Positions 1-64,000 of a stretch of DNA of 64,000 nucleotides are shown here, one piece after another. A program made the translations under genes and the position numbers. Source of the DNA: Flavobacteriaceae bacterium. Lineage in GTDB: Bacteria; Bacteroidota; Bacteroidia; Flavobacteriales; Flavobacteriaceae. Position 1 is the stretch's first letter; each line of letters opens with the position of its first letter. The stretch spans positions 186,001 through 250,000 of the forward strand of contig JAGYJA010000007.1 of NCBI GenBank assembly GCA_018402385.1, read 5' to 3'. The notes beneath the pieces were generated by a model that saw nothing but the letters and a program-made list of their open reading frames with translations, was not told the origin of the DNA and ran no database searches.

Positions 1-820
1 TCGAAATCAAAAAGTAGGGGACATTAATGGTGATGGTTTTCTTGATGTGTTAAGCAACTCGGGAGGAAGCACACTACTATCTTGGTTTGAAAATGATGGA
101 CAAGGTGATTTTATATCACAACATATCATTGAAAATTCGGGTTTTTATCGAAATATCATTTTTTTAGAGGATCTAAATTCAAATGGAAGTCTTGATGTTG
201 CTACTTATGGAATTGACGGTGTGCTTTGGTATGAGAATTTGGATGGTTTGGGAAATTTTAGTTCAAAACATTACATAAATTCAAATCCTGATTTCACATA
301 TTCTCAACTTGCTGTTTTTGATATTGACAACAACGAGACGTTGGATGTTGTTTATTTGTCATCATCAAACAATGGTGTTAATTATCAACTTAACGACGGG
401 TCAGGTAATTTTAGTACTCCTTTTTTAGTAAATCCCCCTGATGGTATAACTTCAGGAGGAAATTACCCTGTTGATATCGATGGTGATGGTGATATGGATT
501 TAATAAATATTGCTGCAATAAATGGCGACCCTAATACTAGAATTTTATGGTGGTATGAAAATCAAACCATCTTAAATGTTCAGGACTCAGCCATAAAAGG
601 GCTGACCATTACCCCTAACCCTGTCGATGGTCTTTTGTCTATTAAAAGTAAAACTCCATTGAAAAGTGTGCTTTTTTATGAAAGCCAAGGTAAAACACTG
701 AAAAAAATAACCACCGCTTTTGAAAGTATAGACGTTAGCTTTTTGTCAACGGGCGTTTATTTTGTTTTGATAGAGGGCCAAGAAGGAGAACGAGTGGTAA
801 AAACTGTGATTAAAAAATAA
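1..820 (+). CDS. FG-GAP/VCBS repeat protein with T9SS sorting domain (5' partial)
   Basis: The reading frame is already open at the window edge (frame of base 2), so the N-terminus lies upstream. Acidic calcium-type loops of the FG-GAP/VCBS class are visible: DINGDGFLDV near base 23, then DIDNNETLDV and DIDGDGDMDL, set in beta-propeller-like repeats. From about base 595 a type A T9SS C-terminal domain begins (LTITPNPVDG) and ends in VKTVIKK, so the product should be exported across the outer membrane and released or anchored at the surface. It is a close paralogue of the gene at 2674-4065. The last ~120 bases of the two genes are almost identical while the propeller parts have diverged. The ligand is unknown; adhesion or glycan contact is only a guess. 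Confidence 0.85.
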   Translation, partial: RNQKVGDINGDGFLDVLSNSGGSTLLSWFENDGQGDFISQHIIENSGFYRNIIFLEDLNSNGSLDVATYGIDGVLWYENLDGLGNFSSKHYINSNPDFTYSQLAVFDIDNNETLDVVYLSSSNNGVNYQLNDGSGNFSTPFLVNPPDGITSGGNYPVDIDGDGDMDLINIAAINGDPNTRILWWYENQTILNVQDSAIKGLTITPNPVDGLLSIKSKTPLKSVLFYESQGKTLKKITTAFESIDVSFLSTGVYFVLIEGQEGERVVKTVIKK

Positions 821-835
821 TTTAATTTTGTGACA

Positions 836-916
836 ATTAAAAAGATATTTATTAAGCATATGCTATGGGAGCAGGATGAGTGGTTGGAGACTCACGTGAA
901 GAATAAAAAAGAGTAA
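836..916 (+). other. Conserved micro-ORF downstream of FG-GAP gene, copy 1
   Basis: This is a 26-codon open frame (first codon ATT, internal ATG at 860) whose peptide core is HMLWEQDEWLETHVKNKK. The same core occurs at the same distance behind the paralogue at 4081-4161. From the shared ATG to the last sense codon the two copies differ at four codons: three changes are synonymous and one is Glu/Asp. That suggests selection on a peptide, although recent duplication alone could explain it. This copy lacks an ATG at the position where copy 2 has one. GTG at 830 or ATG at 860 could serve instead. I do not recognise the peptide. Confidence 0.3.
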
Positions 917-1001
917 GTTTTTTAAAAAAAAATATTGTTTTTACTATTTATTTTTTTTTATCTTTAAGAATTATTTAACATTCTAACTTAAATTAGTAGT
1001 T

Positions 1002-2681
1002 ATGAAAACACCAACCAACCAACCAACCAACCAACTAATTAACAAAACAATACAAGTTGTTGTTCTGATTATGTTTCTATTTAGCGTTAATTCAAGTTTG
1101 ATAATTGCTCAAGATAGTTTTTTAGACATTTGTGTGACACCAGATACTAATGAAGCAGACCCTGAAGGAGTTCATTCTTATTCAAAAAACCCTGAGGTTC
1201 TTAATGCGATGGAACCCGTTGTCGTTAACATTTTTTATTGGCAAATCAATGACCCGGAAGGAAATGCCGGCTCACAAGCACTCAATGAGCAAAGCGTATT
1301 AGAATCAATACAGTTTATCAACCTTTATTATAATCCCTTTGGCGTCTATTTTAAATATCGAGGCTGGGATCAATTTAATAGTCCTGTTGTACCGGTTTGG
1401 CAACGTCGAACTTCAGAATGTGGTACTAGTTGTGTAAATTATCCTATAGATCCTCAAGCGCCTGACCCATGTAATTCCCCTCCTCAAATAGATCCATTTG
1501 GTTATGCAAAATTGAGTCAATGTGAACGATATGAAATGTGGGATTTTGCTATTGACAATGATCACTTTAATGAAAACGTAATGAATGTGTATGTACCTTC
1601 TTATGGAAACGAAGATTTTGGAGGTGGTTCAAGAGGTATTCCTGCAAATCAAATAACATCCCATCGCGGGGGTCTTACAGGCAACACCTTTATTCATGAA
1701 TTAGGCCACGCATTGGGTCTAAGACATACTTTTAGTAGCTGGATTACCTTTGTACCAAATACAAATTGTCAGCAACAATATGATTTCTGTGAACATGTAA
1801 CGAGAGATCCAAATAACTCTGAATATAATGCTCATCAAAAGGGTGATTGGGTCATTGACACACCCGCAATGCCTGATTTTGCTAATGAATATTGTGTAAT
1901 TAATTGTCTGCCAACCGGGCAATGTTCTCCAAACACTCCTTTCAGGCATTACTATATTGATGAAAATTGCGCATATACAGGAACAGATTTCCCAAATGAT
2001 AGAGGTGACTGTCAAGACACTCCTTATGAAATCGAACCGGTCGATGTGAAAAATATGATGAGCTACAGCCCGAGTCACTGTTCAGAAGAAATAACTATAG
2101 GACAAGCCATTCGCATAAGAGAATTTCTTGATATTCACTTGACACTTCAACCCTTGAAAAGTACCATTTCTTCACTCTATGAACCTTATAAAGGGGATTA
2201 TTATGTATCCGGACCACTACCTTCTCCTCCAAACCCTCCATTATTTCAACCCGGTTTTGATTATACTTTTATTTCATGTAGTGGAAATTATCCCGAACCA
2301 TCTGATTTTGAGGATACTTCATTCTCATATGGTGGTTTCGCTTTGAATACCATAAGTAAATATATTGATGCAGCATATTTTAATACCATTACTCATCCTA
2401 ATCATACTGCTATCCAAATAGATTTTGGCAGTTACAATCAAAACTTTCAAAATGTAAGAAAATGTTATGATAACTGGAACAGGGCACCCATTGGGGGAAG
2501 TGTCATTAAATTTAACGACAATGTGTTTAACACAAATGTTACCATAACAGCTCAAGACTCTACAGGAATTAACAACCCAAGCTTAATCAATACTCTCGAC
2601 CCAGGTTTATATAAAATAGAAAAAGTCTTTGAAGACGGTGCTGTACAAGAAAATGTTATATATAAAGACAATAATGAATAA
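1002..2681 (+). CDS. Secreted M43-like (pappalysin-type) zinc metalloprotease
   Basis: A 559-residue exported protein. A hydrophobic signal segment lies at about residues 18-36, ending near IIAQD. The zinc site HELGHALGLRH (232-242) is the extended HExxHxxGxxH of metzincins, and a Met-turn NMMSYSP follows at about 351-357; both fit peptidase family M43. Many cysteines (for example 140, 144, 157, 174) suggest disulfide stabilisation outside the cell. The C-terminal ~150 residues form an unassigned domain ending in a beta-rich stretch (GLYKIEKVFEDG) that could be an unusual sorting domain, but the usual T9SS PNP motif is absent. Six CCAA units begin three codons after the ATG, so slippage would shift the frame. 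The stop overlaps the start of the next gene by 8 bases, so the two are probably co-transcribed. Confidence 0.85.
   Translation: MKTPTNQPTNQLINKTIQVVVLIMFLFSVNSSLIIAQDSFLDICVTPDTNEADPEGVHSYSKNPEVLNAMEPVVVNIFYWQINDPEGNAGSQALNEQSVLESIQFINLYYNPFGVYFKYRGWDQFNSPVVPVWQRRTSECGTSCVNYPIDPQAPDPCNSPPQIDPFGYAKLSQCERYEMWDFAIDNDHFNENVMNVYVPSYGNEDFGGGSRGIPANQITSHRGGLTGNTFIHELGHALGLRHTFSSWITFVPNTNCQQQYDFCEHVTRDPNNSEYNAHQKGDWVIDTPAMPDFANEYCVINCLPTGQCSPNTPFRHYYIDENCAYTGTDFPNDRGDCQDTPYEIEPVDVKNMMSYSPSHCSEEITIGQAIRIREFLDIHLTLQPLKSTISSLYEPYKGDYYVSGPLPSPPNPPLFQPGFDYTFISCSGNYPEPSDFEDTSFSYGGFALNTISKYIDAAYFNTITHPNHTAIQIDFGSYNQNFQNVRKCYDNWNRAPIGGSVIKFNDNVFNTNVTITAQDSTGINNPSLINTLDPGLYKIEKVFEDGAVQENVIYKDNNE
1011..1034 (+). 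repeat. Tetranucleotide microsatellite (CCAA)x6
   Basis: Six perfect CCAA units start nine bases after the A of the protease ATG and encode the PTNQPTNQ region of the signal peptide. Four-base repeats inside a 5' coding region change the reading frame by one base per unit gained or lost. That is the classical layout of phase-variable genes; the CCAA unit is the one known from haemoglobin-haptoglobin receptor genes of Haemophilus. The repeat is short, so variability here is inference. Confidence 0.8.
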
Positions 2682-4065
2682 GTCGATGAAGTATTGTTTT
2701 TTTATCATTTTGCTTTTTGTCCTTCAAATAACAAAGGCTCAGGTTTTTAGCAGCGAACCCAATATAATAAATGACAACCTTGGCATAGTCAATAATATAA
2801 ATCAAGGTGATTTTGATAATGATGATAATCAAGACATCTTGATTGTGACATCTCAATTGGTAGCTTGGTTTAAAAGTATTGATAGTAATGGCAACTTTAG
2901 TGAACCAATTACTATTTCAATAGACCATGGACAATCATTTGACAATCTGGTTGTTGATTTAAACCAAGATGGTCATTTGGATATTTTGGTGAGTTCATTT
3001 GAAAATGACCAATTGTATTTTTACCGTAACTTGGGCGGAGGCAGTTTTGCTCCAAGACAAGTGCTTGTAGAAAATCTAAATAGAGTGAGGAGTGCAGAAG
3101 CTGCTGATTTAAACGGCAACGGATTTTTGGATTTGGTGGTTGGCATTACAAACAGTGTGGGATTCTATTGGATGGAACACTTGGATGGGCAAGGAACTTT
3201 TGGCCCACCCACACCCATTAGTACCACCTTGGCACAAGCACGCACTCAAAAGGTGGGGGACATCAATGGCAACGGCTTTCTCGATGTATTGAGCAACTCC
3301 GGAGGAAGCACGTTGCTTTCTTGGTATGAAAATGACGGAACCGGAAATTTTACTACACAACATATTGTGGAAACTTCTGGATTTTATAACACACAGCTTT
3401 TTTTAGAGGACATTGATAATGATAGCGATCTTGACATAGTTACTAGGAGTTCAAATGGCATTTTTTGGTATGAAAATTTGGATGGTTTGGGTAATTTTGG
3501 CCCCAAACAAACCATAAACCCGACTTCAGATCCTAACATTAATTATCAATCACTTGCAATTTTTGATATAGATAACAATAGCTCAATTGATGTTGTTTAT
3601 TATTCAACGGTCAATAATGGAATTAATTACCAACTAAATGATGGCTCGGGAAATTTTAGCTCTCCTTTTTTTGTTGATCCTCCGACAGGTCTCCATTCTG
3701 GTTTGAATATGCCAGTAGATATAGATAATGATGGTGATCTAGATTTAGTTAATATCGCAACTATTGGGGCTAATACTGATCCTAGATTTTTAATATGGTA
3801 TGAAAATCAAACCATCTTAAATGTCCAAGACTCAGCTATAAAAGGGCTGACCATTACCCCTAACCCTGTCGATGGTGTTTTATCCATAAAAAGTAAAAAC
3901 CCATTAAAAAGTGTAAGTTTTTACCAAAGCCAAGGTAAAACACTTAAAAAAATAACCACCGCTTTTGAAAGTATAGACGTTAGCTTTTTGTCAACGGGCG
4001 TTTATTTTGTTTTGATAGAGGGCCAAGAAGGAGAACGAGTGGTAAAAACTGTGATTAAAAAGTAA
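2674..4065 (+). CDS. FG-GAP/VCBS repeat protein with T9SS sorting domain
   Basis: A 463-residue exported protein. I chose the ATG at 2674 because it puts a clean signal peptide (MNKSMKYCFFIILLFVLQ, cut near KAQ) at the N-terminus; an upstream extension would lie inside the protease gene. Seven acidic FG-GAP/VCBS loops are visible, including DLNQDGHLDI, DLNGNGFLDL, DINGNGFLDV and DIDNDGDLDL, consistent with a calcium-stabilised beta-propeller. A type A T9SS C-terminal domain (TPNPVDG to the final VIKK) directs surface export. The gene overlaps the metalloprotease stop, so a functional pairing is plausible. It is a paralogue of the partial gene at the window start. The ligand is unknown. Confidence 0.88.
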   Translation: MNKSMKYCFFIILLFVLQITKAQVFSSEPNIINDNLGIVNNINQGDFDNDDNQDILIVTSQLVAWFKSIDSNGNFSEPITISIDHGQSFDNLVVDLNQDGHLDILVSSFENDQLYFYRNLGGGSFAPRQVLVENLNRVRSAEAADLNGNGFLDLVVGITNSVGFYWMEHLDGQGTFGPPTPISTTLAQARTQKVGDINGNGFLDVLSNSGGSTLLSWYENDGTGNFTTQHIVETSGFYNTQLFLEDIDNDSDLDIVTRSSNGIFWYENLDGLGNFGPKQTINPTSDPNINYQSLAIFDIDNNSSIDVVYYSTVNNGINYQLNDGSGNFSSPFFVDPPTGLHSGLNMPVDIDNDGDLDLVNIATIGANTDPRFLIWYENQTILNVQDSAIKGLTITPNPVDGVLSIKSKNPLKSVSFYQSQGKTLKKITTAFESIDVSFLSTGVYFVLIEGQEGERVVKTVIKK

Positions 4066-4080
4066 TTTAAGTCTATAACA

Positions 4081-4161
4081 ATGAAAAAGGTATTTATTAT
4101 GCATATGCTATGGGAGCAGGATGAATGGCTGGAGACTCACGTGAAGAATAAGAAAGATTAG
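4081..4161 (+). other. Conserved micro-ORF downstream of FG-GAP gene, copy 2
   Basis: This ORF encodes a 26-residue peptide starting MKKVFIMHMLWEQDEW. It begins 15 bases after the FG-GAP stop and in the same frame, exactly as in copy 1 (836-916). The two copies keep the stop position and differ mostly at synonymous sites in the shared core. It has a proper ATG but no convincing ribosome-binding site. It could be a real small protein, a relic of a longer ancestral tail, or sequence carried along with a duplicated 3' end. I do not recognise the family. Confidence 0.35.
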
Positions 4162-4179
4162 AAACTCAAAGCTAAAAAA

Positions 4180-4214
4180 GAAGCCTCTATTGTCTATTCA
4201 AAGGGGCTTTTTTA
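4180..4214. terminator. Bidirectional intrinsic terminator
   Basis: Stem AAGCCTC (4181-4187) pairs with GGGGCTT (4203-4209) with one G-U pair. A-rich sequence precedes it and a T run follows it, so it can stop transcription of the FG-GAP gene on the plus strand and of apbE on the minus strand. Confidence 0.75.
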
Positions 4215-5216
4215 TTCTACAACAACCTTTTGAAAACCTTCAGTCAACCATTCCTGTAGATTTCCTTGCTCATCAACATAGATGATATAGGCATCAATGG
4301 CAGATTGTTCTTTCAAAAATGACTTTGTTTCTTCCAGTTCCATCACCATAAAAGCGGTGGCATATCCATCAGCGAGCATACAGTTTTCTGCAAGTACCGA
4401 AACACTCAATACATTACTTCGCTTTGGCCATCCGGTTTTTGGATTGATGGTATGTACATATTTTGCTTTGGTGACAGGGTCAATTCGGGTTTTGCGGTAA
4501 TTGCCTGAAGTCGCCATCCCACGGTCTTTCAATTGTAATTTTTTGATGAGTAAACGTTCTTCGGTTTGTGTGGGGTCATCAATGGCAACAATCCAGTTGT
4601 TTCCGGAACTGGTGTTGATTCCTTTCCCCAAAAGTTCACCTCCCAATTCAATAAGATAATTTTCAACTGCATTATCTTCTAAAACTTTACCGAGTAAATC
4701 AATCGCATATCCTTTTGCAATGGCATTAAAATCAACAAAAGTTCTTGTGTCATTCTTCAATAATTGTTGGCTTGATGTAAGTGTTAACTTTTCAAAACCC
4801 ACAAATTGCTTAATACTGTCAATTTGAGTACTGTCTATGCCTTTTAAAGCGCTATTGGGTCCAAATCCATACGCATTCACTAAAGGTCCCACAGTAGGGT
4901 CAAAATAGCCTTCTGTAGCTTGCCAGATTTCTTTGGAGGCATGAAAAACTTCTATAAAGTTTGCATCAACTACCACTGTGGTGTCTCCATTATTAATTCT
5001 GGAAATATCTGAACTGGGTATATATGTTGACAAGGATTGATTCACTGCATCAAATACTTCTTTTAACTGCTCGTGATAGTCTGTTTTACTTTCATACTGA
5101 ATGTTATAAGTCGTTCCAAAGGCTTCACCTACATTTTGTATAATTTGCACCTCATTTTTATCTGATTTACAGGATATAAACAGAAGGATAATAAAAACTG
5201 TAATTAATTTTTTCAT
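4212..5216 (-). CDS. apbE: FAD:protein FMN transferase (ApbE), lipoprotein
   Basis: A 334-residue protein that covalently attaches FMN from FAD to threonine residues of target flavoproteins. The N-terminus MKKLITVFIILLFISCK is a lipoprotein signal with the acylated Cys at 16, so it acts outside the inner membrane. ApbE hallmarks are present: the FDPTVGPLVNAYGFG stretch, DFNAIAKGYAID, and the C-terminal HTINPKTGWP and ADGYATAF motifs that hold substrate and metal. It is the last gene of the nqr operon. That makes NqrB and NqrC, both of which carry flavinylation-type motifs here, the obvious substrates. Length and motifs are normal for the family. Confidence 0.95.
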   Translation of the reverse strand: MKKLITVFIILLFISCKSDKNEVQIIQNVGEAFGTTYNIQYESKTDYHEQLKEVFDAVNQSLSTYIPSSDISRINNGDTTVVVDANFIEVFHASKEIWQATEGYFDPTVGPLVNAYGFGPNSALKGIDSTQIDSIKQFVGFEKLTLTSSQQLLKNDTRTFVDFNAIAKGYAIDLLGKVLEDNAVENYLIELGGELLGKGINTSSGNNWIVAIDDPTQTEERLLIKKLQLKDRGMATSGNYRKTRIDPVTKAKYVHTINPKTGWPKRSNVLSVSVLAENCMLADGYATAFMVMELEETKSFLKEQSAIDAYIIYVDEQGNLQEWLTEGFQKVVVE

Positions 5217-5225
5217 TTAGAATTT

Positions 5226-5590
5226 TTAAAAAGTTATTTCCTGAATTCCGTTATAAATCACGCTATAATCTTCATCTTTTACTATGGGTTGTTGGTAATC
5301 GCTTCCGTGCCCGAGGCCCACGCCGGCATAATAGGTTTTGGCTTCAAACTTATCGGCGTGTTCTTTCATTTTTTTCATAAAAGCCTGGTCATATTCCTGA
5401 ACGGGATCAGGATAAGTAATGGCTCTTACAATCACAAAATGAAGTGTTTTTCTTTCAACGCCACAAACTGCGGATTCTTTTTTAATTCTGAGTTGATACC
5501 CATAAATTCAAAACCTTGTTCTTCAAGGTCTTTGCCCACGATATTCATCGCCAGATTGTGGAGTTCTTGTTCTGTGAGAGGGAGTGACAT
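5226..5590 (-). pseudogene. Small NQR-linked conserved protein, frameshifted
   Basis: The start ATG at 5590 gives MSLPLTEQELHNLAMN and the frame stays good until VALKEK. It then breaks, and the following frame continues LHFVIVRAITYP to the end at QEITF. Adding one A to the A5 run at 5447-5451 (read on the minus strand) joins both halves into an intact 121-residue protein. It resembles, as I recall, the short protein that flavobacterial annotations list after nqrF, sometimes mislabelled as NQR subunit F. It has no signal peptide, membrane segment or recognised catalytic motif. Its place between nqrF and apbE suggests a role in NQR assembly or function. The break is more likely a sequence error than decay, because both halves look well conserved. 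Confidence 0.75.
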
Positions 5591-5603
5591 AAAAACTTTT
5601 ATT

Positions 5604-5637
5604 TAAAAAAACCGACACTTTAAAGGTATCGGTTTTA
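5604..5637 (-). terminator. Intrinsic terminator or attenuator after nqrF
   Basis: Read on the minus strand, AAACCGA pairs with TCGGTTT around a short loop and a run of T follows. It sits between nqrF and the small NQR-linked gene, so it may reduce transcription of the last two genes of the operon relative to nqrA-F. Confidence 0.6.
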
Positions 5638-5658
5638 TTATTTATATCAAAAGGACGG

Positions 5659-6966
5659 TTATCCTCCAAAGTCATCAAAGCGGATGTGTTCATCAGGTAT
5701 CCCATAGTCCTCACCCATCTTTTGAACCGCCTGGTTCATTAATGGAGGTCCGCAGAAATACAATTCGATTTCTTCCGGTTCTTCGTGTTTGCTTAGATAG
5801 TTGTCGATTACCACTTGGTGGATAAATCCAACAAATCCGTCACCTTCGCCGTCGATACCATCTTTTACTTTCCAGTTGTCTTCTTCGAGTGGCTCAGAAA
5901 GTGCCATATAGAATTTGAAATTTGGGAAATCCTTTTCAAGTTTTTTAAAGTGGTCGATGTAGAACAGTTCTCTTTTAGAACGACCACCATACCAATAAGT
6001 TACTTTTCTTCCGGTTTTCAAGGTGCGGAATAGGTGATAGAGGTGTGAGCGCATCGGTGCCATACCGGCTCCACCGCCTACATAAAGCATTTCGGCTTCA
6101 CTTTCGTTGATAAAGAACTCTCCATAAGGACCTGAAATCACCACTTTATCTCCGGGTTTTTGGGCAAAAATATAAGAGGAAGCGATCCCGGGATTTACAG
6201 CCATCCAGGTGTTTTTAGCTCTGTCCCAAGGCGGAGTTGCAACACGCACGTTTAACATAATTTCGCGACCTTCTGCAGGGTATGAAGCCATAGAGTAGGC
6301 ACGCTCAACAGTTTCGTTATTTTTCATTACCAGTGGCCATAAATCAAATTTATCCCACTCAGCTTTAAAAAGGTCTGGAGTACTGTGTTCTTCAGGGTGT
6401 GCTGTAATATCAATATCACTGTATTTAATTTCACATGGTGGAATTTCAATTTGAATATAACCACCTGCTTTGTAGTTCATATCCTCAGGAATTTCTACTA
6501 CAAATTCTTTTATAAAAGTGGAAACATTATAGTTACGGGTAACTACGGCGTCCCATTTTTTGATTCCAAAAACTTCTTCAGGGATGGTTATAACCATATC
6601 CTGTTTAACTTTTACCTGACATGAAAGCCTGGCACCTTCTTTCAATTCTTTTCTTGAAAAGTGTGGTGTTTCTGTTGGCAAGGCCTCTCCTCCACCCTCA
6701 AGAACATGGCATTCACATTGAATACAGGTTCCACCACCACCACAAGCAGATGGTAAAAATATTTTTTCTGAACTTAGGGTCGTCAATAAGGTACTACCTG
6801 ATTCCACTTCAAGAACTTTTTCACCATTAATGGTCAGTTTTACCGGTCCCGATGGTGATAATTTTTCTTTGACAAAAATCAAAATTCCAACCAAAAGTAA
6901 AATCAGCACTAAAAATGCGATTACAGTTGCTAAAACGACACCTAATGTACTTGCTGCTAATATCAT
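5659..6966 (-). CDS. nqrF: Na+-translocating NADH:quinone reductase subunit F
   Basis: The 435-residue NADH-oxidising subunit, which takes electrons from NADH through FAD to a [2Fe-2S] centre. One N-terminal membrane helix spans residues 5-31. A ferredoxin-like domain has Cys 75, 81, 84 and 116; the spacing of 6, 3 and 32 is that of NqrF. The ferredoxin-reductase part follows, with the FAD motif RAYSMASYP near 222 and the NADH-binding [12 protein letters not shown]. Length is normal for the family. It is the sixth gene of the operon and follows nqrE by four bases. Confidence 0.97.
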
Positions 6967-6970
6967 ATCG

Positions 6971-7756
6971 TTAATTTGTTTCTTCTTGTATTACTTCTTC
7001 GTTTACTTCTTCTGAATCGGTGCTTTGTTCAGTACCCTCAGGGCTTTGATAATTTAATGCACTTCCACCACTAGAATCAGTATTTGGAGGTGTTCCTATT
7101 TGTATTACCTGTGCAGCATCACCAGAATCGCCATCATCTCCACCAGTTAACATTCCACCAAAACTCATAAAACCAATGGCCATCAATCCGGTAATTATAA
7201 ATGTGATTCCTAATCCTCTTAAAGCAGGCGGCACATTTGAGTAGCGTATTTTCTCTCGAATAGCTGCAATGGTCAGAATGGCTAAAAAGAAACCAAAGCC
7301 TGAGCTTAGACCATAATTGAGGGCCAAATCGATGCTCGCTATTTGTCTTGACTGCATAAATAATGAACCTCCTAGAATGGCACAGTTTACCGCAATAAGT
7401 GGTAAAAAGATACCCAAAGAGTTATATAAAGCAGGAAGAAATTTTTCAACAACTATCTCAACCAACTGAACCATTGTTGCGATAGTAGCGATAAACATAA
7501 TGAATGAAAGGAAGCTTAGGTCATAAGAAGCATACTCCGGGCCTAACCATTCTAAAGCACCACTTCTCAATATATATTGATCTAACAACCAGTTGATGGG
7601 AACAGTAATCCCGAGTACAAAAATAACGGCTGCCCCAAGGCCTACTGCTGTAGTAACTTTTTTGGAGACTGCCAGGTAAGAACACATACCAAGGAATGTG
7701 GCAAATACCATATTGTCTATAAATACTGATTTAAAAAATAATTCTAAATGCTCCAT
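6971..7756 (-). CDS. nqrE: Na+-translocating NADH:quinone reductase subunit E, with long acidic tail
   Basis: A membrane subunit of the NQR complex with six hydrophobic segments in the first ~200 residues (for example [17 protein letters not shown] and [12 protein letters not shown]). NqrE and NqrD share a fold and together carry the iron centre between their inverted repeats. This protein has 261 residues against about 200 in proteobacterial NqrE. The surplus is a C-terminal tail from about residue 200, first glycine/aspartate-rich and then Glu/Gln/Ser-rich, ending [13 protein letters not shown]. The tail looks disordered and has no recognised domain. Confidence 0.96.
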
Positions 7757-7806
7757 ATTATTTTGTATTTAGTCACCTGTTAGGGATAACTTATAACTAC
7801 TTTTTA

Positions 7807-8454
7807 TTAATTTTCTTCAACTAAATGTGGACTTCTTGTGCGTTGAACCCATATTATAATTCCAACAACAATTAGTGCCATTGGTGACAACAACATAAAA
7901 CCGTTGTTTTCATAACCAATGGAGTAAAGCCCGGTTTTTGCAATAGGGTCTCCTAAAACTTGTATTCCTAAAAGCGTTCCGGAACCTAAAAGTTCTCTGA
8001 AGAAACCTACAATAATTAAAATAACTCCATAACCGAGTGCGTTTCCAATTCCGTCAAGAAAAGAGCGCCAAACACCATTACCCAAAGCAAAAGCTTCAAA
8101 TCGTCCCATAATAATACAGTTTGTAATAATCAAACCGATAAATACAGAAAGTTGTTTACTTAACTCATAAGCATAGGCTTTGAGGACCTGATCTACTATA
8201 ATTACCAATGTTGCAACTACAACTAGCTGAACTATAATTCTGATTTTTGAAGGAATCATATTTCGCATTAGCGAGATCACAATGTTTCCAACTCCCATAA
8301 CAAATATTACTGAAAGCGCCATCACTATGGAAGCCTTCAATTGAGCTGTAATTGCAAGAGCCGAACAAATACCAAGTACTTGAATTGTAATTGGGTTGTT
8401 ATCTGTTAACGGGTCAAGTATTAAAGCTCTGTCTTTTTTTGATAATAATCCCAT
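7807..8454 (-). CDS. nqrD: Na+-translocating NADH:quinone reductase subunit D
   Basis: A 215-residue integral membrane subunit with six hydrophobic helices and the family signatures NNPITIQVLGICSAL and TNCIIMGRFEAFALGN. It is paired in fold with NqrE and helps form the Na+ pathway and iron site. It starts three bases after the nqrC stop and lies 50 bases ahead of nqrE. Length is normal and nothing looks unusual. Confidence 0.97.
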   Translation of the reverse strand: MGLLSKKDRALILDPLTDNNPITIQVLGICSALAITAQLKASIVMALSVIFVMGVGNIVISLMRNMIPSKIRIIVQLVVVATLVIIVDQVLKAYAYELSKQLSVFIGLIITNCIIMGRFEAFALGNGVWRSFLDGIGNALGYGVILIIVGFFRELLGSGTLLGIQVLGDPIAKTGLYSIGYENNGFMLLSPMALIVVGIIIWVQRTRSPHLVEEN

Positions 8455-8457
8455 TGC

Positions 8458-9210
8458 TTATTGATTTATAGATTGTATATAAGGTAAATAGGTTCTTAAA
8501 TAGTTGCGTAACATTGCTGTTACTCCATCACCTGTTATTGTTGAACCAGCTATGGCGTCAACTTTGTTGTCTTGTTTTCTGTTATTAGCGGGGTCATTGT
8601 TTCCCTTTGCTACAGTAATTCCGGCAAAGTCACCTTCATCGTCAAAGATATGTTCGCCTGAAAATTTATCCATAAAGAAACGTTCTTTAATGTTTGCACC
8701 CAGTCCTGGTGTCTCTGCTTTATGATCAAAGTAAACACCTTTCACAACTAAATCCTCACCAATGGCTACAAATCCCCAGATGGCATCCCAAAGTCCTTTA
8801 CCCAGCACAGGAACTATGTAAAATTTTTCCCCATCTTTCTCCCCTATAAAAAGAGGTAATCTTTTCTTGTATTCAGGATTTCTGGTTAAGGCTTCTTCTC
8901 TGGCCAAATCAATTAGATAAGCTTCATCATCTTCAATCATTTCTCCACCTTGAATGTAATATTGATTTGAAATGTATGAATCAAAAACTTCTCCCACTTT
9001 ATCAGTTGCTATGAATTGCACATCATTATCCCCTTCATTGTTATGAATTCCCATCGCATAGAGAATGTTTTGTTGTTTTTCAAAACGTTGGTTTTCAACA
9101 ATTCTTGGCTTTAATGTAGATGCAAGGAAAGCAAGTAATGAACCAACTACAATGACCATTACGATGGCAAAAAAGAGGGTATATAAATTATTATCTGTTT
9201 TCTTAGCCAT
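8458..9210 (-). CDS. nqrC: Na+-translocating NADH:quinone reductase subunit C
   Basis: A 250-residue subunit with one N-terminal helix (about 10-31) and a large periplasmic domain carrying covalently bound FMN. The flavinylation-type motif lies near residues 218-226 (DAIAGSTIT), with Thr224 the likely attachment residue. Other family features are GKGLWDAIWGFVA and DHKAETPGLGANI. The FMN should be attached by ApbE, encoded at the end of the same operon. It is separated from nqrB by two bases. Confidence 0.96.
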   Translation of the reverse strand: MAKKTDNNLYTLFFAIVMVIVVGSLLAFLASTLKPRIVENQRFEKQQNILYAMGIHNNEGDNDVQFIATDKVGEVFDSYISNQYYIQGGEMIEDDEAYLIDLAREEALTRNPEYKKRLPLFIGEKDGEKFYIVPVLGKGLWDAIWGFVAIGEDLVVKGVYFDHKAETPGLGANIKERFFMDKFSGEHIFDDEGDFAGITVAKGNNDPANNRKQDNKVDAIAGSTITGDGVTAMLRNYLRTYLPYIQSINQ

Positions 9211-9212
9211 GA

Positions 9213-10436
9213 TTAAGCAGTTTTTACTTTTAAACGTTTCATTCTTCTTTTGATATTTCCTCTGATGACGTAATGGTCAATGGTGGGTGCAAAAACATTC
9301 ATTAAGAGAATTGCAAGAAATACTCCTTCAGGATATGCAGGGTTGAATACTCGAATCATTACAGAAATAAATCCTATAAAAAATCCATATATCCATTTAC
9401 CCTTATTGGTTTGTGAACCTGTAACAGGGTCTGTTGCCATATAGACAATACCAAAGGCCAGTCCACCAATAATCAAGTGTTCCCAGAAAGCAACACTCAT
9501 CAATCCATAAAAACTGCTCCCTTCTTTTATAACACCGGCATCAACAACCCAATTAAAGATGAGTCCCATAACAAGGGCTCCCACTATGGAGCTGACAATA
9601 ATACGCCAACTAGCTACCTTAGTGTAAAGAAGAAATATACCTCCCAAAATGATTAGTAGTGTAGAAGTTTCACCTATAGAACCGGGTATAAACCCATAAA
9701 ACATATCCCATAGGCTATAAACGACTTCATTATTTTGTGCATAGCTTCCCAAAATAGTTTCACCAGAAATGGCGCTTACGTCTGTTGCTCCGGCAGCAAT
9801 TTGAGCATCACGCTCAACAGCACCATGAACCCAAACCTTATCCCCACTCATCCATGTAGGATAAGCAAAGAATAAAAATGCGCGTATTGTCAATGCAGGG
9901 TTAAGAATATTCATTCCGGTTCCTCCAAAGACTTCTTTTCCAATGACTACACCAAAAGCAACTGCTACAGCAAGCATCCAAAGTGGCGTATCAACTGGTA
10001 TAATAAGTGGCACTAGCATACCGGTCACCAAATAACCTTCTTCAACCTCGTGTCCTTTGATGGTTGCAAATAAAAATTCAATTGCCAATCCAACACCATA
10101 AGAGACTACAACCAATGGTAATACGGTCCAGGCTCCCAATACAAAATTTTCCCAGTTGATAAAGTGTTCAAATAGAGAAAAAGTTTCAGGAAAACCGTTA
10201 ATGGCAGAATAATGTTGATAACCGGCATTAAATATTCCAAAAATCAAACAAGGAACCAAAGCCATGATTACAGTATTCATGGTGCGCTTTAAATCATCTG
10301 CGGCTCTAACATGACTTCCGGAGTGGGTGGTCTCATTTGGTAAATACAAAAATGTATGAAGTGCATTGAATGATGCACGCATTTTAGTGTCTTTGTATTT
10401 TAATTTTAATTCGTGTAATTTATTTTTTAAACTCAT
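9213..10436 (-). CDS. nqrB: Na+-translocating NADH:quinone reductase subunit B
   Basis: The 407-residue main membrane subunit, with about ten hydrophobic helices. It binds riboflavin and a covalent FMN and takes part in quinone reduction and Na+ translocation. The flavinylation motif is ISGETI, with Thr227 the predicted FMN-linked residue. Conserved stretches include GGTGMNILNPALTIRAFLFF and DPVTGSQTNKGKW. The start MSLKNKLHELK lies three bases after the nqrA stop, consistent with translational coupling. Confidence 0.97.
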   Translation of the reverse strand: MSLKNKLHELKLKYKDTKMRASFNALHTFLYLPNETTHSGSHVRAADDLKRTMNTVIMALVPCLIFGIFNAGYQHYSAINGFPETFSLFEHFINWENFVLGAWTVLPLVVVSYGVGLAIEFLFATIKGHEVEEGYLVTGMLVPLIIPVDTPLWMLAVAVAFGVVIGKEVFGGTGMNILNPALTIRAFLFFAYPTWMSGDKVWVHGAVERDAQIAAGATDVSAISGETILGSYAQNNEVVYSLWDMFYGFIPGSIGETSTLLIILGGIFLLYTKVASWRIIVSSIVGALVMGLIFNWVVDAGVIKEGSSFYGLMSVAFWEHLIIGGLAFGIVYMATDPVTGSQTNKGKWIYGFFIGFISVMIRVFNPAYPEGVFLAILLMNVFAPTIDHYVIRGNIKRRMKRLKVKTA

Positions 10437-10439
10437 AGC

Positions 10440-11792
10440 TTAACCAATTTCTTTGTACATAAGATCCAATCCTTTTCTAATAATCTCTTGATGTGGTTGT
10501 TTTGAAATACACACAAATTCAGTGAGTGCAAAATCTTCAGGTGCTACTTCATACATTCCAATTTCCTCCATCACATCCAGATCCTCAACCATACATGCTT
10601 TTAAAGTTTGCATGGGGTAAATATCAAGTGGAAAAACCTGCTCATACAAACCGGTTTGAACAAAAGCTCTGTGTTCACCATTTGTATTTGTGTTCAAAAC
10701 ATATTTTTTTTTGGGTGTCAACCATGAAAATGTCAATGCTCTCGTAATAGAAATTTTATTGAAAATTGGTTTGTTCCATCCAAAAAATTCATAATCATCA
10801 CCTTCCGGTATAACAGAAATGGTATTGTCATAATATCCTAAATGTCCATCTGCTTCCACTTTTTTACCGGTTAAGACACCTCCACTAATAATTCGCACAT
10901 GGTCTTCATTCAAACCAGAATCATAAACCATCGTTGAGACTTCTGCACATGCTTTTGTGCGGTAGTATTTTGGATTTTTCAATGATGAACCGGAAAGTGC
11001 AACAATGCGCTCTGCATTAAATTTTCCTGTCAATAAAAGTTCTCCTATAATTACCAAGTCTTGTGGCGTAATTGTCCAAACAAGCTCTCCCTTGTTGATA
11101 GGATCGATTTTATTAATGAGTGTTCCCACATTTCCTGAAGGATGTGGCCCGGAAATTTTATGAATGGTAATATTTTGCAAGTTTAAAAACTGGGAAGTAC
11201 TGTTTTTACCAATACCCACGTGAACCTGGCCATCTGTGAGTTTTGAGAGGGCAGAAACTGCAGCCAGAAGTTCTCTTTCTTTTCCGTTTAGTGTGAAATC
11301 ATAATCTGCTACTAAAGGGGCAGTAGCGTGAGCAGAGACAAAAATTGCTTTTGGGGTTTTGTCAGGGTTTGCAATCACATCATATGGACGTTGCTTGATA
11401 AAAGGCCAACAACCAGATTCCAACAAGTGAGTTTTAATTGCCTCAGAAGAAGCCGTAGCTACATCAAGTTTACCAAAGTCACGAAAATTGTCTTCTACAT
11501 CTGCTGTAATTACTATTTGAGTAATGACTCTTTTAGCACCTCTTTTAATCTCGGTTAAAGTTCCACTCACAGGTGAAACAAACCGAATAGCTTCATTCTC
11601 ACGATGATAAAAAAGATCGTCACCGGCTTTAAGGGTTGCGCCTTCTTTTACCACAATTTTTGGAGTAATTAAATGAAAATCTGATGGTCTAATAACGAAA
11701 GTGCGGGACCTTGGAGCATTTGTTAGTGCTTTTTCTGACTCACCAACAAGTCGAATGTCAAGCCCCTTTTTGATTCTAATGTCTTTTGACAT
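10440..11792 (-). CDS. nqrA: Na+-translocating NADH:quinone reductase subunit A
   Basis: The 450-residue cytoplasmic subunit of NQR, first gene of an operon that continues through nqrB-F, the small NQR-linked gene and apbE. It has no membrane helix, as expected. Family landmarks are the N-terminal IRIKKGLDIRLVGE, a biotinyl-lipoyl-like segment (FVSPVSGTLTEIKRG) and SGPHPSGNVGTLI. Two -7-type boxes lie about 65-80 bases upstream on the minus strand. The complex couples NADH oxidation to Na+ export, which fits a marine organism. Confidence 0.97.
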   Translation of the reverse strand: MSKDIRIKKGLDIRLVGESEKALTNAPRSRTFVIRPSDFHLITPKIVVKEGATLKAGDDLFYHRENEAIRFVSPVSGTLTEIKRGAKRVITQIVITADVEDNFRDFGKLDVATASSEAIKTHLLESGCWPFIKQRPYDVIANPDKTPKAIFVSAHATAPLVADYDFTLNGKERELLAAVSALSKLTDGQVHVGIGKNSTSQFLNLQNITIHKISGPHPSGNVGTLINKIDPINKGELVWTITPQDLVIIGELLLTGKFNAERIVALSGSSLKNPKYYRTKACAEVSTMVYDSGLNEDHVRIISGGVLTGKKVEADGHLGYYDNTISVIPEGDDYEFFGWNKPIFNKISITRALTFSWLTPKKKYVLNTNTNGEHRAFVQTGLYEQVFPLDIYPMQTLKACMVEDLDVMEEIGMYEVAPEDFALTEFVCISKQPHQEIIRKGLDLMYKEIG

Positions 11793-11856
11793 AGGATTTC
11801 AGTGTTTAGTTTTCTGTATATTTATTAAATTGATATAATACCAATTAAAAAGAGTG

Positions 11857-11872
11857 CAAATTTACAAATTTA
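11857..11872 (-). promoter_or_regulatory. Tandem -7 boxes for the nqr operon
   Basis: On the minus strand, TAAATTTG occurs twice back to back (11872-11865 and 11864-11857). Both fit the Bacteroidota -7 consensus TAnnTTTG and lie 65-80 bases upstream of the nqrA ATG. I see no clear -33 TTG element. Confidence 0.45.
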
Positions 11873-12015
11873 AGGACGTATTTCTAAGACTAAAAATAAC
11901 TAAATTCACTATTTATAATTAGTCTAAATAATAAATGTTTACATTTAAAAAACAAGACCCTAAGTTCAAAAATTGTTTATATTTACCAATGTTTAAAATC
12001 AAAAAGCAGGTGCAG

Positions 12016-13266
12016 ATGAAACTATTTATATCTTTATTTTTCTTGTTGTTTACTTTTTTTTCTTTTGGTCAAGTTAAAGAGACTCCTTCTCCTTATCATA
12101 TAAAAACAATTGCTTTCAAAGGTAAAACTCCACAGGCCCAACTTCCCATTTTAAAGCTTGGAGAAGGTTTTGAGTTAAGTTTTGATGATATTATTGGTGA
12201 TGAACGTGATTATTACTACACCATTGATCATTATAATTTTGACTGGACACCTTCAAACCTTGCTAAGGGTGAATATCTCAATGGTTTTGATGATGTGCGC
12301 ATCGATTTTTATGAAAACTCTTTTAACACTTTGCAAATGTATTCTCATTATGTATTGAATATTCCAAACAGGGATACAAGAAGTATCACAAAAAGTGGAA
12401 ATTATCTCGTTAGTATTTTTGATGATCGTGGAAATCTACAATTTTCAAGAAAATTTATGGTCTATGAGGATGTTGCGAATGTGGGTGTAGAAATCAAACG
12501 AACAAGAAATCTCAATTTTATTAACACAAAACAAGTTGTTCATTTTACGATTAATTCTCAAAGCTCGCCATTAATTAATCCAAATCAAAATGTTAAAACC
12601 CTGTTACTTCAGAATAGTAGTTTAAATTTTGCTATTTCAGATTTAAAACCGCAATACACTCTAGGCAATGAGCTTGTTTATCGTTATGATTTGGAGGCCT
12701 CATTCTGGGGTGGTAATGAGTTTTTTAACTTTGACAATAGTGATGTGAGAGGAGCAACTGTAAACATAAGAAGGGTTGAAATGGAAGATACTTTTATCAA
12801 TTATTTATATACTAATATCTCCAGAAAAGATAGACCTTATACCTACAATCCAGACATCAATGGTAATTTTGTTGTTCGCAATATCAGAGGTCAGAAATCA
12901 AGTATTGATGCCGAGTATGTCTGGGTGCACTTTGCACTTCAGTATTATGAGGACCTCAATGATGGTGAAGAGATTCATATTTATGGAAACTTCAACAATT
13001 ACACTCTTGACGACTCTACCCGATTGACTTATGACTCTAATAATGATGTTTACAGACTTAAACATTTATTTAAGCAAGGTTTTTACAACTATAAATATGT
13101 TATTAAGGATAGAGATGGCAACATCAATCAAGGTGCAATAAGCGGCAACTTTGATGAAACTGAAAATGATTATACTGTTGTGGTTTATTACAGAGATTTG
13201 GGAGGCAGGTTTGACAGAATCATAGGTGTGGGTTCAAACAATTCTGAAAATATCACAAACCACTAA
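12016..13266 (+). CDS. Type IX secretion system plug protein (DUF5103)
   Basis: A 416-residue exported protein. I chose the ATG at 12016 because it gives a typical signal peptide, MKLFISLFFLLFTFFSFGQ, with an AGG just upstream; an in-frame ATG lies at 11989 but adds a charged leader. The rest matches the DUF5103 family (YYYTIDHYNFDWTPS, GEYLNGFDDVRI). The Flavobacterium johnsoniae member is the plug that closes the SprA translocon when no substrate is present. Its presence fits the several T9SS cargo proteins in this window. It is divergent from nqrA. Confidence 0.88.
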   Translation: MKLFISLFFLLFTFFSFGQVKETPSPYHIKTIAFKGKTPQAQLPILKLGEGFELSFDDIIGDERDYYYTIDHYNFDWTPSNLAKGEYLNGFDDVRIDFYENSFNTLQMYSHYVLNIPNRDTRSITKSGNYLVSIFDDRGNLQFSRKFMVYEDVANVGVEIKRTRNLNFINTKQVVHFTINSQSSPLINPNQNVKTLLLQNSSLNFAISDLKPQYTLGNELVYRYDLEASFWGGNEFFNFDNSDVRGATVNIRRVEMEDTFINYLYTNISRKDRPYTYNPDINGNFVVRNIRGQKSSIDAEYVWVHFALQYYEDLNDGEEIHIYGNFNNYTLDDSTRLTYDSNNDVYRLKHLFKQGFYNYKYVIKDRDGNINQGAISGNFDETENDYTVVVYYRDLGGRFDRIIGVGSNNSENITNH

Positions 13267-13310
13267 AATCCCTTGCTATTGATAAGTTAAAAATATAGTC
13301 ATAAAAAAAC

Positions 13311-14465
13311 ATGCCGGATAAATTTTCTGTTTTTTTAGCAACACTTCTTCCTTCAAAAGAAAAAAACCAAAATTCTCTTCAATTCAGAGGTGAAAAATGT
13401 CTCAATTGTGAGCACCCACTTGATAAGAGTGATCACTTTTGTCCTCAATGTTCCCAGCTCAATTCTACAAAAAAATTACATTTTAAAGAATTGATTAGTG
13501 AATTTTTTGGCAACATTTTTTCTTATGATAGCAGGCTCATGCTAACGATGAGAGTATTGTTATTTAGACCAGGAACGATTTCTAAAGATTACATAGCAGG
13601 CAAGAGGATGCGATATGCCAATCCGTTTCGGTTTTATTTGAGTGTAAGTATTGTGTTTTTTTTAATTAATGGTGCACTCAACAAGATAAATGAATACAGC
13701 AATAATTCTTTTGAAAAGTTTAATGAAAGTGAAAAACCTAAAAATATAAAAACATCAAATGACCCGGAAACGGCTAGTGTTCTTGATGAGGTCTTTAAAA
13801 CAAATTCCTTTTCTGTATCAGACAGTTTAAATACTAATTCCTCAACTCTAAATTATTACAATAAAGATACTGTTGTTTATTATTCTGAAGTTCAGTTAGA
13901 CACTATGTATCGGGGTCAAAGATTTTATCAAAAGGTTAGTATTTACAATGATTTTTATAAAAAGAATAAAGCGGTAAAACCACAACAAGCATTGGATGAA
14001 ATTGGTCATGAGAAATCAACTTTCAATTTATGGCTTTATAAAAAAGTAATTGATTTTGACTTTTTTATAACGAACCCCAACTTTGCTAATGATTTTTTTA
14101 TGTCGAGACTTCCCATAGTTATATTTCTCTTTTTACCCATTTTTGCACTTTTCATTAAGCTTTTGTACATAAGAAAAAACAGGTTTACCTATATGGAGCA
14201 TTTGATATTTACATTTCACGTGCAAAGTTTATTTTTTGTACTTTTCATTTTTTCTGTAGTTTTTGATTTTGTTTTTTCAACTGATTTGTTTTCAAACATT
14301 GCACTTTTATTATTTATTTTTTATTTATACAAGGCTATGAGACGCTTTTATGGACAGGGCAGGTTTAAAACATTCGTTAAATTTATGATTTTAAACACTT
14401 TATTTATTACCTTAGCTACCTTTGCCGGAGTGGGCTATGCGCTCATTTCATTTTCAGTTTATTAA
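13311..14465 (+). CDS. DUF3667 membrane protein with N-terminal zinc ribbon
   Basis: A 384-residue protein. The N-terminus carries a four-cysteine zinc ribbon (Cys 30, 33, 44, 47: CLNCEHPL and FCPQC), followed by the DUF3667 block (RPGTISKDYIAGKRMRYANP) and about five membrane helices, one near 105-120 and four in the last ~120 residues. The loop between them is polar and long. DUF3667 proteins are common in Bacteroidota; their function is unknown. It sits 44 bases after the plug gene and 3 bases ahead of apaG. Confidence 0.85.
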   Translation: MPDKFSVFLATLLPSKEKNQNSLQFRGEKCLNCEHPLDKSDHFCPQCSQLNSTKKLHFKELISEFFGNIFSYDSRLMLTMRVLLFRPGTISKDYIAGKRMRYANPFRFYLSVSIVFFLINGALNKINEYSNNSFEKFNESEKPKNIKTSNDPETASVLDEVFKTNSFSVSDSLNTNSSTLNYYNKDTVVYYSEVQLDTMYRGQRFYQKVSIYNDFYKKNKAVKPQQALDEIGHEKSTFNLWLYKKVIDFDFFITNPNFANDFFMSRLPIVIFLFLPIFALFIKLLYIRKNRFTYMEHLIFTFHVQSLFFVLFIFSVVFDFVFSTDLFSNIALLLFIFYLYKAMRRFYGQGRFKTFVKFMILNTLFITLATFAGVGYALISFSVY

Positions 14466-14468
14466 TTT

Positions 14469-14855
14469 ATGGTACAACAAGTTACAAAAGGAATAAAAAT
14501 TTCTGTGGAAACCCACTTTGAAGGTACATTTTATAAAAACCAAAAAATGTACTATGCCTTTAGATACCAAATAACCATTGAAAATCAAAGCAAAGATCTT
14601 GTCCAACTCACTTCAAGATATTGGAAAATAAAAGATTCATTAAACTCTAATGAAATAGTTACAGGTGAAGGTGTTGTTGGCAAAAAACCTGTCATTAAAC
14701 CCGGTGATTCTTATACATACAACTCTGGTTGTTTATTACTTTCTCCATTTGGTTCTATGAAAGGTTTTTACAATATGATAAATTTCACGTCCACTCGCAA
14801 GTTTAAGGTAAAAGTCCCCTCATTTAGATTGAGTGCTCTATTTGCAATGAATTAG
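14469..14855 (+). CDS. apaG: ApaG-family protein
   Basis: A 128-residue protein that is one FN3-like ApaG domain, with family landmarks AFRYQITIENQS, LTSRYWKI, VVGKKPVIKPGD and YTYNSGC. ApaG has been linked to Co2+/Mg2+ efflux phenotypes, but its biochemical role is not firmly set; similar domains occur in F-box proteins and polymerase partners. It starts three bases after the DUF3667 gene, suggesting one transcript, and is convergent with the next gene, whose end is one base away. Confidence 0.9.
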   Translation: MVQQVTKGIKISVETHFEGTFYKNQKMYYAFRYQITIENQSKDLVQLTSRYWKIKDSLNSNEIVTGEGVVGKKPVIKPGDSYTYNSGCLLLSPFGSMKGFYNMINFTSTRKFKVKVPSFRLSALFAMN

Positions 14856-14856
14856 T

Positions 14857-15558
14857 TTAACTAACGATTTTATTAATTGCTCCAGTCTTTAAATCTTTAT
14901 AAATCATCCTAACTTGTCCATTATTCTTTTCTATTTGAGAAATGCTAACGGTTTTAATAAAGCCTCTGTCCATTTGTAAATCTATTTCTCTATCTCCAAT
15001 ACCAGCTTTATGATGAAATTCCCATAAATTTTCAGCATCAGCAGGATTCTTTTTTAAAAAATTTTGAAGCCAATCTTTCCGAAGCACCTCCATCTCTTCT
15101 GAATATAAAGGCGATGAGCTCCAAATATGATTTGACAAACAAAGTTCCTGAAAGTGAATTTTAAGTTCATCCCATACCAATTGATACAATTTCAAACCAA
15201 AATGCCAATCCACTAAAATGATGGTAAAAGGTTCAATGCCCACAAAGTCAAAATCTTTAATTTCTTGAATAGCATCTTCTGCAACAAGCAGTTTTTTAAC
15301 CACAACTCCCCTGCTCATTTTGTAAATTGATTTTCTTTTGTGAGGCATAAATGCTCCGTTTAACAAATTTATGAGCCGGTTTTTTTCGCTTAAGCCAATC
15401 CAGGTTCCTCCTGCAACTTTGTCTTTAGGGTATATCAACTTTACATTATCCTCTGTATATTCTTGCGGACTTAAAGTACTCCTTTCAGGCAATTCATCTC
15501 TGTTTGAAGTGAGTATAAAATCATCTTTTCCTTTTGCAATAAATGTTACTGTACACAT
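14857..15558 (-). CDS. NRDE (TANGO2-like) family protein
   Basis: A 233-residue protein. The N-terminus MCTVTFIAKGKDDFILTSNRDE has the invariant Cys2 and the Asn-Arg-Asp-Glu motif that name the family, followed by GGTWIGLSEKNRLINLLNG. The fold is related to Ntn-hydrolases, so Cys2 may be catalytic once Met1 is removed, but the bacterial substrate is not known. It has no signal peptide. It lies alone on the minus strand between apaG and pruA. Confidence 0.85.
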   Translation of the reverse strand: MCTVTFIAKGKDDFILTSNRDELPERSTLSPQEYTEDNVKLIYPKDKVAGGTWIGLSEKNRLINLLNGAFMPHKRKSIYKMSRGVVVKKLLVAEDAIQEIKDFDFVGIEPFTIILVDWHFGLKLYQLVWDELKIHFQELCLSNHIWSSSPLYSEEMEVLRKDWLQNFLKKNPADAENLWEFHHKAGIGDREIDLQMDRGFIKTVSISQIEKNNGQVRMIYKDLKTGAINKIVS

Positions 15559-15688
15559 AGCTTTTAAGTCCTAAATTTGCGATACAACTTACAAAATTTC
15601 AGGAAAGAAGTAAAGCCAAATTTTAAAGAGACTCTTTAAAAATTTGTAACTTCGCAGTCAATTAAAATTTAAAGTAAAAACGAGAATT

Positions 15689-17317
15689 ATGGGAAAAGGA
15701 TTTTATAAAGTACCAATCGCTGTAAATGAGCCGGTAAAGAGCTATGCGCCGGGTTCCCCCGAAAGGGATGAGGTTTTAAGAACCTATAAATCAATGTACA
15801 ACAGTACTGTTGAAGTGCCTTTATATATCAATGGTAAGGAAATCCGCACGGGTAACACCGCCACAATGTCTCCTCCTCATGACCATAAGCATTCTTTAGG
15901 AACCTATCATAAAGCTGAAAAAAAGCACATTGAAGATGCCATTGCAACAGCTACTTGAAGCCAGAAAAAAATGGTCTAAAATGCCCTGGCAACAACGTGC
16001 AGGTATTTTCCTAAGAGCTGCAGAGTTAATTGCAGGTCCTTACCGGGCAAAAATTAATGCTGCAACAATGCTTGGACAATCCAAGAACATTTATCAAGCT
16101 GAAATTGATGCTGCTTGTGAACTGATAGACTTTTTGAGGTTCAACGTTCAGTATATGACTGAAATCTATGCAGAGCAGCCTGAGTCAACCTCAGGAGCCT
16201 GGAACCGCCTGGAATATCGTCCACTTGAAGGATTCATTTATGCTATTACACCATTCAATTTTACAGCAATTGCCGGTAATTTACCCGCAAGTGCAGCACT
16301 TATGGGGAATGTGGCTATATGGAAACCCAGTGATAGCCAAGTGTATTCTGCAAAAGTGATTATGGATATTTTTAAAGAAGCCGGCGTACCAGACGGAGTA
16401 ATTAATGTTGTAATGGGTGATCCTGTTATGATTACAGACACGATTTTAAACAGTCCTGATTTTTCAGGATTGCACTTTACCGGATCGACAGATGTATTTA
16501 AAATCCTTTGGAAACAAATAGGCAACAATATAAACAAATACAAAACCTATCCACGAATTGTGGGCGAAACAGGTGGTAAGGATTTTATTGTCGCTCACAA
16601 ATCTTCAGACCCCATTCAAATTGCAACTGCGATATCAAGAGGTGCTTTTGAATTTCAGGGGCAAAAATGTTCAGCGGCCTCCAGATGTTACATACCTAAG
16701 AATTTATGGCCTTCCGTAAAAGAACAGCTTGTAAAAGATGTAAAATCATTTAAAATGGGATCGCCTGAGGATATGGGTAATTTTATCACAGCAGTGATTC
16801 ACGAAGGTTCTTTTGACAAACTGGCGAGCTATATCGATCAGGCTAAAAAGATAGCAATGCAGAAATTGTTGTAGGTGGAAGTTATGATAAATCAATAGGG
16901 TATTTCATTGAACCTACTGTAATTTTAACTGAAGATCCAAAATACACAACAATGTGTACCGAGTTGTTTGGGCCTGTTGTAACTATCTATCTTTATGACG
17001 ATGACAAATGGGAAGAAACTCTTCACCTGGTTGATGGCACTTCTGAATATGCCCTTACAGGAGCTGTATTCAGTGAAGATCGATATGCGCTTGAAATTGC
17101 TGTTGACATCCTTGAAAACGCTGCCGGTAATTTCTATATCAATGACAAGCCCACAGGAGCGGTTGTGGGTCAGCAGCCATTTGGTGGTGCACGCGCTTCA
17201 GGAACAAATGACAAAGCAGGTTCTAAATTAAACTTGCTAAGATGGGTTTCCCCAAGAATGGTGAAAGAAACATTTGTAACACCGGTCGATTATCGTTACC
17301 CATTTTTGGGTGAGTAG
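15689..17317 (+). pseudogene. pruA: L-glutamate gamma-semialdehyde dehydrogenase, two frameshifts
   Basis: Three consecutive frames together encode a full 542-residue 1-pyrroline-5-carboxylate dehydrogenase, the second step of proline degradation to glutamate. The first break is one extra base near 15953 (IATA then LEARKKWSKM). The second is a lost A in the A5 run at 16845-16849 (YIDQAKK then DSNAEIVVGG). Catalytic parts are intact across the breaks: VGETGGKDF with the Glu, FQGQKCSAASR with the nucleophilic Cys, and QPFGGARASGTNDKAG. Apart from the two indels the frame is clean, so sequence error is more likely than decay. A TAAATTTG box lies upstream at 15572-15579. Confidence 0.9.
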
Positions 17318-17350
17318 TAGAAGTAGATATTAGACTTTAAAGATTAGATA

Positions 17351-17387
17351 AATAAAAAACGCCTTGTTTTACAAGGCGTTTTTTTAT
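17351..17387. terminator. Bidirectional intrinsic terminator
   Basis: The stem AACGCCTTG / CAAGGCGTT has a five-base loop (TTTTA), with A-rich sequence before and seven T after. It lies between convergent pruA and the Omp28-like lipoprotein gene and can serve both. Confidence 0.85.
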
Positions 17388-17404
17388 TATTTAAATTCTA
17401 AAAA

Positions 17405-18703
17405 CTATTCAAAATTTATACTTTGTCCGGCTCTCACGTGTTGGGCGTTTAAAGCGTTATTGTTTTCATCTACCACATAAACAGCAACACCAAAACGAGT
17501 GGGGTCATAGGTATTAGGTGATTCAGTTTCTGCAAATTCTGAAAGGTTTAAAGCTGTAAAGGTTCTGGAGTATGTTTCATAAGCAACTGTTGCAGGAATA
17601 GATTCTCCAAAAATGTTTGTTGTTAAAGATGCTTCTAAAACATCATCGTGTACAAAATCCGGAATTGGATTGCCCATTTGATAGTAAGGACTTCCCGGTG
17701 TATCTACATAATAATTAGTTTGCGGAAAAATCAAACCGTTCTGATAAACATAGGCAACCAACTTGTATGAAGATGGAATTGGGTTTTCAGATATTAATTT
17801 TACCTCCACATTAAGATTATCTCCATTCAAATTTGTGTTTATTGCAATGCTCAAATCAGTATCTTCACCGGCATGAGTCAGTGCTAAATCGATAGATTCT
17901 GTTCCATCTTCTGGAGTTGGAGCAGTGAGAGTTCTATTGATTTTAGCTGCGGGATAAGCACTAACATCAAAAGCATCTGCTAATTGACTTTCTCCTTCAA
18001 AAGCCATAATATCATTATTGTGTATGGCTACTATAACTACATCATCAGATTGTTCTTTAAGCAATCTTACTGCATTGGTAACTCTCACACACCAGCCACA
18101 CCAAGCCCCGGTATAGTCTTCATAGACTATCTTTCTTTTTGGAATGAACACCTCAAAAGTAGATTCTTCAGTTTGGCTCACACCATTATCATAAACAGCA
18201 TAAACTGAATATACTCCCGCCACATCAGTTATATAGGTAGCGCCTTCGATAAGATTGTTATCTACATAAAATTGAGCTTCTTCTGTGGCATCGGTTCCAT
18301 CAGGATTCAGAAGTTTGAATTCAACCGTTTGATTGCGTAAAGCTTTAGATTTGTTGATTACAAGAAATCGTTCAGTTACCACGTTAAATTCTAGTAAATT
18401 ACTACCATAGTCTTGATAAGTTGCTGAAAAAACATACTCCCCTCCTTCTGAAAATGAATAAGTACTACCCTCGATGGGTTCACCATTAACTGAAATGATG
18501 CTTTGAGAAGTATAATCCTCCCCATCGTCTCCTTCTACTGTAAACTCTAGAGTTTGATCAATCCCAATTGTTGATGTTTCAACATTAGCCTTGATGGTGA
18601 TTAAAGATAATGTATTTGCTCTGTTACCTAAGTAATCTGCACTACAGGCAATAATAAGTAATGAAAATAGTGCTAATAAAAATCCCTTAAATATAAATTT
18701 CAT
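17405..18703 (-). CDS. Omp28-related lipoprotein with thioredoxin-like domain
   Basis: A 432-residue lipoprotein with the acylated Cys at 20 (LLIIACSAD). Residues ~35-185 form two Ig-like beta segments. From about 190 a thioredoxin-like domain starts, with YTGAWCGWCVR giving a CxxC pair at Cys202 and Cys205, then an Omp28-type C-terminal beta region. Omp28 was named for a Porphyromonas gingivalis outer-membrane protein. The CxxC suggests redox activity or disulfide-based binding, which is inference. It is the last of three minus-strand genes and 17 bases behind the one before. A TlpA-like oxidoreductase is encoded divergently. Confidence 0.8.
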   Translation of the reverse strand: MKFIFKGFLLALFSLLIIACSADYLGNRANTLSLITIKANVETSTIGIDQTLEFTVEGDDGEDYTSQSIISVNGEPIEGSTYSFSEGGEYVFSATYQDYGSNLLEFNVVTERFLVINKSKALRNQTVEFKLLNPDGTDATEEAQFYVDNNLIEGATYITDVAGVYSVYAVYDNGVSQTEESTFEVFIPKRKIVYEDYTGAWCGWCVRVTNAVRLLKEQSDDVVIVAIHNNDIMAFEGESQLADAFDVSAYPAAKINRTLTAPTPEDGTESIDLALTHAGEDTDLSIAINTNLNGDNLNVEVKLISENPIPSSYKLVAYVYQNGLIFPQTNYYVDTPGSPYYQMGNPIPDFVHDDVLEASLTTNIFGESIPATVAYETYSRTFTALNLSEFAETESPNTYDPTRFGVAVYVVDENNNALNAQHVRAGQSINFE

Positions 18704-18720
18704 TTTTTTGAATTCTAAAT

Positions 18721-19452
18721 TTATTTAACAACAAATTTTAATGTTGAAGAATTGTTGCCGTCTGAAAATTTAATAAAATAAAGACCGCTATTTAAATTTG
18801 AGGTGTTAATTTTATTAAGCCCTGCTTCTATTTGTCCACTATTGATTAACTGACCGTTTAGAGATAGCATTTCAAAACTTAAATTGTTTAATGATTCAAT
18901 ATTGAGAAAATCTGATGAAATAGTATTTTGGAGTGTTATTCCTAGATTATTCTCATAATCAGTGATACTTAAATTTGGATCAAATCGGTATGTAAAGGAA
19001 ATGGACTCGCCTATTTCATTATCATCACCATCTACCTGGAAAAATTTCCAAACAAAATCCATTGGATAATTATTCCCATCACCATCATTTTCATTAAAAA
19101 ATTTATCAAATTGAGCATTTGTCCCACCTGCAGGAATGGTTACCGGCCCTCCGTTAACTGGATAAACCTGCCCCTCTGCTACATCAAAAATACAAAGTGT
19201 AGCAAAACAAAACTGGTAAGAACTTCCATCTCCATTTGTTATGGACTCTAATTGTATTCTAACAAATATATCATCTGTTTGTGATTCATTATTTATCCAG
19301 AAATATAAAGTTGCATCGGCTGCTGAAGTTGAATTAAATGCACGAATATCACCATCTAAAATTTGTACATCGTCATAATCTGTAACATTGAATTGAGCAT
19401 ATGTAAAGGTTGCTGATAATAAAAGTGCTAAAAGTAAGGATATCTTTTTCAT
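18721..19452 (-). CDS. T9SS cargo protein of unknown function
   Basis: A 243-residue secreted protein. A signal peptide spans residues 1-19 (MKKISLLLALLLSATFTYA). The middle ~140 residues form a beta-rich domain that I do not recognise, with the sequences YQFCFATLCIFDV and GGTNAQFDKFFNENDGDG. The last ~75 residues are a type A T9SS sorting domain ending STLKFVVK. It lies between the two Omp28-like genes, and a strong terminator separates it from the upstream gene, so it may have its own promoter. Confidence 0.75.
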   Translation of the reverse strand: MKKISLLLALLLSATFTYAQFNVTDYDDVQILDGDIRAFNSTSAADATLYFWINNESQTDDIFVRIQLESITNGDGSSYQFCFATLCIFDVAEGQVYPVNGGPVTIPAGGTNAQFDKFFNENDGDGNNYPMDFVWKFFQVDGDDNEIGESISFTYRFDPNLSITDYENNLGITLQNTISSDFLNIESLNNLSFEMLSLNGQLINSGQIEAGLNKINTSNLNSGLYFIKFSDGNNSSTLKFVVK

Positions 19453-19463
19453 AATATATGTTT

Positions 19464-19495
19464 TAAAAAAAAGGGAGGCCGGAAAAGGCCTCCCG
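19464..19495 (-). terminator. Strong intrinsic terminator
   Basis: GGGAGGCC (19473-19480) and GGCCTCCC (19487-19494) form a perfect eight-base-pair GC stem with a six-base loop. On the minus strand a run of eight T follows. It ends the transcript of the Omp28-like T9SS gene (19504-21207). Confidence 0.92.
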
Positions 19496-19503
19496 GGGAA
19501 AAT

Positions 19504-21207
19504 TTATTTAATAATTAATTTTTGGGTTGATTCATTATTACCATCATTCATTTTAACTAAGTATAATCCAGAATTGAGGGCACTTAAATCAATATGACCT
19601 CCGTTTGTTACATTTGAAGCATTGAAAATCAGCTTTCCTGTTATGTCAAAAATCGTTATATCCAGGTTACTTTCGGTTTGTATATTAAGTATTCCGGTTG
19701 TTGGGTTAGGGTAAATTAAAGCAACCAAAGTGTTGTTATCATTAACTCCAAGTGGATTTCCGGTAGTAGAGAAATTTTCAGACTCTCCTGAACCATAATT
19801 TCCATTTGTTGAAAAAATTACCAATCCGTTTGTATCTTGAAGTGTAACCGGACCGCCACCATCTCCAAAAGTATCTATAAGGTTGAATGTATAACAATCA
19901 TCGGTAAGTGTTATAGTTGGCACATTTATAGTTTGATTATTACCATAAGGACCGCCTTGGGTAATGGTTTGTCCTTCACCATTTTTTATATTCCATCTCA
20001 CTTCACTTCCCCAGTTGTCTGTTTGAATTGTTAAATCCAGTTCATAATGACTTTCGACTGCTTCATCAAATTCAAGTGTCATTTCATTATTTGAATTATC
20101 ATCATCATTTGGTAAAGTAACAACTAAAGTATTATTTGCTTGTAAATCAAATTCAATTTCAGGCAATTCAATAGTTTGAGAGGAAACTGAATTGAGCTGC
20201 CCTTCCCATTCATAAGTTTGAGCCGCTCCACCATTAACTGAATATTCAATTGTTAGAGCAGTTGTATTATTTGAACCTATGTTCTGTACTTTAATTGTTG
20301 GAGCTATAACATTATTACATTGATCCATTATTTCACTTATTTCATTGATTCTAATGTCATTAGCATTTGCTAATCCTGTATAAGTTGAAAAGACTCCGTT
20401 TCCACTAACAATATTTTGTTGAGTTTCTGTTATAAAAACAACTAGTTCTAATTCTGCTTCAAAAAAATCAACGGGAACTCCATTGTAATTAGCAGGAATA
20501 GTATAAGTAAAGGTTTCATCTACAAAACTACCAGAAGTTGTTGTATTGATATCAACCCCCCATTGTCCTGTTAATAAATGAACTAACCTGTGCATATGCA
20601 CATAATTATTTCCCATATTACCTCCAGATTGTGGGCCTAAAGTATTGTTTTGTAGTAATGCTACGTTAAGCTTATTAGTTGCCTGAGGACTATTACCAGT
20701 ATAGTAAGCCTCAACATGTACAGTTAATTCTCGGGTATTAATATCAATTTCAGCTTCAACACCCACGTTAACATAAGATGCTTGAGCAATTGTTTCATTT
20801 GAAGAGACGGTCCAAAAACTTCTACTCATTGCAGTGGTTCCTGGAGCTGTCATTTCTCTTCCAGGAAAATTTTGACGGTTTACCGTTCCTGAAGGATAAC
20901 CAAAACCTCCACCTGAATACGATTGATTTACGATGGCGTTGCCAAAAGGCGTTCTGAAATCAGGTTGACCTGCTCCAGGAGTTGAAAATCCACCTTGATG
21001 GATGTTGATAACAAAAAAATCATCAGGGTTATTATCTTTAATCGCATTTGCGATAGCGTGACCTTGAGGACAAAATTGACAGTTAATTCCTGTAAATTCT
21101 TCAAGAATTGCTTTTCTGTTTTCTGGATCTGTACTTACAATTGTTTGGCTAAAAACAGGATAGGCAAAAAAAAGTAATGCAGCTAGTAGTTGTAATTTTT
21201 TTAGCAT
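19504..21207 (-). CDS. Omp28-related thioredoxin-fold protein with T9SS sorting domain
   Basis: A 567-residue exported protein. The signal peptide spans 1-20 (LLFFAYPVFSQ). A thioredoxin-like domain opens immediately with EEFTGINCQFCPQGH, a CxxC pair at Cys43 and Cys46, followed by Omp28-type sequence (VINIHQGGFSTP, FGYPSGTVNR). A beta-rich middle region leads to a type A T9SS C-terminal domain (IYPNPTTGILNI to KLIIK). So this paralogue is a cargo exported to the surface, while the 17405-18703 protein is a lipoprotein. It is divergent from the TlpA-like gene across 189 bases that hold a TATATTTG box on this strand. Confidence 0.82.
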   Translation of the reverse strand: MLKKLQLLAALLFFAYPVFSQTIVSTDPENRKAILEEFTGINCQFCPQGHAIANAIKDNNPDDFFVINIHQGGFSTPGAGQPDFRTPFGNAIVNQSYSGGGFGYPSGTVNRQNFPGREMTAPGTTAMSRSFWTVSSNETIAQASYVNVGVEAEIDINTRELTVHVEAYYTGNSPQATNKLNVALLQNNTLGPQSGGNMGNNYVHMHRLVHLLTGQWGVDINTTTSGSFVDETFTYTIPANYNGVPVDFFEAELELVVFITETQQNIVSGNGVFSTYTGLANANDIRINEISEIMDQCNNVIAPTIKVQNIGSNNTTALTIEYSVNGGAAQTYEWEGQLNSVSSQTIELPEIEFDLQANNTLVVTLPNDDDNSNNEMTLEFDEAVESHYELDLTIQTDNWGSEVRWNIKNGEGQTITQGGPYGNNQTINVPTITLTDDCYTFNLIDTFGDGGGPVTLQDTNGLVIFSTNGNYGSGESENFSTTGNPLGVNDNNTLVALIYPNPTTGILNIQTESNLDITIFDITGKLIFNASNVTNGGHIDLSALNSGLYLVKMNDGNNESTQKLIIK

Positions 21208-21245
21208 GATATTTGTTTTGAGTTATAATAGTTGTTAATATTTTC

Positions 21246-21253
21246 CAAATATA
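21246..21253 (-). promoter_or_regulatory. -7 box for the Omp28-like T9SS gene
   Basis: On the minus strand this reads TATATTTG, a full match to the Bacteroidota -7 consensus TAnnTTTG, 39-46 bases upstream of the ATG at 21207. No clear -33 TTG lies at the right distance. Confidence 0.4.
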
Positions 21254-21396
21254 AATAATTATTGATAATTTAATGAATATTTAACACCATAGATTTGAGA
21301 AATACTGATTTACATTTAAAATAAATTTTGATTTTACTTAAATTTTAAATTTTATATTGTTAATATTGTCCTTCAATTTTAATACATTTTTGAATT

Positions 21397-21879
21397 ATGA
21401 AAGTTATTTTTTCACTTATTTCGTCATTGTTTTTTCTGATTACTTTTGCTCAAAGTGAGCTTCCTGATATGACCCTCAAAAGCCTTGATGGAACAGATGT
21501 AAACATTCAGGATATTTCTAAAAACGATCAAATTGTAATCGTTTCACTTTGGGCGACCTGGTGTGTCCCCTGTATTAATGAACTCGACGCTATTAGTGAA
21601 GTCTGGGAACAATGGAAAGATGAAACCAATGTAAAACTCTATGCAATTTCTGTTGATGATGCAAGAAGCGTTAGAAGAGTGAGACCAATGATTAATGGAA
21701 AGAGCTGGGATTATGAATTTTTACTTGACACAAATAATGATTTGAGGAGAATTCTTGGTGCAGCTACAGTCCCACTAACAATGGTTGTTAAAAACAACCA
21801 AATTATTTACAGACATTCAGGCTATACTCCCGGTGCTGAAGATGAATTGTATGAAAAAGTCGTTAATAATTCCAAATAA
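21397..21879 (+). CDS. TlpA-like periplasmic thiol-disulfide oxidoreductase
   Basis: A 160-residue exported thioredoxin-fold protein. The signal peptide spans residues 1-18 (MKVIFSLISSLFFLITFA). The active site is SLWATWCVPCINEL with Cys56 and Cys59, and the cis-proline region is AATVPLTMVV. It would act in the periplasm as a disulfide reductase or exchanger. It is followed after 29 bases by the DUF6029 gene and is divergent from two Omp28-like proteins that also carry CxxC motifs, which makes these its most obvious partners. Confidence 0.9.
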   Translation: MKVIFSLISSLFFLITFAQSELPDMTLKSLDGTDVNIQDISKNDQIVIVSLWATWCVPCINELDAISEVWEQWKDETNVKLYAISVDDARSVRRVRPMINGKSWDYEFLLDTNNDLRRILGAATVPLTMVVKNNQIIYRHSGYTPGAEDELYEKVVNNSK

Positions 21880-21908
21880 ACCCTCACAAACTAACTAAAA
21901 AACTTACT

Positions 21909-23561
21909 ATGAAAAACACACTGGTGGCAATTTTTTGCTTATGCTCCACTTGGTCTATAATTTCTCAAGATTCCGGAATTTTTTATGGCGGATTTGAATC
22001 AAACTCACAATGGCTTCAAGATGATGAAGGTATAAATATCCTTGCTCCCGAAGAACGTTTTCGTGCCAACAATTACTTAACTTTAAACTATAATTTAGGA
22101 AAATTTACTGCAGGTATTCAATATGAGTCCTATCTGCCTGTTCCTTTGTTAGGTTATGCACCAAATCTTGAAGGAAATGGAATAGGATCTTATTACCTAA
22201 ATTTCAAACATGAATCCCTCGATATCACAGCAGGGTATCTATATGAGCAATTTGGCAGTGGTTTGATATTAAGATTTTGGGAGGATAGACAACTGGGTTT
22301 AAACAATGCTCTTAAAGGTGTGAGAGTTAAATTTTCGCCCACAGATTATTTACACCTTACAGGGCTTTATGGTGAGCAACGCAATGGTTTTGAAACTTCT
22401 GCAGGAGTAACTCAGGGAGTTGATGCCATTTTAGACTTAGGTCAAGTCCTAGAGGTTGATGATTTATTTTTAGACTTAGGAGGGAGTTATGTAGCAAGAT
22501 ATCAAGATAATCTTGGAAGTTTTAACATACCTTCTGCTATTAATGCTTATTCTGGAAGGTTTGATTTGTTATATAAAAGTTTTACAGCTGGTTTTGAAGC
22601 CATTCACAAAGAACCAGACGTATTAGTGAATGAAGGCCTGATTACAAACAATGAAGAATTATATAAAGGGTCAGCTGTTTTATTAAATCTTGGCTATTCC
22701 CAAAGAGGTCTTGGAATTAATGCTGCTCTGAGACGTTTAGAAAACTTCAGTTTTTATGCTGACCGTTTTGCTGAAGGCAATGAGTTCAATCAAGAATTAA
22801 TTAATTACGTTCCCGGACTCACAAAGCAACATGACTATCAACTAACAAATATTTATGTTTACAACCCACAGGCTCGTTTGCTAATTTCAGACACACAAGT
22901 GCAAGCCGGTGAAATGGGAGCTCAAATTGACGGGTTTTATACCTTTGATAAAGACACACCTCTTGGCGGAAAATATGGAACAAAGCTAAGTATGAATTTT
23001 GCCTATTGGGCAGGACTTGATGCTGTTTATGATGTGGAAAACAATGGATATAAATCAGAGTTTATCGGGATGGATGGTGATCGATACTTTAGAGAATTTT
23101 CTACTGAAATCAGAAAAAGATGGACAGAAAATTTAAGTGGTATTTACACTTACACAAACGTCATTATTGACAAAGGAATTACAGATGGCAGCCCGCTGGC
23201 CATTGATGATATACTCGCAAATATTGCGGTTCTTGAACACACATACCGCCTTGGTGGAGGAAAAGCATTGCGCTTTGAATTACAACACTTATGGTCAGAT
23301 GATGACCGAAAAAATTGGGCTGCAACATTACTTGAATACAACTTCTCTCCGCGTCTGGGAGTCTATGTAACTGATTCATGGAATTATGGTGGTGAGGATG
23401 AAATTCACTATTACAATGTGGGTGGAAGCTACACAAAAGGCAGAACCAGACTCGCTTTGAATTATGGGCGTCAACGCGGTGGATTAATATGTGTGGGAGG
23501 TGTTTGTAGACTTGTTCCCGAAAATACAGGATTCTCAATGAATATAGCTGTATCCTTTTAA
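21909..23561 (+). CDS. DUF6029 family outer-membrane beta-barrel protein
   Basis: A 550-residue protein with a signal peptide (residues 1-19, ending IISQ) and alternating aromatic/polar strands through its length (LNYNLGKFTAGIQYESYL, YLNFKHESLDITAGYLYEQF) that end in a final Phe, typical of outer-membrane barrels. It matches the DUF6029 family. A CVGGVCRLV segment close to the C-terminus gives one CxxxxC pair, notable beside a thiol-disulfide oxidoreductase. The function is unknown. It is probably co-transcribed with the TlpA-like gene. Confidence 0.8.
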   Translation: MKNTLVAIFCLCSTWSIISQDSGIFYGGFESNSQWLQDDEGINILAPEERFRANNYLTLNYNLGKFTAGIQYESYLPVPLLGYAPNLEGNGIGSYYLNFKHESLDITAGYLYEQFGSGLILRFWEDRQLGLNNALKGVRVKFSPTDYLHLTGLYGEQRNGFETSAGVTQGVDAILDLGQVLEVDDLFLDLGGSYVARYQDNLGSFNIPSAINAYSGRFDLLYKSFTAGFEAIHKEPDVLVNEGLITNNEELYKGSAVLLNLGYSQRGLGINAALRRLENFSFYADRFAEGNEFNQELINYVPGLTKQHDYQLTNIYVYNPQARLLISDTQVQAGEMGAQIDGFYTFDKDTPLGGKYGTKLSMNFAYWAGLDAVYDVENNGYKSEFIGMDGDRYFREFSTEIRKRWTENLSGIYTYTNVIIDKGITDGSPLAIDDILANIAVLEHTYRLGGGKALRFELQHLWSDDDRKNWAATLLEYNFSPRLGVYVTDSWNYGGEDEIHYYNVGGSYTKGRTRLALNYGRQRGGLICVGGVCRLVPENTGFSMNIAVSF

Positions 23562-23583
23562 CATAAACAATACAATATTTATG

Positions 23584-23618
23584 AATGTCTGGTTCTTTGA
23601 GCCAGACATTTTTTTTTA
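23584..23618 (+). terminator. Intrinsic terminator after the DUF6029 gene
   Basis: AATGTCTGG (23584-23592) pairs perfectly with CCAGACATT (23602-23610), and a run of eight further T follows. Confidence 0.92.
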
Positions 23619-23678
23619 AATTAATTCAAGTTTGAGTTTATATTCTTATATTCGGATATCAAAAAAAATCTTCATTCT

Positions 23679-25958
23679 ATGAAAAAGCTTTACTTTCTCT
23701 TCGTTTTCCTTTTCCCTCTTTTTATTTCAGCCCAAAGCTTACAAACCGATTTTTTCAATTCTTTGGATAAATCACAAATAAGTTCTGGTATTCTATATGA
23801 CCGTGTCTATGAAATTGCAAACTTAACTTCAGAAAATACTGCTGCCACCGGAAACAGAATATCACAAGCACTTTCTGAACTTTCCAGGTCAGATTTCCTG
23901 AACAGGTTTCCTGAATATGAAGTGATTAAAAATATTAAAAAGCAAGCCTTTATTAATAATCAAATACCTGTAAGTATTGTAATTTCAGAATTACAAAAAA
24001 TTAATTCTTCAGCTTATGAAGAGGGTTTTATAACTTCCGTTGCTAACGGAAATCTTCATTTAAACCAACCGCTTGAAGAACATCATTTTGACAGTTTTAT
24101 GGTTCATCTAGCGGCTCCATTGGTTGAAAATCATAAAGGACTCAACGTTACTTTCAGCTTTCCCGAAAACTTAATCTTCAATACAACAGAATTTGAAATC
24201 CAAAACATACTGGTCGATTTTGACAATAATGGCTTTGAAAACCTTATTCCAAATCAAACTAAAACCATACAATTCAACTCTGAAGGAGTCAAAAACATAA
24301 AATTTAAAGTTACTCTAGAAAACAATGAAGAAATTTTATTGCATTCTTCTATTCATATAACAAAAAGCACCGCAGACTATAACACTCGCAATGCTGGTGC
24401 AATTCAACCCATTGAATCATCAATTCCTTATCAAGGTTTTGGCGAAAGCCAAGCTTACAACGGTATTGGTGAATATCAGGTTTTTGTTGATAATGTAGAT
24501 GGCATCCTTGACAAACCCATTATTATAATCGATGGTTTTGACCCGGGCGACACCCGTGATATTAATTCAGTCTATCAATTAATGAACTTTAACAATGGTA
24601 CAGAAAACCTGGCTGATGAAGCAAGAGATTTGGGTTATGATGTTGTTATCTTAAACTTCCCTGTTTACACCAGAAACGGAAACGAAATTATAGACGGCGG
24701 TGCTGACTTTATCCAAAGAAATGCTTTTGTTCTTGTTGAACTCATTAACGAGATAAACGCTCAAAAAGTAGGTGATGAAGAACTGGTCATCATTGGCCCA
24801 AGCATGGGAGGGCTTATCTCAAGATATGCACTTGCATATATGGAACAAAACAGCCTTGAACACGACACCCGCTTATGGTTATCTTTTGACTCGCCTCATC
24901 TTGGTGCTAATGTTCCAATAGGTTTTCAGCATTTGTTAAACTACATTGCTTATGGACCACTGGGAGATGTCACGTTTCAGGACTTGGTTGATGGGCTTTT
25001 ACGCAGCCCGGCTGCCAGTCAAATGTTATTAGACCATGTTGACGGTCATTTATTACCTGGTGACCCGGTGGAATTTGATCCCACAATCGTTTTGCCCACT
25101 GGTGCTCCCAACTTTAGAACTGATTTTCAAAATGAACTTGATGCTTTAGGATATCCTCAAGATACCAGAAACATTGCTATTTCAAACGGCAGCGGTGCTA
25201 GCGAGACAACAGGCACACCAGGTATGAACGTAATTGACTGGACTTTTTATCCTGATGGCCCTGGAGGCAGCACACGTGCTCTCATAGAATTGTTTTTTAC
25301 ACCACCGGCATCACAAACCATAAGTGTTAGCAGAATAAGAAGTCAAATTCAAATTGTAGTTTGGATAACCGTTGATGAAAGTGAAGCTTTTGCTATGTCT
25401 CCTGCCTCTTCTGCTGGTCTTGATAGTGCACCGGGTGGGCAATTTGATATAGCAGGTCTGGCAGCAGGTGCAGGAAACAACCCTATTTTGATTGAGTTTT
25501 TAGACAACCTCAACATCGATGCATTTGATTTCATACCCACATTGAGTTCGCTGGCAATCACCTCCACAACAAATTGGTATGCCGCTGTAAGCGAAAGTGA
25601 CATCGATGTGTTTGATGCCTTTTACATTCCTGAAAGCAATGAACAACACATCACACTTACTCAGGAAAACGTAGATTTCGCAAGAGATGAAATCTTTCTG
25701 GACCCCTTATCAACTGAAAATTTTGATTTCGAAAATTTAGCTCTTGAAAATAACCCTATCAAGGAAAACATAGTTTTACTGGGATCTATAGAAAATGCCG
25801 AACTTCAAATTTTTGACCTTAAAGGAAAACTAATTTATGAGGAAAACAGAAATTTGGAAAACAGAACAATTATCCCAATCAATATAAGCAGTGGATTGTA
25901 TATCCTTTCAGTTTCAAACGAAAGTAGGCATCAAAAAATTAAATTTGTAGTGCGATAA
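23679..25958 (+). CDS. T9SS-exported alpha/beta-hydrolase (lipase-like)
   Basis: A 759-residue secreted protein. The signal peptide spans 1-18 (LFPLFISAQ). Residues ~20-250 form an unassigned N-terminal region. An alpha/beta-hydrolase domain starts near 278 (IIIIDGFDPGDTRD), with the nucleophile elbow GPSMGG giving Ser375 and then SFDSPHLGANVP, as in triacylglycerol lipases. The C-terminal ~75 residues form a T9SS type A-like sorting domain ending KIKFVVR. It likely hydrolyses an ester outside the cell; the substrate is not predictable. It stands alone between terminators. Confidence 0.82.
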   Translation: MKKLYFLFVFLFPLFISAQSLQTDFFNSLDKSQISSGILYDRVYEIANLTSENTAATGNRISQALSELSRSDFLNRFPEYEVIKNIKKQAFINNQIPVSIVISELQKINSSAYEEGFITSVANGNLHLNQPLEEHHFDSFMVHLAAPLVENHKGLNVTFSFPENLIFNTTEFEIQNILVDFDNNGFENLIPNQTKTIQFNSEGVKNIKFKVTLENNEEILLHSSIHITKSTADYNTRNAGAIQPIESSIPYQGFGESQAYNGIGEYQVFVDNVDGILDKPIIIIDGFDPGDTRDINSVYQLMNFNNGTENLADEARDLGYDVVILNFPVYTRNGNEIIDGGADFIQRNAFVLVELINEINAQKVGDEELVIIGPSMGGLISRYALAYMEQNSLEHDTRLWLSFDSPHLGANVPIGFQHLLNYIAYGPLGDVTFQDLVDGLLRSPAASQMLLDHVDGHLLPGDPVEFDPTIVLPTGAPNFRTDFQNELDALGYPQDTRNIAISNGSGASETTGTPGMNVIDWTFYPDGPGGSTRALIELFFTPPASQTISVSRIRSQIQIVVWITVDESEAFAMSPASSAGLDSAPGGQFDIAGLAAGAGNNPILIEFLDNLNIDAFDFIPTLSSLAITSTTNWYAAVSESDIDVFDAFYIPESNEQHITLTQENVDFARDEIFLDPLSTENFDFENLALENNPIKENIVLLGSIENAELQIFDLKGKLIYEENRNLENRTIIPINISSGLYILSVSNESRHQKIKFVVR

Positions 25959-25978
25959 GCTCCCGTCAATTAAAATAA

Positions 25979-26006
25979 AAAAGCCCGAATTTTCGGGCTT
26001 TTTTAC
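25979..26006. terminator. Bidirectional intrinsic terminator
   Basis: AAGCCCGAA (25981-25989) pairs perfectly with TTCGGGCTT (25992-26000) around a two-base gap, flanked by A-rich and T-rich runs. It serves the convergent lipase-like gene and valS. Confidence 0.9.
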
Positions 26007-28637
26007 TTATTGTAATCCGGCTATACTTTCTTTTAAGGTATTGATTTTTGCAAGCGCATCAGCTTCTTTTTGTCTTTCAGAAGCAATAACAGCTTCTGGG
26101 GCATTGTTTACAAAACGTTCATTAGCCAATTTGCTTTGAACAGATTTTAAAAAGCCTTCCGTATATTTAAGCTCTGCTTGCAACTTTTCAATTTCTTCTT
26201 CTACATTAATAGCGCCAGCAACAGGAATAAAATATTCATTTGATTTTACTCTAAAACTTAAGGAACCTTCTACCTTATCTTCAACATAACTAAGAGTTTT
26301 GATGTTTCCCATTTTCTCTATGATGGCATCCAGATTTTTTGTAAAACCCTCAGTATTCAGAATCGCTAAGTCAATAGTCTCTTTAAATGATATGTTTTTC
26401 TCTTTCCTGATGGTTCTTATTCCTGAAATAACTTCAGCGGCAAAGTCAAAATCTGAAATTAAATTGTCATCAAAAGGTTTCATCACAGGCCAGTGGTTAA
26501 TGATGAGAGCGTCTTTAGGGCTTCGGTCTGAAATGTTCTGCCAAATTTCTTCAGTTAAAAAAGGCATAAAAGGATGCAACAAACGCAGATTATTTTCCAG
26601 TGCATCAATAATGGAATTGTATGTTTTTTTATCAATGGGTTGACCATAAGCCGGTTTTACCATTTCCAATAACCAGGAGCAAAAATCGTCCCACACAAGC
26701 TTATAAATTGCCATTAAGGCATCACTTATTCTGTACTTGCTGAAGTGATCTTCAATTTCGATAAGGGTATTTTGCAATTTTGCATTGTACCAAGCAAGTG
26801 CTTTTTCTGTATAATCCGGTTGAGGTATTTCTGCTATTTCCCAACCTTTTACAAGTCTGAAAGCATTCCAAATTTTATTTGCAAAACCTTTACCCTGATT
26901 ACACAATTGTTCGTCAAAGAGGAGGTCATTTCCGGCAGCTGCGCTTAATAGAAGTCCGACACGCACGCCGTCTGCTCCATATTGATCAATCAAACCGAGT
27001 GCATCTGGCGAATTACCCAAAGATTTTGACATTTTACGACGTTGCTTGTCTCTAACCAATCCGGTTAAATACACATTTTCAAAAGGGCGTTTTCCGGTAT
27101 ATTCATAACCCGCGATTATCATTCTAGCGACCCAGAAAAATAAAATATCTGGGCCAGTTACCAAATCGTTTGTGGGGTAATAATATTTGAATTCTTCATT
27201 TTCGGGGTCTAAAATCCCTCCAAAAACACTCATTGGCCACAACCAGGAGGAAAACCAGGTATCTAATGCATCGGGGTCTTGATTTAGATCTGAAATTGCT
27301 AATTTTTCATTTCCGGATTTTTTTTGCGCAAGCGAGAGGGCTTCTTCTTTGGTTTCTGCCACCACAAAATCTTCTTTTCCGTCACCAAAATAAAAGGCAG
27401 GTATTTGTTGACCCCACCACAATTGTCGAGAAATATTCCAATCGCGAATGTTTTCCATCCAATGGCGGTAAGTATTGTTGAATTTTTTAGGGAAAAGTTT
27501 GACTTCTTCGGTTTCTAGCACTGCCTTGATTGCTGGCTTTACCAGCTCCTCCATATTCAAAAACCATTGATCACTCAAACGGGGTTCAATAACTGCTTTG
27601 GTGCGTTCACTGGTGCCCACCTTGTTCACATAATCCTCCACTTTTAAAAGGTGTCCTTTTTGTTTGAGTTCCTCTGCAATTTCCTTTCTCACTTCAAAAC
27701 GGTCCTTACCTTCAAAATGCAAACCAAAAGAGTTTAAGGTTCCATTTGGATTGAGAATATCAATAATTTCAAGCTGGTGTTTGTCACCCAGATTTTTATC
27801 GTTTTCATCGTGAGCGGGCGTTACTTTTAAACAGCCTGTTCCAAACTCCATATCTACATACTCATCTTCGATAACAGGAATCACCCGGTTTGCAATGGGA
27901 ACAATGGCTTTTTTCCCTTTAAGGTGAGCATAACGCTCATCATTGGGGTTGATGCAAATTGCAGTATCGCCTAAAATGGTTTCGGGACGGGTTGTCGCAA
28001 TGGTTAAACTATCATTACTCCCTTCAATTTTATATTTTATAAAGTATAGTTTTCCTTGTTGTTCTTCAAAAATAACCTCCTCATCAGAGAGTGTTGTTTG
28101 GGCTTCGGGGTCCCAGTTGACCATTCTAAAGCCACGGTAAATCAACCCTTTGTTATACAAATCCACAAACGATTTGATTACGGAGGCTGACATGTCGTCA
28201 TCCAGAGTAAACTTAGTGCGGTCCCAGTCACAAGAGCACCCCAGTTTTTTGAGTTGTTCAAGGATGATTCCACCGTGTTTGTCAGTCCATTCCCAGGCGT
28301 GCTTGAGAAATTCATCACGGGTTAAATCGGTTTTATTAATGCCTTCTTCTTTAAGTTTGGCAACAACTTTGGCTTCTGTAGCAATCGAAGCGTGGTCTGT
28401 TCCCGGAACCCAACAGGCGTTAAATCCTTGCAAACGAGCTCTTCTTATTAAAACATCCTGTATGGTATTGTTGAGCATATGACCCATGTGTAATACCCCG
28501 GTGACATTGGGTGGGGGGATTACTATCGTGTAAGGTGTTTTCTCATTGGGTTGTGAATGAAAATAATTGTTTTCCATCCAGTAGCCATACCATTTATCCT
28601 CAACGGTTTTTGCATCATAATTTGAAGAGATACTCAT
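26007..28637 (-). CDS. valS: Valine--tRNA ligase
   Basis: An 876-residue class I aminoacyl-tRNA synthetase that charges tRNA(Val). The HIGH-type motif is [16 protein letters not shown] near the N-terminus, and the KMSKS motif appears as [13 protein letters not shown]. The editing domain lies between them ([17 protein letters not shown]). A C-terminal coiled coil (about the last 70 residues, [15 protein letters not shown]) is the usual ValRS arm. Length is normal. A TACTTTTG box lies 29-36 bases upstream of the ATG. Confidence 0.98.
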
Positions 28638-28665
28638 TATTTGGTCTGATTTTTGAAATAGTATG

Positions 28666-28673
28666 CAAAAGTA
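28666..28673 (-). promoter_or_regulatory. -7 box for valS
   Basis: On the minus strand this reads TACTTTTG followed by CA, a full match to TAnnTTTG, 29-36 bases upstream of the valS start. Confidence 0.5.
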
Positions 28674-28762
28674 GTTATAACTTCAAGATTATAAAAGTGA
28701 ATAACTTAATTTGCTTGAAGTTTAAAAAGTAATTACATTAGCAACTCTAAAACTTAGAAATT

Positions 28763-29128
28763 ATGAAAAAATTTGTGTTAATATTATTAGTAGGCCTTAT
28801 AGGTTATGCCACACAAGCTCAGGCTAAAATCACTTTTGAAGAAACCACCATTGATTATGGTGAGATTGAAAAAGGTGCAGATGGGGTAAGAACATTCAAA
28901 TTTACTAATTCAGGTGATGCACCATTGGTTATTGAGGATATCAAATCTACTTGCGGATGTACAATTCCAAAAAAACCCAACGGTCCCATTTTACCGGGCG
29001 CCTCAGACAGCATTGAGGTAAAATATGATACCAATCGTTTGGGCCCAATAAGACGTGCCATTAGTGTCTATTCTAATGCTGATGAACCCATTGTGACTTT
29101 AAACATTAGAGGTAACGTTAAGGGATAA
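28763..29128 (+). CDS. DUF1573 exported protein
   Basis: A 121-residue protein with a signal peptide (residues 1-20, ATQAQA) and one DUF1573 domain of Ig-like/ASH type: TIDYGEIEKGADGVRTFKFT, then STCGCTIPK, LPGASDSIEVKYDT and IRGNVKG. The CGCT block is the most conserved part of the family. It is probably periplasmic or surface-exposed; its role is unknown. It is a single gene with its own terminator. Confidence 0.9.
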   Translation: MKKFVLILLVGLIGYATQAQAKITFEETTIDYGEIEKGADGVRTFKFTNSGDAPLVIEDIKSTCGCTIPKKPNGPILPGASDSIEVKYDTNRLGPIRRAISVYSNADEPIVTLNIRGNVKG

Positions 29129-29149
29129 AAAATACTTACTTTACAAAAT

Positions 29150-29181
29150 AAAAAAGTCCTCTTTTATGGGGACTTTTTTAT
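29150..29181. terminator. Bidirectional intrinsic terminator
   Basis: AAAAAGTCC (29151-29159) pairs with GGACTTTTT (29170-29178), flanked by A and T runs, between the convergent DUF1573 and aspartic protease genes. Confidence 0.8.
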
Positions 29182-30515
29182 TAGATATCTTTCAATTCAA
29201 ACTTAAGCTGTTGTTCAATTCCATTTCTTAAAATTTTTAATTTTATTTTTTTTCCTTCATTACTGTAAAACATTTGATTAAGGTCATTGAGTTCAAATTG
29301 ATATGCCGGTTTGTTATTTACCTCCAAAATCTCATCGCCTTCTCTCACACCTGCTTGAGCTGCGGGAGAGTTAGGTCTTATTGCTACCACTTGAAAAAGC
29401 TGTTTTAACTTAAATTCGATGTTAGAGCTTAAGTTGAGATTAAAAACATTGAGTGCTTCATTTTGGTTCAATCGATAGGCATCAGGTTGAATGCCACTGC
29501 GTTCCTTAACAATGGTAAAACCACCTTGTTGCAGCGTGATACCACTCATATTGTAGTGGAAGGGGTCTTTGAAATATTTATTGCTTTTTAAAATGAGGGA
29601 TTTGTTTGAATAATCAATCGTCCAATTGAAACGCTTTAGAATTTCGCCGCCAAGGCTGCCATGGCGTGTTTTATTTTCGTTAATAATATCGAGAAACCCA
29701 ATGTCTGGATAGGAAGTGTTTACATTTTCTAAATGATAAGAATTTAAAATAAAGGAATCTACTTTAGAGCGTTTACCAAAAATATCTCCATTGATCCCCA
29801 GACCTAAATAATCTTCAAAGGCATCAGGTGGAATTGTGATGCGATCATCACTGTTTTCAAATAACCAAAGTCCATCGCCAGAACCCGAGTCTATTAATAA
29901 GTTTAATTTCATTTGAGTGGAATCTTGTGAAAAACTTGCATTTAAAAATGGTTTTCTGTTCTCAAGCACTAAATCTAATTCAACACATTTGCGACAATTT
30001 CTTTTTTTATAATATTCCGGTAATGTAAAACGCATTTGCTCTCTTGTGTTATTGACTTCAACTACAAAATCTTTTAAAAATTCAGCACCAATTATCCCGT
30101 GAACAGGATAACCCAATCTGGATGAAAAGCTCAATGCCCCGTCAAATACTACATAAATAGTTTGATTAGAGCTTTTCGCATTACCAATTTGAATGGTGTT
30201 CCCTTCAGACTTTAGAGCATCCACCGGCTCTCCCTTTCCTAAGCCTCTTAATTTGATGACTTGATAATTTAACAACTCAATCGACTCTGTATCCTCAAAA
30301 CTAAAAATAACCGTTGAAGATGCTCCGGTATCCAGCAAAAAAGTCAAGGGAACATTGTTCACTTTCACAGGTAATAATATCAAATTATTAATGAGTTTGA
30401 AATCAACTTTATCCTTTAGCTTGTTTTTTGAAAACACAAAATTTTCTTGGCTCCAATGCACATAACTGCACAAAAGAAAAAGAATAAAAAGGATAGGATT
30501 ATACTTAGAATTCAA
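29181..30515 (-). CDS. Exported aspartic protease-like protein with PDZ domain
   Basis: A 444-residue protein with an N-terminal hydrophobic signal (ILFILFLLCSYVHWSQ). Two retropepsin-type half-sites are present: FLLDTGASSTVI near residue 60 and LLIDSGSGDGLW near 206. These look like two active-site Asp-Thr/Ser-Gly loops, so the protein may be active as a monomer. A PDZ domain closes the protein (about 370-444, VVAIRPNSPAAQAGVREGDEIL). This layout is frequent in Bacteroidota; the substrate is unknown. It is a single gene, divergent from the aminotransferase. Confidence 0.85.
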   Translation of the reverse strand: MNSKYNPILFILFLLCSYVHWSQENFVFSKNKLKDKVDFKLINNLILLPVKVNNVPLTFLLDTGASSTVIFSFEDTESIELLNYQVIKLRGLGKGEPVDALKSEGNTIQIGNAKSSNQTIYVVFDGALSFSSRLGYPVHGIIGAEFLKDFVVEVNNTREQMRFTLPEYYKKRNCRKCVELDLVLENRKPFLNASFSQDSTQMKLNLLIDSGSGDGLWLFENSDDRITIPPDAFEDYLGLGINGDIFGKRSKVDSFILNSYHLENVNTSYPDIGFLDIINENKTRHGSLGGEILKRFNWTIDYSNKSLILKSNKYFKDPFHYNMSGITLQQGGFTIVKERSGIQPDAYRLNQNEALNVFNLNLSSNIEFKLKQLFQVVAIRPNSPAAQAGVREGDEILEVNNKPAYQFELNDLNQMFYSNEGKKIKLKILRNGIEQQLKFELKDI

Positions 30516-30569
30516 GCCGTGTGTTTTTTATTTAATTGGCGTATTATTTAAAACATTCTTAAACAAATC

Positions 30570-30603
30570 TTTGAGGAAATCTTAATTAAATTTTGCAACT
30601 TTG
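30570..30603 (+). promoter_or_regulatory. Candidate promoter of the aminotransferase-murB unit
   Basis: TTTG at 30570-30573 is followed after 22 bases by CAACTTTG at 30596-30603, one mismatch from the Bacteroidota -7 consensus TAnnTTTG. The ATG lies about 20 bases downstream. Confidence 0.45.
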
Positions 30604-30623
30604 TAAGCTAAAAATACAACAAA

Positions 30624-31814
30624 ATGCCACACATTTCAAACAAAGGAAAGTTAATGCCGGAGTCTCCTATAAGAAAGTTAGTTCCTTATGCAGATTTGGC
30701 CCAACAAAGAGGTCGAAAAATATATTACTTAAACATTGGTCAACCTGATATAAAAACTCCTGAAGTTGCTTTAAACGCGATCAAAAACAATGATATTTCT
30801 GTTTTATCATACAGTCATTCTGCCGGATTTGAAAGTTACAGAAAAAAACTGGCGACCTATTATAAAACCATTGAACCCAGTATAAGCTCAGATAACATTA
30901 TCGTTACAACCGGTGGTTCTGAGGCCCTTCTTTTCGCGATGGGAAGTATAGCAGACATCGACGATGAAATCATCATACCTGAACCCTTTTATGCCAACTA
31001 CAATGGCTTTGCAACTGCCTCCGGTGTGAAAGTAGTTCCTGTCATTTCAACCATAGAAAACAATTTTGGCTTGCCTCCAGTTTCTGAATTTGAAAAATTG
31101 ATTTCACCAAAAACCAAGTCCATTCTTATATGCAATCCCGGAAACCCAACCGGGTATTTATACTCAAAAGAAGAAATTGATCAACTTGCCACTTTGGTTA
31201 AAAAACACGACTTGTTTTTAATTGCTGATGAAGTGTATCGAGAATTTGCTTACGACGGATTGAAACATCACTCAATCTTAGCTGTTCCGGGTATAGAAGA
31301 AAACGCTATTGTAATTGATTCTGTTTCCAAAAGATACAGCATGTGTGGCGCCCGCATTGGATGTCTAGTTTCTAAAAACAAAGAAGTGATGGCAACTGCT
31401 ATGAAATTTGCACAAGCACGTTTGAGTCCGCCTACTTTTGCTCAAATTGCCAGTGAAGCCGCTCTAGAAACCCCGCAATCCTATTTTGACGGTGTCATTG
31501 CCGAATACAAAGACCGCAGGGATTTACTGGTTTCTGAGCTTAGAAAAATCCCTAATGTAAAAGTGGCCAATCCAGGTGGTGCCTTTTATTGCATCGCTGA
31601 ATTACCCGTCAATGACGCCGATGATTTTGCCCGCTGGTTGCTCGAAGAGTTTGAATATAATAATGAAACTGTTATGGTCGCTCCCGCCGCTGGATTTTAC
31701 TCCACTCCGGGTGCAGGAAAAAATCAGGTGCGCATCGCGTATGTCTTGAAAAAAGAAGACCTCCAAACTGCTGTAAATATTTTAAAAGAAGCCCTTGAAC
31801 AATATAAAGGCTAA
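30624..31814 (+). CDS. PLP-dependent aminotransferase, class I/II (aspartate aminotransferase family)
   Basis: A 396-residue fold-type I aminotransferase. It shows YLNIGQPDIKTP at the N-terminus, CNPGNPTGYLYSKEE, the IADEVYREFAYD segment with the cofactor-binding Asp, and the PLP lysine at 236 in DSVSKRYSMCGARIG. The C-terminal Arg that binds the substrate carboxylate is likely in KNQVRIAYVL. The specific amino acid substrate cannot be told from sequence. Its stop overlaps the murB start (TAATG). Confidence 0.92.
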   Translation: MPHISNKGKLMPESPIRKLVPYADLAQQRGRKIYYLNIGQPDIKTPEVALNAIKNNDISVLSYSHSAGFESYRKKLATYYKTIEPSISSDNIIVTTGGSEALLFAMGSIADIDDEIIIPEPFYANYNGFATASGVKVVPVISTIENNFGLPPVSEFEKLISPKTKSILICNPGNPTGYLYSKEEIDQLATLVKKHDLFLIADEVYREFAYDGLKHHSILAVPGIEENAIVIDSVSKRYSMCGARIGCLVSKNKEVMATAMKFAQARLSPPTFAQIASEAALETPQSYFDGVIAEYKDRRDLLVSELRKIPNVKVANPGGAFYCIAELPVNDADDFARWLLEEFEYNNETVMVAPAAGFYSTPGAGKNQVRIAYVLKKEDLQTAVNILKEALEQYKG

Positions 31815-32827
31815 TGCAAATTATTGAAAATAAAAACCTTAAACAACTTAACACTTTTGGTGTAAACGCTTTCGCGAAACATTTTGTGGAAGTCAACACG
31901 GTTGAAGAACTTCGCGTGGCTTTAAAAGACAACCGTTTTCCTGATAAATTTATTTTGGGTGGCGGCAGTAATATGCTGCTTACAAAAGATATTGAAGGAC
32001 TGGTGATACACATCAACTTGAAAGGGATTTCAATAGATTTTGAAGATGAAAATAGCGTGCACCTCAAAGTAATGGCCGGTGAAAACTGGCATCAACTTGT
32101 TTTGAATTGCCTTGAAAACAACTATGGGGGAATTGAAAACTTGTCGCTCATTCCCGGAAATACCGGTACGGCTCCCATTCAAAACATCGGGGCTTATGGT
32201 GTCGAACTCAAGGATGTTTTTGTTTCCTGTGAAGCTATAAATGTTGAATCCGGCAAACACAAAACCTTTAGTCTGGAAAAATGTGATTTTGGTTATCGCT
32301 CCTCTGTTTTTAAAACCATCGAAAAAGGTAACTATATCATCACAAGTGTGACTTTACAACTCACTAAAAAAGACCATAACCTGAACACTGGTTATGGAGC
32401 GATTCAAGACGAACTCACCAAAATGCAAGTGACTCACCCCACCATTCAGGATGTATCTAAAGCGGTGATTGCTATCAGACAATCCAAATTGCCAGACCCT
32501 AAAGAGCTGGGCAATAGTGGAAGTTTTTTTAAGAACCCTGTAGTGGACAAAGCTTCTTTTGAAAATTTTTTAGCTCGTTTTCCTGAAGCCCCTTATTATA
32601 AAGTTTCTGAAAACGCATACAAAATTCCCGCAGGCTGGCTTATTGAACTGGCCGGTTTTAAAGGAAAACGCTTTGGTGATGCCGGCGTTCACGAAAATCA
32701 AGCCTTGGTGCTTGTAAACTATGGTAATGCTTCAGGAGGTGAAATCCTGGAACTTTCAAAAAAAATAAGACAAAGTGTTTTAAATAAATTTGGGATTGCG
32801 ATCGAGCCTGAGGTGAATGTGATTTAA
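31814..32827 (+). CDS. murB: UDP-N-acetylmuramate dehydrogenase
   Basis: A 337-residue FAD enzyme that reduces UDP-GlcNAc-enolpyruvate to UDP-MurNAc in peptidoglycan synthesis. FAD contacts are LGGGSNMLLT and LIPGNTGTAPIQNIGAYGVE. The proton-donor Ser sits in LGNSGSFFKNPVV, and the final Glu lies in IEPEVNVI. Size and motifs fit the type I (Escherichia coli-like) form. It is translationally coupled to the aminotransferase through TAATG. A TTTCGCGAAA palindrome lies inside the coding region at 31870-31879. Confidence 0.97.
   Translation: MQIIENKNLKQLNTFGVNAFAKHFVEVNTVEELRVALKDNRFPDKFILGGGSNMLLTKDIEGLVIHINLKGISIDFEDENSVHLKVMAGENWHQLVLNCLENNYGGIENLSLIPGNTGTAPIQNIGAYGVELKDVFVSCEAINVESGKHKTFSLEKCDFGYRSSVFKTIEKGNYIITSVTLQLTKKDHNLNTGYGAIQDELTKMQVTHPTIQDVSKAVIAIRQSKLPDPKELGNSGSFFKNPVVDKASFENFLARFPEAPYYKVSENAYKIPAGWLIELAGFKGKRFGDAGVHENQALVLVNYGNASGGEILELSKKIRQSVLNKFGIAIEPEVNVI
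31870..31879. repeat. TTTCGCGAAA palindrome, copy 1
   Basis: An exact 10-base palindrome inside murB. The same word occurs at 34385, 47156 and 50921 in unrelated genes. Confidence 0.6.
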
Positions 32828-32883
32828 GCTTTTTAAGCCAAAATTTTATACTTCAATTAACGCCAATTCTTTTCACATTTTCC

Positions 32884-32891
32884 TATCTTTG
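32884..32891 (+). promoter_or_regulatory. -7 box for the NqrM-like gene
   Basis: TATCTTTG followed by CAC is a full match to TAnnTTTG, 17-24 bases upstream of the ATG at 32908. No clear -33 element is seen. Confidence 0.5.
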
Positions 32892-32907
32892 CACTAAACT
32901 TTAAGCT

Positions 32908-33111
32908 ATGAAGTTATTTCTAATTACTCTCGCACTTTTAGGACTTGCTATCGCAGGAATTGCCATAAAAATCTGGGCAAAAAAAGACGGTAAATTTGCC
33001 GGCACCTGTGCCAGCCAAAACCCACTTTTGAATAAAGATGGTGAAGCCTGTGGTTTTTGTGGTAAAACACCAGACCAGTTTGACAATTGCGCTGAAGAAA
33101 TTCACTCTTAA
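32908..33111 (+). CDS. Small single-helix four-cysteine protein (NqrM/DUF539-like)
   Basis: A 67-residue protein with one N-terminal membrane helix (about 3-23, LITLALLGLAIAGIAIKIW) and a short hydrophilic domain with four cysteines at 34, 48, 51 and 61 (GTCASQN, ACGFCGKTP, DNC). This arrangement resembles NqrM (DUF539), the small membrane protein needed to mature Na+-NQR, probably by iron delivery: one helix, then a GxC block, a CxxC and a final Cys. The window also has a complete nqr operon 20 kb away. Homology is suggested rather than proven. It has its own -7 box and is followed by a glycosyltransferase. Confidence 0.6.
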   Translation: MKLFLITLALLGLAIAGIAIKIWAKKDGKFAGTCASQNPLLNKDGEACGFCGKTPDQFDNCAEEIHS

Positions 33112-33129
33112 AACCTCTATTTTTCTTTT

Positions 33130-34230
33130 ATGTTTTCAACACTACTCGTTGCTTTTGCTATTGTTGTCGTTGTAAACTGTATTTTCTATTTGCTTTTTGC
33201 CAACTATGCATTTGCAAAAAGTTCTCCTCCGGTTGAACAAAATCAAACCCCGGTTTCGGTTATCGTTTGCTCAAAAAATGAAGCCGAAAATTTAAAAAAC
33301 AACATTCCGCTTTGGCTTGCTCAAGACTATATAAGTTTTGAATTGATTCTCGTGAATGATGCTTCTATCGATGACACCCTTGATATTATAGAAGATTTTG
33401 CAAATAAAGATTCAAGAATTAAAATTGTAAATGTGGTGAACAATGAAGCTTTTTGGGCCAATAAAAAATATGCCCTCACACTGGGAATAAAAAAAGCAAA
33501 AAACAACCACCTCCTCTTTACTGATGCCGACTGCAAACCTGCCTCCAATTTATGGATTCAACAAATGGCAAGTCATTTCAGTAATGAAAAACAGCTTGTA
33601 CTGGGTTATGGTGCTTACGCGAAAGCAAAAGGCTTTTTAAATAAACTCGTTCGCTTTGAAACCTTTATGGCGGCTTTGCAGTATATTGGCTTTGCAAAAC
33701 TCGGTATGCCTTATATGGGTGTGGGAAGAAACCTTGGTTACACTGCCAATTTATTTTATGAAAACAATGGCTTTATGAGTCATATGTACATTCGTTCCGG
33801 TGATGATGATTTGTTTGTCAATCAGGCCGCAACCAAATCAAATTTTGTTATTTGTGATTCCCCGGAAAGCTTCACTATCTCAACACCAAAGAATAGCTGG
33901 GAAAGTCTCTTCAATCAAAAAAGAAGGCACCTCACGACAGCCACACATTATAAACTATCACACAAAGTAATTCTTGGGACATTCTATTTGTCCAATGTAT
34001 TATTCTGGCTGGGTTTGCTCGTTTCATTTGTATTTATTAGGTGGGAATTCGTTTTAGCTTTAGTACTCTTTAGGTTGATCGTGCAATATATAGTGGTTGT
34101 CAAAGCACTAAAGAAATTACAGGAAACCGATTTGGTCTATTTTGTTTCTATACTTGAAATTGTGATGATTTGCTTTCAAATGGTTATCTTTATAACCAAT
34201 CTCTTTTCAAAGCCAAAACATTGGAAGTAA
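33130..34230 (+). CDS. Family 2 glycosyltransferase, membrane-anchored
   Basis: A 366-residue protein with an N-terminal helix (about 1-27) and a GT-A domain starting TPVSVIVCSKNEAENL. The nucleotide-sugar site shows LVNDASIDDT and the metal-binding FTDADCKP. A C-terminal QxxRW-like QKRRH follows, then two or three membrane helices (ILGTFYLSNVLFWLGLLVSF). It probably transfers a sugar onto a lipid or envelope glycan at the inner membrane. Its 3' end overlaps the start region of the sigma factor gene. Confidence 0.9.
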   Translation: MFSTLLVAFAIVVVVNCIFYLLFANYAFAKSSPPVEQNQTPVSVIVCSKNEAENLKNNIPLWLAQDYISFELILVNDASIDDTLDIIEDFANKDSRIKIVNVVNNEAFWANKKYALTLGIKKAKNNHLLFTDADCKPASNLWIQQMASHFSNEKQLVLGYGAYAKAKGFLNKLVRFETFMAALQYIGFAKLGMPYMGVGRNLGYTANLFYENNGFMSHMYIRSGDDDLFVNQAATKSNFVICDSPESFTISTPKNSWESLFNQKRRHLTTATHYKLSHKVILGTFYLSNVLFWLGLLVSFVFIRWEFVLALVLFRLIVQYIVVVKALKKLQETDLVYFVSILEIVMICFQMVIFITNLFSKPKHWK

Positions 34231-34790
34231 GCAAAAAAAAACTTCTGGAACAAATACATCAAGCAAAAATAGGCAAGCAAACCGCTTTCAATTATTTGCT
34301 TGATACTTATTGGAATGAGGTGTATGCCTTTCAGCTCATCAGGCTGAAAAATGAATATGAAGCTGAGGAAATAACCATTGAAACTTTCGCGAAAGCGTTT
34401 GACAAGATAAACACTTTCAAAGAAGAATATACCTTCAGCACCTGGTTGATTACCATTTCAAAAAACATCCATATTGATAAGTTACGAAAGAGCAAATCAC
34501 ACATTCAAACCCAAAACTCAGAGGCGATAGACCAACAAATGCAAAAAATTGCAGATGATTCCCCTTCTCCTGAAGACAACCTAATCAAGCAACAAAACCT
34601 CGCTGAATTATTACAATTCATCAAGCAATTAAAGCCTCCTTATCAGGAAGTAATCAATTTGAGGTATTTTCAGGAAATGAGTTATAAGGAAATCGCAGAA
34701 AAGCTGGACGAACCAATCAACAATATCAAAGTAAAACTGCTGCGTTCAAAAAAATTACTTTCAGAAATAATCACCGGAAAGAGGACTTAA
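34221..34790 (+). CDS. Sigma-70 family RNA polymerase sigma factor (ECF-like)
   Basis: A protein of about 189 residues with sigma region 2 (FNYLLDTYWNEVYAFQL and FSTWLITISKNIHIDKLRK) and region 4 (LKPPYQEVINLRYFQEMSYK with IAEKLDEPINNIKVKLLRSK). No early ATG exists in the frame. TTG at 34221 gives MEVSKKKLLEQIHQAK and overlaps the glycosyltransferase stop by 10 bases; TTG at 34170 is the alternative. No anti-sigma gene lies next to it. A TTTCGCGAAA palindrome occurs at 34385. Confidence 0.85.
   Translation: MEVSKKKLLEQIHQAKIGKQTAFNYLLDTYWNEVYAFQLIRLKNEYEAEEITIETFAKAFDKINTFKEEYTFSTWLITISKNIHIDKLRKSKSHIQTQNSEAIDQQMQKIADDSPSPEDNLIKQQNLAELLQFIKQLKPPYQEVINLRYFQEMSYKEIAEKLDEPINNIKVKLLRSKKLLSEIITGKRT
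34385..34394. repeat. TTTCGCGAAA palindrome, copy 2
   Basis: An exact copy of the 10-base palindrome, here extended to CTTTCGCGAAAG, within the sigma factor gene. Confidence 0.6.
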
Positions 34791-34977
34791 AAGATTTAAG
34801 ACGATAGACTTAAGATATAAGACAATTCAGAAATAAATAGCAAGGATAAATGCAAATTCTAATCTACAAGCACCAAACTCTAAATCTCCTCATCAACCAC
34901 TCACAAACTCAAATTCTCACTAACTCAAAAACTAAATAATCGCTAATCTTTTTGTACATTTACACGCAATTTAGTCT

Positions 34978-35850
34978 ATGGAAACACAAACAATCAACCC
35001 TCCCCCAATAGCCCCAAAACCCAAGTGGTTGCGGGTAAAATTACCCACTGGTAAAAAATACACAGAGCTGCGCAGTCTGGTTGACAAATATGATTTACAC
35101 ACCATTTGTACTTCAGGCAGTTGCCCCAATATGGGGGAATGCTGGAGCGAGGGAACCGCCACTTTTATGATATTGGGAAATATCTGTACCCGTTCCTGTG
35201 GCTTTTGTGGAGTAAAAACCGGCCGCCCGGAAACCATCGATTGGGAAGAGCCTGAAAAAGTGGCCCGCTCCATTAAAATAATGAATATCAAACACGCTGT
35301 TGTCACTTCAGTGGACAGGGATGACATAAAAGATATGGGATCTATCATCTGGGCTGAAACGGTGAAGGCAATCAGAAGGATGAACCCCGAGACTACGCTT
35401 GAAACCCTGATTCCCGATTTTCAGGGAGTTGAAAAAAACATTGACCGTATTATTGAAGTCAAGCCCGAAGTGGTTTCACACAATATGGAAACTGTTAAGC
35501 GACTTACCCGTGAGGTGCGTATACAGGCAAAATATGAGCGCAGCCTTGCCGTTTTAAAATATTTAAAAGACAACGGTATTAACCGAACCAAAAGTGGCAT
35601 TATGCTGGGGCTTGGAGAAACAGAGGAAGAAGTGATTCAAACTATGAAAGACTTAAGAGAAGTGAATGTTGATATTGTCACTATTGGTCAGTATTTACAA
35701 CCTTCGAAAAAACACCTTCCTGTAAAAGAATTCATCCTGCCTGAACAATTTAAAAAATATGAAGAAATAGGTTTGGAGATGGGGTTCCGTCACGTTGAAA
35801 GTGGAGCTCTTGTGCGTTCATCATACAAAGCTCACAAACACATTCTTTAA
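34978..35850 (+). CDS. lipA: Lipoyl synthase
   Basis: A 290-residue radical SAM enzyme that inserts two sulfurs into octanoyl groups on lipoate-dependent proteins. The auxiliary cluster cysteines are in [13 protein letters not shown], the radical SAM CxxxCxxC in [15 protein letters not shown], and the C-terminal RSSY motif in LVRSSYKA. Length is typical. The 187 bases upstream hold no gene and are rich in short TTAAGA-like direct repeats. gap follows after 18 bases, probably in the same transcript. Confidence 0.98.
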
Positions 35851-35868
35851 AAACAAGTCATAAACAGC

Positions 35869-36867
35869 ATGTCAAACAAGATTAAGATTGCCATCAACGG
35901 CTTTGGGAGAATAGGTCGCAGTTTGTTTCGGCTACTTTTAGACCATCCCACCATTGAAGTGGTAGCTATCAATGACCTCGCTGATTCCAGAACATTGAGT
36001 CATTTGCTCAAATATGACAGCATTCACGGTGTGCTTAAACGAACAGTCACTTTTTCTGATAACGGTATTCTTGTAGATGGAAAAACATATCCCCTTACAA
36101 GCCAAGCAAATATTTCTGAAATTAGCTGGAATGCGGTTGATATTGTTATAGAAGCCACAGGAAAATTTAAATCAAAAGAACAACTTCAAAAACATATTAC
36201 TGCAGGTGCAAAAAAAGTAATTCTCACGGTTCCACCGCTTGAAGATGATATTAAAACCATTGTTTTGGGTGTCAATGAGTCCATTTTAAACGGAAGTGAA
36301 GAAATCATTTCAAATGCTTCCTGCACCACAAACAATGCCGCTCCTATGATCAAGATTATTGATGAGCTTTGTGGTGTGGAACAAGCTTACATCACGACCA
36401 TCCACTCTTACACCACAGATCAAAGCCTGCACGATCAACCACATAAAGACTTGAGACGAGCCAGAGCTGCCGGCCAATCTATTGTACCCACGACAACGGG
36501 TGCTGCAAAGGCTCTTACTAAAGTGTTTCCTCACCTTTCGGAGGTTATTGGGGGTTGTGGTATCAGGGTTCCAGTTCCAAACGGCTCGTTAACTGATTTG
36601 ACTTTGAATGTAAAAAAAGAAACTTCTATTGAAGAAATCAATAAAGCCTTTAAAAAGGCTTCAGACACTTACTTAAAAAACATATTAGAATATACTGAAG
36701 ACCCTATTGTTTCTATTGATATTATAGATAACAGACATTCTTGTATCTTTGATGCTCAAATGACTTCTGTAATTGGTAAGTTTGTAAAAGTAATTGGGTG
36801 GTATGACAATGAAATTGGTTATTCTTCGAGATTAATCGATTTAGTGAATCACATTTCAAAGAAATAA
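35869..36867 (+). CDS. gap: Glyceraldehyde-3-phosphate dehydrogenase, type I
   Basis: A 332-residue NAD-dependent glycolytic enzyme. The Rossmann motif is INGFGRIGRSLFRLL, and VVAINDLAD carries the Asp that favours NAD over NADP. The catalytic Cys is in SNASCTTNNAAP, and the substrate-binding region is TTGAAKALTKVFP. The C-terminal WYDNEIGYSSR is standard. It lies between lipA and a hybrid histidine kinase on the same strand. Confidence 0.97.
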   Translation: MSNKIKIAINGFGRIGRSLFRLLLDHPTIEVVAINDLADSRTLSHLLKYDSIHGVLKRTVTFSDNGILVDGKTYPLTSQANISEISWNAVDIVIEATGKFKSKEQLQKHITAGAKKVILTVPPLEDDIKTIVLGVNESILNGSEEIISNASCTTNNAAPMIKIIDELCGVEQAYITTIHSYTTDQSLHDQPHKDLRRARAAGQSIVPTTTGAAKALTKVFPHLSEVIGGCGIRVPVPNGSLTDLTLNVKKETSIEEINKAFKKASDTYLKNILEYTEDPIVSIDIIDNRHSCIFDAQMTSVIGKFVKVIGWYDNEIGYSSRLIDLVNHISKK

Positions 36868-36896
36868 CTATATTTAGCCCTTATATATCAAGAATA

Positions 36897-39143
36897 ATGA
36901 GGAGTTCTTTTCATTTAATTTTAACCTCAATCTTAGTTTTGACTTCGTTTTCTCTTTTTTCTCAGGAAAATGAGCCCAAAGCCTCTGATACCATTGCAAA
37001 AATTCAAGAGCTGCAACAAGGAGCTTACCAATCCATTTTAATTCAAGAACTTGATAATGTTGTCCCCAAACTTTTAGAAGCAAAAAATCTGGCTAATGCA
37101 ATTGAAGATGCCAGACAAAAGTCCATTGTTAGCACTACTCTTGCATATTTTTATTACTCTATCTACAGTTATAATTTGGCAAGTACAGAATGCTCAAAAG
37201 CCATTGGTTACATAAAAGATGAGCCAAACTCAAAAGAATTGGGTATTGCTTACAGTTTGTATGGATTAATTTCCCTGAAAACAAACAATAAAGAAAATGC
37301 AGAAAGATATTTAGAAAATGCTGATAGAATATTTCAAACATTAAATGATGAAGTTGAGCTTGCAAAAGTTACCTATAAAAAAGGGCTTTTTGCTCTTGAA
37401 AACAACAATGTTCAGGTGGCATTAAATTATTTTGCAGCCTCATTATCGGTTTTTGAATCTGAAAACATTCCCTTTTATGAAGCAACAGCAAACAGATTTC
37501 TTGCAAAGTGTTTGATTATTATTCCGACTGAAAATGAAGAAGAAAAAGAAAGAAACATCAACAGAGCCAAGAATTCTATTGAAAGAGCTTTTGAATTAAG
37601 CAGAAACAATCGCTATTTAAAAATTGAAGCAGATTGTTACAAAACTGCCAGCGATATCGCTTTCCTTCAAAATAATACTGAAGAAGCCTATACTTCTTTG
37701 AGGATTCACATTGATAAAAAAGATGAACTGGAGGAAATTCACGCAGCTGTTTTAAGTAAAAATTTAGATTTTGAATCTAACAATGAAGAACTTATTGCTA
37801 AAATAGCTTTACAGCAAAGTGACCTTGAAGAGCAACAAAAATCGATAACTATGAATCGATTTACCACAGGCTTGAGTGTGGCTTTAATTATCATTTTATC
37901 ATTACTCACACTCTCACTTTTCAAAAACAACAACCTGAGGGCAAAAGCCAATAATTTATTACAAGACAAAAACGATGAACTTCTCATTGCAAAAGAACGT
38001 GCAGAAAAAGCTTCTATCGCCAAGGCCCAATTTCTTTCCACCATCACTCATGAGTTGCGAACGCCCATGTATGCAGTTACAGGCTTAACTCATTTATTGC
38101 TTGAAGAAAAACCTCGGGAGGACCAAATCGAGCATTTAAACTCTTTAAAATTTTCTGGAGAATATTTATTGTCGCTTATCAATAACATTCTAGACCTTAA
38201 CAAACTAGAAGCAAACAAAGTGGAACTTGAGAAGAAATCATTTAGTTTAAAAAAGCGTGTTGAAGATGTGTTGATTGCTTTGAAAAAATCTGCTTTGGAC
38301 AAAAACAATAAGTTAATGCTTGAGTATGATGAGGGCATACCGCCAAAACTCATTGGAGATCCTGTTGTATTGTCACAAGTGTTAATAAATCTTGTGGGGA
38401 ATTCTGTAAAATTTACAGAAAATGGGAAAATTACTTTAGTTGTTAAAAAATTAAGTCAAACAGACAGAAGTGTGTTACTTCATTTTGAAATTCAAGACAA
38501 TGGGGTGGGTATTACCCTGAAAAAACAAAAAGCTATATTTGAAAGTTTCACTCAAGGCTCAGTACAGATTAATAGAAAGTTTGGCGGGACTGGTTTAGGA
38601 CTTTCTATTGTAAGAAACCTGCTACACTTGATGGATAGTAAAGTACATCTTGAAAGTGAAATTGGAAAAGGATCCAAGTTTTGGTTTGATATAAAATTAA
38701 ACATCTCTGATGAAAAACCAGATTCATTAGTGTCAAATTCCCAGCTATCTTTAAAGGATCTTGGAGCACTCGAAAACCTGAATGTGCTTGTTGTTGAAGA
38801 CAACAAAATCAACCAGATGATTACCAAAAAAATTCTGGAAAAAAACAAAATAATTTGCGCTGTTGCAGATAATGGCGAGGATGCCGTTAAAATGGTAAAG
38901 GAAAATCACTATGATTTAATTCTAATGGACATTCACATGCCGGGTATAAGCGGTATTGAGGCAACTCAACAAATCAAAGAATTTAAAAAAGACATTCCCG
39001 TTATTGCGCTAACCGCAGTAACTATTGATGAAAACCTAGATGATTTTTACAAAGCTGGCTTTAACGAAATCATTCCGAAACCATTCAAAACAGAAGAATT
39101 CTTTGAAAAAATTTACCGCACCCTTCAATCTCAAAAGGTTTAA
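36897..39143 (+). CDS. Hybrid sensor histidine kinase with TPR sensor and receiver domain
   Basis: A 748-residue protein. An N-terminal signal segment (SILVLTSFSLFSQ) leads to a periplasmic TPR-like helical region (~40-300), then one membrane helix (about 325-345, LSVALIIILSLLTLSLF). The kinase core follows: HisKA FLSTITHELRTPMYAV with the phosphorylated His at about 384, then ATPase motifs VLINLVGNSVKFTENG and FGGTGLGLSIVRNL. A receiver domain at the C-terminus has VLVVEDNKINQ and the phospho-Asp near 677 in LILMDIHMPG. No HTH output domain or partner regulator is adjacent, so the output is unknown. Its end overlaps convergent lpxK by four bases. Confidence 0.93.
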   Translation: MRSSFHLILTSILVLTSFSLFSQENEPKASDTIAKIQELQQGAYQSILIQELDNVVPKLLEAKNLANAIEDARQKSIVSTTLAYFYYSIYSYNLASTECSKAIGYIKDEPNSKELGIAYSLYGLISLKTNNKENAERYLENADRIFQTLNDEVELAKVTYKKGLFALENNNVQVALNYFAASLSVFESENIPFYEATANRFLAKCLIIIPTENEEEKERNINRAKNSIERAFELSRNNRYLKIEADCYKTASDIAFLQNNTEEAYTSLRIHIDKKDELEEIHAAVLSKNLDFESNNEELIAKIALQQSDLEEQQKSITMNRFTTGLSVALIIILSLLTLSLFKNNNLRAKANNLLQDKNDELLIAKERAEKASIAKAQFLSTITHELRTPMYAVTGLTHLLLEEKPREDQIEHLNSLKFSGEYLLSLINNILDLNKLEANKVELEKKSFSLKKRVEDVLIALKKSALDKNNKLMLEYDEGIPPKLIGDPVVLSQVLINLVGNSVKFTENGKITLVVKKLSQTDRSVLLHFEIQDNGVGITLKKQKAIFESFTQGSVQINRKFGGTGLGLSIVRNLLHLMDSKVHLESEIGKGSKFWFDIKLNISDEKPDSLVSNSQLSLKDLGALENLNVLVVEDNKINQMITKKILEKNKIICAVADNGEDAVKMVKENHYDLILMDIHMPGISGIEATQQIKEFKKDIPVIALTAVTIDENLDDFYKAGFNEIIPKPFKTEEFFEKIYRTLQSQKV

Positions 39144-40168
39144 TTTTTCATTTTTTCATTTTCTTCAGGAATAAAAGCTGCAGCATTTTTAATGCGTTTT
39201 ATAAAACCATCTTCTTTGTTTAGAAATGAGATTGAAATTGGCAAATAATACAATTTTGCTGTTTTGATTTTATCTTTCAGGCGCATAAAGTCTTTTTCAG
39301 TTGTCAATATGATGTTTTCGTTGTCGAGTTTTAATATTTCCTCCTCGGTAAAATTATGATGGTCTGCAAATTCAAGATGTTCAAAATTTAATTTTAAATC
39401 AGCCAGATAATCGACAAGTGGTTTGGGGTTTGCAATCCCGGTGATAAGCTTAAATGATTTTTCCTGAAGAAAATCAAGATGCTTTATCTCATCAACACCC
39501 TGAATTACTGATGCATATGCTATGGTTGAAAAGTATATATGTTGATGAAGTTCCAAATTTAAATCATACTGTATTTGTTGTTGCTCTGCATAAGATAAAT
39601 TCTCAGGACATTTAGTCACTACAATACAATGTGCTCGCTTTACTCCTGTTTTGGATTCCCTTAAATTACCGGCCGGAAGCAAGAAATCATTGATATATAA
39701 ATCTGAATATGCAGTTAGTAAAACAGTAAAAAATGGTTTCACCCTTCGATGCTGAAAAGCATCATCAAGTAAAATAACAGTTGCCATTTCTTTGAGTTTA
39801 TTGATTCCGTTTCTACGATTGGCATCAACTGCGACAAGTACATCCGGGAATTTAAGCTTAAACTGTAAAGGCTCATCACCCACTTCTTCAACCGTGTGAT
39901 GTTTTTCAACCAACTGGAAACCTGTTGATTTTCGCTTATAACCCCTGCTCAAAACAGCCACTTTATATTCATCTTTTAAAACCGAAATAAGATATTCAAT
40001 CATAGGTGATTTTCCGGTACCACCCACATTGAGGTTCCCCACACAGATAACAGGAATATCAAAAGATGTGCTTTCAAATACACCCACATGATACATCCAG
40101 TTGCGCATCGCTGTCACCCCGTGATATAAAATTGAAAATGGAAATAATATTTTCCTTAGTTTATTCAT
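39140..40168 (-). CDS. lpxK: Tetraacyldisaccharide 4'-kinase
   Basis: A 342-residue inner-membrane lipid A enzyme that phosphorylates the 4' position of the tetraacyl disaccharide. I chose the ATG at 40168 (MNKLRKILFPFSILYHG) because it gives the usual amphipathic N-terminus. The P-loop is VGNLNVGGTGKSPMIEYL, and RGYKRKSTGF, GDEPLQF and LLDDAFQHRR follow. Length is typical. It is divergent from the NIF3-like gene. Confidence 0.95.
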   Translation of the reverse strand: MNKLRKILFPFSILYHGVTAMRNWMYHVGVFESTSFDIPVICVGNLNVGGTGKSPMIEYLISVLKDEYKVAVLSRGYKRKSTGFQLVEKHHTVEEVGDEPLQFKLKFPDVLVAVDANRRNGINKLKEMATVILLDDAFQHRRVKPFFTVLLTAYSDLYINDFLLPAGNLRESKTGVKRAHCIVVTKCPENLSYAEQQQIQYDLNLELHQHIYFSTIAYASVIQGVDEIKHLDFLQEKSFKLITGIANPKPLVDYLADLKLNFEHLEFADHHNFTEEEILKLDNENIILTTEKDFMRLKDKIKTAKLYYLPISISFLNKEDGFIKRIKNAAAFIPEENEKMKN

Positions 40169-40213
40169 CACAACGAAAATATACTTTTTTATCTTTACCA
40201 TAAAATACTACCT

Positions 40214-41327
40214 ATGATAATTCAACAAGTAATTGATTTTCTGGAAGAACTCGCCCCGTTACATTATGCTGAAGGCTTTGATAATGTGGGACTTCTTGTG
40301 GGAAATAAAGAAACTGAAATTACATCTATTTTGGTCACTCATGACACCCTTGAAAAAGTGATTGATGAGGCCATTGAAAAAAATTGCAACCTCATTGTGA
40401 GCTTTCACCCCATAGTTTTCAGCGGTTTAAAAAAAATTACCGGTAACACTTACGTGGAAAGAGTTGTGATCAAGGCTATTCAAAATAACATCGCTATTTT
40501 TGCGATTCACACAGCACTTGACAATGCCTGGAACGGTGTCAATGCGATAATTTGTAAAAAACTGGGCTTAGAAAATCAAAATATTTTAATTCCGAAGAAA
40601 GAAACCATAAAAAAACTGGTCACCTTCATCCCAAAAGCACAAGTCGAAAATTTACGTCAAGCACTTTTTAACGCCGGAGCAGGAAGCCTTGGAAACTATG
40701 ACCACTGCAGTTTTAACCTTGAAGGCACTGGTAGTTTTAAGCCCAACGAGGAATCTAACCCAACCATAGGAAAAAAAGGAGAAACCCATTATGAAGCCGA
40801 AACTCAAATTGGAATTACATTCCCTGCCCATCTTGAATCAAAAGTATTGAAAACACTTTTTGAAAACCATCCTTATGAAGAAGTGGCCTATGAAGTCACT
40901 ACGCTGGAAAATGTCAATCAAAAAATTGGAATGGGTATGATAGCAGAACTTCCAGAAGCAATGGATGAGGTGGCATTCTTAAAATTTGTAAAAACCAAGA
41001 TGAATTGTGGCATAATAAAACACACTAAACTGCTTGGGAAAAAAATAAAAAAAGTAGCCGTTCTAGGGGATCAGGAAGTTTTGCAATTGGAGCAGCAAAA
41101 CGTGCAGGAGCAGATATTTTTATTACTGCAGATTTGAAATACCATGACTTTTATCAAGCTGAAAATCAATTCCTAATTGCCGATATTGGTCATTATGAAA
41201 GTGAACAATACACAAAAACGAATTAGTTGACTTCCTTACCAAAAAAATCACTAATTTTGCACCTGCCTTTGAAAAAGGAAATCTAAAAATATCAGAAGTA
41301 AACACCAATCCTATCAAGTATTTATAA
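40214..41327 (+). pseudogene. NIF3-like dinuclear metal protein (DUF34), two frameshifts
   Basis: Frames on both sides of two breaks encode a complete NIF3/YbgI-family protein of about 371 residues. Metal-site histidines are visible in LVSFHPIVFSGLK, FAIHTALDNAWNGVN and the C-terminal IADIGHYESE. The first break follows VAVLG at a G4 run (41066-41069), where five G restores GGSGSFAIGAAKRAG. The second follows SEQYTK at an A5 run (41214-41218), where six A restores NELVDFLTKKI. Both are single-base homopolymer losses. In Bacteroidota this gene is usually next to the coiled-coil zinc-ribbon protein, as here, three bases downstream. Confidence 0.9.
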
Positions 41328-41329
41328 GT

Positions 41330-42109
41330 ATGGCAAAGAAAACTGAAGCAACAGTCGAAGAAAAATTAAGAGCTTTGTATGACTTGCAATTAATCGACTC
41401 AAAAATTGACGAGATTAAAAATTTGCGTGGAGAGCTTCCATTGGAAGTTAGAGATCTAGAAGATGAAATCACCGGACTCACAACCAGAATAGACAAACTC
41501 AAAGCAGACCTTGAAGCAACAGAAGACGCTATCAAAGAAAAGAAAAATCAAATTGAAGAGTCTAAAGGTCTCATCAAAAAATACACTTCTCAACAAGACA
41601 ACGTTCGTAATAACAGAGAATACAACTCCTTGAGCAAAGAAATTGAGTTTCAGGAATTGGAAATTCAATTGGCTGAAAAACACATCAAGGAATTAAAAGC
41701 TCAAATTGAACACAAATCTGAAGTCATAGACCAATCTCAAGAGCGATTGACAGACAGAGAAAACCACCTCACCCACAAAAAAGCAGAATTGGATGATATT
41801 CTTGGAGAGACTGAAAAAGAAGAAAACACCCTTTTAAAAGAAGCAGAAAATTATAAATCACAATTGGAAGAGCGACTAGTGAAAGCCTATGATCGTATTA
41901 GAAAAAATGTAAAAAATGGTCAAGCTGTAGTGACTATTGAAAGAGGCGCTTCAGGAGGTTCATTTTTCTCAATACCTCCTCAAGTTCAAGTTGAAATTGC
42001 TTCTCGCAAAAAAATTATGACTGATGAGCACAGCGGAAGAATATTAGTAGATTCTGAATTGGCTGAAGAAGAACAACAAAAAATGGAAAAGTTTTTTAAG
42101 AAACTGTAA
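41330..42109 (+). CDS. Coiled-coil protein of the C4 zinc-ribbon family (DUF164/CdsZ-like), cysteines lost
   Basis: A 259-residue protein. Residues ~10-185 are a long coiled coil (DLEDEITGLTTRIDKLKADL). The C-terminal block RGASGGSFFSIPPQVQVEI and HSGRILVDSELAEEE aligns by eye with the zinc-ribbon end of the family, where two CxxC pairs are expected. None of those cysteines remains: the typical CEHCGRILVD reads DEHSGRILVD. So it should not bind zinc there. It follows the NIF3-like gene directly, a conserved pairing whose meaning is unknown. Confidence 0.85.
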   Translation: MAKKTEATVEEKLRALYDLQLIDSKIDEIKNLRGELPLEVRDLEDEITGLTTRIDKLKADLEATEDAIKEKKNQIEESKGLIKKYTSQQDNVRNNREYNSLSKEIEFQELEIQLAEKHIKELKAQIEHKSEVIDQSQERLTDRENHLTHKKAELDDILGETEKEENTLLKEAENYKSQLEERLVKAYDRIRKNVKNGQAVVTIERGASGGSFFSIPPQVQVEIASRKKIMTDEHSGRILVDSELAEEEQQKMEKFFKKL

Positions 42110-42131
42110 ATCCAACAACATAAATTTTAAC

Positions 42132-42164
42132 AAAGCCTTCCCATTTCCCGGAAGGCTTTTTTTG
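42132..42164 (+). terminator. Intrinsic terminator
   Basis: AAAGCCTTCC (42132-42141) pairs with GGAAGGCTTT (42150-42159) around an eight-base loop, followed by a T run. It separates the coiled-coil gene from msrA. Confidence 0.9.
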
Positions 42165-42186
42165 TACATTTAAATCAAAAATTGTT

Positions 42187-42861
42187 ATGAGGTACACTAT
42201 AATTCTCGTTCTGTTCTTAGGAAGTTTATCCACAGTTTCATGTCAAAATTCTCCCGAAAAAAACAAAGCCGAACAACTTGAAAAACAAACCACCGTCACT
42301 CCAGTTGAAGTTCCTTCAAAAAACGGACTCAGCAAGGCCTATTTTGCTAGCGGTTGTTTCTGGTGTGTAGAAGCTGTTTTTGAGAGTGTGTTTGGCGTTG
42401 AAGAATCCATTTCAGGCTATTCAGGTGGACACACTGAATCTCCAACTTATGAATCCACTAACACAGGCACTACAGGTCACGCTGAAGCTGTAGAAGTGAT
42501 TTACAACCCAAAAAAAGTAAGTTTTTCAACATTAGTAGATGTTTATTTCAATTCACAAAACATCACTCAAGTCAATGGTCAAGGACCAGACAGAGGTTCG
42601 CAATACCGTTCTATTCTTTTTTATCAAAACCAAGAGCAAAAAGAAATTATTGATAAAAAGATAACCAACTTAAACAACCAATTAGGTGATCAAAAAGTAG
42701 CAGCTCAAGTATTTCCATTTGAAAAATTCTGGATTGCTGAGGAATATCATCAAGATTACGAAAAGAACAACCCAACCAATCCCTATATACAAAACGTTTC
42801 AATCCCAAGACTCAACAGGTTTAAAGCAAAAATGCCAGAGGTGCTTAAAGAAAACAACTAA
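42187..42861 (+). CDS. msrA: Peptide-methionine (S)-S-oxide reductase, lipoprotein form
   Basis: A 224-residue enzyme that reduces methionine S-sulfoxide in proteins. The N-terminus is a lipoprotein signal with Cys19 (GSLSTVSCQN), so it repairs envelope proteins. The active site is GCFWCVEAVFE with the nucleophile Cys57. GYSGGHTESPTYE, GHAEAVEV and GPDRGSQYRS are further family motifs. It heads a run of DUF2256, DASH cryptochrome and Fe-S photolyase genes, seven bases ahead of the first. Confidence 0.95.
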   Translation: MRYTIILVLFLGSLSTVSCQNSPEKNKAEQLEKQTTVTPVEVPSKNGLSKAYFASGCFWCVEAVFESVFGVEESISGYSGGHTESPTYESTNTGTTGHAEAVEVIYNPKKVSFSTLVDVYFNSQNITQVNGQGPDRGSQYRSILFYQNQEQKEIIDKKITNLNNQLGDQKVAAQVFPFEKFWIAEEYHQDYEKNNPTNPYIQNVSIPRLNRFKAKMPEVLKENN

Positions 42862-42868
42862 AGCTGCA

Positions 42869-43017
42869 ATGGCTCACAAAAAAATAAACCTTCCCGCAAA
42901 AATATGTGCTACTTGCCAACTCCCCTTTTCCTGGCGGAAGAAATGGAAAAAAACTGGGAAGAAGTAAAATATTGCAGTGAAAAATGCAAAAGGAATAAAC
43001 TAAAAAAAGTTCAATGA
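42869..43017 (+). pseudogene. DUF2256 small zinc-binding-type protein, frameshifted
   Basis: It starts MAHKKINLPAKICATCQLPF, with the first CxxC pair, then FSWRKKWKK. The frame breaks at an A7 run (42947-42953). With one more A it continues NWEEVKYCSEKCKRNKL, which supplies the second Cys pair and the normal 49-residue length. The repaired stop at 43015-43017 overlaps the cryptochrome start as ATGA. DUF2256 genes are often found next to cryptochrome/photolyase genes; their function is unknown. Confidence 0.8.
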
Positions 43018-44309
43018 ATCACTTAGTTTGGTTTAGAAATGATTTGAGAGTGGAAGACAACACATCACTCACAAAAGCTTGTATGGGAGAAAAAGTGATT
43101 GCCCTTTATTGCTTTGACCCTTATTATTTTGAAACAAGTCCTTTTGGTTTCAAAAAAACTGAAAAATACAGGGCAAAATTCCTAATTGAAACAGTTTCAC
43201 AATTGAAAGAAAGCCTTAATCAGCTAAATATAGATTTACTGGTTTTCTATAAAAAGCCTGAAAATATAATTCCTGAACTTATTCAAAAACACAACATCAC
43301 AAAAGTTTTTCTCCAAAAAGAATGGACAGCAGAAGAAATAAATACACTTGAACGAGTAAAGCATAAATGTGACCCAACAGTAATTTTTGAAGAAAGTTAT
43401 GATCAATTTCTCTTTCATCCCGATGACATCCCTTTTAAAAGCTACAAAGAGATCCCTGAGGTGTTTACCAATTTCAGAAAAGGGTGTGAAAAAATTACGC
43501 AAGTGCGCAAATTGCTTCCCATTCCAAAAGCCAAACCGCTAGAAAACCGCATACTGAACAACACCAAAATTCCCAGTTTAACTGATTTAGGTTTGGATAC
43601 TTTTGAAATAGATGTGCGCACGGCATTTCCATTTTTGGGAGGTGAACAACAAGGACAAAAACGTATAGACCATTATTTCTGGGAAACCAAAAAACTGGGA
43701 TTTTACAAAAAAACACGCAATGGTTTACTGGGTGCTGATTACAGCTCAAAATTCTCCCCTTGGCTGGCAAATGGAAGCCTTTCAGCAAGAATAATTTATT
43801 GGCAGGTAAAGGCTTTTGAAGAAACCATTCAAAAAAATCAAGATACCTATTGGCTCATTTTTGAACTCATTTGGAGGGATTATTTTAAATACATTTCACT
43901 GAAACACGGCAATTCCATATTCAAAATTAGAGGGATTTTAGAAAAAGAATATGACTGGAAAAATTCAGAAAATGCTAAAACACAATGGATTTACGGAACA
44001 ACCAAAGAACCTTTCGTAAACGCCAATATGCTCGAACTAGCCAAAACAGGCTGGATGAGCAATCGCGGGCGACAAAATGTGGCGAGTTTTTGGTCTAAAG
44101 AACTTTGCCAGGACTGGCGCATTGGTGCAGCATATTTTGAAAGTTTGCTCATTGATTATGACGTGCACAGCAACTGGTGCAACTGGATGTATAACAGCGG
44201 TGTGGGCAATGACCCCAGAGATAGGAAATTCAATATAAAACGTCAAGCAGAAATGTATGACCCTGACGGGAAGTTTCAAAGCACTTGGCTGCAAAACACT
44301 TTGTTTTAA
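43014..44309 (+). CDS. DASH-family cryptochrome/photolyase
   Basis: A 431-residue flavoprotein. The N-terminal photolyase domain starts HLVWFRNDLRVEDNTSL. The C-terminal FAD-binding domain has WLANGSLSARIIYWQV, WRDYFKYISLKHG, TGWMSNRGRQNVASF and WCNWMYNSGVGNDPRDRKFN. The last stretch is typical of cry-DASH, which repairs pyrimidine dimers in single-stranded DNA and may also signal. It overlaps the repaired DUF2256 gene by four bases and is two bases from the next photolyase. Confidence 0.93.
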   Translation: MNHLVWFRNDLRVEDNTSLTKACMGEKVIALYCFDPYYFETSPFGFKKTEKYRAKFLIETVSQLKESLNQLNIDLLVFYKKPENIIPELIQKHNITKVFLQKEWTAEEINTLERVKHKCDPTVIFEESYDQFLFHPDDIPFKSYKEIPEVFTNFRKGCEKITQVRKLLPIPKAKPLENRILNNTKIPSLTDLGLDTFEIDVRTAFPFLGGEQQGQKRIDHYFWETKKLGFYKKTRNGLLGADYSSKFSPWLANGSLSARIIYWQVKAFEETIQKNQDTYWLIFELIWRDYFKYISLKHGNSIFKIRGILEKEYDWKNSENAKTQWIYGTTKEPFVNANMLELAKTGWMSNRGRQNVASFWSKELCQDWRIGAAYFESLLIDYDVHSNWCNWMYNSGVGNDPRDRKFNIKRQAEMYDPDGKFQSTWLQNTLF

Positions 44310-44311
44310 TT

Positions 44312-45847
44312 ATGAAAAAAATCAGACTCATACTTGGCGACCAACTCAATCACAATCACTCTTGGTTTGAAGAAGTCAATGAAAAAACCATTTATTTTAT
44401 GGCTGAAATGCGTCAGGAAACAGATTATGTTACCCATCACATTCAAAAAATTGTCGCCTTCTTTGAAAGCATGCAAAACTTTGCTAAACACATTAAAAAC
44501 AAAGGACACAACGTCATTTACTATTCAATAAATGACTCAGAAAACTCACAAAATCTTATTCAGAATTTAGAACAGATAATTAGAGAAAATAAAATCACAC
44601 ATTTTGAATACCAACTCCCAGACGAGTACCGATTAGACAAACAACTGATTGAATTTTGCGAGAAAACCACTATCGAAACTAAAGCTTTTGATACAGAACA
44701 CTTTCTCACACAAAGAGAGGATTTAGCGACATTCTTTAAAGGTAAAAAGCAAATCATTATGGAATACTTTTACCGCGATATGCGGAAAAAGCATCAGATA
44801 ATGATGCAAACCAACAATGATCCAGAAGGTGGAAAATGGAACTTTGACCAAAGCAACCGCAAACAATGGAAGGGTGTACCCACCATTCCAAAAGCTCTTT
44901 CTTTTGGTAAAAATGTTTCAAAAACCGACAACGAAATAAAGAAAGCAAAAATTAAAACCATCGGAAATATAAATTCAAAAAACTTTCAATGGCCCACTTC
45001 GCGTGAAGAATCTCTGAAATTGCTGAACTATTTCTGTGAACACTTGCTGCCTCACTTTGGAGATTTTCAGGACGCTTTACATACAGATGAACCATTTCTG
45101 TTTCACTCCCGTTTATCTTTTGCAATGAACAGCAAAATGCTTCATCCACTTGAAGTTATTGAGCAAGCGATTTCACATTGGCGCGATTATAAAGAAAACA
45201 TTGCTATTTCACAAATTGAAGGATTCATAAGGCAAATACTGGGATGGCGTGAGTTTATGCGAGGAATTTACTGGAAAGAAATGCCTGATTATGCTGAAAA
45301 AAACAAACTTGAAAACACAAACAAGCTCCCTGATTTTTTCTGGACGGCAAACACCAAAATGAATTGTTTGCACCACGCCATCAAGCAAAGCTTGGATCAC
45401 GCATATGCCCACCACATTCAGCGATTGATGATAACCGGAAACTATGCACTACTCACCCAAACCCACCCGGATGAGGTTGACAAATGGTATCTAGGCATTT
45501 ATATCGATGCCATAGAATGGGTTGAAATAACAAACACACGAGGTATGAGCCAATTTGCAGATGGAGGTATTGTCGCTACAAAGCCCTATGTTTCAAGTGG
45601 GAACTACATCAACAAAATGAGTAATTATTGTAAAAGCTGCCATTACAATGTCAAAAAAACAACCGAAAAAGATGCCTGTCCATTCAATGCACTCTATTGG
45701 AACTTTTTAGATGATAAAAGAGCCCATTTCAAAAACAACAACCGTATGGCAATGATGATGAATTTATTAGACAAAAAATCTGCAAATGAACTCGAAGGAA
45801 TAAAAACCAAAGCAATGCACATTATTAAAAATCAAGAAATATATTAA
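44312..45847 (+). CDS. Fe-S bacterial cryptochrome/photolyase (PhrB-type)
   Basis: A 511-residue protein starting at ATG 44312 (MKKIRLILGDQLNHNHSWF), two bases after the cryptochrome stop. It belongs to the FeS-BCP group that repairs (6-4) photoproducts. The four cluster cysteines are Cys352 (KMNCLHHAI), Cys440 and Cys443 (YCKSCHY) and Cys456 (DACPFNALYW). The spacing of 88, 3 and 13 is that of Agrobacterium PhrB. ALLTQTHPDEVDKWYLG and TNTRGMSQFADGG are further family motifs. It completes a light-repair operon behind msrA. Confidence 0.93.
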   Translation: MKKIRLILGDQLNHNHSWFEEVNEKTIYFMAEMRQETDYVTHHIQKIVAFFESMQNFAKHIKNKGHNVIYYSINDSENSQNLIQNLEQIIRENKITHFEYQLPDEYRLDKQLIEFCEKTTIETKAFDTEHFLTQREDLATFFKGKKQIIMEYFYRDMRKKHQIMMQTNNDPEGGKWNFDQSNRKQWKGVPTIPKALSFGKNVSKTDNEIKKAKIKTIGNINSKNFQWPTSREESLKLLNYFCEHLLPHFGDFQDALHTDEPFLFHSRLSFAMNSKMLHPLEVIEQAISHWRDYKENIAISQIEGFIRQILGWREFMRGIYWKEMPDYAEKNKLENTNKLPDFFWTANTKMNCLHHAIKQSLDHAYAHHIQRLMITGNYALLTQTHPDEVDKWYLGIYIDAIEWVEITNTRGMSQFADGGIVATKPYVSSGNYINKMSNYCKSCHYNVKKTTEKDACPFNALYWNFLDDKRAHFKNNNRMAMMMNLLDKKSANELEGIKTKAMHIIKNQEIY

Positions 45848-45963
45848 CACTTTTGTGCATATAATTAACTTTTAACACATTTTGCTGTTAACTTTCAGTT
45901 AATTAATCTTTTATAATAAATATATCAATTATATTTAGTTAAATAACAAATAAATTTAAAATT

Positions 45964-46122
45964 ATGAGAGACTTAATTTGGCTTATTGTAATAATCTTAA
46001 TTATTGGATGGCTTGTTGGATATTTTGGATTTGGGGAATCTGTAGGAAATTTAATCCATATTCTTTTAGTTTTGGCTGTAATTGGTATTCTTTACCGATT
46101 GGCAACTGGAAGAAGGCCTTAA
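45964..46122 (+). CDS. Small Lmo0937-like membrane protein
   Basis: A 52-residue protein, MRDLIWLIVIILIIGWLVG at the start, with two membrane helices separated by a short FGFGESVGN loop and ending ATGRRP. It fits the short Lmo0937/DUF5670 membrane protein family, which is widespread and uncharacterised. It lies 116 bases after the Fe-S photolyase in AT-rich DNA and 30 bases ahead of a small lipoprotein gene, so the last two probably form one unit. Confidence 0.75.
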   Translation: MRDLIWLIVIILIIGWLVGYFGFGESVGNLIHILLVLAVIGILYRLATGRRP

Positions 46123-46152
46123 AATGAATTACTAACCATCAAAATTAAAATT

Positions 46153-46299
46153 ATGAAACGTAAAATTTTTAGTTTATTTTTTGTCATACTTTTTACATTT
46201 GCTTACACCAGCTGTCGCGAAAAAACCCCCGGTGAAAAAATCGAGGATGGAGTCGAAGAAGTAGGTGATGGCATTGAAGATGCTGTAGATGACAACTAA
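46153..46299 (+). CDS. Small acidic lipoprotein
   Basis: A 48-residue precursor with a lipoprotein signal (FAYTSCRE, acylated Cys21). The mature part is only about 28 residues, very acidic, with a repeating EDGVEEVGDGIEDAVDD pattern that would form an amphipathic helix. Size and style recall entericidin-like small lipoproteins, but I cannot assign a family. It pairs with the upstream small membrane protein and is followed by a clear terminator. Confidence 0.7.
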   Translation: MKRKIFSLFFVILFTFAYTSCREKTPGEKIEDGVEEVGDGIEDAVDDN

Positions 46300-46320
46300 T
46301 AAATACAATCAATTAAATGA

Positions 46321-46353
46321 AAAACCCTTTAGAATCCAAAGGGTTTTTTTTAT
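46321..46353 (+). terminator. Intrinsic terminator
   Basis: AAAACCCTTT (46321-46330) pairs perfectly with AAAGGGTTTT (46338-46347), with further T after it. Confidence 0.9.
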
Positions 46354-46419
46354 ATTTTTTAGTGGAAGGATAAACCTAAAGGTTTTGAACTTTTGTATAT
46401 TTACACAAACTAGTAATCC

Positions 46420-47097
46420 ATGAAAAAAACGGCACTTCTTATCCTGATTTCTATCGTAGTATTCTCATGCAAAACCGAAAAAAACGAACCACTTTCAGAA
46501 AAAGAACCCCTAACCCTTCCTGAAATGATTGCCTTCGCTCACGGAGTGGAGCATTGGGAAAAGGTTGAAGAACTGAAATTTACGTTCAATGTAGATCGGG
46601 GTGAAAACCATTCGGAGCGTTCCTGGAGTTGGAAACCTAAAACAGATGATGTCACGCTCTACAGTAGCGATGACACCATTCAATACAACCGTAAAAATTT
46701 AGACAGTCTTTCTCTTCAAGCAGACCGTGCTTTTATCAACGATAAATACTGGCTATTGGCACCTTTCAATCTTGTTTGGGATGAGGGAACCACTTTTTCT
46801 CAAAAAGATTCGGTTAAAGCACCAATCAGCAATAAAATAATCCAGCAACTCACCATTACTTATGGTGATGAAGGCGGCTATACTCCCGGAGATGCTTATG
46901 ATTTCTTTTTTGAAAACGACTTTCAAATTAAAGAATGGATTTTTAGAAAAGGTAACGATTCTATTCCCTCTTTAGTAACAACCTGGGAAAACTATAAAGA
47001 CTTTAACGGGATCAAAATAGCTTCAATGCATCAAAACCCTGAAGGCACTTTCAAACTCTATTTCACAAACATTGAAGTAAAAACCACCAATGATTAA
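46420..47097 (+). CDS. Lipoprotein of unknown function ahead of kynU
   Basis: A 225-residue lipoprotein with the acylated Cys at 17 (IVVFSCKTEK). The mature part (ELKFTFNVDRGENHSERSWSW and later GGYTPGDAYDFFFENDF) is beta-rich and has the look of LolA/DUF6503-type lipoproteins, though I cannot confirm this. Its 3' end overlaps the kynU start by eight bases, so it is translated from the same message as the kynurenine genes. That may be simple co-transcription rather than shared function. Confidence 0.6.
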   Translation: MKKTALLILISIVVFSCKTEKNEPLSEKEPLTLPEMIAFAHGVEHWEKVEELKFTFNVDRGENHSERSWSWKPKTDDVTLYSSDDTIQYNRKNLDSLSLQADRAFINDKYWLLAPFNLVWDEGTTFSQKDSVKAPISNKIIQQLTITYGDEGGYTPGDAYDFFFENDFQIKEWIFRKGNDSIPSLVTTWENYKDFNGIKIASMHQNPEGTFKLYFTNIEVKTTND

Positions 47098-48358
47098 ATT
47101 TGAACCCACATTGGCTTTCGCCAAAGAGCAAGACCACTTAGACCCTCTCAACCGCTTTCGCGAAAAATTTCACATTCCAAAAGACAAGCAAGGAAATGAA
47201 CTTGTCTATCTCTGCGGAAATTCATTAGGACTGCAACCAAAAAACACCCAAAAATACATACAGGAAGAACTCAACGACTGGGCAAAACTAGGCGTTGAGG
47301 GTCATACAGAAGCCAAACACCCCTGGATGCCTTACCACGAATTTCTTACCAACTCCATGGCAAAAATCGTTGGTGCTAAACCTCAGGAAGTCGTGATGAT
47401 GAACACACTCACCACAAACCTTCATTTATTGATGGTTTCCTTTTACCAGCCCACCAAAACCAAATACAAAATAGTTATTGAAAGCGATACTTTTCCTTCA
47501 GACAAATATGCTGTGGAATCCCAACTTGATTTTCACGGTTTTGACAAAAAAGAAGGGCTTGTTTTATGGAAGCCCAGAAATGGCGAAGACCTCTGCCGTT
47601 TTGAAGATCTTGAAGACATAATAAACAAACAAGGTGATGAAATTGCCTTACTCCTCATAGGAACTACAAACTATTATACAGGGCAATCTTTCCCCATCAA
47701 AAAAATTACTGAACTAGGTCATAAACACAATTGTATTGTGGGGTTTGACTTAGCTCACGGTGCCGGAAACATTCAGCCGGAGCTAAACAAAAACGGACCC
47801 GATTTTGCCGTGTGGTGCAGTTACAAATACCTCAACAGTGGCCCCGGAAGTTTAGGCGGCCTCTTTGTGCATGAACGGCATGCAAACAACCCAAAATTAA
47901 AACGTTTTACCGGTTGGTGGGGACACAACAAAAAAACTCGTTTTAATATGCGGCAAGAATTTGATGTCATACCGGGTGCAGAAGGCTGGCAATTGAGCAA
48001 TCCGCCCATATTATCCATGGCGGCCATTCGTGCTTCCCTCGATATTTATGAAGAAGCCGGTTTTGAAAATATACTTGCAAAACAAAAAAAACTCACCGGT
48101 TATTTGGAGTTTTTACTTCAAAATCTAAAAAATGACCGCATCAGCATCATCACACCCTCAAACCCTGAAGAAAGAGGCTGTCAATTATCACTCGCTGTCA
48201 AAAATGCCGACAGAAGTCTGCACGACAAACTCTCCAAAGCCGGAGTAATAAGTGACTGGCGTGAACCCGATGTGATTCGGGTGGCTCCGGCTCCGCTTTA
48301 CAACTCATTTGAAGATGTATATTTGATGGTGGAACGATTGAAACAGTGTTTAGAATAG
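47090..48358 (+). CDS. kynU: Kynureninase
   Basis: A 422-residue PLP enzyme that splits kynurenine or 3-hydroxykynurenine to (hydroxy)anthranilate and alanine. GFDLAHGAGNIQPEL carries the cofactor Asp, and the PLP lysine is in WCSYKYLNSGPGSLGG. GLQPKNT and the C-terminal DWREPDVIRVAPAPLYN are family-typical. It is followed by kmo and a hydratase-family gene, so the meta-type tryptophan route is encoded here in part. A TTTCGCGAAA palindrome lies at 47156. Confidence 0.96.
   Translation: MIKFEPTLAFAKEQDHLDPLNRFREKFHIPKDKQGNELVYLCGNSLGLQPKNTQKYIQEELNDWAKLGVEGHTEAKHPWMPYHEFLTNSMAKIVGAKPQEVVMMNTLTTNLHLLMVSFYQPTKTKYKIVIESDTFPSDKYAVESQLDFHGFDKKEGLVLWKPRNGEDLCRFEDLEDIINKQGDEIALLLIGTTNYYTGQSFPIKKITELGHKHNCIVGFDLAHGAGNIQPELNKNGPDFAVWCSYKYLNSGPGSLGGLFVHERHANNPKLKRFTGWWGHNKKTRFNMRQEFDVIPGAEGWQLSNPPILSMAAIRASLDIYEEAGFENILAKQKKLTGYLEFLLQNLKNDRISIITPSNPEERGCQLSLAVKNADRSLHDKLSKAGVISDWREPDVIRVAPAPLYNSFEDVYLMVERLKQCLE
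47156..47165. repeat. TTTCGCGAAA palindrome, copy 3
   Basis: An exact copy of the 10-base palindrome, in the 5' part of kynU. Confidence 0.6.
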
Positions 48359-48397
48359 TATTAATTATAAGAGATTCCGCTTTTGCGTAAAACAAAT

Positions 48398-49795
48398 ATG
48401 AAAAACCAAACAATACTCATTATCGGCGCCGGATTGTGCGGCTCACTTCTGGCCTTGCGAATGGCACAACGTGGTTACAAAGTGCAACTCATTGAAAAAC
48501 GACCTGATTTAAGAACCGTTGACCTTGGTGCCGGTCGTTCCATCAACCTCGCCTTTTCAGACCGTGGCATGAAAGGCATGAAACTTGTTGGGCTAGAGGA
48601 GAAAGTGAAAGAACTCTGCATCCCCATGGTTGGCCGTATGATTCATGACATAGAAGGAAATACGTTCCTTAGTCGCTACAGCGGTAGAGAAGAAGAGTGC
48701 ATCAACTCCATTTCAAGAACCGGCTTAAATGCTCTACTACTTGATGAGGCTGAAAAAATGGAACATATCGCTTTGATTTTTAATCACAGTTGCCTTGATG
48801 TTGATTTAGAAAATGGAATTGGAAAATTTCACGATGAAGTAAATAACCGTGAAGTTTTATTAAAAGGAGATATTGTTATTGGAGCAGACGGAGCAGGCTC
48901 TGCTTTGAGAAAAAGCATGTTTTTACATAAAAAGTTTTTATTTAGTTTTTCTCAAAACTTTTTAACACACGGCTACAAAGAACTCACCTTTCCTCCCGCA
49001 AAAGACGGTGGCTATTTAACTGAAAAAGGCGCCCTCCACATCTGGCCAAGAGGTGAGAATATGGTTATTGCTCTGCCCAATCTTGACGGAAGTTTTACCG
49101 TAACACTATTTTTAAATTGGAATGAGGGTGAATACAATTTTGAAAACTTAAACACTCCTGATCGCGTCAATGAATATTTTGAAAAATTCTATCCTGACGC
49201 TTTAGAGTTAATGCCCAACTTAGCTTCAGAATTCTTTGAAAACCCCACCGGAGCACTGGGCACAGTAAAATGTAGTCCATGGAGCAGTTATGGAAAAACA
49301 CTATTGATGGGTGATGCAGCACATGCGATTGTTCCCTTTTATGGTCAGGGAATGAATGCTTCTTTTGAAGATGTAGTGGTGTTTGATGAAATTTTAAACC
49401 AATATGAGGGTGACTGGAGCAAGGTGTTTTCAGCTTATGAAAAAGAACGAAAAAAGGATACAGATGCCATTGCTGACCTTGCATTGGATAATTTTCACGA
49501 AATGAAAGCCCATACCGCAAGCGCCTTGTTTCAGGAAAAACGAAAACTGGAAACAGCTTTTGAAAAAGAATTCCCGCTGGAGTATTATTCAAAATATTCA
49601 TTAGTTACATTCAATGAAGACATCCCTTATTCTGAAGCAATGAAAAGAGGACGCGCGCAAGACAAAGCCATTTTAAACCTGCTTGCCGATGGAAAAATAA
49701 ATACCAATCAAACTTTAAGAGACCAACTCGAACTCGTAAAAAGAGAAACTGAAGAAGTTTTACACGACGACGCCGTAGCAAAAAATTTAATATAA
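48398..49795 (+). CDS. kmo: Kynurenine 3-monooxygenase
   Basis: A 465-residue FAD monooxygenase that hydroxylates kynurenine to 3-hydroxykynurenine. I chose ATG 48398 (MKNQTILIIGAGLCGSLLAL), which puts the GxGxxG motif at the N-terminus. GADGAGSALRKSM is the DG motif, and LMGDAAHAIVPFYGQGMNA the GD motif that contacts the ribityl chain. No N-terminal signal peptide. It lies 39 bases after kynU and is directly followed by the hydratase-family start. Confidence 0.95.
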   Translation: MKNQTILIIGAGLCGSLLALRMAQRGYKVQLIEKRPDLRTVDLGAGRSINLAFSDRGMKGMKLVGLEEKVKELCIPMVGRMIHDIEGNTFLSRYSGREEECINSISRTGLNALLLDEAEKMEHIALIFNHSCLDVDLENGIGKFHDEVNNREVLLKGDIVIGADGAGSALRKSMFLHKKFLFSFSQNFLTHGYKELTFPPAKDGGYLTEKGALHIWPRGENMVIALPNLDGSFTVTLFLNWNEGEYNFENLNTPDRVNEYFEKFYPDALELMPNLASEFFENPTGALGTVKCSPWSSYGKTLLMGDAAHAIVPFYGQGMNASFEDVVVFDEILNQYEGDWSKVFSAYEKERKKDTDAIADLALDNFHEMKAHTASALFQEKRKLETAFEKEFPLEYYSKYSLVTFNEDIPYSEAMKRGRAQDKAILNLLADGKINTNQTLRDQLELVKRETEEVLHDDAVAKNLI

Positions 49796-50557
49796 ATGAC
49801 ACTCCTGGAAATAGCAAAGACATTAGACCAAGCAGCATCAAAAGCCAAACCGGTGGAACAGATGGCTGCAAAATATAAATTCTCTCTTGATGACGCTTAT
49901 AAAATTCAGCGTGAATCCATTGCCCTAAGGGTAGCGCGTGGTGAAACTATCACCGGCTACAAGCTGGGGTTTACAAGCAAAGCCAAAATGGAACAAATGG
50001 GCGTTCACGACCTCATCTGGGGAATTTTAACTGATGAAATGGAAATCATAGATGATGAAACTGTTGATTTAAAAAGATGGATTCACCCCAGAGTGGAGCC
50101 TGAGATTGCCTTTCGCGTAAGCAAAGACATTAACATAGAATTAAATCTGAAAGAACTTTCTGATTATCTGGATATGATGGCACCAGCCCTGGAAATTATC
50201 GACTCAAGATATGAAAATTTCAAGTTTTCACTGGAAGATGTAGTCGCAGATAATTGCTCCTCAACAGGCTATGTGATTGGAAATTGGCAACCCATTTCTA
50301 CAACTATTTCTAATTTAAAAATGGAACTACTAGTGAATAATGAAGTTGTTGAAAGTGCTTCATCCGCAGCAATTCTTGAAAATCCATTACAATCTGTGGT
50401 AGAATTGAGCAGACTGGCTTCAAGCGAAGGACTCACGGTAAAAAAAGGGCACATTATTTTTGCCGGGGCAGCTACAGCAGCACAGTTTCTAGTGACTTCC
50501 CAAATTTTAAAAGGCCGTGTTGAAAAACTTGGAGAAGTGAGCTTTAAAACCCTTTAG
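49796..50557 (+). CDS. 2-keto-4-pentenoate hydratase / 4-oxalocrotonate decarboxylase family
   Basis: A 253-residue member of the FAA-hydrolase-like group. YKLGFTSKAKMEQMGVHD and HPRVEPEIAF, with the acidic metal ligands, are typical of XylI/DmpH decarboxylases and XylJ/DmpE hydratases, which cannot be told apart by eye. Next to kynU and kmo it most likely acts late in the 2-aminomuconate branch of tryptophan breakdown. The start touches the kmo stop (TAAATG). It is convergent with the next gene. Confidence 0.85.
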   Translation: MTLLEIAKTLDQAASKAKPVEQMAAKYKFSLDDAYKIQRESIALRVARGETITGYKLGFTSKAKMEQMGVHDLIWGILTDEMEIIDDETVDLKRWIHPRVEPEIAFRVSKDINIELNLKELSDYLDMMAPALEIIDSRYENFKFSLEDVVADNCSSTGYVIGNWQPISTTISNLKMELLVNNEVVESASSAAILENPLQSVVELSRLASSEGLTVKKGHIIFAGAATAAQFLVTSQILKGRVEKLGEVSFKTL

Positions 50558-50561
50558 CTCA

Positions 50562-51362
50562 TTAATTATCTTTAACTTTTTGATATTTATTTTGAATGGG
50601 ATTGCCTTGATTGTCCACTCCGTCAATCAATAAATTATCCTCAGCATCAAAATTTGCCAACAGGCTTTTACCGTCTTTAGTAAACAAATAGATTCCGGGT
50701 CTTGAGGTTTCTATAAGCTTTCCATATTCGACATAGTCTTGGTTATTTTTTTCCAATTTATAAATAACAAAGTCGTTGTTATTTGACTCAAGATAGAGTT
50801 TTTCGCCATTAAACTCATAAGCCTCTAGAGATTTTGATTTTATTGAATTTTTAGACATTGATTCCTCTTTAACCACTCTGGTTTGGGCAGAGGCAACAGC
50901 AGCATCTCTTTTTTCAATGCTTTCGCGAAAGCTTTCTAAATCAACTTGATTCACTCCCATAATTCCAATAATTTCAAAAGACATTCTTATGGCTTCGTGA
51001 TAGCTTTTTTTGTAATCTTTCTCTTTACTTCTTCCGGGTGGAGAGCGATAAACAATGTTATTGTTACAATCCTTGAGAAGTATTTGAATAGTTGTATTTA
51101 GGAAATTAGAATCATCATCCAAATCTAGAAACAAGCCATTACAACGAGGCAGGTCTTTTAATTCTTCATCATAAATCGCGTTGAATCCCGCCTTATTAAA
51201 TAAATGACGCAACAAGGTGTTGATTTGATATTGATCTTTGCCCTTTTGAAATTCAAACTGTTGAGGAATCAACACATAAGTATATTCACTTAAATCTGTT
51301 TGAGCAGGGCTTGATAACGAAAAAGAAAAGAATACTACAAGCAAGAATAATTTATGTTTCAT
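50562..51362 (-). CDS. Exported protein of unknown function
   Basis: A 266-residue protein with a signal peptide (LFLLVVFFSFSLSSPAQ, residues 4-20). The first half (YVLIPQQFEFQKGKDQYQ, GLFLDLDDDSNFLNT) is a mixed alpha/beta domain of a type common in flavobacterial proteins but not assigned. A charged linker (~150-180) leads to a C-terminal beta-rich segment. I do not recognise the family. It lies 60 bases downstream of the DUF5723 gene on the same strand. A perfect GCTTTCGCGAAAGC palindrome occurs at 50919-50932. Confidence 0.65.
   Translation of the reverse strand: MKHKLFLLVVFFSFSLSSPAQTDLSEYTYVLIPQQFEFQKGKDQYQINTLLRHLFNKAGFNAIYDEELKDLPRCNGLFLDLDDDSNFLNTTIQILLKDCNNNIVYRSPPGRSKEKDYKKSYHEAIRMSFEIIGIMGVNQVDLESFRESIEKRDAAVASAQTRVVKEESMSKNSIKSKSLEAYEFNGEKLYLESNNNDFVIYKLEKNNQDYVEYGKLIETSRPGIYLFTKDGKSLLANFDAEDNLLIDGVDNQGNPIQNKYQKVKDN
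50919..50932. repeat. GCTTTCGCGAAAGC palindrome, copy 4
   Basis: A perfect 14-base palindrome containing TTTCGCGAAA, within the exported unknown protein gene. Confidence 0.65.
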
Positions 51363-51422
51363 CTTTTGGAAATTTTGAGTCTATACTGCCTGCTTTTAGT
51401 GTTAAGAGACATTTTGTAATTG

Positions 51423-52840
51423 TTATTTGAATTTTATATTAAAACCCAATTGTAAAGATACATGATTTGCTTTAGCGAGATTTCCATACCTCAATAAATT
51501 ATCGACACCCAGATATAGATTGAATTTTCCAAAATCCCCCACTGCCATAAGACCAATATTATCTGAAGCAAAGGAGTCAACTGTATAAGTTATTTTTCCT
51601 GATAAAAACTCTGTAAAGCGTCTGTAATAAAAAAGTGTCCCGGCAAATTGAGGTCTTTTGGGTCTAAATATTGAGTAAAACTGAACTCCCAATCCTTGAT
51701 TTCCAAAGTTGGTTGTTTCCCTGTTCAAACAATCACATTCATTTTTGCCATAACCCTCTCCAAAATGATAGGTCAAAGCTGCATTCATTTTTAAAGGTCT
51801 CAGAACAGTATATTTGTTGTAAAGTGTATCAATGGGCACCTGCTCTTTAACTTCATCTTCAAGATTTTGATAATAGGGTAATGAGGGTTCCCCATCCTCT
51901 AAAGGAGGAAAAATAAGGTTGATACCAGTTAAATTATAACTACCTCGAGCCCGGTAATTTTCTACATCATTGGTATGAAATACTGCTCCTAAATCGAGGA
52001 TACTCGCACTCGCTGTCAAATATTTGTTGATTTCATAAGTCGCGCCAATATCAATTCCAACACCCAAATTACCTCCCAAAAGAGAACGCCCCAGCACGTG
52101 ACTCACTGCATCACCTGCCTCATTTACATTGTCGTTATCTATTAATGAAGCAATCCCTGATGTTTGAACTTGCACATCTGCCCCTTCAAGTAGATGGTCA
52201 TAAATATTTTCACCACCATTACTCTCCCGTGTTACAAATATCCCTTTATTGCCAGTGCTTCTAAAATTGAAAATACTGGAATAAATTTTAAATCGTGCAC
52301 CCACTGTTAGTTTGTCTGTAATTTTTTTGTTGGCACCAAAGTGATATACAGTCAACAAATCACCGGAAGCATTTAGTTCACCTAAGTCAAATTCATAATC
52401 GATATAATCTCTATTTCCTTCCCAACTTAATATGGCCAAATCTTTTGGAAAATAAGTAATCATATCAAACTCTTGATAGATGCCCCCTGAAAAATAATAA
52501 TCACTTTTATTTCTCCAACCAAAACTAATAATTTCCAATTGCTGAGATACTGTGAAAAAGTCAGTATTATTCATGCTAAAAATAGCATTTGTGATTCTAG
52601 TGTTTATATCTGAAGTGTTGGATGTTTGAAAAATATCATAAACAGTTACTCCAGAGGATCCGCCATTTATATGGAGGTGTGATAAAAATGGAATTCCAAA
52701 ATGTTTCTCATATGGAACAATACCACCCGGATTTAAAAGTAGTGATTGAGGAACTTCAGAAACACCATACAAGAGTTGTTTGTTTTGAGCAAAGCCCAAC
52801 AACCCTAAACAAGGAAAATAAAAATCAAAAAAAGCTTCAT
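51423..52840 (-). CDS. DUF5723 outer-membrane beta-barrel protein (signal peptide frameshifted)
   Basis: The mature part is clear in one frame from 52802 down: FAQNKQLLYGVSEVPQSLLL, then alternating beta strands and DCLNRETTNFGNQGLGVQ, ending LQLGFNIKFK, a barrel-type C-terminus. The signal peptide is in another frame: ATG at 52840 gives MKLFLIFIFLV and then a stop. Adding one T to the T3 run at 52807-52809 (minus strand) joins them to MKLFLIFIFLVLGLLGFAQ. The start then lies one base after the upstream lipoprotein stop. The repaired length is 472 residues. The function of DUF5723 is unknown. Confidence 0.8.
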
Positions 52841-52841
52841 A

Positions 52842-53387
52842 CTATAAGTCTGAAAATTCTAGAAAGTAAGTAGTTTTTGATTGCAGGTTTAAAACACCCT
52901 CAAGCGATTGATTACCGGTCTGAATAGTAATGTTGACAACCACCTTGTCGTTTTGTGTGAGAAGCTCAATATCCTCACCGGTGACCAGCTGTGTGAATTC
53001 TGTTAGCACAGGATCACCGTTCTCACTTATTTGAATAGGAAAGTTGATCGTGTAAAAAGGCTCATTTTCTTCAGAAAGAAAAGTAAAATTTGCATCAAGA
53101 CCTACAGGAAATGTATTGGTAACCCTAAATAAAAACTCAGCAGCAACAATATTGTCAACTGCAAAATCATCATCAAGAAAACGTATTTCTGTGGTATCTG
53201 TAACAGTAAGTGACCCTTCCGTTAAAGGATTTATTTGAAAATCATCTATTTCTAATGTGAAAAAGATAAAATTAACCTCAACTTCCTGACTGGGCGTTAT
53301 AGCATCGGCCTGGTCAAAGTCTGTGTCCTTTACACAGGAAAAAAGTAAAGTTCCTAAAATAAGAAATAAGCAGGAATATTTGAACAT
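52842..53387 (-). CDS. Lipoprotein of unknown function, paired with DUF5723 gene
   Basis: A 181-residue lipoprotein from ATG 53387 (MFKYSCLFLILGTLLFSCVK, acylated Cys18). The mature part is beta-rich, with acidic DTDFDQADAIT at its start and an Ig-like pattern after it. Its stop is one base from the repaired start of the DUF5723 barrel gene, a spacing that implies translational coupling and perhaps a shared complex at the outer membrane. No family recognised. Confidence 0.7.
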   Translation of the reverse strand: MFKYSCLFLILGTLLFSCVKDTDFDQADAITPSQEVEVNFIFFTLEIDDFQINPLTEGSLTVTDTTEIRFLDDDFAVDNIVAAEFLFRVTNTFPVGLDANFTFLSEENEPFYTINFPIQISENGDPVLTEFTQLVTGEDIELLTQNDKVVVNITIQTGNQSLEGVLNLQSKTTYFLEFSDL

Positions 53388-53493
53388 CTCTTTGGGGATT
53401 AGACAGTTATTAAACGTAAAAAACAAAAAGGTATTGTTACTTACGTAAACATCTTAAAAGGGATTTACCCTAGTCTAAAACATCTTTTTAATT

Positions 53494-54165
53494 TCAAGAT
53501 AGGCTTTTGACCATTGGCTCATCTTGTTGAATTTCATCAAGAGGATTAAAGAATATTGTGTGCATACCCACTGCTTTTGCACCATGAATATCGGCCTCAA
53601 TATTATCTCCAATCATTACACTTCTTTCGGGAATTGTCATTGCCTGGTCTAATGCATAATTGAAAATTTTAGGATTTGGTTTTTTCACACCCACACGTTC
53701 AGAATTTGTTACACTTGCAAAGTAACTTTGAATTTTTGAATTGTTTAATTTTTTAAACTGCACTTCTTCAAAACCATTTGTTATTATATGAAGTTTATAG
53801 TTGGGTTTTAAATACTCCAGCAACTCAAATGTTCCAGGAAATAAGTGGTTATTATGCGGTAAAAAATCAATGTATGAAATCGCGAGTTGGTCAATGATTT
53901 CTTGTGAAAATTCAAGTTCAATCAACTTAAAGGCATCATTGAGACGACCTCTGCGCAGTTGTTGCTTTGTGATTACTTCATCACGGTATAACTTCCAATA
54001 ATTTAGATTTATGGGCTCATACACTTTAAGAAATTCGGTTAAGTCAAGTTGTATCTTATGAGTTTCAAATACTTTTTGAAATGCTAAAGACGAATTTCTA
54101 TCAAAATCCCAAAGGGTGTGGTCTAAATCAAAAAATATGTCGGTAATGGATTTTTCTTTGAACAT
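53494..54165 (-). CDS. YjjG-family HAD nucleotidase
   Basis: A 223-residue HAD hydrolase. Motif I is FFDLDHTLWDFDRNS, motif II the Thr in HIITNGFEEVQ, and motif III/IV KKPNPKIF and MIGDNIEADIHGA. The sequence and length fit the YjjG group, which dephosphorylates non-canonical pyrimidine nucleotides and other nucleoside monophosphates. It starts three bases after the radC stop, so the two are probably co-transcribed. Confidence 0.9.
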   Translation of the reverse strand: MFKEKSITDIFFDLDHTLWDFDRNSSLAFQKVFETHKIQLDLTEFLKVYEPINLNYWKLYRDEVITKQQLRRGRLNDAFKLIELEFSQEIIDQLAISYIDFLPHNNHLFPGTFELLEYLKPNYKLHIITNGFEEVQFKKLNNSKIQSYFASVTNSERVGVKKPNPKIFNYALDQAMTIPERSVMIGDNIEADIHGAKAVGMHTIFFNPLDEIQQDEPMVKSLS

Positions 54166-54168
54166 AAC

Positions 54169-54870
54169 TTACAACAAGTTTTCGTCAGCAAAACTGAAAT
54201 ATGCTTTTTCAGTGATGATAAGGTGATCGAGCACTTTGATGTCGAGACTTTCTGCTCCTGCTTTGAGCTTTCGCGTTAGCATTTTATCAGGCTCACTGGC
54301 TTTCAATGTACCCGAGGGATGGTTGTGTGCCAAAATTATCCCGGTGGCGCCCACCTCTAACGCTTTTTTTAATACCAAACGCACATCAACAAGAGTTCCT
54401 GTAATACCTCCTTTACTTGATTGCTCTTTGTGAGTGATTTTATTGGAATTATTGAGGTATAAAATCCAAAATTCTTCGTGGGGTAAATCACCAAGAATGG
54501 GTTGCATTAACTCAAATACATCACTGCTGGAAGATATTTTATTGAGCTTTACAGCTTCTTCGGCACGACGACGCCTGCCCAGTTCCATTGCAGCGGCAAT
54601 GGTGATGGCTTTGGCTTCACCAATTCCCTTAAATTCTGTGAGTTGGTTGATGGTGAGTTTGCCCAACTGATTGAGGTTGTTATTGGCTTTGGCCAAAATG
54701 CGTTTACTCAAATCCACAGCACTTTCTTCCAGATTTCCAGAGCCAATAAGGATTGCTATGAGCTCAGCATCACTGAGCGCAGCACGGCCTTTGAGCAAGA
54801 GCTTTTCTCTGGGTCTGTCGTCTTCAGACCAGTTTTTTATTGAAAATGATGTTTGTTTTTTTTGATTCAT
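54169..54870 (-). CDS. radC: RadC-family JAB-domain protein
   Basis: A 233-residue protein from ATG 54870 (MNQKKQTSFSIKNWSEDDRP). An N-terminal helix-hairpin-helix region (FKGIGEAKAITIAAAMELG) precedes the JAB/MPN metalloprotease-like domain with HNHPSGTLKASEPD, which supplies the His-x-His and Asp zinc ligands. RadC was named for DNA repair, but that role is disputed and the biochemical activity is unknown. It is divergent from the DUF1569 gene. Confidence 0.95.
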   Translation of the reverse strand: MNQKKQTSFSIKNWSEDDRPREKLLLKGRAALSDAELIAILIGSGNLEESAVDLSKRILAKANNNLNQLGKLTINQLTEFKGIGEAKAITIAAAMELGRRRRAEEAVKLNKISSSSDVFELMQPILGDLPHEEFWILYLNNSNKITHKEQSSKGGITGTLVDVRLVLKKALEVGATGIILAHNHPSGTLKASEPDKMLTRKLKAGAESLDIKVLDHLIITEKAYFSFADENLL

Positions 54871-54929
54871 CGCTTTAATGAGTATAAAGATAAACATGTA
54901 TCTTTAAAAAATGAAAATTATTTAGCAGT

Positions 54930-55379
54930 ATGCAATCACTTTTTACAGAAGCGGCTTACGCCGAAATTTTAGAGCGTATAGAAAAACTCAGCCCTGAATC
55001 TCAATCCCAGTGGGGAAAAATGAATGTAGCCCAAATGCTGGCACATTGTCAAGAACCTCTTAAGGTCCCATTGGAAAAAATCACATTAAAACCACCCAAT
55101 GCCATTATGAAAATGCTTTTTTCGTTCTTTAAAAAATCACTTTATGATGATAAACCCTGGAAGCAAGGTTTGCCTACTTCTAAAGAATTCAAGATTGTGG
55201 ATGAGCGCAACTTTCAAGAGGAAAAAGAGAACTTAAAATCCCTTCTTGCAGAATTTTATGCTGAAAAAGATAAAACCAAATGGCCTCCTCACCCCTTTTG
55301 CGGGCACTTTACCACCGAACAATGGGGAAAAATGCAGTACAAACACCTGGACCATCACTTTAGACAGTTTGGGGCGTAG
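54930..55379 (+). CDS. DUF1569 (DinB-like) protein
   Basis: A 149-residue protein with the DUF1569 pattern: WGKMNVAQMLAHCQEPLK with a His near 39, HPFCGHFTTEQWGKMQYKH and DHHFRQFG. The spaced histidines recall the metal site of DinB-like four-helix bundles. It has no signal peptide. Function is unknown. A GC-rich palindromic repeat follows it. Confidence 0.85.
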   Translation: MQSLFTEAAYAEILERIEKLSPESQSQWGKMNVAQMLAHCQEPLKVPLEKITLKPPNAIMKMLFSFFKKSLYDDKPWKQGLPTSKEFKIVDERNFQEEKENLKSLLAEFYAEKDKTKWPPHPFCGHFTTEQWGKMQYKHLDHHFRQFGA

Positions 55380-55389
55380 TCTTTTATCC

Positions 55390-55456
55390 TGCCCGCTACG
55401 TCGCTAAAGCTATGTAGCGTCAGCGACCTAACCCCCTCTAAAAGAGTGGGGACTAA
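55390..55456. repeat. Intergenic palindromic repeat, copy 1
   Basis: Between two plus-strand genes. CGCTAC (55394-55399) and GTAGCG (55414-55419) form one inverted repeat. A second hairpin, CCCCTCT-AAA-AGAGTGGGG, follows at about 55432-55453. The latter resembles the copy near 61464-61489. Such C-run/G-run hairpins are typical dispersed intergenic elements of flavobacterial genomes. Confidence 0.55.
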
Positions 55457-55484
55457 CTTTTAACTTCAAACTTATACCTTCAAA

Positions 55485-56084
55485 ATGTACCCACCAAAAT
55501 ACCATCAGGAAGACGATATAAAAAAAATGATTACAGTTATTGAGGAATACCCTCTGGGCATGCTGGTTTCTGTGCTTGACGGAAAGCCTCTGGTCACTCA
55601 TATTCCCATTATTTACAATCACAAGATTCGAAAACTGGTAGCTCATATTGATAAATACAACCCACAAGTAGCTACTTTAAAGGATAGAGCTGAAGTCACG
55701 GTGATTTTCAGTGGACCGGATGCTTATATTTCGCCTAGTATTTACACCACCACCCAACTCCCCACCTGGAATTATATTTTTGTTCACCTCACGGGAACCA
55801 TCACTTTGATCAATGACAAGGAAGAAGCAAAAAAGACAATGATTGCTATGACCGAATTTCTGGAAGGAAAAGAACAAAAATTTGTCTTGACACCCGATAA
55901 CAAAAGAATGGAAGGTGCTATAAACTACATACAGGCGTTTGAAATTGAAATTACTCATTGGGAAGGCAAGTTTAAGCTTTCACAGGACAAAGTAATACAA
56001 GACCAGCTCAACGCCAAGGAGGTTCTGAAAGAAAGTGCTAAAAGAGATATAGATGATTTTGTTGAGAAGATGTATTTTAAATAA
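55485..56084 (+). CDS. PaiB-like FMN-binding protein
   Basis: A 199-residue protein of the PaiB family: MYPPKYHQEDDIKKMITVIE, then the split-barrel segment LGMLVSVLDGKPLVTHIPI and YTTTQLPTWNYIFVHLTG. Bacillus PaiB is described as a negative regulator, but the fold is an FMN-binding split barrel, so an oxidoreductase or haem/flavin role is possible. Length is typical. It is convergent with mpl, overlapping its end by eight bases. Confidence 0.88.
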   Translation: MYPPKYHQEDDIKKMITVIEEYPLGMLVSVLDGKPLVTHIPIIYNHKIRKLVAHIDKYNPQVATLKDRAEVTVIFSGPDAYISPSIYTTTQLPTWNYIFVHLTGTITLINDKEEAKKTMIAMTEFLEGKEQKFVLTPDNKRMEGAINYIQAFEIEITHWEGKFKLSQDKVIQDQLNAKEVLKESAKRDIDDFVEKMYFK

Positions 56085-57429
56085 TATTTTTCACCTCCTC
56101 AAAATCCAACCCCCCATAATTACCACTACTCATTAGCAGGAGTGTACTGTTTTTAAAATAGCGATTTAACAAATAGCTTTTAAACTCTTGGGGGTCGGTG
56201 AATATGATTAAGTCTTCTCTTTTGAATGCGTCTGCAATTTGTTGTAGCGTGATAGGTTGCAGTTTTTTGATTTCCACCGCATGTGGAGAATAAAACACCA
56301 CTGCTATATCGGCTGCATCAAGTGCTCCTTGATATTCTTTTAAAAACTCGGGTGTAAGACTGCTGTAAGTGTGCAGCTCTAAACAAGCCACCAAAGTCCT
56401 CTCCGGATATTGTGCTTTCACAGCTATTGTGGTCGCCTCTACTTTAGAAGGCGAATGGGCAAAATCTTTGTAGGCAATGGCAGAGTTGCTTTCGGCAATT
56501 TTTTCCAGGCGTTTGGAGGCGCCTTTAAACGTTGCTATAGCTTCATAAAAATCGTCTTCATCCACACCCAAATGCTGGCAAATCCATTTGGCTCCGGCCA
56601 AATTATTGAGGTTGTGTTTTCCAAAAATTTCAATCGGCATTGGGCCTTCAGGGGTTTTCAGATAAGTCACTCCATTTTCAATGGAATACTCTGGAGTTTG
56701 GTAGCCAATTTTTCTAATGGTGTTTTCTGAAGCTTCGACGACTTTGACCACTTCAGGGTCTTCTTCATTGTAATTGATACTTCCTCCTTTTACAATAGAA
56801 TCAATAAATATTTTAAATTGCTCAATATAGTTTTCAAATTTTGGGAACACATTGATATGGTCCCAGGCGATACCGCTTAACAATGCAATATTTGGTTTGT
56901 AAAGGTGAAATTTGGGCCGTCTGTCGATGGGCGACGACAGGTATTCATCTCCTTCCAGCACGATAAAATCATTTTCATTGGTGAGGTGTACCATAGTGTC
57001 AAAGCCTTCCAATTGTGCGCCCACCATATAATCGACAGAAACATTGTGGTAATTGAGCACATGTAAAATCATTGCTGTGATGGTTGTTTTACCATGACTT
57101 CCACCAATGACTACCCGGGTTTTGTTTTTGGAATGTTCATAGAGATATTCCGGATAGGAATAAATTTTCAATCCTAGTTCCTGAGCTTTGAGGAGTTCCG
57201 GATTGTCTGCTTTGGCGTGCATTCCCAGGATTACGGCATCTAAGTCAAAAGTGATTTTTTCAGGAAACCAACCGAAACTTTCGGGCAGTAAACCTGCTAT
57301 TTGCAGGCGGGATTTTGAAGGTTCAAATATTTCATCATCACTTCCTGTGATGGTGTCTCCTTTATGATGTAAAGCCAGTGCCAGATTGTGCATGGCGCTT
57401 CCGCCAATGGCTATGAAGTGAATGTGCAT
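56077..57429 (-). CDS. mpl: UDP-N-acetylmuramate:murein-tripeptide ligase (Mpl)
   Basis: A 450-residue Mur-type ligase that reattaches recycled L-Ala-gamma-D-Glu-meso-DAP to UDP-MurNAc. The N-terminal domain starts MHIHFIAIGGSAMHNLALAL. The ATP site is VVIGGSHGKTTITAMIL; FIVLEGDEYLSSPIDRR and FGKHNLNNLAGAKW are Mur-ligase signatures. The IGGSAMHNLA start and size separate it from MurC. A TATCTTTA box lies about 30 bases upstream on this strand. Confidence 0.93.
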   Translation of the reverse strand: MHIHFIAIGGSAMHNLALALHHKGDTITGSDDEIFEPSKSRLQIAGLLPESFGWFPEKITFDLDAVILGMHAKADNPELLKAQELGLKIYSYPEYLYEHSKNKTRVVIGGSHGKTTITAMILHVLNYHNVSVDYMVGAQLEGFDTMVHLTNENDFIVLEGDEYLSSPIDRRPKFHLYKPNIALLSGIAWDHINVFPKFENYIEQFKIFIDSIVKGGSINYNEEDPEVVKVVEASENTIRKIGYQTPEYSIENGVTYLKTPEGPMPIEIFGKHNLNNLAGAKWICQHLGVDEDDFYEAIATFKGASKRLEKIAESNSAIAYKDFAHSPSKVEATTIAVKAQYPERTLVACLELHTYSSLTPEFLKEYQGALDAADIAVVFYSPHAVEIKKLQPITLQQIADAFKREDLIIFTDPQEFKSYLLNRYFKNSTLLLMSSGNYGGLDFEEVKNII

Positions 57430-57467
57430 AGGTTAAAAAATTATGTGTAAAGATAAACAATGTGAAA

Positions 57468-57505
57468 TAAAAAAACCTGCCTTTGACGTGCAAGGGCAGG
57501 TTTTA
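57468..57505 (-). terminator. Intrinsic terminator after the S46 peptidase
   Basis: Read on the minus strand, AAAACCTGCC pairs with GGCAGGTTTT around a ten-to-twelve-base loop, followed by T. It lies between the S46 peptidase stop and the upstream region of mpl. Confidence 0.85.
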
Positions 57506-57524
57506 ATTAGAATTTGTTTTATTC

Positions 57525-59756
57525 TTATTTTCTAATCGTCATCTCATCAACCAAGTGCTTTGCACCTGCATATTTGTCGATGATAAATAAGATGTAACGC
57601 ACATCGACATTGATGGCACGTTGCAGTTCATCATCAAATATTACATCTCCAGCCATAGCTTCAATGTTTCCATCAAAAGCGAGACCTATGAGTTCTCCTT
57701 TTCCGTTAAGGACCGGTGAACCTGAGTTTCCTCCAGTAATGTCATGATCTGTAAGGAAATTTACAGGCATATGTCCTGCTTTGTCTGCATAAGGCCCAAA
57801 ATCTTTAGCATTGTAGAGATCAATTAATTTCTGTGGCATATCAAACTCATCATCTCCGGGCTGGTATTTTGCAACGGTGCCTTTGAGTGTGGTATAGTAA
57901 TTTTTCTTGGCGTCGTTTTTCTTGTCTCCCATTGGCAATGCTCTCACTTTTCCATAAGAAAGTCTGAGAGTGCTGTTTGCATCAGGGTAGTACACCTTAT
58001 CTGGGTGCATTTCTCGCATCCCTTGTATCATTAATCGATAAGCCTTTTGATATTGCTCTTCCAATTCTTTTAATTCCTCAGATTTGAATCTGTACTCGGT
58101 GAGTAGTTCTTGAGATAATTTTACCAAAGGGTCATTTTTATAGACCTCTTCATTGGGACTTTTTACAAATTTCTCAAAGTTTTCTTTTGATGAAAGAACA
58201 CTATTGTTTAAGAGTTCTTTTAAATATTCTTTAACTGAGGGGCCACCTCTTTTGTAATTCTCTTTAACTTCTTGTAGCGAAGAGACAGGGTTTGATGCTT
58301 TGAGTGCATAAAGGTTCACTGTTTCTATCAACACATCTTGTTCTAAAGGCATAAATAAGCCGTCGAAGTATTGATCAATTTCCGGTTGGATTTTTTGTTG
58401 AAATGTTTCAGCAGGGATGATTTCCTCATTAACAAGGGTGCCCACTAAGTTATTGAGTCGATTGGGTAATAATATTAAGTTACTACCTCTTAGTACACTG
58501 ATTAAATAATTGTCATCCTTGCTTTTGACATTTGTCTTTGAGAAATAATTATTTATAACCTCCATCACATTCCCATACTTTTCCTGTTCTCTTTTTGAAG
58601 TGATACTCTGTTTGGAGGCTTTTAGAGCTGCCTGTGCTTCTTCAGAAGCATATGCATCACCACTACCCTGTATGTTTGAGTTTGCCCATTTTACAAACTT
58701 TTCTTCATCTTTCCTCTTAGATTGGGCAGTTTTATGTTGTTTTAATGCGTCAATCATACCTTGACGGTTTTTCCAGTAATTTGCTATACCGGCATATTTT
58801 GAGGCATAGTCCAATTTTACTTTTTGATTGGCATCCATATGAGGTTTCATAGCATCCATTGCTGTTTTTGAACCTTCAACCCATGCAGGATATGCATAGT
58901 TTACATTTTGATCTATTCCTGCTGCGGGCATCCATCTATTGGTTCTTCCGGGGTAACCCAAAATCATCGCAAAATCATCTTCCTGAATTCCTTTTGTACT
59001 AACAGGTAAATGATAAGGTACTTGAAGAGGAACATTGTCTTCAGCGTATTTTGCAGGATTTCCATCTTGGTCTCCATAGACTCTAAACAAAGCAAAATCG
59101 CCGGTGTGACGTGGCCACTCCCAGTTGTCTGTATCACCACCAAATTTTCCAATGCTGTTGGGTGGTGTTCCCACAAGTCTTACATCTGTATAATCCTGGT
59201 AAACAAAGTAGTAGTATTCATTTCCGCTGTAGAAGGGACGAACAGAGACGGTGTATTTTCCACCTTCATCATTTTCCTTTTGAATTTTTGCTATTTCCTG
59301 ATTGATGACTTTTTCTCTTTCAAGTTCAGACATTTCATCGTTTACCAGTGCTAAAATTCTTTCGGTTACATCGTCCATTCTTACAAAAAACCGAACAGAC
59401 AGGTTCGCTGGTTTTAATTCTTCTCCATAATTTTTTGCCCAGAAACCGTTTGTTAAATAGTCGTTTTCTTCTGAAGATAGTTCAGCTATTTGTCCATAAC
59501 CACAGTGGTGGTTTGTTAAAACGAGTCCGTTTTTAGAAATAATTTCGGCGGTACAGCCTCCTCCAAATTGTACTATGGCATCTTTCAAGCTGTTATTGTT
59601 GACGCTGTAAATTTCTTCAGGGGTGAGTTGCAGACCCATTTTTTGCATATCAACATAATTGAGTCGCTCAATGTGCATTAAAAACCACATGCCTTCATTT
59701 GCCTTTATCGGAACAACAAACAAGACTAGAAGGAATAAAATAAGTAATTTTTTCAT
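57525..59756 (-). CDS. S46-family dipeptidyl-peptidase (DPP7-like)
   Basis: A 743-residue exported serine peptidase that removes dipeptides from oligopeptides. The signal peptide spans 1-19 (LLILFLLVLFVVPIKAN). The chymotrypsin-like site is split: His in VLTNHHCGYGQ, Asp in NWEWPRHTGDF, Ser in DITGGNSGSPVLNGKG. Shortly after the Ser, LAFDGNIEAM has Gly where DPP11 has Arg, so a DPP7-like preference for hydrophobic residues is expected rather than Asp/Glu. It likely acts in the periplasm on peptides produced by surface proteases. Confidence 0.95.
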   Translation of the reverse strand: MKKLLILFLLVLFVVPIKANEGMWFLMHIERLNYVDMQKMGLQLTPEEIYSVNNNSLKDAIVQFGGGCTAEIISKNGLVLTNHHCGYGQIAELSSEENDYLTNGFWAKNYGEELKPANLSVRFFVRMDDVTERILALVNDEMSELEREKVINQEIAKIQKENDEGGKYTVSVRPFYSGNEYYYFVYQDYTDVRLVGTPPNSIGKFGGDTDNWEWPRHTGDFALFRVYGDQDGNPAKYAEDNVPLQVPYHLPVSTKGIQEDDFAMILGYPGRTNRWMPAAGIDQNVNYAYPAWVEGSKTAMDAMKPHMDANQKVKLDYASKYAGIANYWKNRQGMIDALKQHKTAQSKRKDEEKFVKWANSNIQGSGDAYASEEAQAALKASKQSITSKREQEKYGNVMEVINNYFSKTNVKSKDDNYLISVLRGSNLILLPNRLNNLVGTLVNEEIIPAETFQQKIQPEIDQYFDGLFMPLEQDVLIETVNLYALKASNPVSSLQEVKENYKRGGPSVKEYLKELLNNSVLSSKENFEKFVKSPNEEVYKNDPLVKLSQELLTEYRFKSEELKELEEQYQKAYRLMIQGMREMHPDKVYYPDANSTLRLSYGKVRALPMGDKKNDAKKNYYTTLKGTVAKYQPGDDEFDMPQKLIDLYNAKDFGPYADKAGHMPVNFLTDHDITGGNSGSPVLNGKGELIGLAFDGNIEAMAGDVIFDDELQRAINVDVRYILFIIDKYAGAKHLVDEMTIRK

Positions 59757-59859
59757 AAAATTTTGTGTTTGATTTTTTGAGTTTTAAGTTAAATTTTAAT
59801 TGAGGCTAAATATACAGTTTTAGTATAAAAATCAATAAAAGGAATTCATAATTTAATAA

Positions 59860-60822
59860 TTAAAGTCGGTTTATTTGTTCTTTTTCTATACGGGCTTCTT
59901 TAAAATCAGTATTGGAGGCCAATGCTTTATTAATCCATTTTTGGGCTTGATTTTTGTCTCCCAAATGTCGGTATATTTGTGCTTTTCTAAAATAAGCCCA
60001 TTCCAATGGCACACCATCTTTAACTGAATGATTCTTGATGTATGCGCTTAAATATACAAGGCCTTTTTGTAATTCTATATTATACATTCCGGAAATTTTT
60101 CCAATTTGATAATTTATGTTGTTACGTTGATGCTTTTTAGCAGAAGCTTCTCTAATGGCGATTGATTTTTCAGGTTGGTTTGTTTTATTTTCATACAGGT
60201 CTGCTAATTTTTCATAGGTATGTGGTGATTGACCAATTGCCATTGCTTTTTTGTAATAACGTTCAGCATCTGAAGATCTGTCAAAATATTCTGCGATGTA
60301 ACCATAGGAAAGGTATCCATCAACTTCAGATAAATTCATTAATTCTTTTGCATAATCAAGTGCTGTAGATTCACTTCCTCCCAGCATACCGGGTAAAGCA
60401 ATATAGAGATCAATGAGTGCCCACCTCACCTCGATATGTTTTGGGTCAAGTTGGGCTGCTTTGTGTAAATGTTTTTTTATATCTCCAATAAGCAATGCAG
60501 CTCTAATTTTACTGATGCTTTGGGCTTTTCGGCCCAGAACGCCTCCATATTTAAAATTAAAATTTGCATTATCAGGTTGTTTATCTAGCAATTGACTGTA
60601 ATATTTTGCAGCGGTATCCCAGTCTGATGCATATGCCGCGATATCACCAAGATATTCAATGCTTTTTAAATGAGTGGGATTTGAATTTAAATGCGCCTCA
60701 AAATGAGGTTTTGCTGTTTGATATTTTTCTGCATCATACAGTGCAACTCCTTTTTCAAAAGAAAGGTTTTGAGAAAAAGAAAAATATGAGATGAATAAAA
60801 AAACTAAAACGAAGTGGCGCAT
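59860..60822 (-). CDS. Exported TPR-repeat protein
   Basis: A 320-residue protein with a signal peptide (VLVFLFISYFSFSQ, residues 5-18) and at least five TPR-like units: LYDAEKYQTAKPHFEAHLNS, ASDWDTAAKYYSQLLDKQP, SDAERYYKKAMAI, then two in the C-terminal half (YIKNHSVKDGVPLEWAYFRK, IYRHLGDKNQAQKWINKAL). It is a scaffold for protein contacts outside the inner membrane; the partner is unknown. It lies 36 bases after the DUF4136 lipoprotein gene. Confidence 0.82.
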   Translation of the reverse strand: MRHFVLVFLFISYFSFSQNLSFEKGVALYDAEKYQTAKPHFEAHLNSNPTHLKSIEYLGDIAAYASDWDTAAKYYSQLLDKQPDNANFNFKYGGVLGRKAQSISKIRAALLIGDIKKHLHKAAQLDPKHIEVRWALIDLYIALPGMLGGSESTALDYAKELMNLSEVDGYLSYGYIAEYFDRSSDAERYYKKAMAIGQSPHTYEKLADLYENKTNQPEKSIAIREASAKKHQRNNINYQIGKISGMYNIELQKGLVYLSAYIKNHSVKDGVPLEWAYFRKAQIYRHLGDKNQAQKWINKALASNTDFKEARIEKEQINRL

Positions 60823-60858
60823 GGGTGTAATTAATATTTTAATATGAATGATGACACT

Positions 60859-61380
60859 TTATTTTTGTTTTGGCGGGTATTTATTAAAAACTTTTGTCAA
60901 GGTTTGAATGTAGTAACTTTGTTTTTGCTCTGGTTTAGAATTTTCTTTAAAGCGACCTTCCGCTTTTGCTTGCCATACCAAAGCATCTAATTGGGCATCA
61001 ATAAAATCGATTGTGAGTTGTTGATTTACCTCTTTTCCTCCAATGGGAATACCTCCTGAAATTCCTACAGATGTGTTTCTTCCCACACTTCCCATTCCAA
61101 TTCCAATGGAATTTCTTGAGTTTGAAATATATTCGCTACTGTAAAAATTTATCAATATTTGAGGATTTTCAGACCTTACCATTCCTTTTGAGACCAGAAG
61201 GCTGTCAGTGATTTTGACAATACGTTTTTCATCAAGTTCATTCAGTCCGGAAGAGAGCGGGTTATAGAAATCATATGTGGTGTATTTTGAAAAATCTTTT
61301 TCGGTATCAAAATCATAGCCCACAGCAGTACCACAGGAATAAATTAGAATGAGGACAAAGAATGTCAAAATATATTTCAT
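60859..61380 (-). CDS. DUF4136 lipoprotein
   Basis: A 173-residue lipoprotein with the acylated Cys at 16 (LIYSCGTAV). DUF4136 pattern: YDFDTEKDFSKYTTYDFYNP, the DSLLVSKGM segment, and the C-terminal QLTIDFIDAQLDALVWQAKA. A glycine-rich stretch (IGIGMGSVGRN) is usual for the family. Envelope protein of unknown role, probably co-transcribed with the TPR gene downstream. Confidence 0.88.
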   Translation of the reverse strand: MKYILTFFVLILIYSCGTAVGYDFDTEKDFSKYTTYDFYNPLSSGLNELDEKRIVKITDSLLVSKGMVRSENPQILINFYSSEYISNSRNSIGIGMGSVGRNTSVGISGGIPIGGKEVNQQLTIDFIDAQLDALVWQAKAEGRFKENSKPEQKQSYYIQTLTKVFNKYPPKQK

Positions 61381-61454
61381 TTGAATATTCTATCGTTTTG
61401 CCGGTAAATATACAAAAGCTTTACAGCGAAAGAATTAAAGAAGTATTAAAGTTT

Positions 61455-61495
61455 ATCCTCCCCCTAAATCCCCTCCAAAAGAGGGGGACTTTATC
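61455..61495. repeat. Intergenic palindromic repeat, copy 2
   Basis: CCCCTC (61470-61475), loop CAAAA, GAGGGG (61481-61486), preceded by CCTCCCCCTAAAT. It resembles the hairpin at 55430-55453 (TAACCCCCTCTAAAAGAGTG). It lies in the 214-base gap between obgE and the DUF4136 gene, which otherwise holds only AT-rich sequence. Confidence 0.55.
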
Positions 61496-61578
61496 AGGTA
61501 TTAGATTTCAATTTATAAACTAATTTAACCATCTCCCTCCTATGCTTGATTATTTACCAATTAGCATTAATTAAGATT

Positions 61579-61602
61579 AAGCTTAAATGAAAATTTAAGC
61601 TT
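61579..61602. repeat. Perfect inverted repeat over the obgE stop codon
   Basis: AAGCTTAAAT (61579-61588), GAAA loop, ATTTAAGCTT (61593-61602). The right arm contains the obgE stop. No T run follows, so it is not a standard terminator. Confidence 0.55.
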
Positions 61603-62602
61603 CTACATTCAACATTCTCCAAAGGGTATCTTTCAACTCCTGAAGTCCTTGTTGTGCAACTGAAGAAATAAACAAGTAAGGAATGCCTTTGAGTTGTTTT
61701 TCGAGTTCTTTTTTCATCTCCCCTTTAAGTTCTTCATCCAGCATATCACTTTTTGAAACAGCAACAAGTCGCTCTTTATCTAAAAGCTCTGGGTTGTATT
61801 TTTTGAGTTCGTTGAGAAGGATATCATATTCTTCCCGAATATTTTTAGCATCAGCCGGAATGAGAAACAATAAGGTTGAGTTACGTTCAATGTGTCTTAA
61901 AAAGCGATGTCCCAAACCTCGCCCTTCTGCAGCCCCTTCAATAATACCGGGAATATCTGCCATAACAAAGGTTTGAAAATCACGGTACTTTACGATTCCT
62001 AAATTGGGTTTTAAGGTAGTGAATTCATAATCGGCAATTTTTGGTTTTGCTGCCGTTAAAACAGAAAGTAACGTTGATTTACCGGCATTTGGAAAACCAA
62101 CAAGACCCACATCTGCCAGAATTTTTAACTCAAGTGTGATATCTCTTTCCTGAGCAGGAATGCCCGGCTGTGCATAGCGAGGTGTCTGATTGGTACTGGT
62201 TTTAAAATGCCAGTTGCCACGGCCTCCCATTCCTCCTTCAAGGAGAATTTTTTCTTCATCATTTTCAGTGATTTCAAAAATGATTTCCTGAGTTTCAGTA
62301 TCTCTTACAACGGTTCCAAGGGGCACATCGATATAAACATCTTCACCATCTGCTCCTGTGCTTCTACCGCTTGAGCCGTGCTCGCCGTGACCAGCTTTCA
62401 CGTGTCTTCTATACTTTAAATGAAGGAGTGTCCAAAGATTGTCTTTTCCTCTAAGTATCACGTGACCTCCACGCCCCCCATCACCACCATCTGGTCCTCC
62501 TTTTTCAATAAACTTTTCACGGTGCAAATGTGCAGAACCTTGTCCTCCCTTTCCGGAAGAGACGTGCATTTTTACATAATCTACAAAATTGCCTTCAGTC
62601 AT
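61595..62602 (-). CDS. obgE: GTPase ObgE/CgtA
   Basis: A 335-residue GTPase tied to late large-subunit ribosome assembly and stringent control. The glycine-rich Obg domain ([18 protein letters not shown], then [13 protein letters not shown]) spans residues ~1-160. The G domain follows with G1 [12 protein letters not shown], switch [14 protein letters not shown]3 DIPGIIEGA and G4 SKSD. The optional C-terminal OCT domain is absent, which is usual for this length. It lies just downstream of the hpt-adk gene. Confidence 0.97.
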
Positions 62603-62637
62603 TGTGGTGAATTGTTATTGGTTATTGGTTTATAAAT

Positions 62638-63744
62638 TTATAGGCCGTCAATTACCTTCTTTAAACGCTCTGTGATTTCTTCAATGCTTCCCACACCATC
62701 TACGCCAAAGTATTTGTTTTCCTTTTGATAATAGCCTTTCAAGATTGCGGTTTCATCATAATAGACTTTAATTCTATTTCTGATGATTGACTCATCTGCG
62801 TCGTCTGGTCTTCCACTTGTTTTTCCTCTTTCGAGTAAGCGTTTTACTAAAACCTCATCATCAACTTCAAGGGCAACCATCCCGTTTACCTGAGTATTTT
62901 TAAAGTTCAAGAGCTTATCCAGTGCTTTTGCCTGGGCTTCTGTTCTTGGGAAACCGTCAAAAATAAATCCGTTTGCTCCTTCATTTTTTTCAACTTCTGC
63001 TTTCAACATATTAATGGTGACCTCATCAGGTACCAATTGGCCTTTGTCCATATAAGACTTTGCTGAGAGTCCCAGTTCTGTTTCATTTTTAATGTTGTAA
63101 CGAAAAACGTCTCCAGTTGAGATATGTACCAAATTGTATGAATCTTTTAGAACTTCTGCTTGTGTTCCTTTTCCGGCGCCCGGAGGGCCAAATAAAATGA
63201 TGTTTGTCATGTGTTGTGTTTTTAATTGGTAAACTTGAGAGAGATTGCGACCCAGACCGTCATAGTCTAATCCGTATCCCACTATAAACTTATTTGGAAT
63301 TTCAATCCCAATATAATCTATTTTTAAATTTTTTTTATAGGCTTCAGGTTTAAAGAAGAGTGTTGCCGTTTTAAGAGATTTTAAATTTTGATTTGAAAAT
63401 ATTTGGTGTAAAACTTCAAGAGTATTTCCAGTATCTACAATATCTTCAACCAGAATCACCGTGCGGCCTTCTAAACTTTCATTGATTCCTATAAGTTCAC
63501 TTACTTTCCCTGAGGTGGTGGTGCCTTCATAAGAAGCCAATTTTACAAAACTCACCTCACAGTTACCGGGATACACCCTCATCAAATCACTCACCACCAT
63601 AAAAGCACCGTTGAGCACCCCTATGAAAAGCGGAGTTTCCCCCTTAATATCATCTGCAATTTCCTGCGCAAGCATTTTAACCGCAGTGGAAATACTTTTT
63701 TCATCAATAAAAGGGACAAATGTTTTGTCGTGAAGTTGTATCAA
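62638..63744 (-). CDS. adk: Hypoxanthine phosphoribosyltransferase-adenylate kinase fusion
   Basis: A 368-residue protein with two complete enzymes. Residues 1-178 are HPRT, with the PRPP loop VILVEDIVDTGNTLEVL and VGYGLDYDGLGRN. From residue 179 an adenylate kinase begins: MTNIILFGPPGAGKGTQAE (P-loop), FDGFPRTEAQAKAL, and RGKTSGRPDDADESIIRNR with the short lid. The join is only TQH. The only usable start is TTG at 63744, just after an in-frame TAG; ATT lies two codons before. Similar fusions seem to occur in other flavobacteria. Together they would salvage hypoxanthine to IMP and balance AMP, ADP and ATP. Confidence 0.9.
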   Translation of the reverse strand: MIQLHDKTFVPFIDEKSISTAVKMLAQEIADDIKGETPLFIGVLNGAFMVVSDLMRVYPGNCEVSFVKLASYEGTTTSGKVSELIGINESLEGRTVILVEDIVDTGNTLEVLHQIFSNQNLKSLKTATLFFKPEAYKKNLKIDYIGIEIPNKFIVGYGLDYDGLGRNLSQVYQLKTQHMTNIILFGPPGAGKGTQAEVLKDSYNLVHISTGDVFRYNIKNETELGLSAKSYMDKGQLVPDEVTINMLKAEVEKNEGANGFIFDGFPRTEAQAKALDKLLNFKNTQVNGMVALEVDDEVLVKRLLERGKTSGRPDDADESIIRNRIKVYYDETAILKGYYQKENKYFGVDGVGSIEEITERLKKVIDGL

Positions 63745-63769
63745 AATATGCTAATCAAAATTGAAAGCG

Positions 63770-63777
63770 CAAATTTA
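63770..63777 (-). promoter_or_regulatory. -7 box for hpt-adk and obgE
   Basis: On the minus strand this reads TAAATTTG followed by CGC, a full match to TAnnTTTG, 26-33 bases upstream of the TTG start. Confidence 0.5.
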
Positions 63778-63836
63778 CGAAATATAAGGTATTTAAGCCC
63801 TGATTATTAAATTTAAAATTTTGTATTTTAAACTCA

Positions 63837-64000
63837 TCAGTCAACCATAATTCTGGGAATTGCCGCCGGCAATCTCGTTAGCATTTCATAATTGATTTGA
63901 TTACTGAATTCACTAAAGGAGCTTACGCCAATTTCCATCTCGCCCTGCTTACCAATTAAAACGACCTCATCGCCTTTCTCAATAGTGTCAAGATGTGTCA
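63837..64000 (-). CDS. alr: Alanine racemase, C-terminal end (partial)
   Basis: The minus-strand frame entering from the window edge reads THLDTIEKGDEVVLIGKQGE and then SNQINYEMLTRLPAAIPRIM, ending VD and TGA at 63837. GDEVVLIG and NYEMLTRL-PRI are the standard C-terminal signature of alanine racemase, which makes D-alanine for peptidoglycan. About 50 residues are inside the window; the PLP domain lies beyond it. In some Bacteroidota the racemase is fused to a MurF domain, which cannot be judged here. Confidence 0.9.
   Translation of the reverse strand, partial: THLDTIEKGDEVVLIGKQGEMEIGVSSFSEFSNQINYEMLTRLPAAIPRIMVD

Follow-up and report, generated by a model that had tools for sequence, protein, structure and literature searches.

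A TlpA, DUF6029 and Omp28 gene set of Bacteroidota as a candidate surface thiol-disulfide module

To our knowledge, it is an open question how Gram-negative bacteria control disulfides in proteins beyond the outer membrane. The window analysed here, a stretch of 64,000 nucleotides from a Flavobacteriaceae bacterium, contains a locus at which five exported proteins are encoded in two divergent gene groups, and it raises the question whether these proteins act together on thiols and disulfides at the cell surface. The preliminary description of the locus had proposed such a module, with electrons or disulfides being passed across the outer membrane.

Layout of the locus and predicted products

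The five exported proteins and the four cysteine motifs of the preliminary description (CGWC, CQFC, CVPC and CVGGVC) were all located by translation; the open reading frames are naive calls (Table 1). The promoters of both gene groups are expected in the gap that separates them.

Table 1. Features of the locus, in coordinates of the window
Feature	Coordinates	Strand	Basis	Role
Omp28 lipoprotein, 432 aa	17405..18703	(-)	PF11551, 69.8 bits (cut-off 34.9)	putative module core
CGWC active-site motif, Omp28 lipoprotein residues 202-205	18089..18100	(-)	translation	
Small T9SS-exported protein, 243 aa	18721..19452	(-)	PF18962, 39.8 bits (cut-off 27)	accessory
CFATLC (C-x4-C), small T9SS protein	19192..19209	(-)	translation	
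T9SS-exported Omp28 protein, 567 aa	19504..21207	(-)	PF11551, 55.7 bits; PF18962, 66.8 bits	accessory
CQFC motif, T9SS-exported Omp28 residues 43-46	21070..21081	(-)	translation	
189-bp gap between two divergent gene groups	21208..21396	.	coordinates	
TlpA-like oxidoreductase, predicted periplasmic, 160 aa	21397..21879	(+)	PF00578, 63.3 bits (cut-off 26)	putative module core
CVPC active-site motif, TlpA residues 56-59	21562..21573	(+)	translation	
DUF6029 barrel, predicted outer-membrane, 550 aa	21909..23561	(+)	PF19494, 677.1 bits (cut-off 27)	putative module core
CVGGVC predicted hairpin, barrel residues 528-533, preceding last strand	23490..23507	(+)	translation	
T9SS-exported alpha/beta-hydrolase-like protein, 759 aa	23679..25958	(+)	PF18962, 28.1 bits; PF05057, 26.5 bits	

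The Omp28 lipoprotein comprises a lipobox (LIIAC), Ig-like domains, a thioredoxin-like domain and an Omp28 domain, and its only cysteines outside the signal peptide are Cys20, Cys202 and Cys205; its structure was modelled with a pLDDT of 93.3. The Thioredoxin profile (PF00085) scored 22.4 bits, just under the cut-off of 23.5, and PF18962 was absent from this protein in the Pfam scan. Its thioredoxin fold is supported by HBP35 of Porphyromonas gingivalis, to which the Omp28 alignment gave a profile match (E 2.8e-13) and which was also the best Foldseek match of the model (PDB 5y1a; E 1.1e-10). The NCBIfam model lipoprot_Omp28 (NF033782) stayed under its cut-off of 150 for the Omp28 proteins (32.8 and 83.2 bits), as did the Omp28-related selenoprotein model (NF045500) for the T9SS-exported Omp28 protein (28.5 bits; cut-off 200).

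Outside their signal peptides, the TlpA-like protein has only Cys56 and Cys59 and the barrel only Cys528 and Cys533. The DUF6029 match spans barrel residues 1-550, and the barrel model (pLDDT 93.5) contains strands at 525-529 and 532-536, which would place the two cysteines opposite one another in a hairpin. Matches of the barrel profile to RecA in the PDB were discarded as spurious; they involve 34 positions of the profile, and the matched proteins are constructs with fused RecA.

Conservation of the gene set in Bacteroidota

Two sets of loci were compared, i.e. 80 named loci, which are the best 80 of at least 586 and thus biased to close relatives, and 30 further loci from an order sample, including the window itself (L001). 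One locus (L031) is nearly identical in sequence to that of the window. The TlpA gene lies directly upstream of the barrel gene at 105 of 107 testable loci, and an Omp28 gene lies within 5 kb of it at 102 of 110. A fairer test was provided by an even draw of 198 genomes over the phylum, which overlaps partly with a 118-genome draw: here 35 of the 40 barrel places had an Omp28 gene no more than 5 kb away, and TlpA adjoins the barrel at 34 of 39 places with a strong barrel match and at 17/17 with a weak one. Omp28 was present in 38 of the 39 genomes with a strong barrel match versus 3 of the 159 others, and the co-occurrence at order level was 50/50 versus 4/68. The Fisher test applied to the phylum draw takes no account of common descent.

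At three places (G133, G126 and G156) no Omp28 was seen next to the barrel, and the gene was located on another contig, or 14.6 kb or 140 kb away; in two genomes (G019 and G043) the barrel is apart from Omp28, and no TlpA adjoins it. In the remote barrel relatives that make up the weak group, a T9SS-exported redoxin replaces Omp28 (three checked). At L023 and L026 the neighbour of the barrel had been considered as an Omp28 protein that lacks the CxxC; its sequence is unrelated to Omp28, and a coupled loss was therefore no longer considered. The gene set is missing in many genomes that encode a T9SS, including 20 other genomes listed from the same family.

The cysteine pairs are conserved within each family, as are the neighbourhoods, so that neither of the two outcomes which the preliminary description named as refuting it was observed. 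The TlpA CxxC and cis-proline (Pro126) were each found in 105/105 sequences, and the CxxC of Omp28 in 110 of the 111 open reading frames of its cluster. Among 59 Omp28 rows selected from these 111, omitting second copies, T9SS-type proteins and some near-duplicate or truncated frames, Cys20, Cys202, Cys205 and the cis-proline Pro251 are invariant (59/59). The barrel's C-x4-C pair is kept in all 86 aligned members, which were selected from 109 full-length barrels besides that of the window, and in the phylum draw at 38/39 strong and 17/17 weak places. The only Pfam family common to the 86 barrels is DUF6029.

Motifs and neighbourhood are thus conserved throughout the phylum, which argues that the locus is more than chance. 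Exported proteins might still have stayed together through inherited gene order, and many Flavobacteriaceae loci do hold the module between identical flanking genes, as vertical inheritance predicts; however, adjacency and co-occurrence were also found in lineages with other flanking genes, and the three core genes track one another better than they track the flanking genes. For example, the correlation of sequence distances was r = 0.93 for barrel and Omp28 and 0.83 for barrel and TlpA, versus 0.38-0.54 for the barrel and flanking genes (22 loci holding all seven genes; an earlier run comprised 94 loci, and 32 with pruA). The names pruA, rsmG and TANGO2 of the neighbour clusters are, in part, what we take these genes to be. 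A coincidental neighbourhood was rejected on the adjacency in the phylum draw, the locus counts and these correlations, and we regard it as highly improbable.

As judged from these comparisons, the putative module has a core of three genes, for a periplasm-type TlpA, the DUF6029 barrel and the Omp28 lipoprotein; the composition of five proteins that had been proposed holds in some lineages, but not as the general set. Gene adjacency and conservation of the cysteine pairs together lend good support to a thiol-disulfide module that has a component at the cell surface. No description of the gene set was found in the open-licence literature searched, and it is apparently undescribed.

Predicted topology of barrel and lipoprotein

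As a general rule, barrels of this kind have the end of their last strand on the periplasmic side. By this rule and the predicted strands, Cys528 and Cys533 are placed on the outer side, and the C-x4-C pair is predicted to lie outside the outer membrane. The barrel's cysteines thus appear to face away from TlpA, and by this topology the pair could be reached by Omp28, though not by a TlpA in the periplasm.

Surface lipoproteins have acidic residues after the lipidated cysteine (PMC5080379). At least two acidic residues at positions +2 to +6 were found in 44 of 59 Omp28 lipoproteins versus 11 of 31 other lipobox-like clusters, the latter being a motif count that surely includes some surface lipoproteins. 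The family is, by inference, more likely to be surface-exposed than periplasmic; for the window's own lipoprotein, which has the lipobox and one acidic residue in this range, exposure is uncertain.

In LptD, general disulfide enzymes form or proofread disulfides of an outer-membrane barrel, and by analogy the barrel here might transport or export, e.g., a polysaccharide, with TlpA and/or Omp28 serving only to form or proofread its C-x4-C disulfide. Such dedicated maturation would suit the facing cysteines of the hairpin and the mature barrels in which this pair is the only one (68/86), and AlgE is among the structure matches of the barrel (Z about 15). Further, plug-less Wzi homologues, for which a role with polysaccharide was suggested, resemble DUF6029 by HHpred (PMC9603273, available in part); Wzi itself is not among the listed fold-search matches, which weighs neither way. 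However, the conserved neighbours of DUF6029 are redox proteins and not polysaccharide genes, and no such genes recurred in the gene clusters compared. The pair is also kept at the 5 of 39 strong places that lack an adjacent TlpA, and an enzyme targeted to the surface would come too late for the folding of the barrel. We consider maturation as the sole function rather unlikely.

The top of the VIA-align list for the barrel was the usher FimD (3ohn; Z 18.2, 381 residues, rmsd 4.4), and the usher PapC (2vqi; Z 17.3, 373 residues, rmsd 4.8) and the porin OccK3 (3szv; Z 17.6) were level with it. Identity to the two ushers is about 10-12%, and no usher family was detected by Pfam in the window's barrel (E up to 0.1) or in the 86 members (E up to 0.001). 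The usher match of the model thus indicates a large barrel and not a function.

Comparison with known systems and possible function

HBP35, like the core Omp28 protein, combines a thioredoxin domain with CxxC and an Ig-like domain. It is a surface protein whose thioredoxin activity requires both cysteines; it reduces insulin with DTT and also complements an E. coli dsbA mutant (PMC2907840, available in part), which would fit either redox direction. It is secreted by the Por system (PMC3120885, in the part available) and is a T9SS cargo, whereas the core Omp28 is a lipoprotein; a T9SS domain is found in the accessory Omp28 protein. The available part of PMC2907840 mentions neither a barrel nor a TlpA partner.

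HBP35 is also a hemin-binding protein, and growth of its mutant is poor when hemin is lacking (same part of PMC2907840). This would fit a function in uptake, in which a compound that contains a thiol, haem or a metal passes through the barrel as its channel, and Omp28 captures or reduces this compound outside and TlpA handles it inside. Pairs of a barrel and a surface lipoprotein are a common uptake design in Bacteroidota, and a complex of this type, 8bmx, was among the matches listed in the fold search. No TonB-dependent receptor domain was detected by Pfam in the 86 barrels, which argues against uptake, and we judge it slightly less probable than maturation.

We favor, with modest confidence, a joint thiol-disulfide function of the module, the active end being at the surface. 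The periplasmic TlpA, the barrel with its outer C-x4-C loop and a surface-anchored thioredoxin-fold protein, i.e. the Omp28 lipoprotein, or the T9SS-exported redoxin in remote relatives, would act as one unit. The surface thioredoxin would dock on the barrel and exchange thiols with the loop, which would tie its redox state to the cell, and it may reduce or reshuffle disulfides in surface and T9SS-exported proteins. TlpA would be the electron source on the inner side, and electrons might cross the barrel by way of a loop that extends into its lumen or with a small thiol that traverses it. A relay across the outer membrane, from TlpA to the barrel, its C-x4-C loop and the surface thioredoxin, is a more tentative proposal, and we think it possible but doubtful; it fits the anatomy of the locus. 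On the other side of the balance, TlpA is predicted across the membrane from the barrel's cysteine pair, and 5 of 39 strong places retain the pair with no TlpA next to the barrel. The comparisons show gene families, conserved motifs, co-occurrence, adjacency, correlated distances and predicted folds, whereas compartments, docking, direction of electron flow and membrane crossing are inferred.

Such a module would resemble DsbD in that thiol exchange joins two compartments; DsbD acts at the inner membrane, whereas the module is proposed at the outer membrane. We know of no outer-membrane counterpart of this kind. If true, the relay would keep enzyme-driven reducing power outside the outer membrane for surface and secreted proteins. 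A barrel that keeps a cysteine pair on its predicted outer loop throughout the phylum, and that is co-inherited with thioredoxin-fold proteins predicted to lie on either side of the membrane, makes the question of surface disulfides testable, and the module would offer a first functional context for DUF6029 and a possible partner for HBP35-like surface thioredoxins.

The trypsin-recruiting system of Paraprevotella was considered as a parallel and set aside: its T9SS-dependent surface protein PROKKA_00502 is named 'Omp28-related', and the AlphaFold model of this protein comprises WD40 and Ig-like domains (PMC9477747, available in part). Thioredoxin or disulfide is mentioned nowhere in PMC9477747 (0 occurrences).

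The module has two optional additions, the T9SS-exported Omp28 protein and the small T9SS protein; in some lineages the former would be an additional enzyme, and the latter, whose sole two cysteines are those of CFATLC, a possible substrate. The CFATLC pair is not among the motifs of the preliminary description. Relatives of the small protein were found in 25 of 110 loci, with both cysteines kept in 25/25. At least 24 of the 80 named loci encode a T9SS-exported thioredoxin-like protein, and the T9SS-exported hydrolase-like protein (cluster 19) recurs in 12 of 110 loci.

Organization and recurrence of the locus

The genome of the Flavobacteriaceae bacterium (2.77 Mb, 11 contigs, estimated completeness 92.5%) carries two divergent gene groups with 189 bp between their starts, and the domains of their genes were borne out by Pfam. 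The four cysteine motifs listed in the preliminary description were all recovered, as given, by translation of the genes; in TlpA and the DUF6029 barrel the motif cysteines are the only ones outside the signal peptides, and the Omp28 lipoprotein has, beyond CGWC, only the lipid-attachment cysteine.

Features of the locus in the window, and of one further barrel locus (L038); gaps are to the preceding gene of the same group
Feature	Position	Strand	Gap (bp)	Motif
pruA (L-glutamate gamma-semialdehyde dehydrogenase)	15689-17317	+		
Omp28 lipoprotein	17405-18703	-	17	CGWC
Small T9SS-exported protein	18721-19452	-	51	C-x4-C
T9SS-exported Omp28 protein	19504-21207	-		CQFC
TlpA	21397-21879	+		CVPC
DUF6029 barrel	21909-23561	+	29	CVGGVC
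T9SS-exported alpha/beta-hydrolase-like protein	23679-25958	+	117	
Four large Omp28 paralogues (L038)	12954-21645			CGWC or CGYC

A barrel alignment (n = 17) was used to scan the genome collection, which yielded at least 586 confirmed relatives; the best 80 of these and 30 loci from an order sample form a set of 110 loci. The commonest clustered ORFs besides the barrel were TlpA (103 loci) and Omp28 (96 loci). Profile searches of six-frame translations placed TlpA directly upstream of the barrel, on the same strand, in 105 of the 107 loci where the upstream sequence suffices, and Omp28 no more than 5 kb from the barrel in 102 of 110. The remaining eight loci each have less than 3 kb of sequence on at least one side; two of them (L023 and L026, in genomes G043 and G019) have a barrel without adjoining TlpA, and Omp28 elsewhere in the genome. 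In 67 loci the nearest Omp28 is upstream and divergent; in 33 it is downstream in the same orientation as the barrel, and two loci have another arrangement. Records with this layout carry the titles Flavobacteriaceae, Chryseobacterium, Bacteroidales, Chitinophagales and Cyclobacteriaceae, and in a contig of a Flavobacteriaceae MAG the barrel is 94% identical to that of the window. The module core is three genes (TlpA, barrel, Omp28) spread through the phylum; the set of five proposed earlier is confined to some lineages.

The sole two cysteines of the small T9SS-exported protein have barrel-like spacing and are kept in 25/25 relatives, and the protein is a candidate substrate of the module. 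The hydrolase-like protein is near the module in 12/110 loci. In L038 four Omp28 paralogues (632, 638, 634 and 532 aa, the 532-aa one truncated at the locus end) stand in a row downstream of the barrel. In two loci (L073, L082), T9SS-type AhpC-like proteins (478 and 487 aa; CGPC) beside TlpA and the barrel cluster with the large Omp28 proteins and represent another exported oxidoreductase adjoining the module. The pruA gene of the window is split by frame breaks, perhaps sequencing errors, into ORFs of 89, 314 and 121 aa; in 34 loci the related ORF is single, with a median length of 542 aa.

Conserved residues, structure models and predicted location

In the barrel, Cys528, Gly530, Gly531 and Cys533 are invariant (both cysteines in 86/86 rows), and the mature part has exactly two cysteines in 68/86. 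Among 59 selected Omp28 lipoproteins, Cys20, Cys202, Cys205 and Pro251 are invariant. TlpA keeps CxxC and cis-Pro126 in 105/105, and no lipobox-like motif was found in 104 of the 105. In surface lipoproteins of Bacteroidota, acidic residues follow the lipidated cysteine (PMC5080379). At least two acidic residues at +2 to +6 are present in 44/59 Omp28 lipoproteins versus 11/31 other lipobox-like clusters, and the family is likely surface-exposed; exposure of the window's own protein is uncertain, because it has one acidic residue there (SADYL).

In the model of the barrel (mean pLDDT 93.5) we count about 24 main strands; turns are short on one side and loops long on the opposite one, and the Cys528/Cys533 hairpin directly precedes the last strand. 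As a general rule, the final strand of barrels of this kind ends on the periplasmic side, which places the hairpin, by prediction, on the outer side. The closest structural matches, the usher pores FimD (Z 18.2) and PapC (Z 17.3), tied with OccK3 (17.6) and followed by AlgE (about 15), show a large barrel rather than a function. In the open-licence literature DUF6029 turned up in a single paper, which proposes a possible role in polysaccharide secretion (PMC9603273).

The Omp28 model (pLDDT 93.3) has HBP35, a surface thioredoxin of Porphyromonas gingivalis, as its first structural match, and the profile search likewise returned HBP35 (E 2.8e-13) besides Omp28 2r2c (E 1.5e-19). Insulin reduction by HBP35 depends on both cysteines of the active site; the protein also binds hemin and complements an E. 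coli dsbA mutant (PMC2907840). A role of HBP35-like Muribaculaceae surface thioredoxins in oxidative stress and iron has been proposed in a 2026 preprint, with no mention of such a barrel in the part of the text consulted (PMC13404670). No description of the module was found by title and start of abstract among the open-licence papers listed; other journals may contain one.

Co-occurrence and correlated distances

In an even order draw of 118 genomes, DUF6029 was present in 50, with Omp28 in 50/50 of these versus 4/68 others, two of the four scoring below the Pfam cut-off. In an even phylum draw of 198 genomes, DUF6029 matched in 56 (E up to 0.001), 39 strongly (at least 60 bits) and 17 weakly (below 50 bits). 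Omp28 was found in 38/39 strong genomes versus 3/159 others, two of these three under the cut-off, and the genome search found it in 0/17 weak genomes. The sole strong genome without a reported match (G227) encodes a T9SS-exported Omp28 protein after the barrel, which the genome search did not report. Omp28 is within 5 kb of the barrel at 35/40 strong places (exceptions G156, G138, G133, G126 and G227); in G138 it is next to the frame-broken barrel. There (L115, contig C49) a frame break near the 3' end splits the barrel gene, and the terminal CVGGVC is in the next short ORF. SprA, part of the T9SS, was found in 39/39 strong genomes and 154/198 overall, which says little, because 19 of the 20 SprA-less genomes listed belong to one family.

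Among the 22 loci holding all seven compared genes, distances of the barrel correlate with those of Omp28 (r 0.93) and TlpA (0.83) versus 0.38-0.54 for four flanking genes; TlpA-Omp28 gives 0.74. Correction for the flanking genes gives 0.91 (barrel-Omp28), 0.75 (barrel-TlpA) and 0.65 (TlpA-Omp28); raw values with 94 loci are 0.83, 0.81 and 0.71. The module has its own history, with barrel and Omp28 as the tightest pair.

Proposed mechanism and remote relatives

The conserved unit comprises TlpA, a barrel with an invariant cysteine pair predicted on the outer side, together with either a lipoprotein of thioredoxin fold or its T9SS-exported counterpart. We infer that Omp28 would act at the outer mouth of the barrel, swapping thiols with its loop, and that TlpA would supply the module from the inner side. 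The crossing of electrons is the gap in this proposal, as the loop points away from TlpA. Because of this orientation, and because the cysteine pair is kept at the 5/39 strong places without adjoining TlpA, the module might instead serve barrel maturation or be an uptake system. The association of the barrel with a surface thioredoxin is best argued from its remote relatives.

Surroundings were read at 39 strong places (all but that of the window) and 17 weak places. TlpA lies within 1.5 kb on the upstream side, in either orientation, at 34/39 strong and 17/17 weak places, and the terminal C-x4-C of the barrel (variants include CVGGVC, CTGGVC, CSGGIC, CTNGVC, CANGVC and CTSGIC) is present at 38/39 and 17/17; at the 39th strong place it is in a fragment past a frame break. 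The weak group (L119, L120, L124, L126-L139), whose barrels carry CTSGIC and whose genomes gave no Omp28 match, has one or two redoxins after the barrel and is a sister form of the module. By profile, 16/17 weak places have an additional redoxin-like protein with CxxC after the barrel; L124 is the 17th. Pfam, run on three of these loci (L119, L120, L124), showed an AhpC-TSA/Redoxin domain fused with a T9SS sorting domain; L119 and L120 have in between a second redoxin that lacks the sorting domain. Another thioredoxin-fold protein destined for the surface thus replaces Omp28 in the weak group, and we take this replacement as the best reason to group the barrel with a surface thioredoxin.
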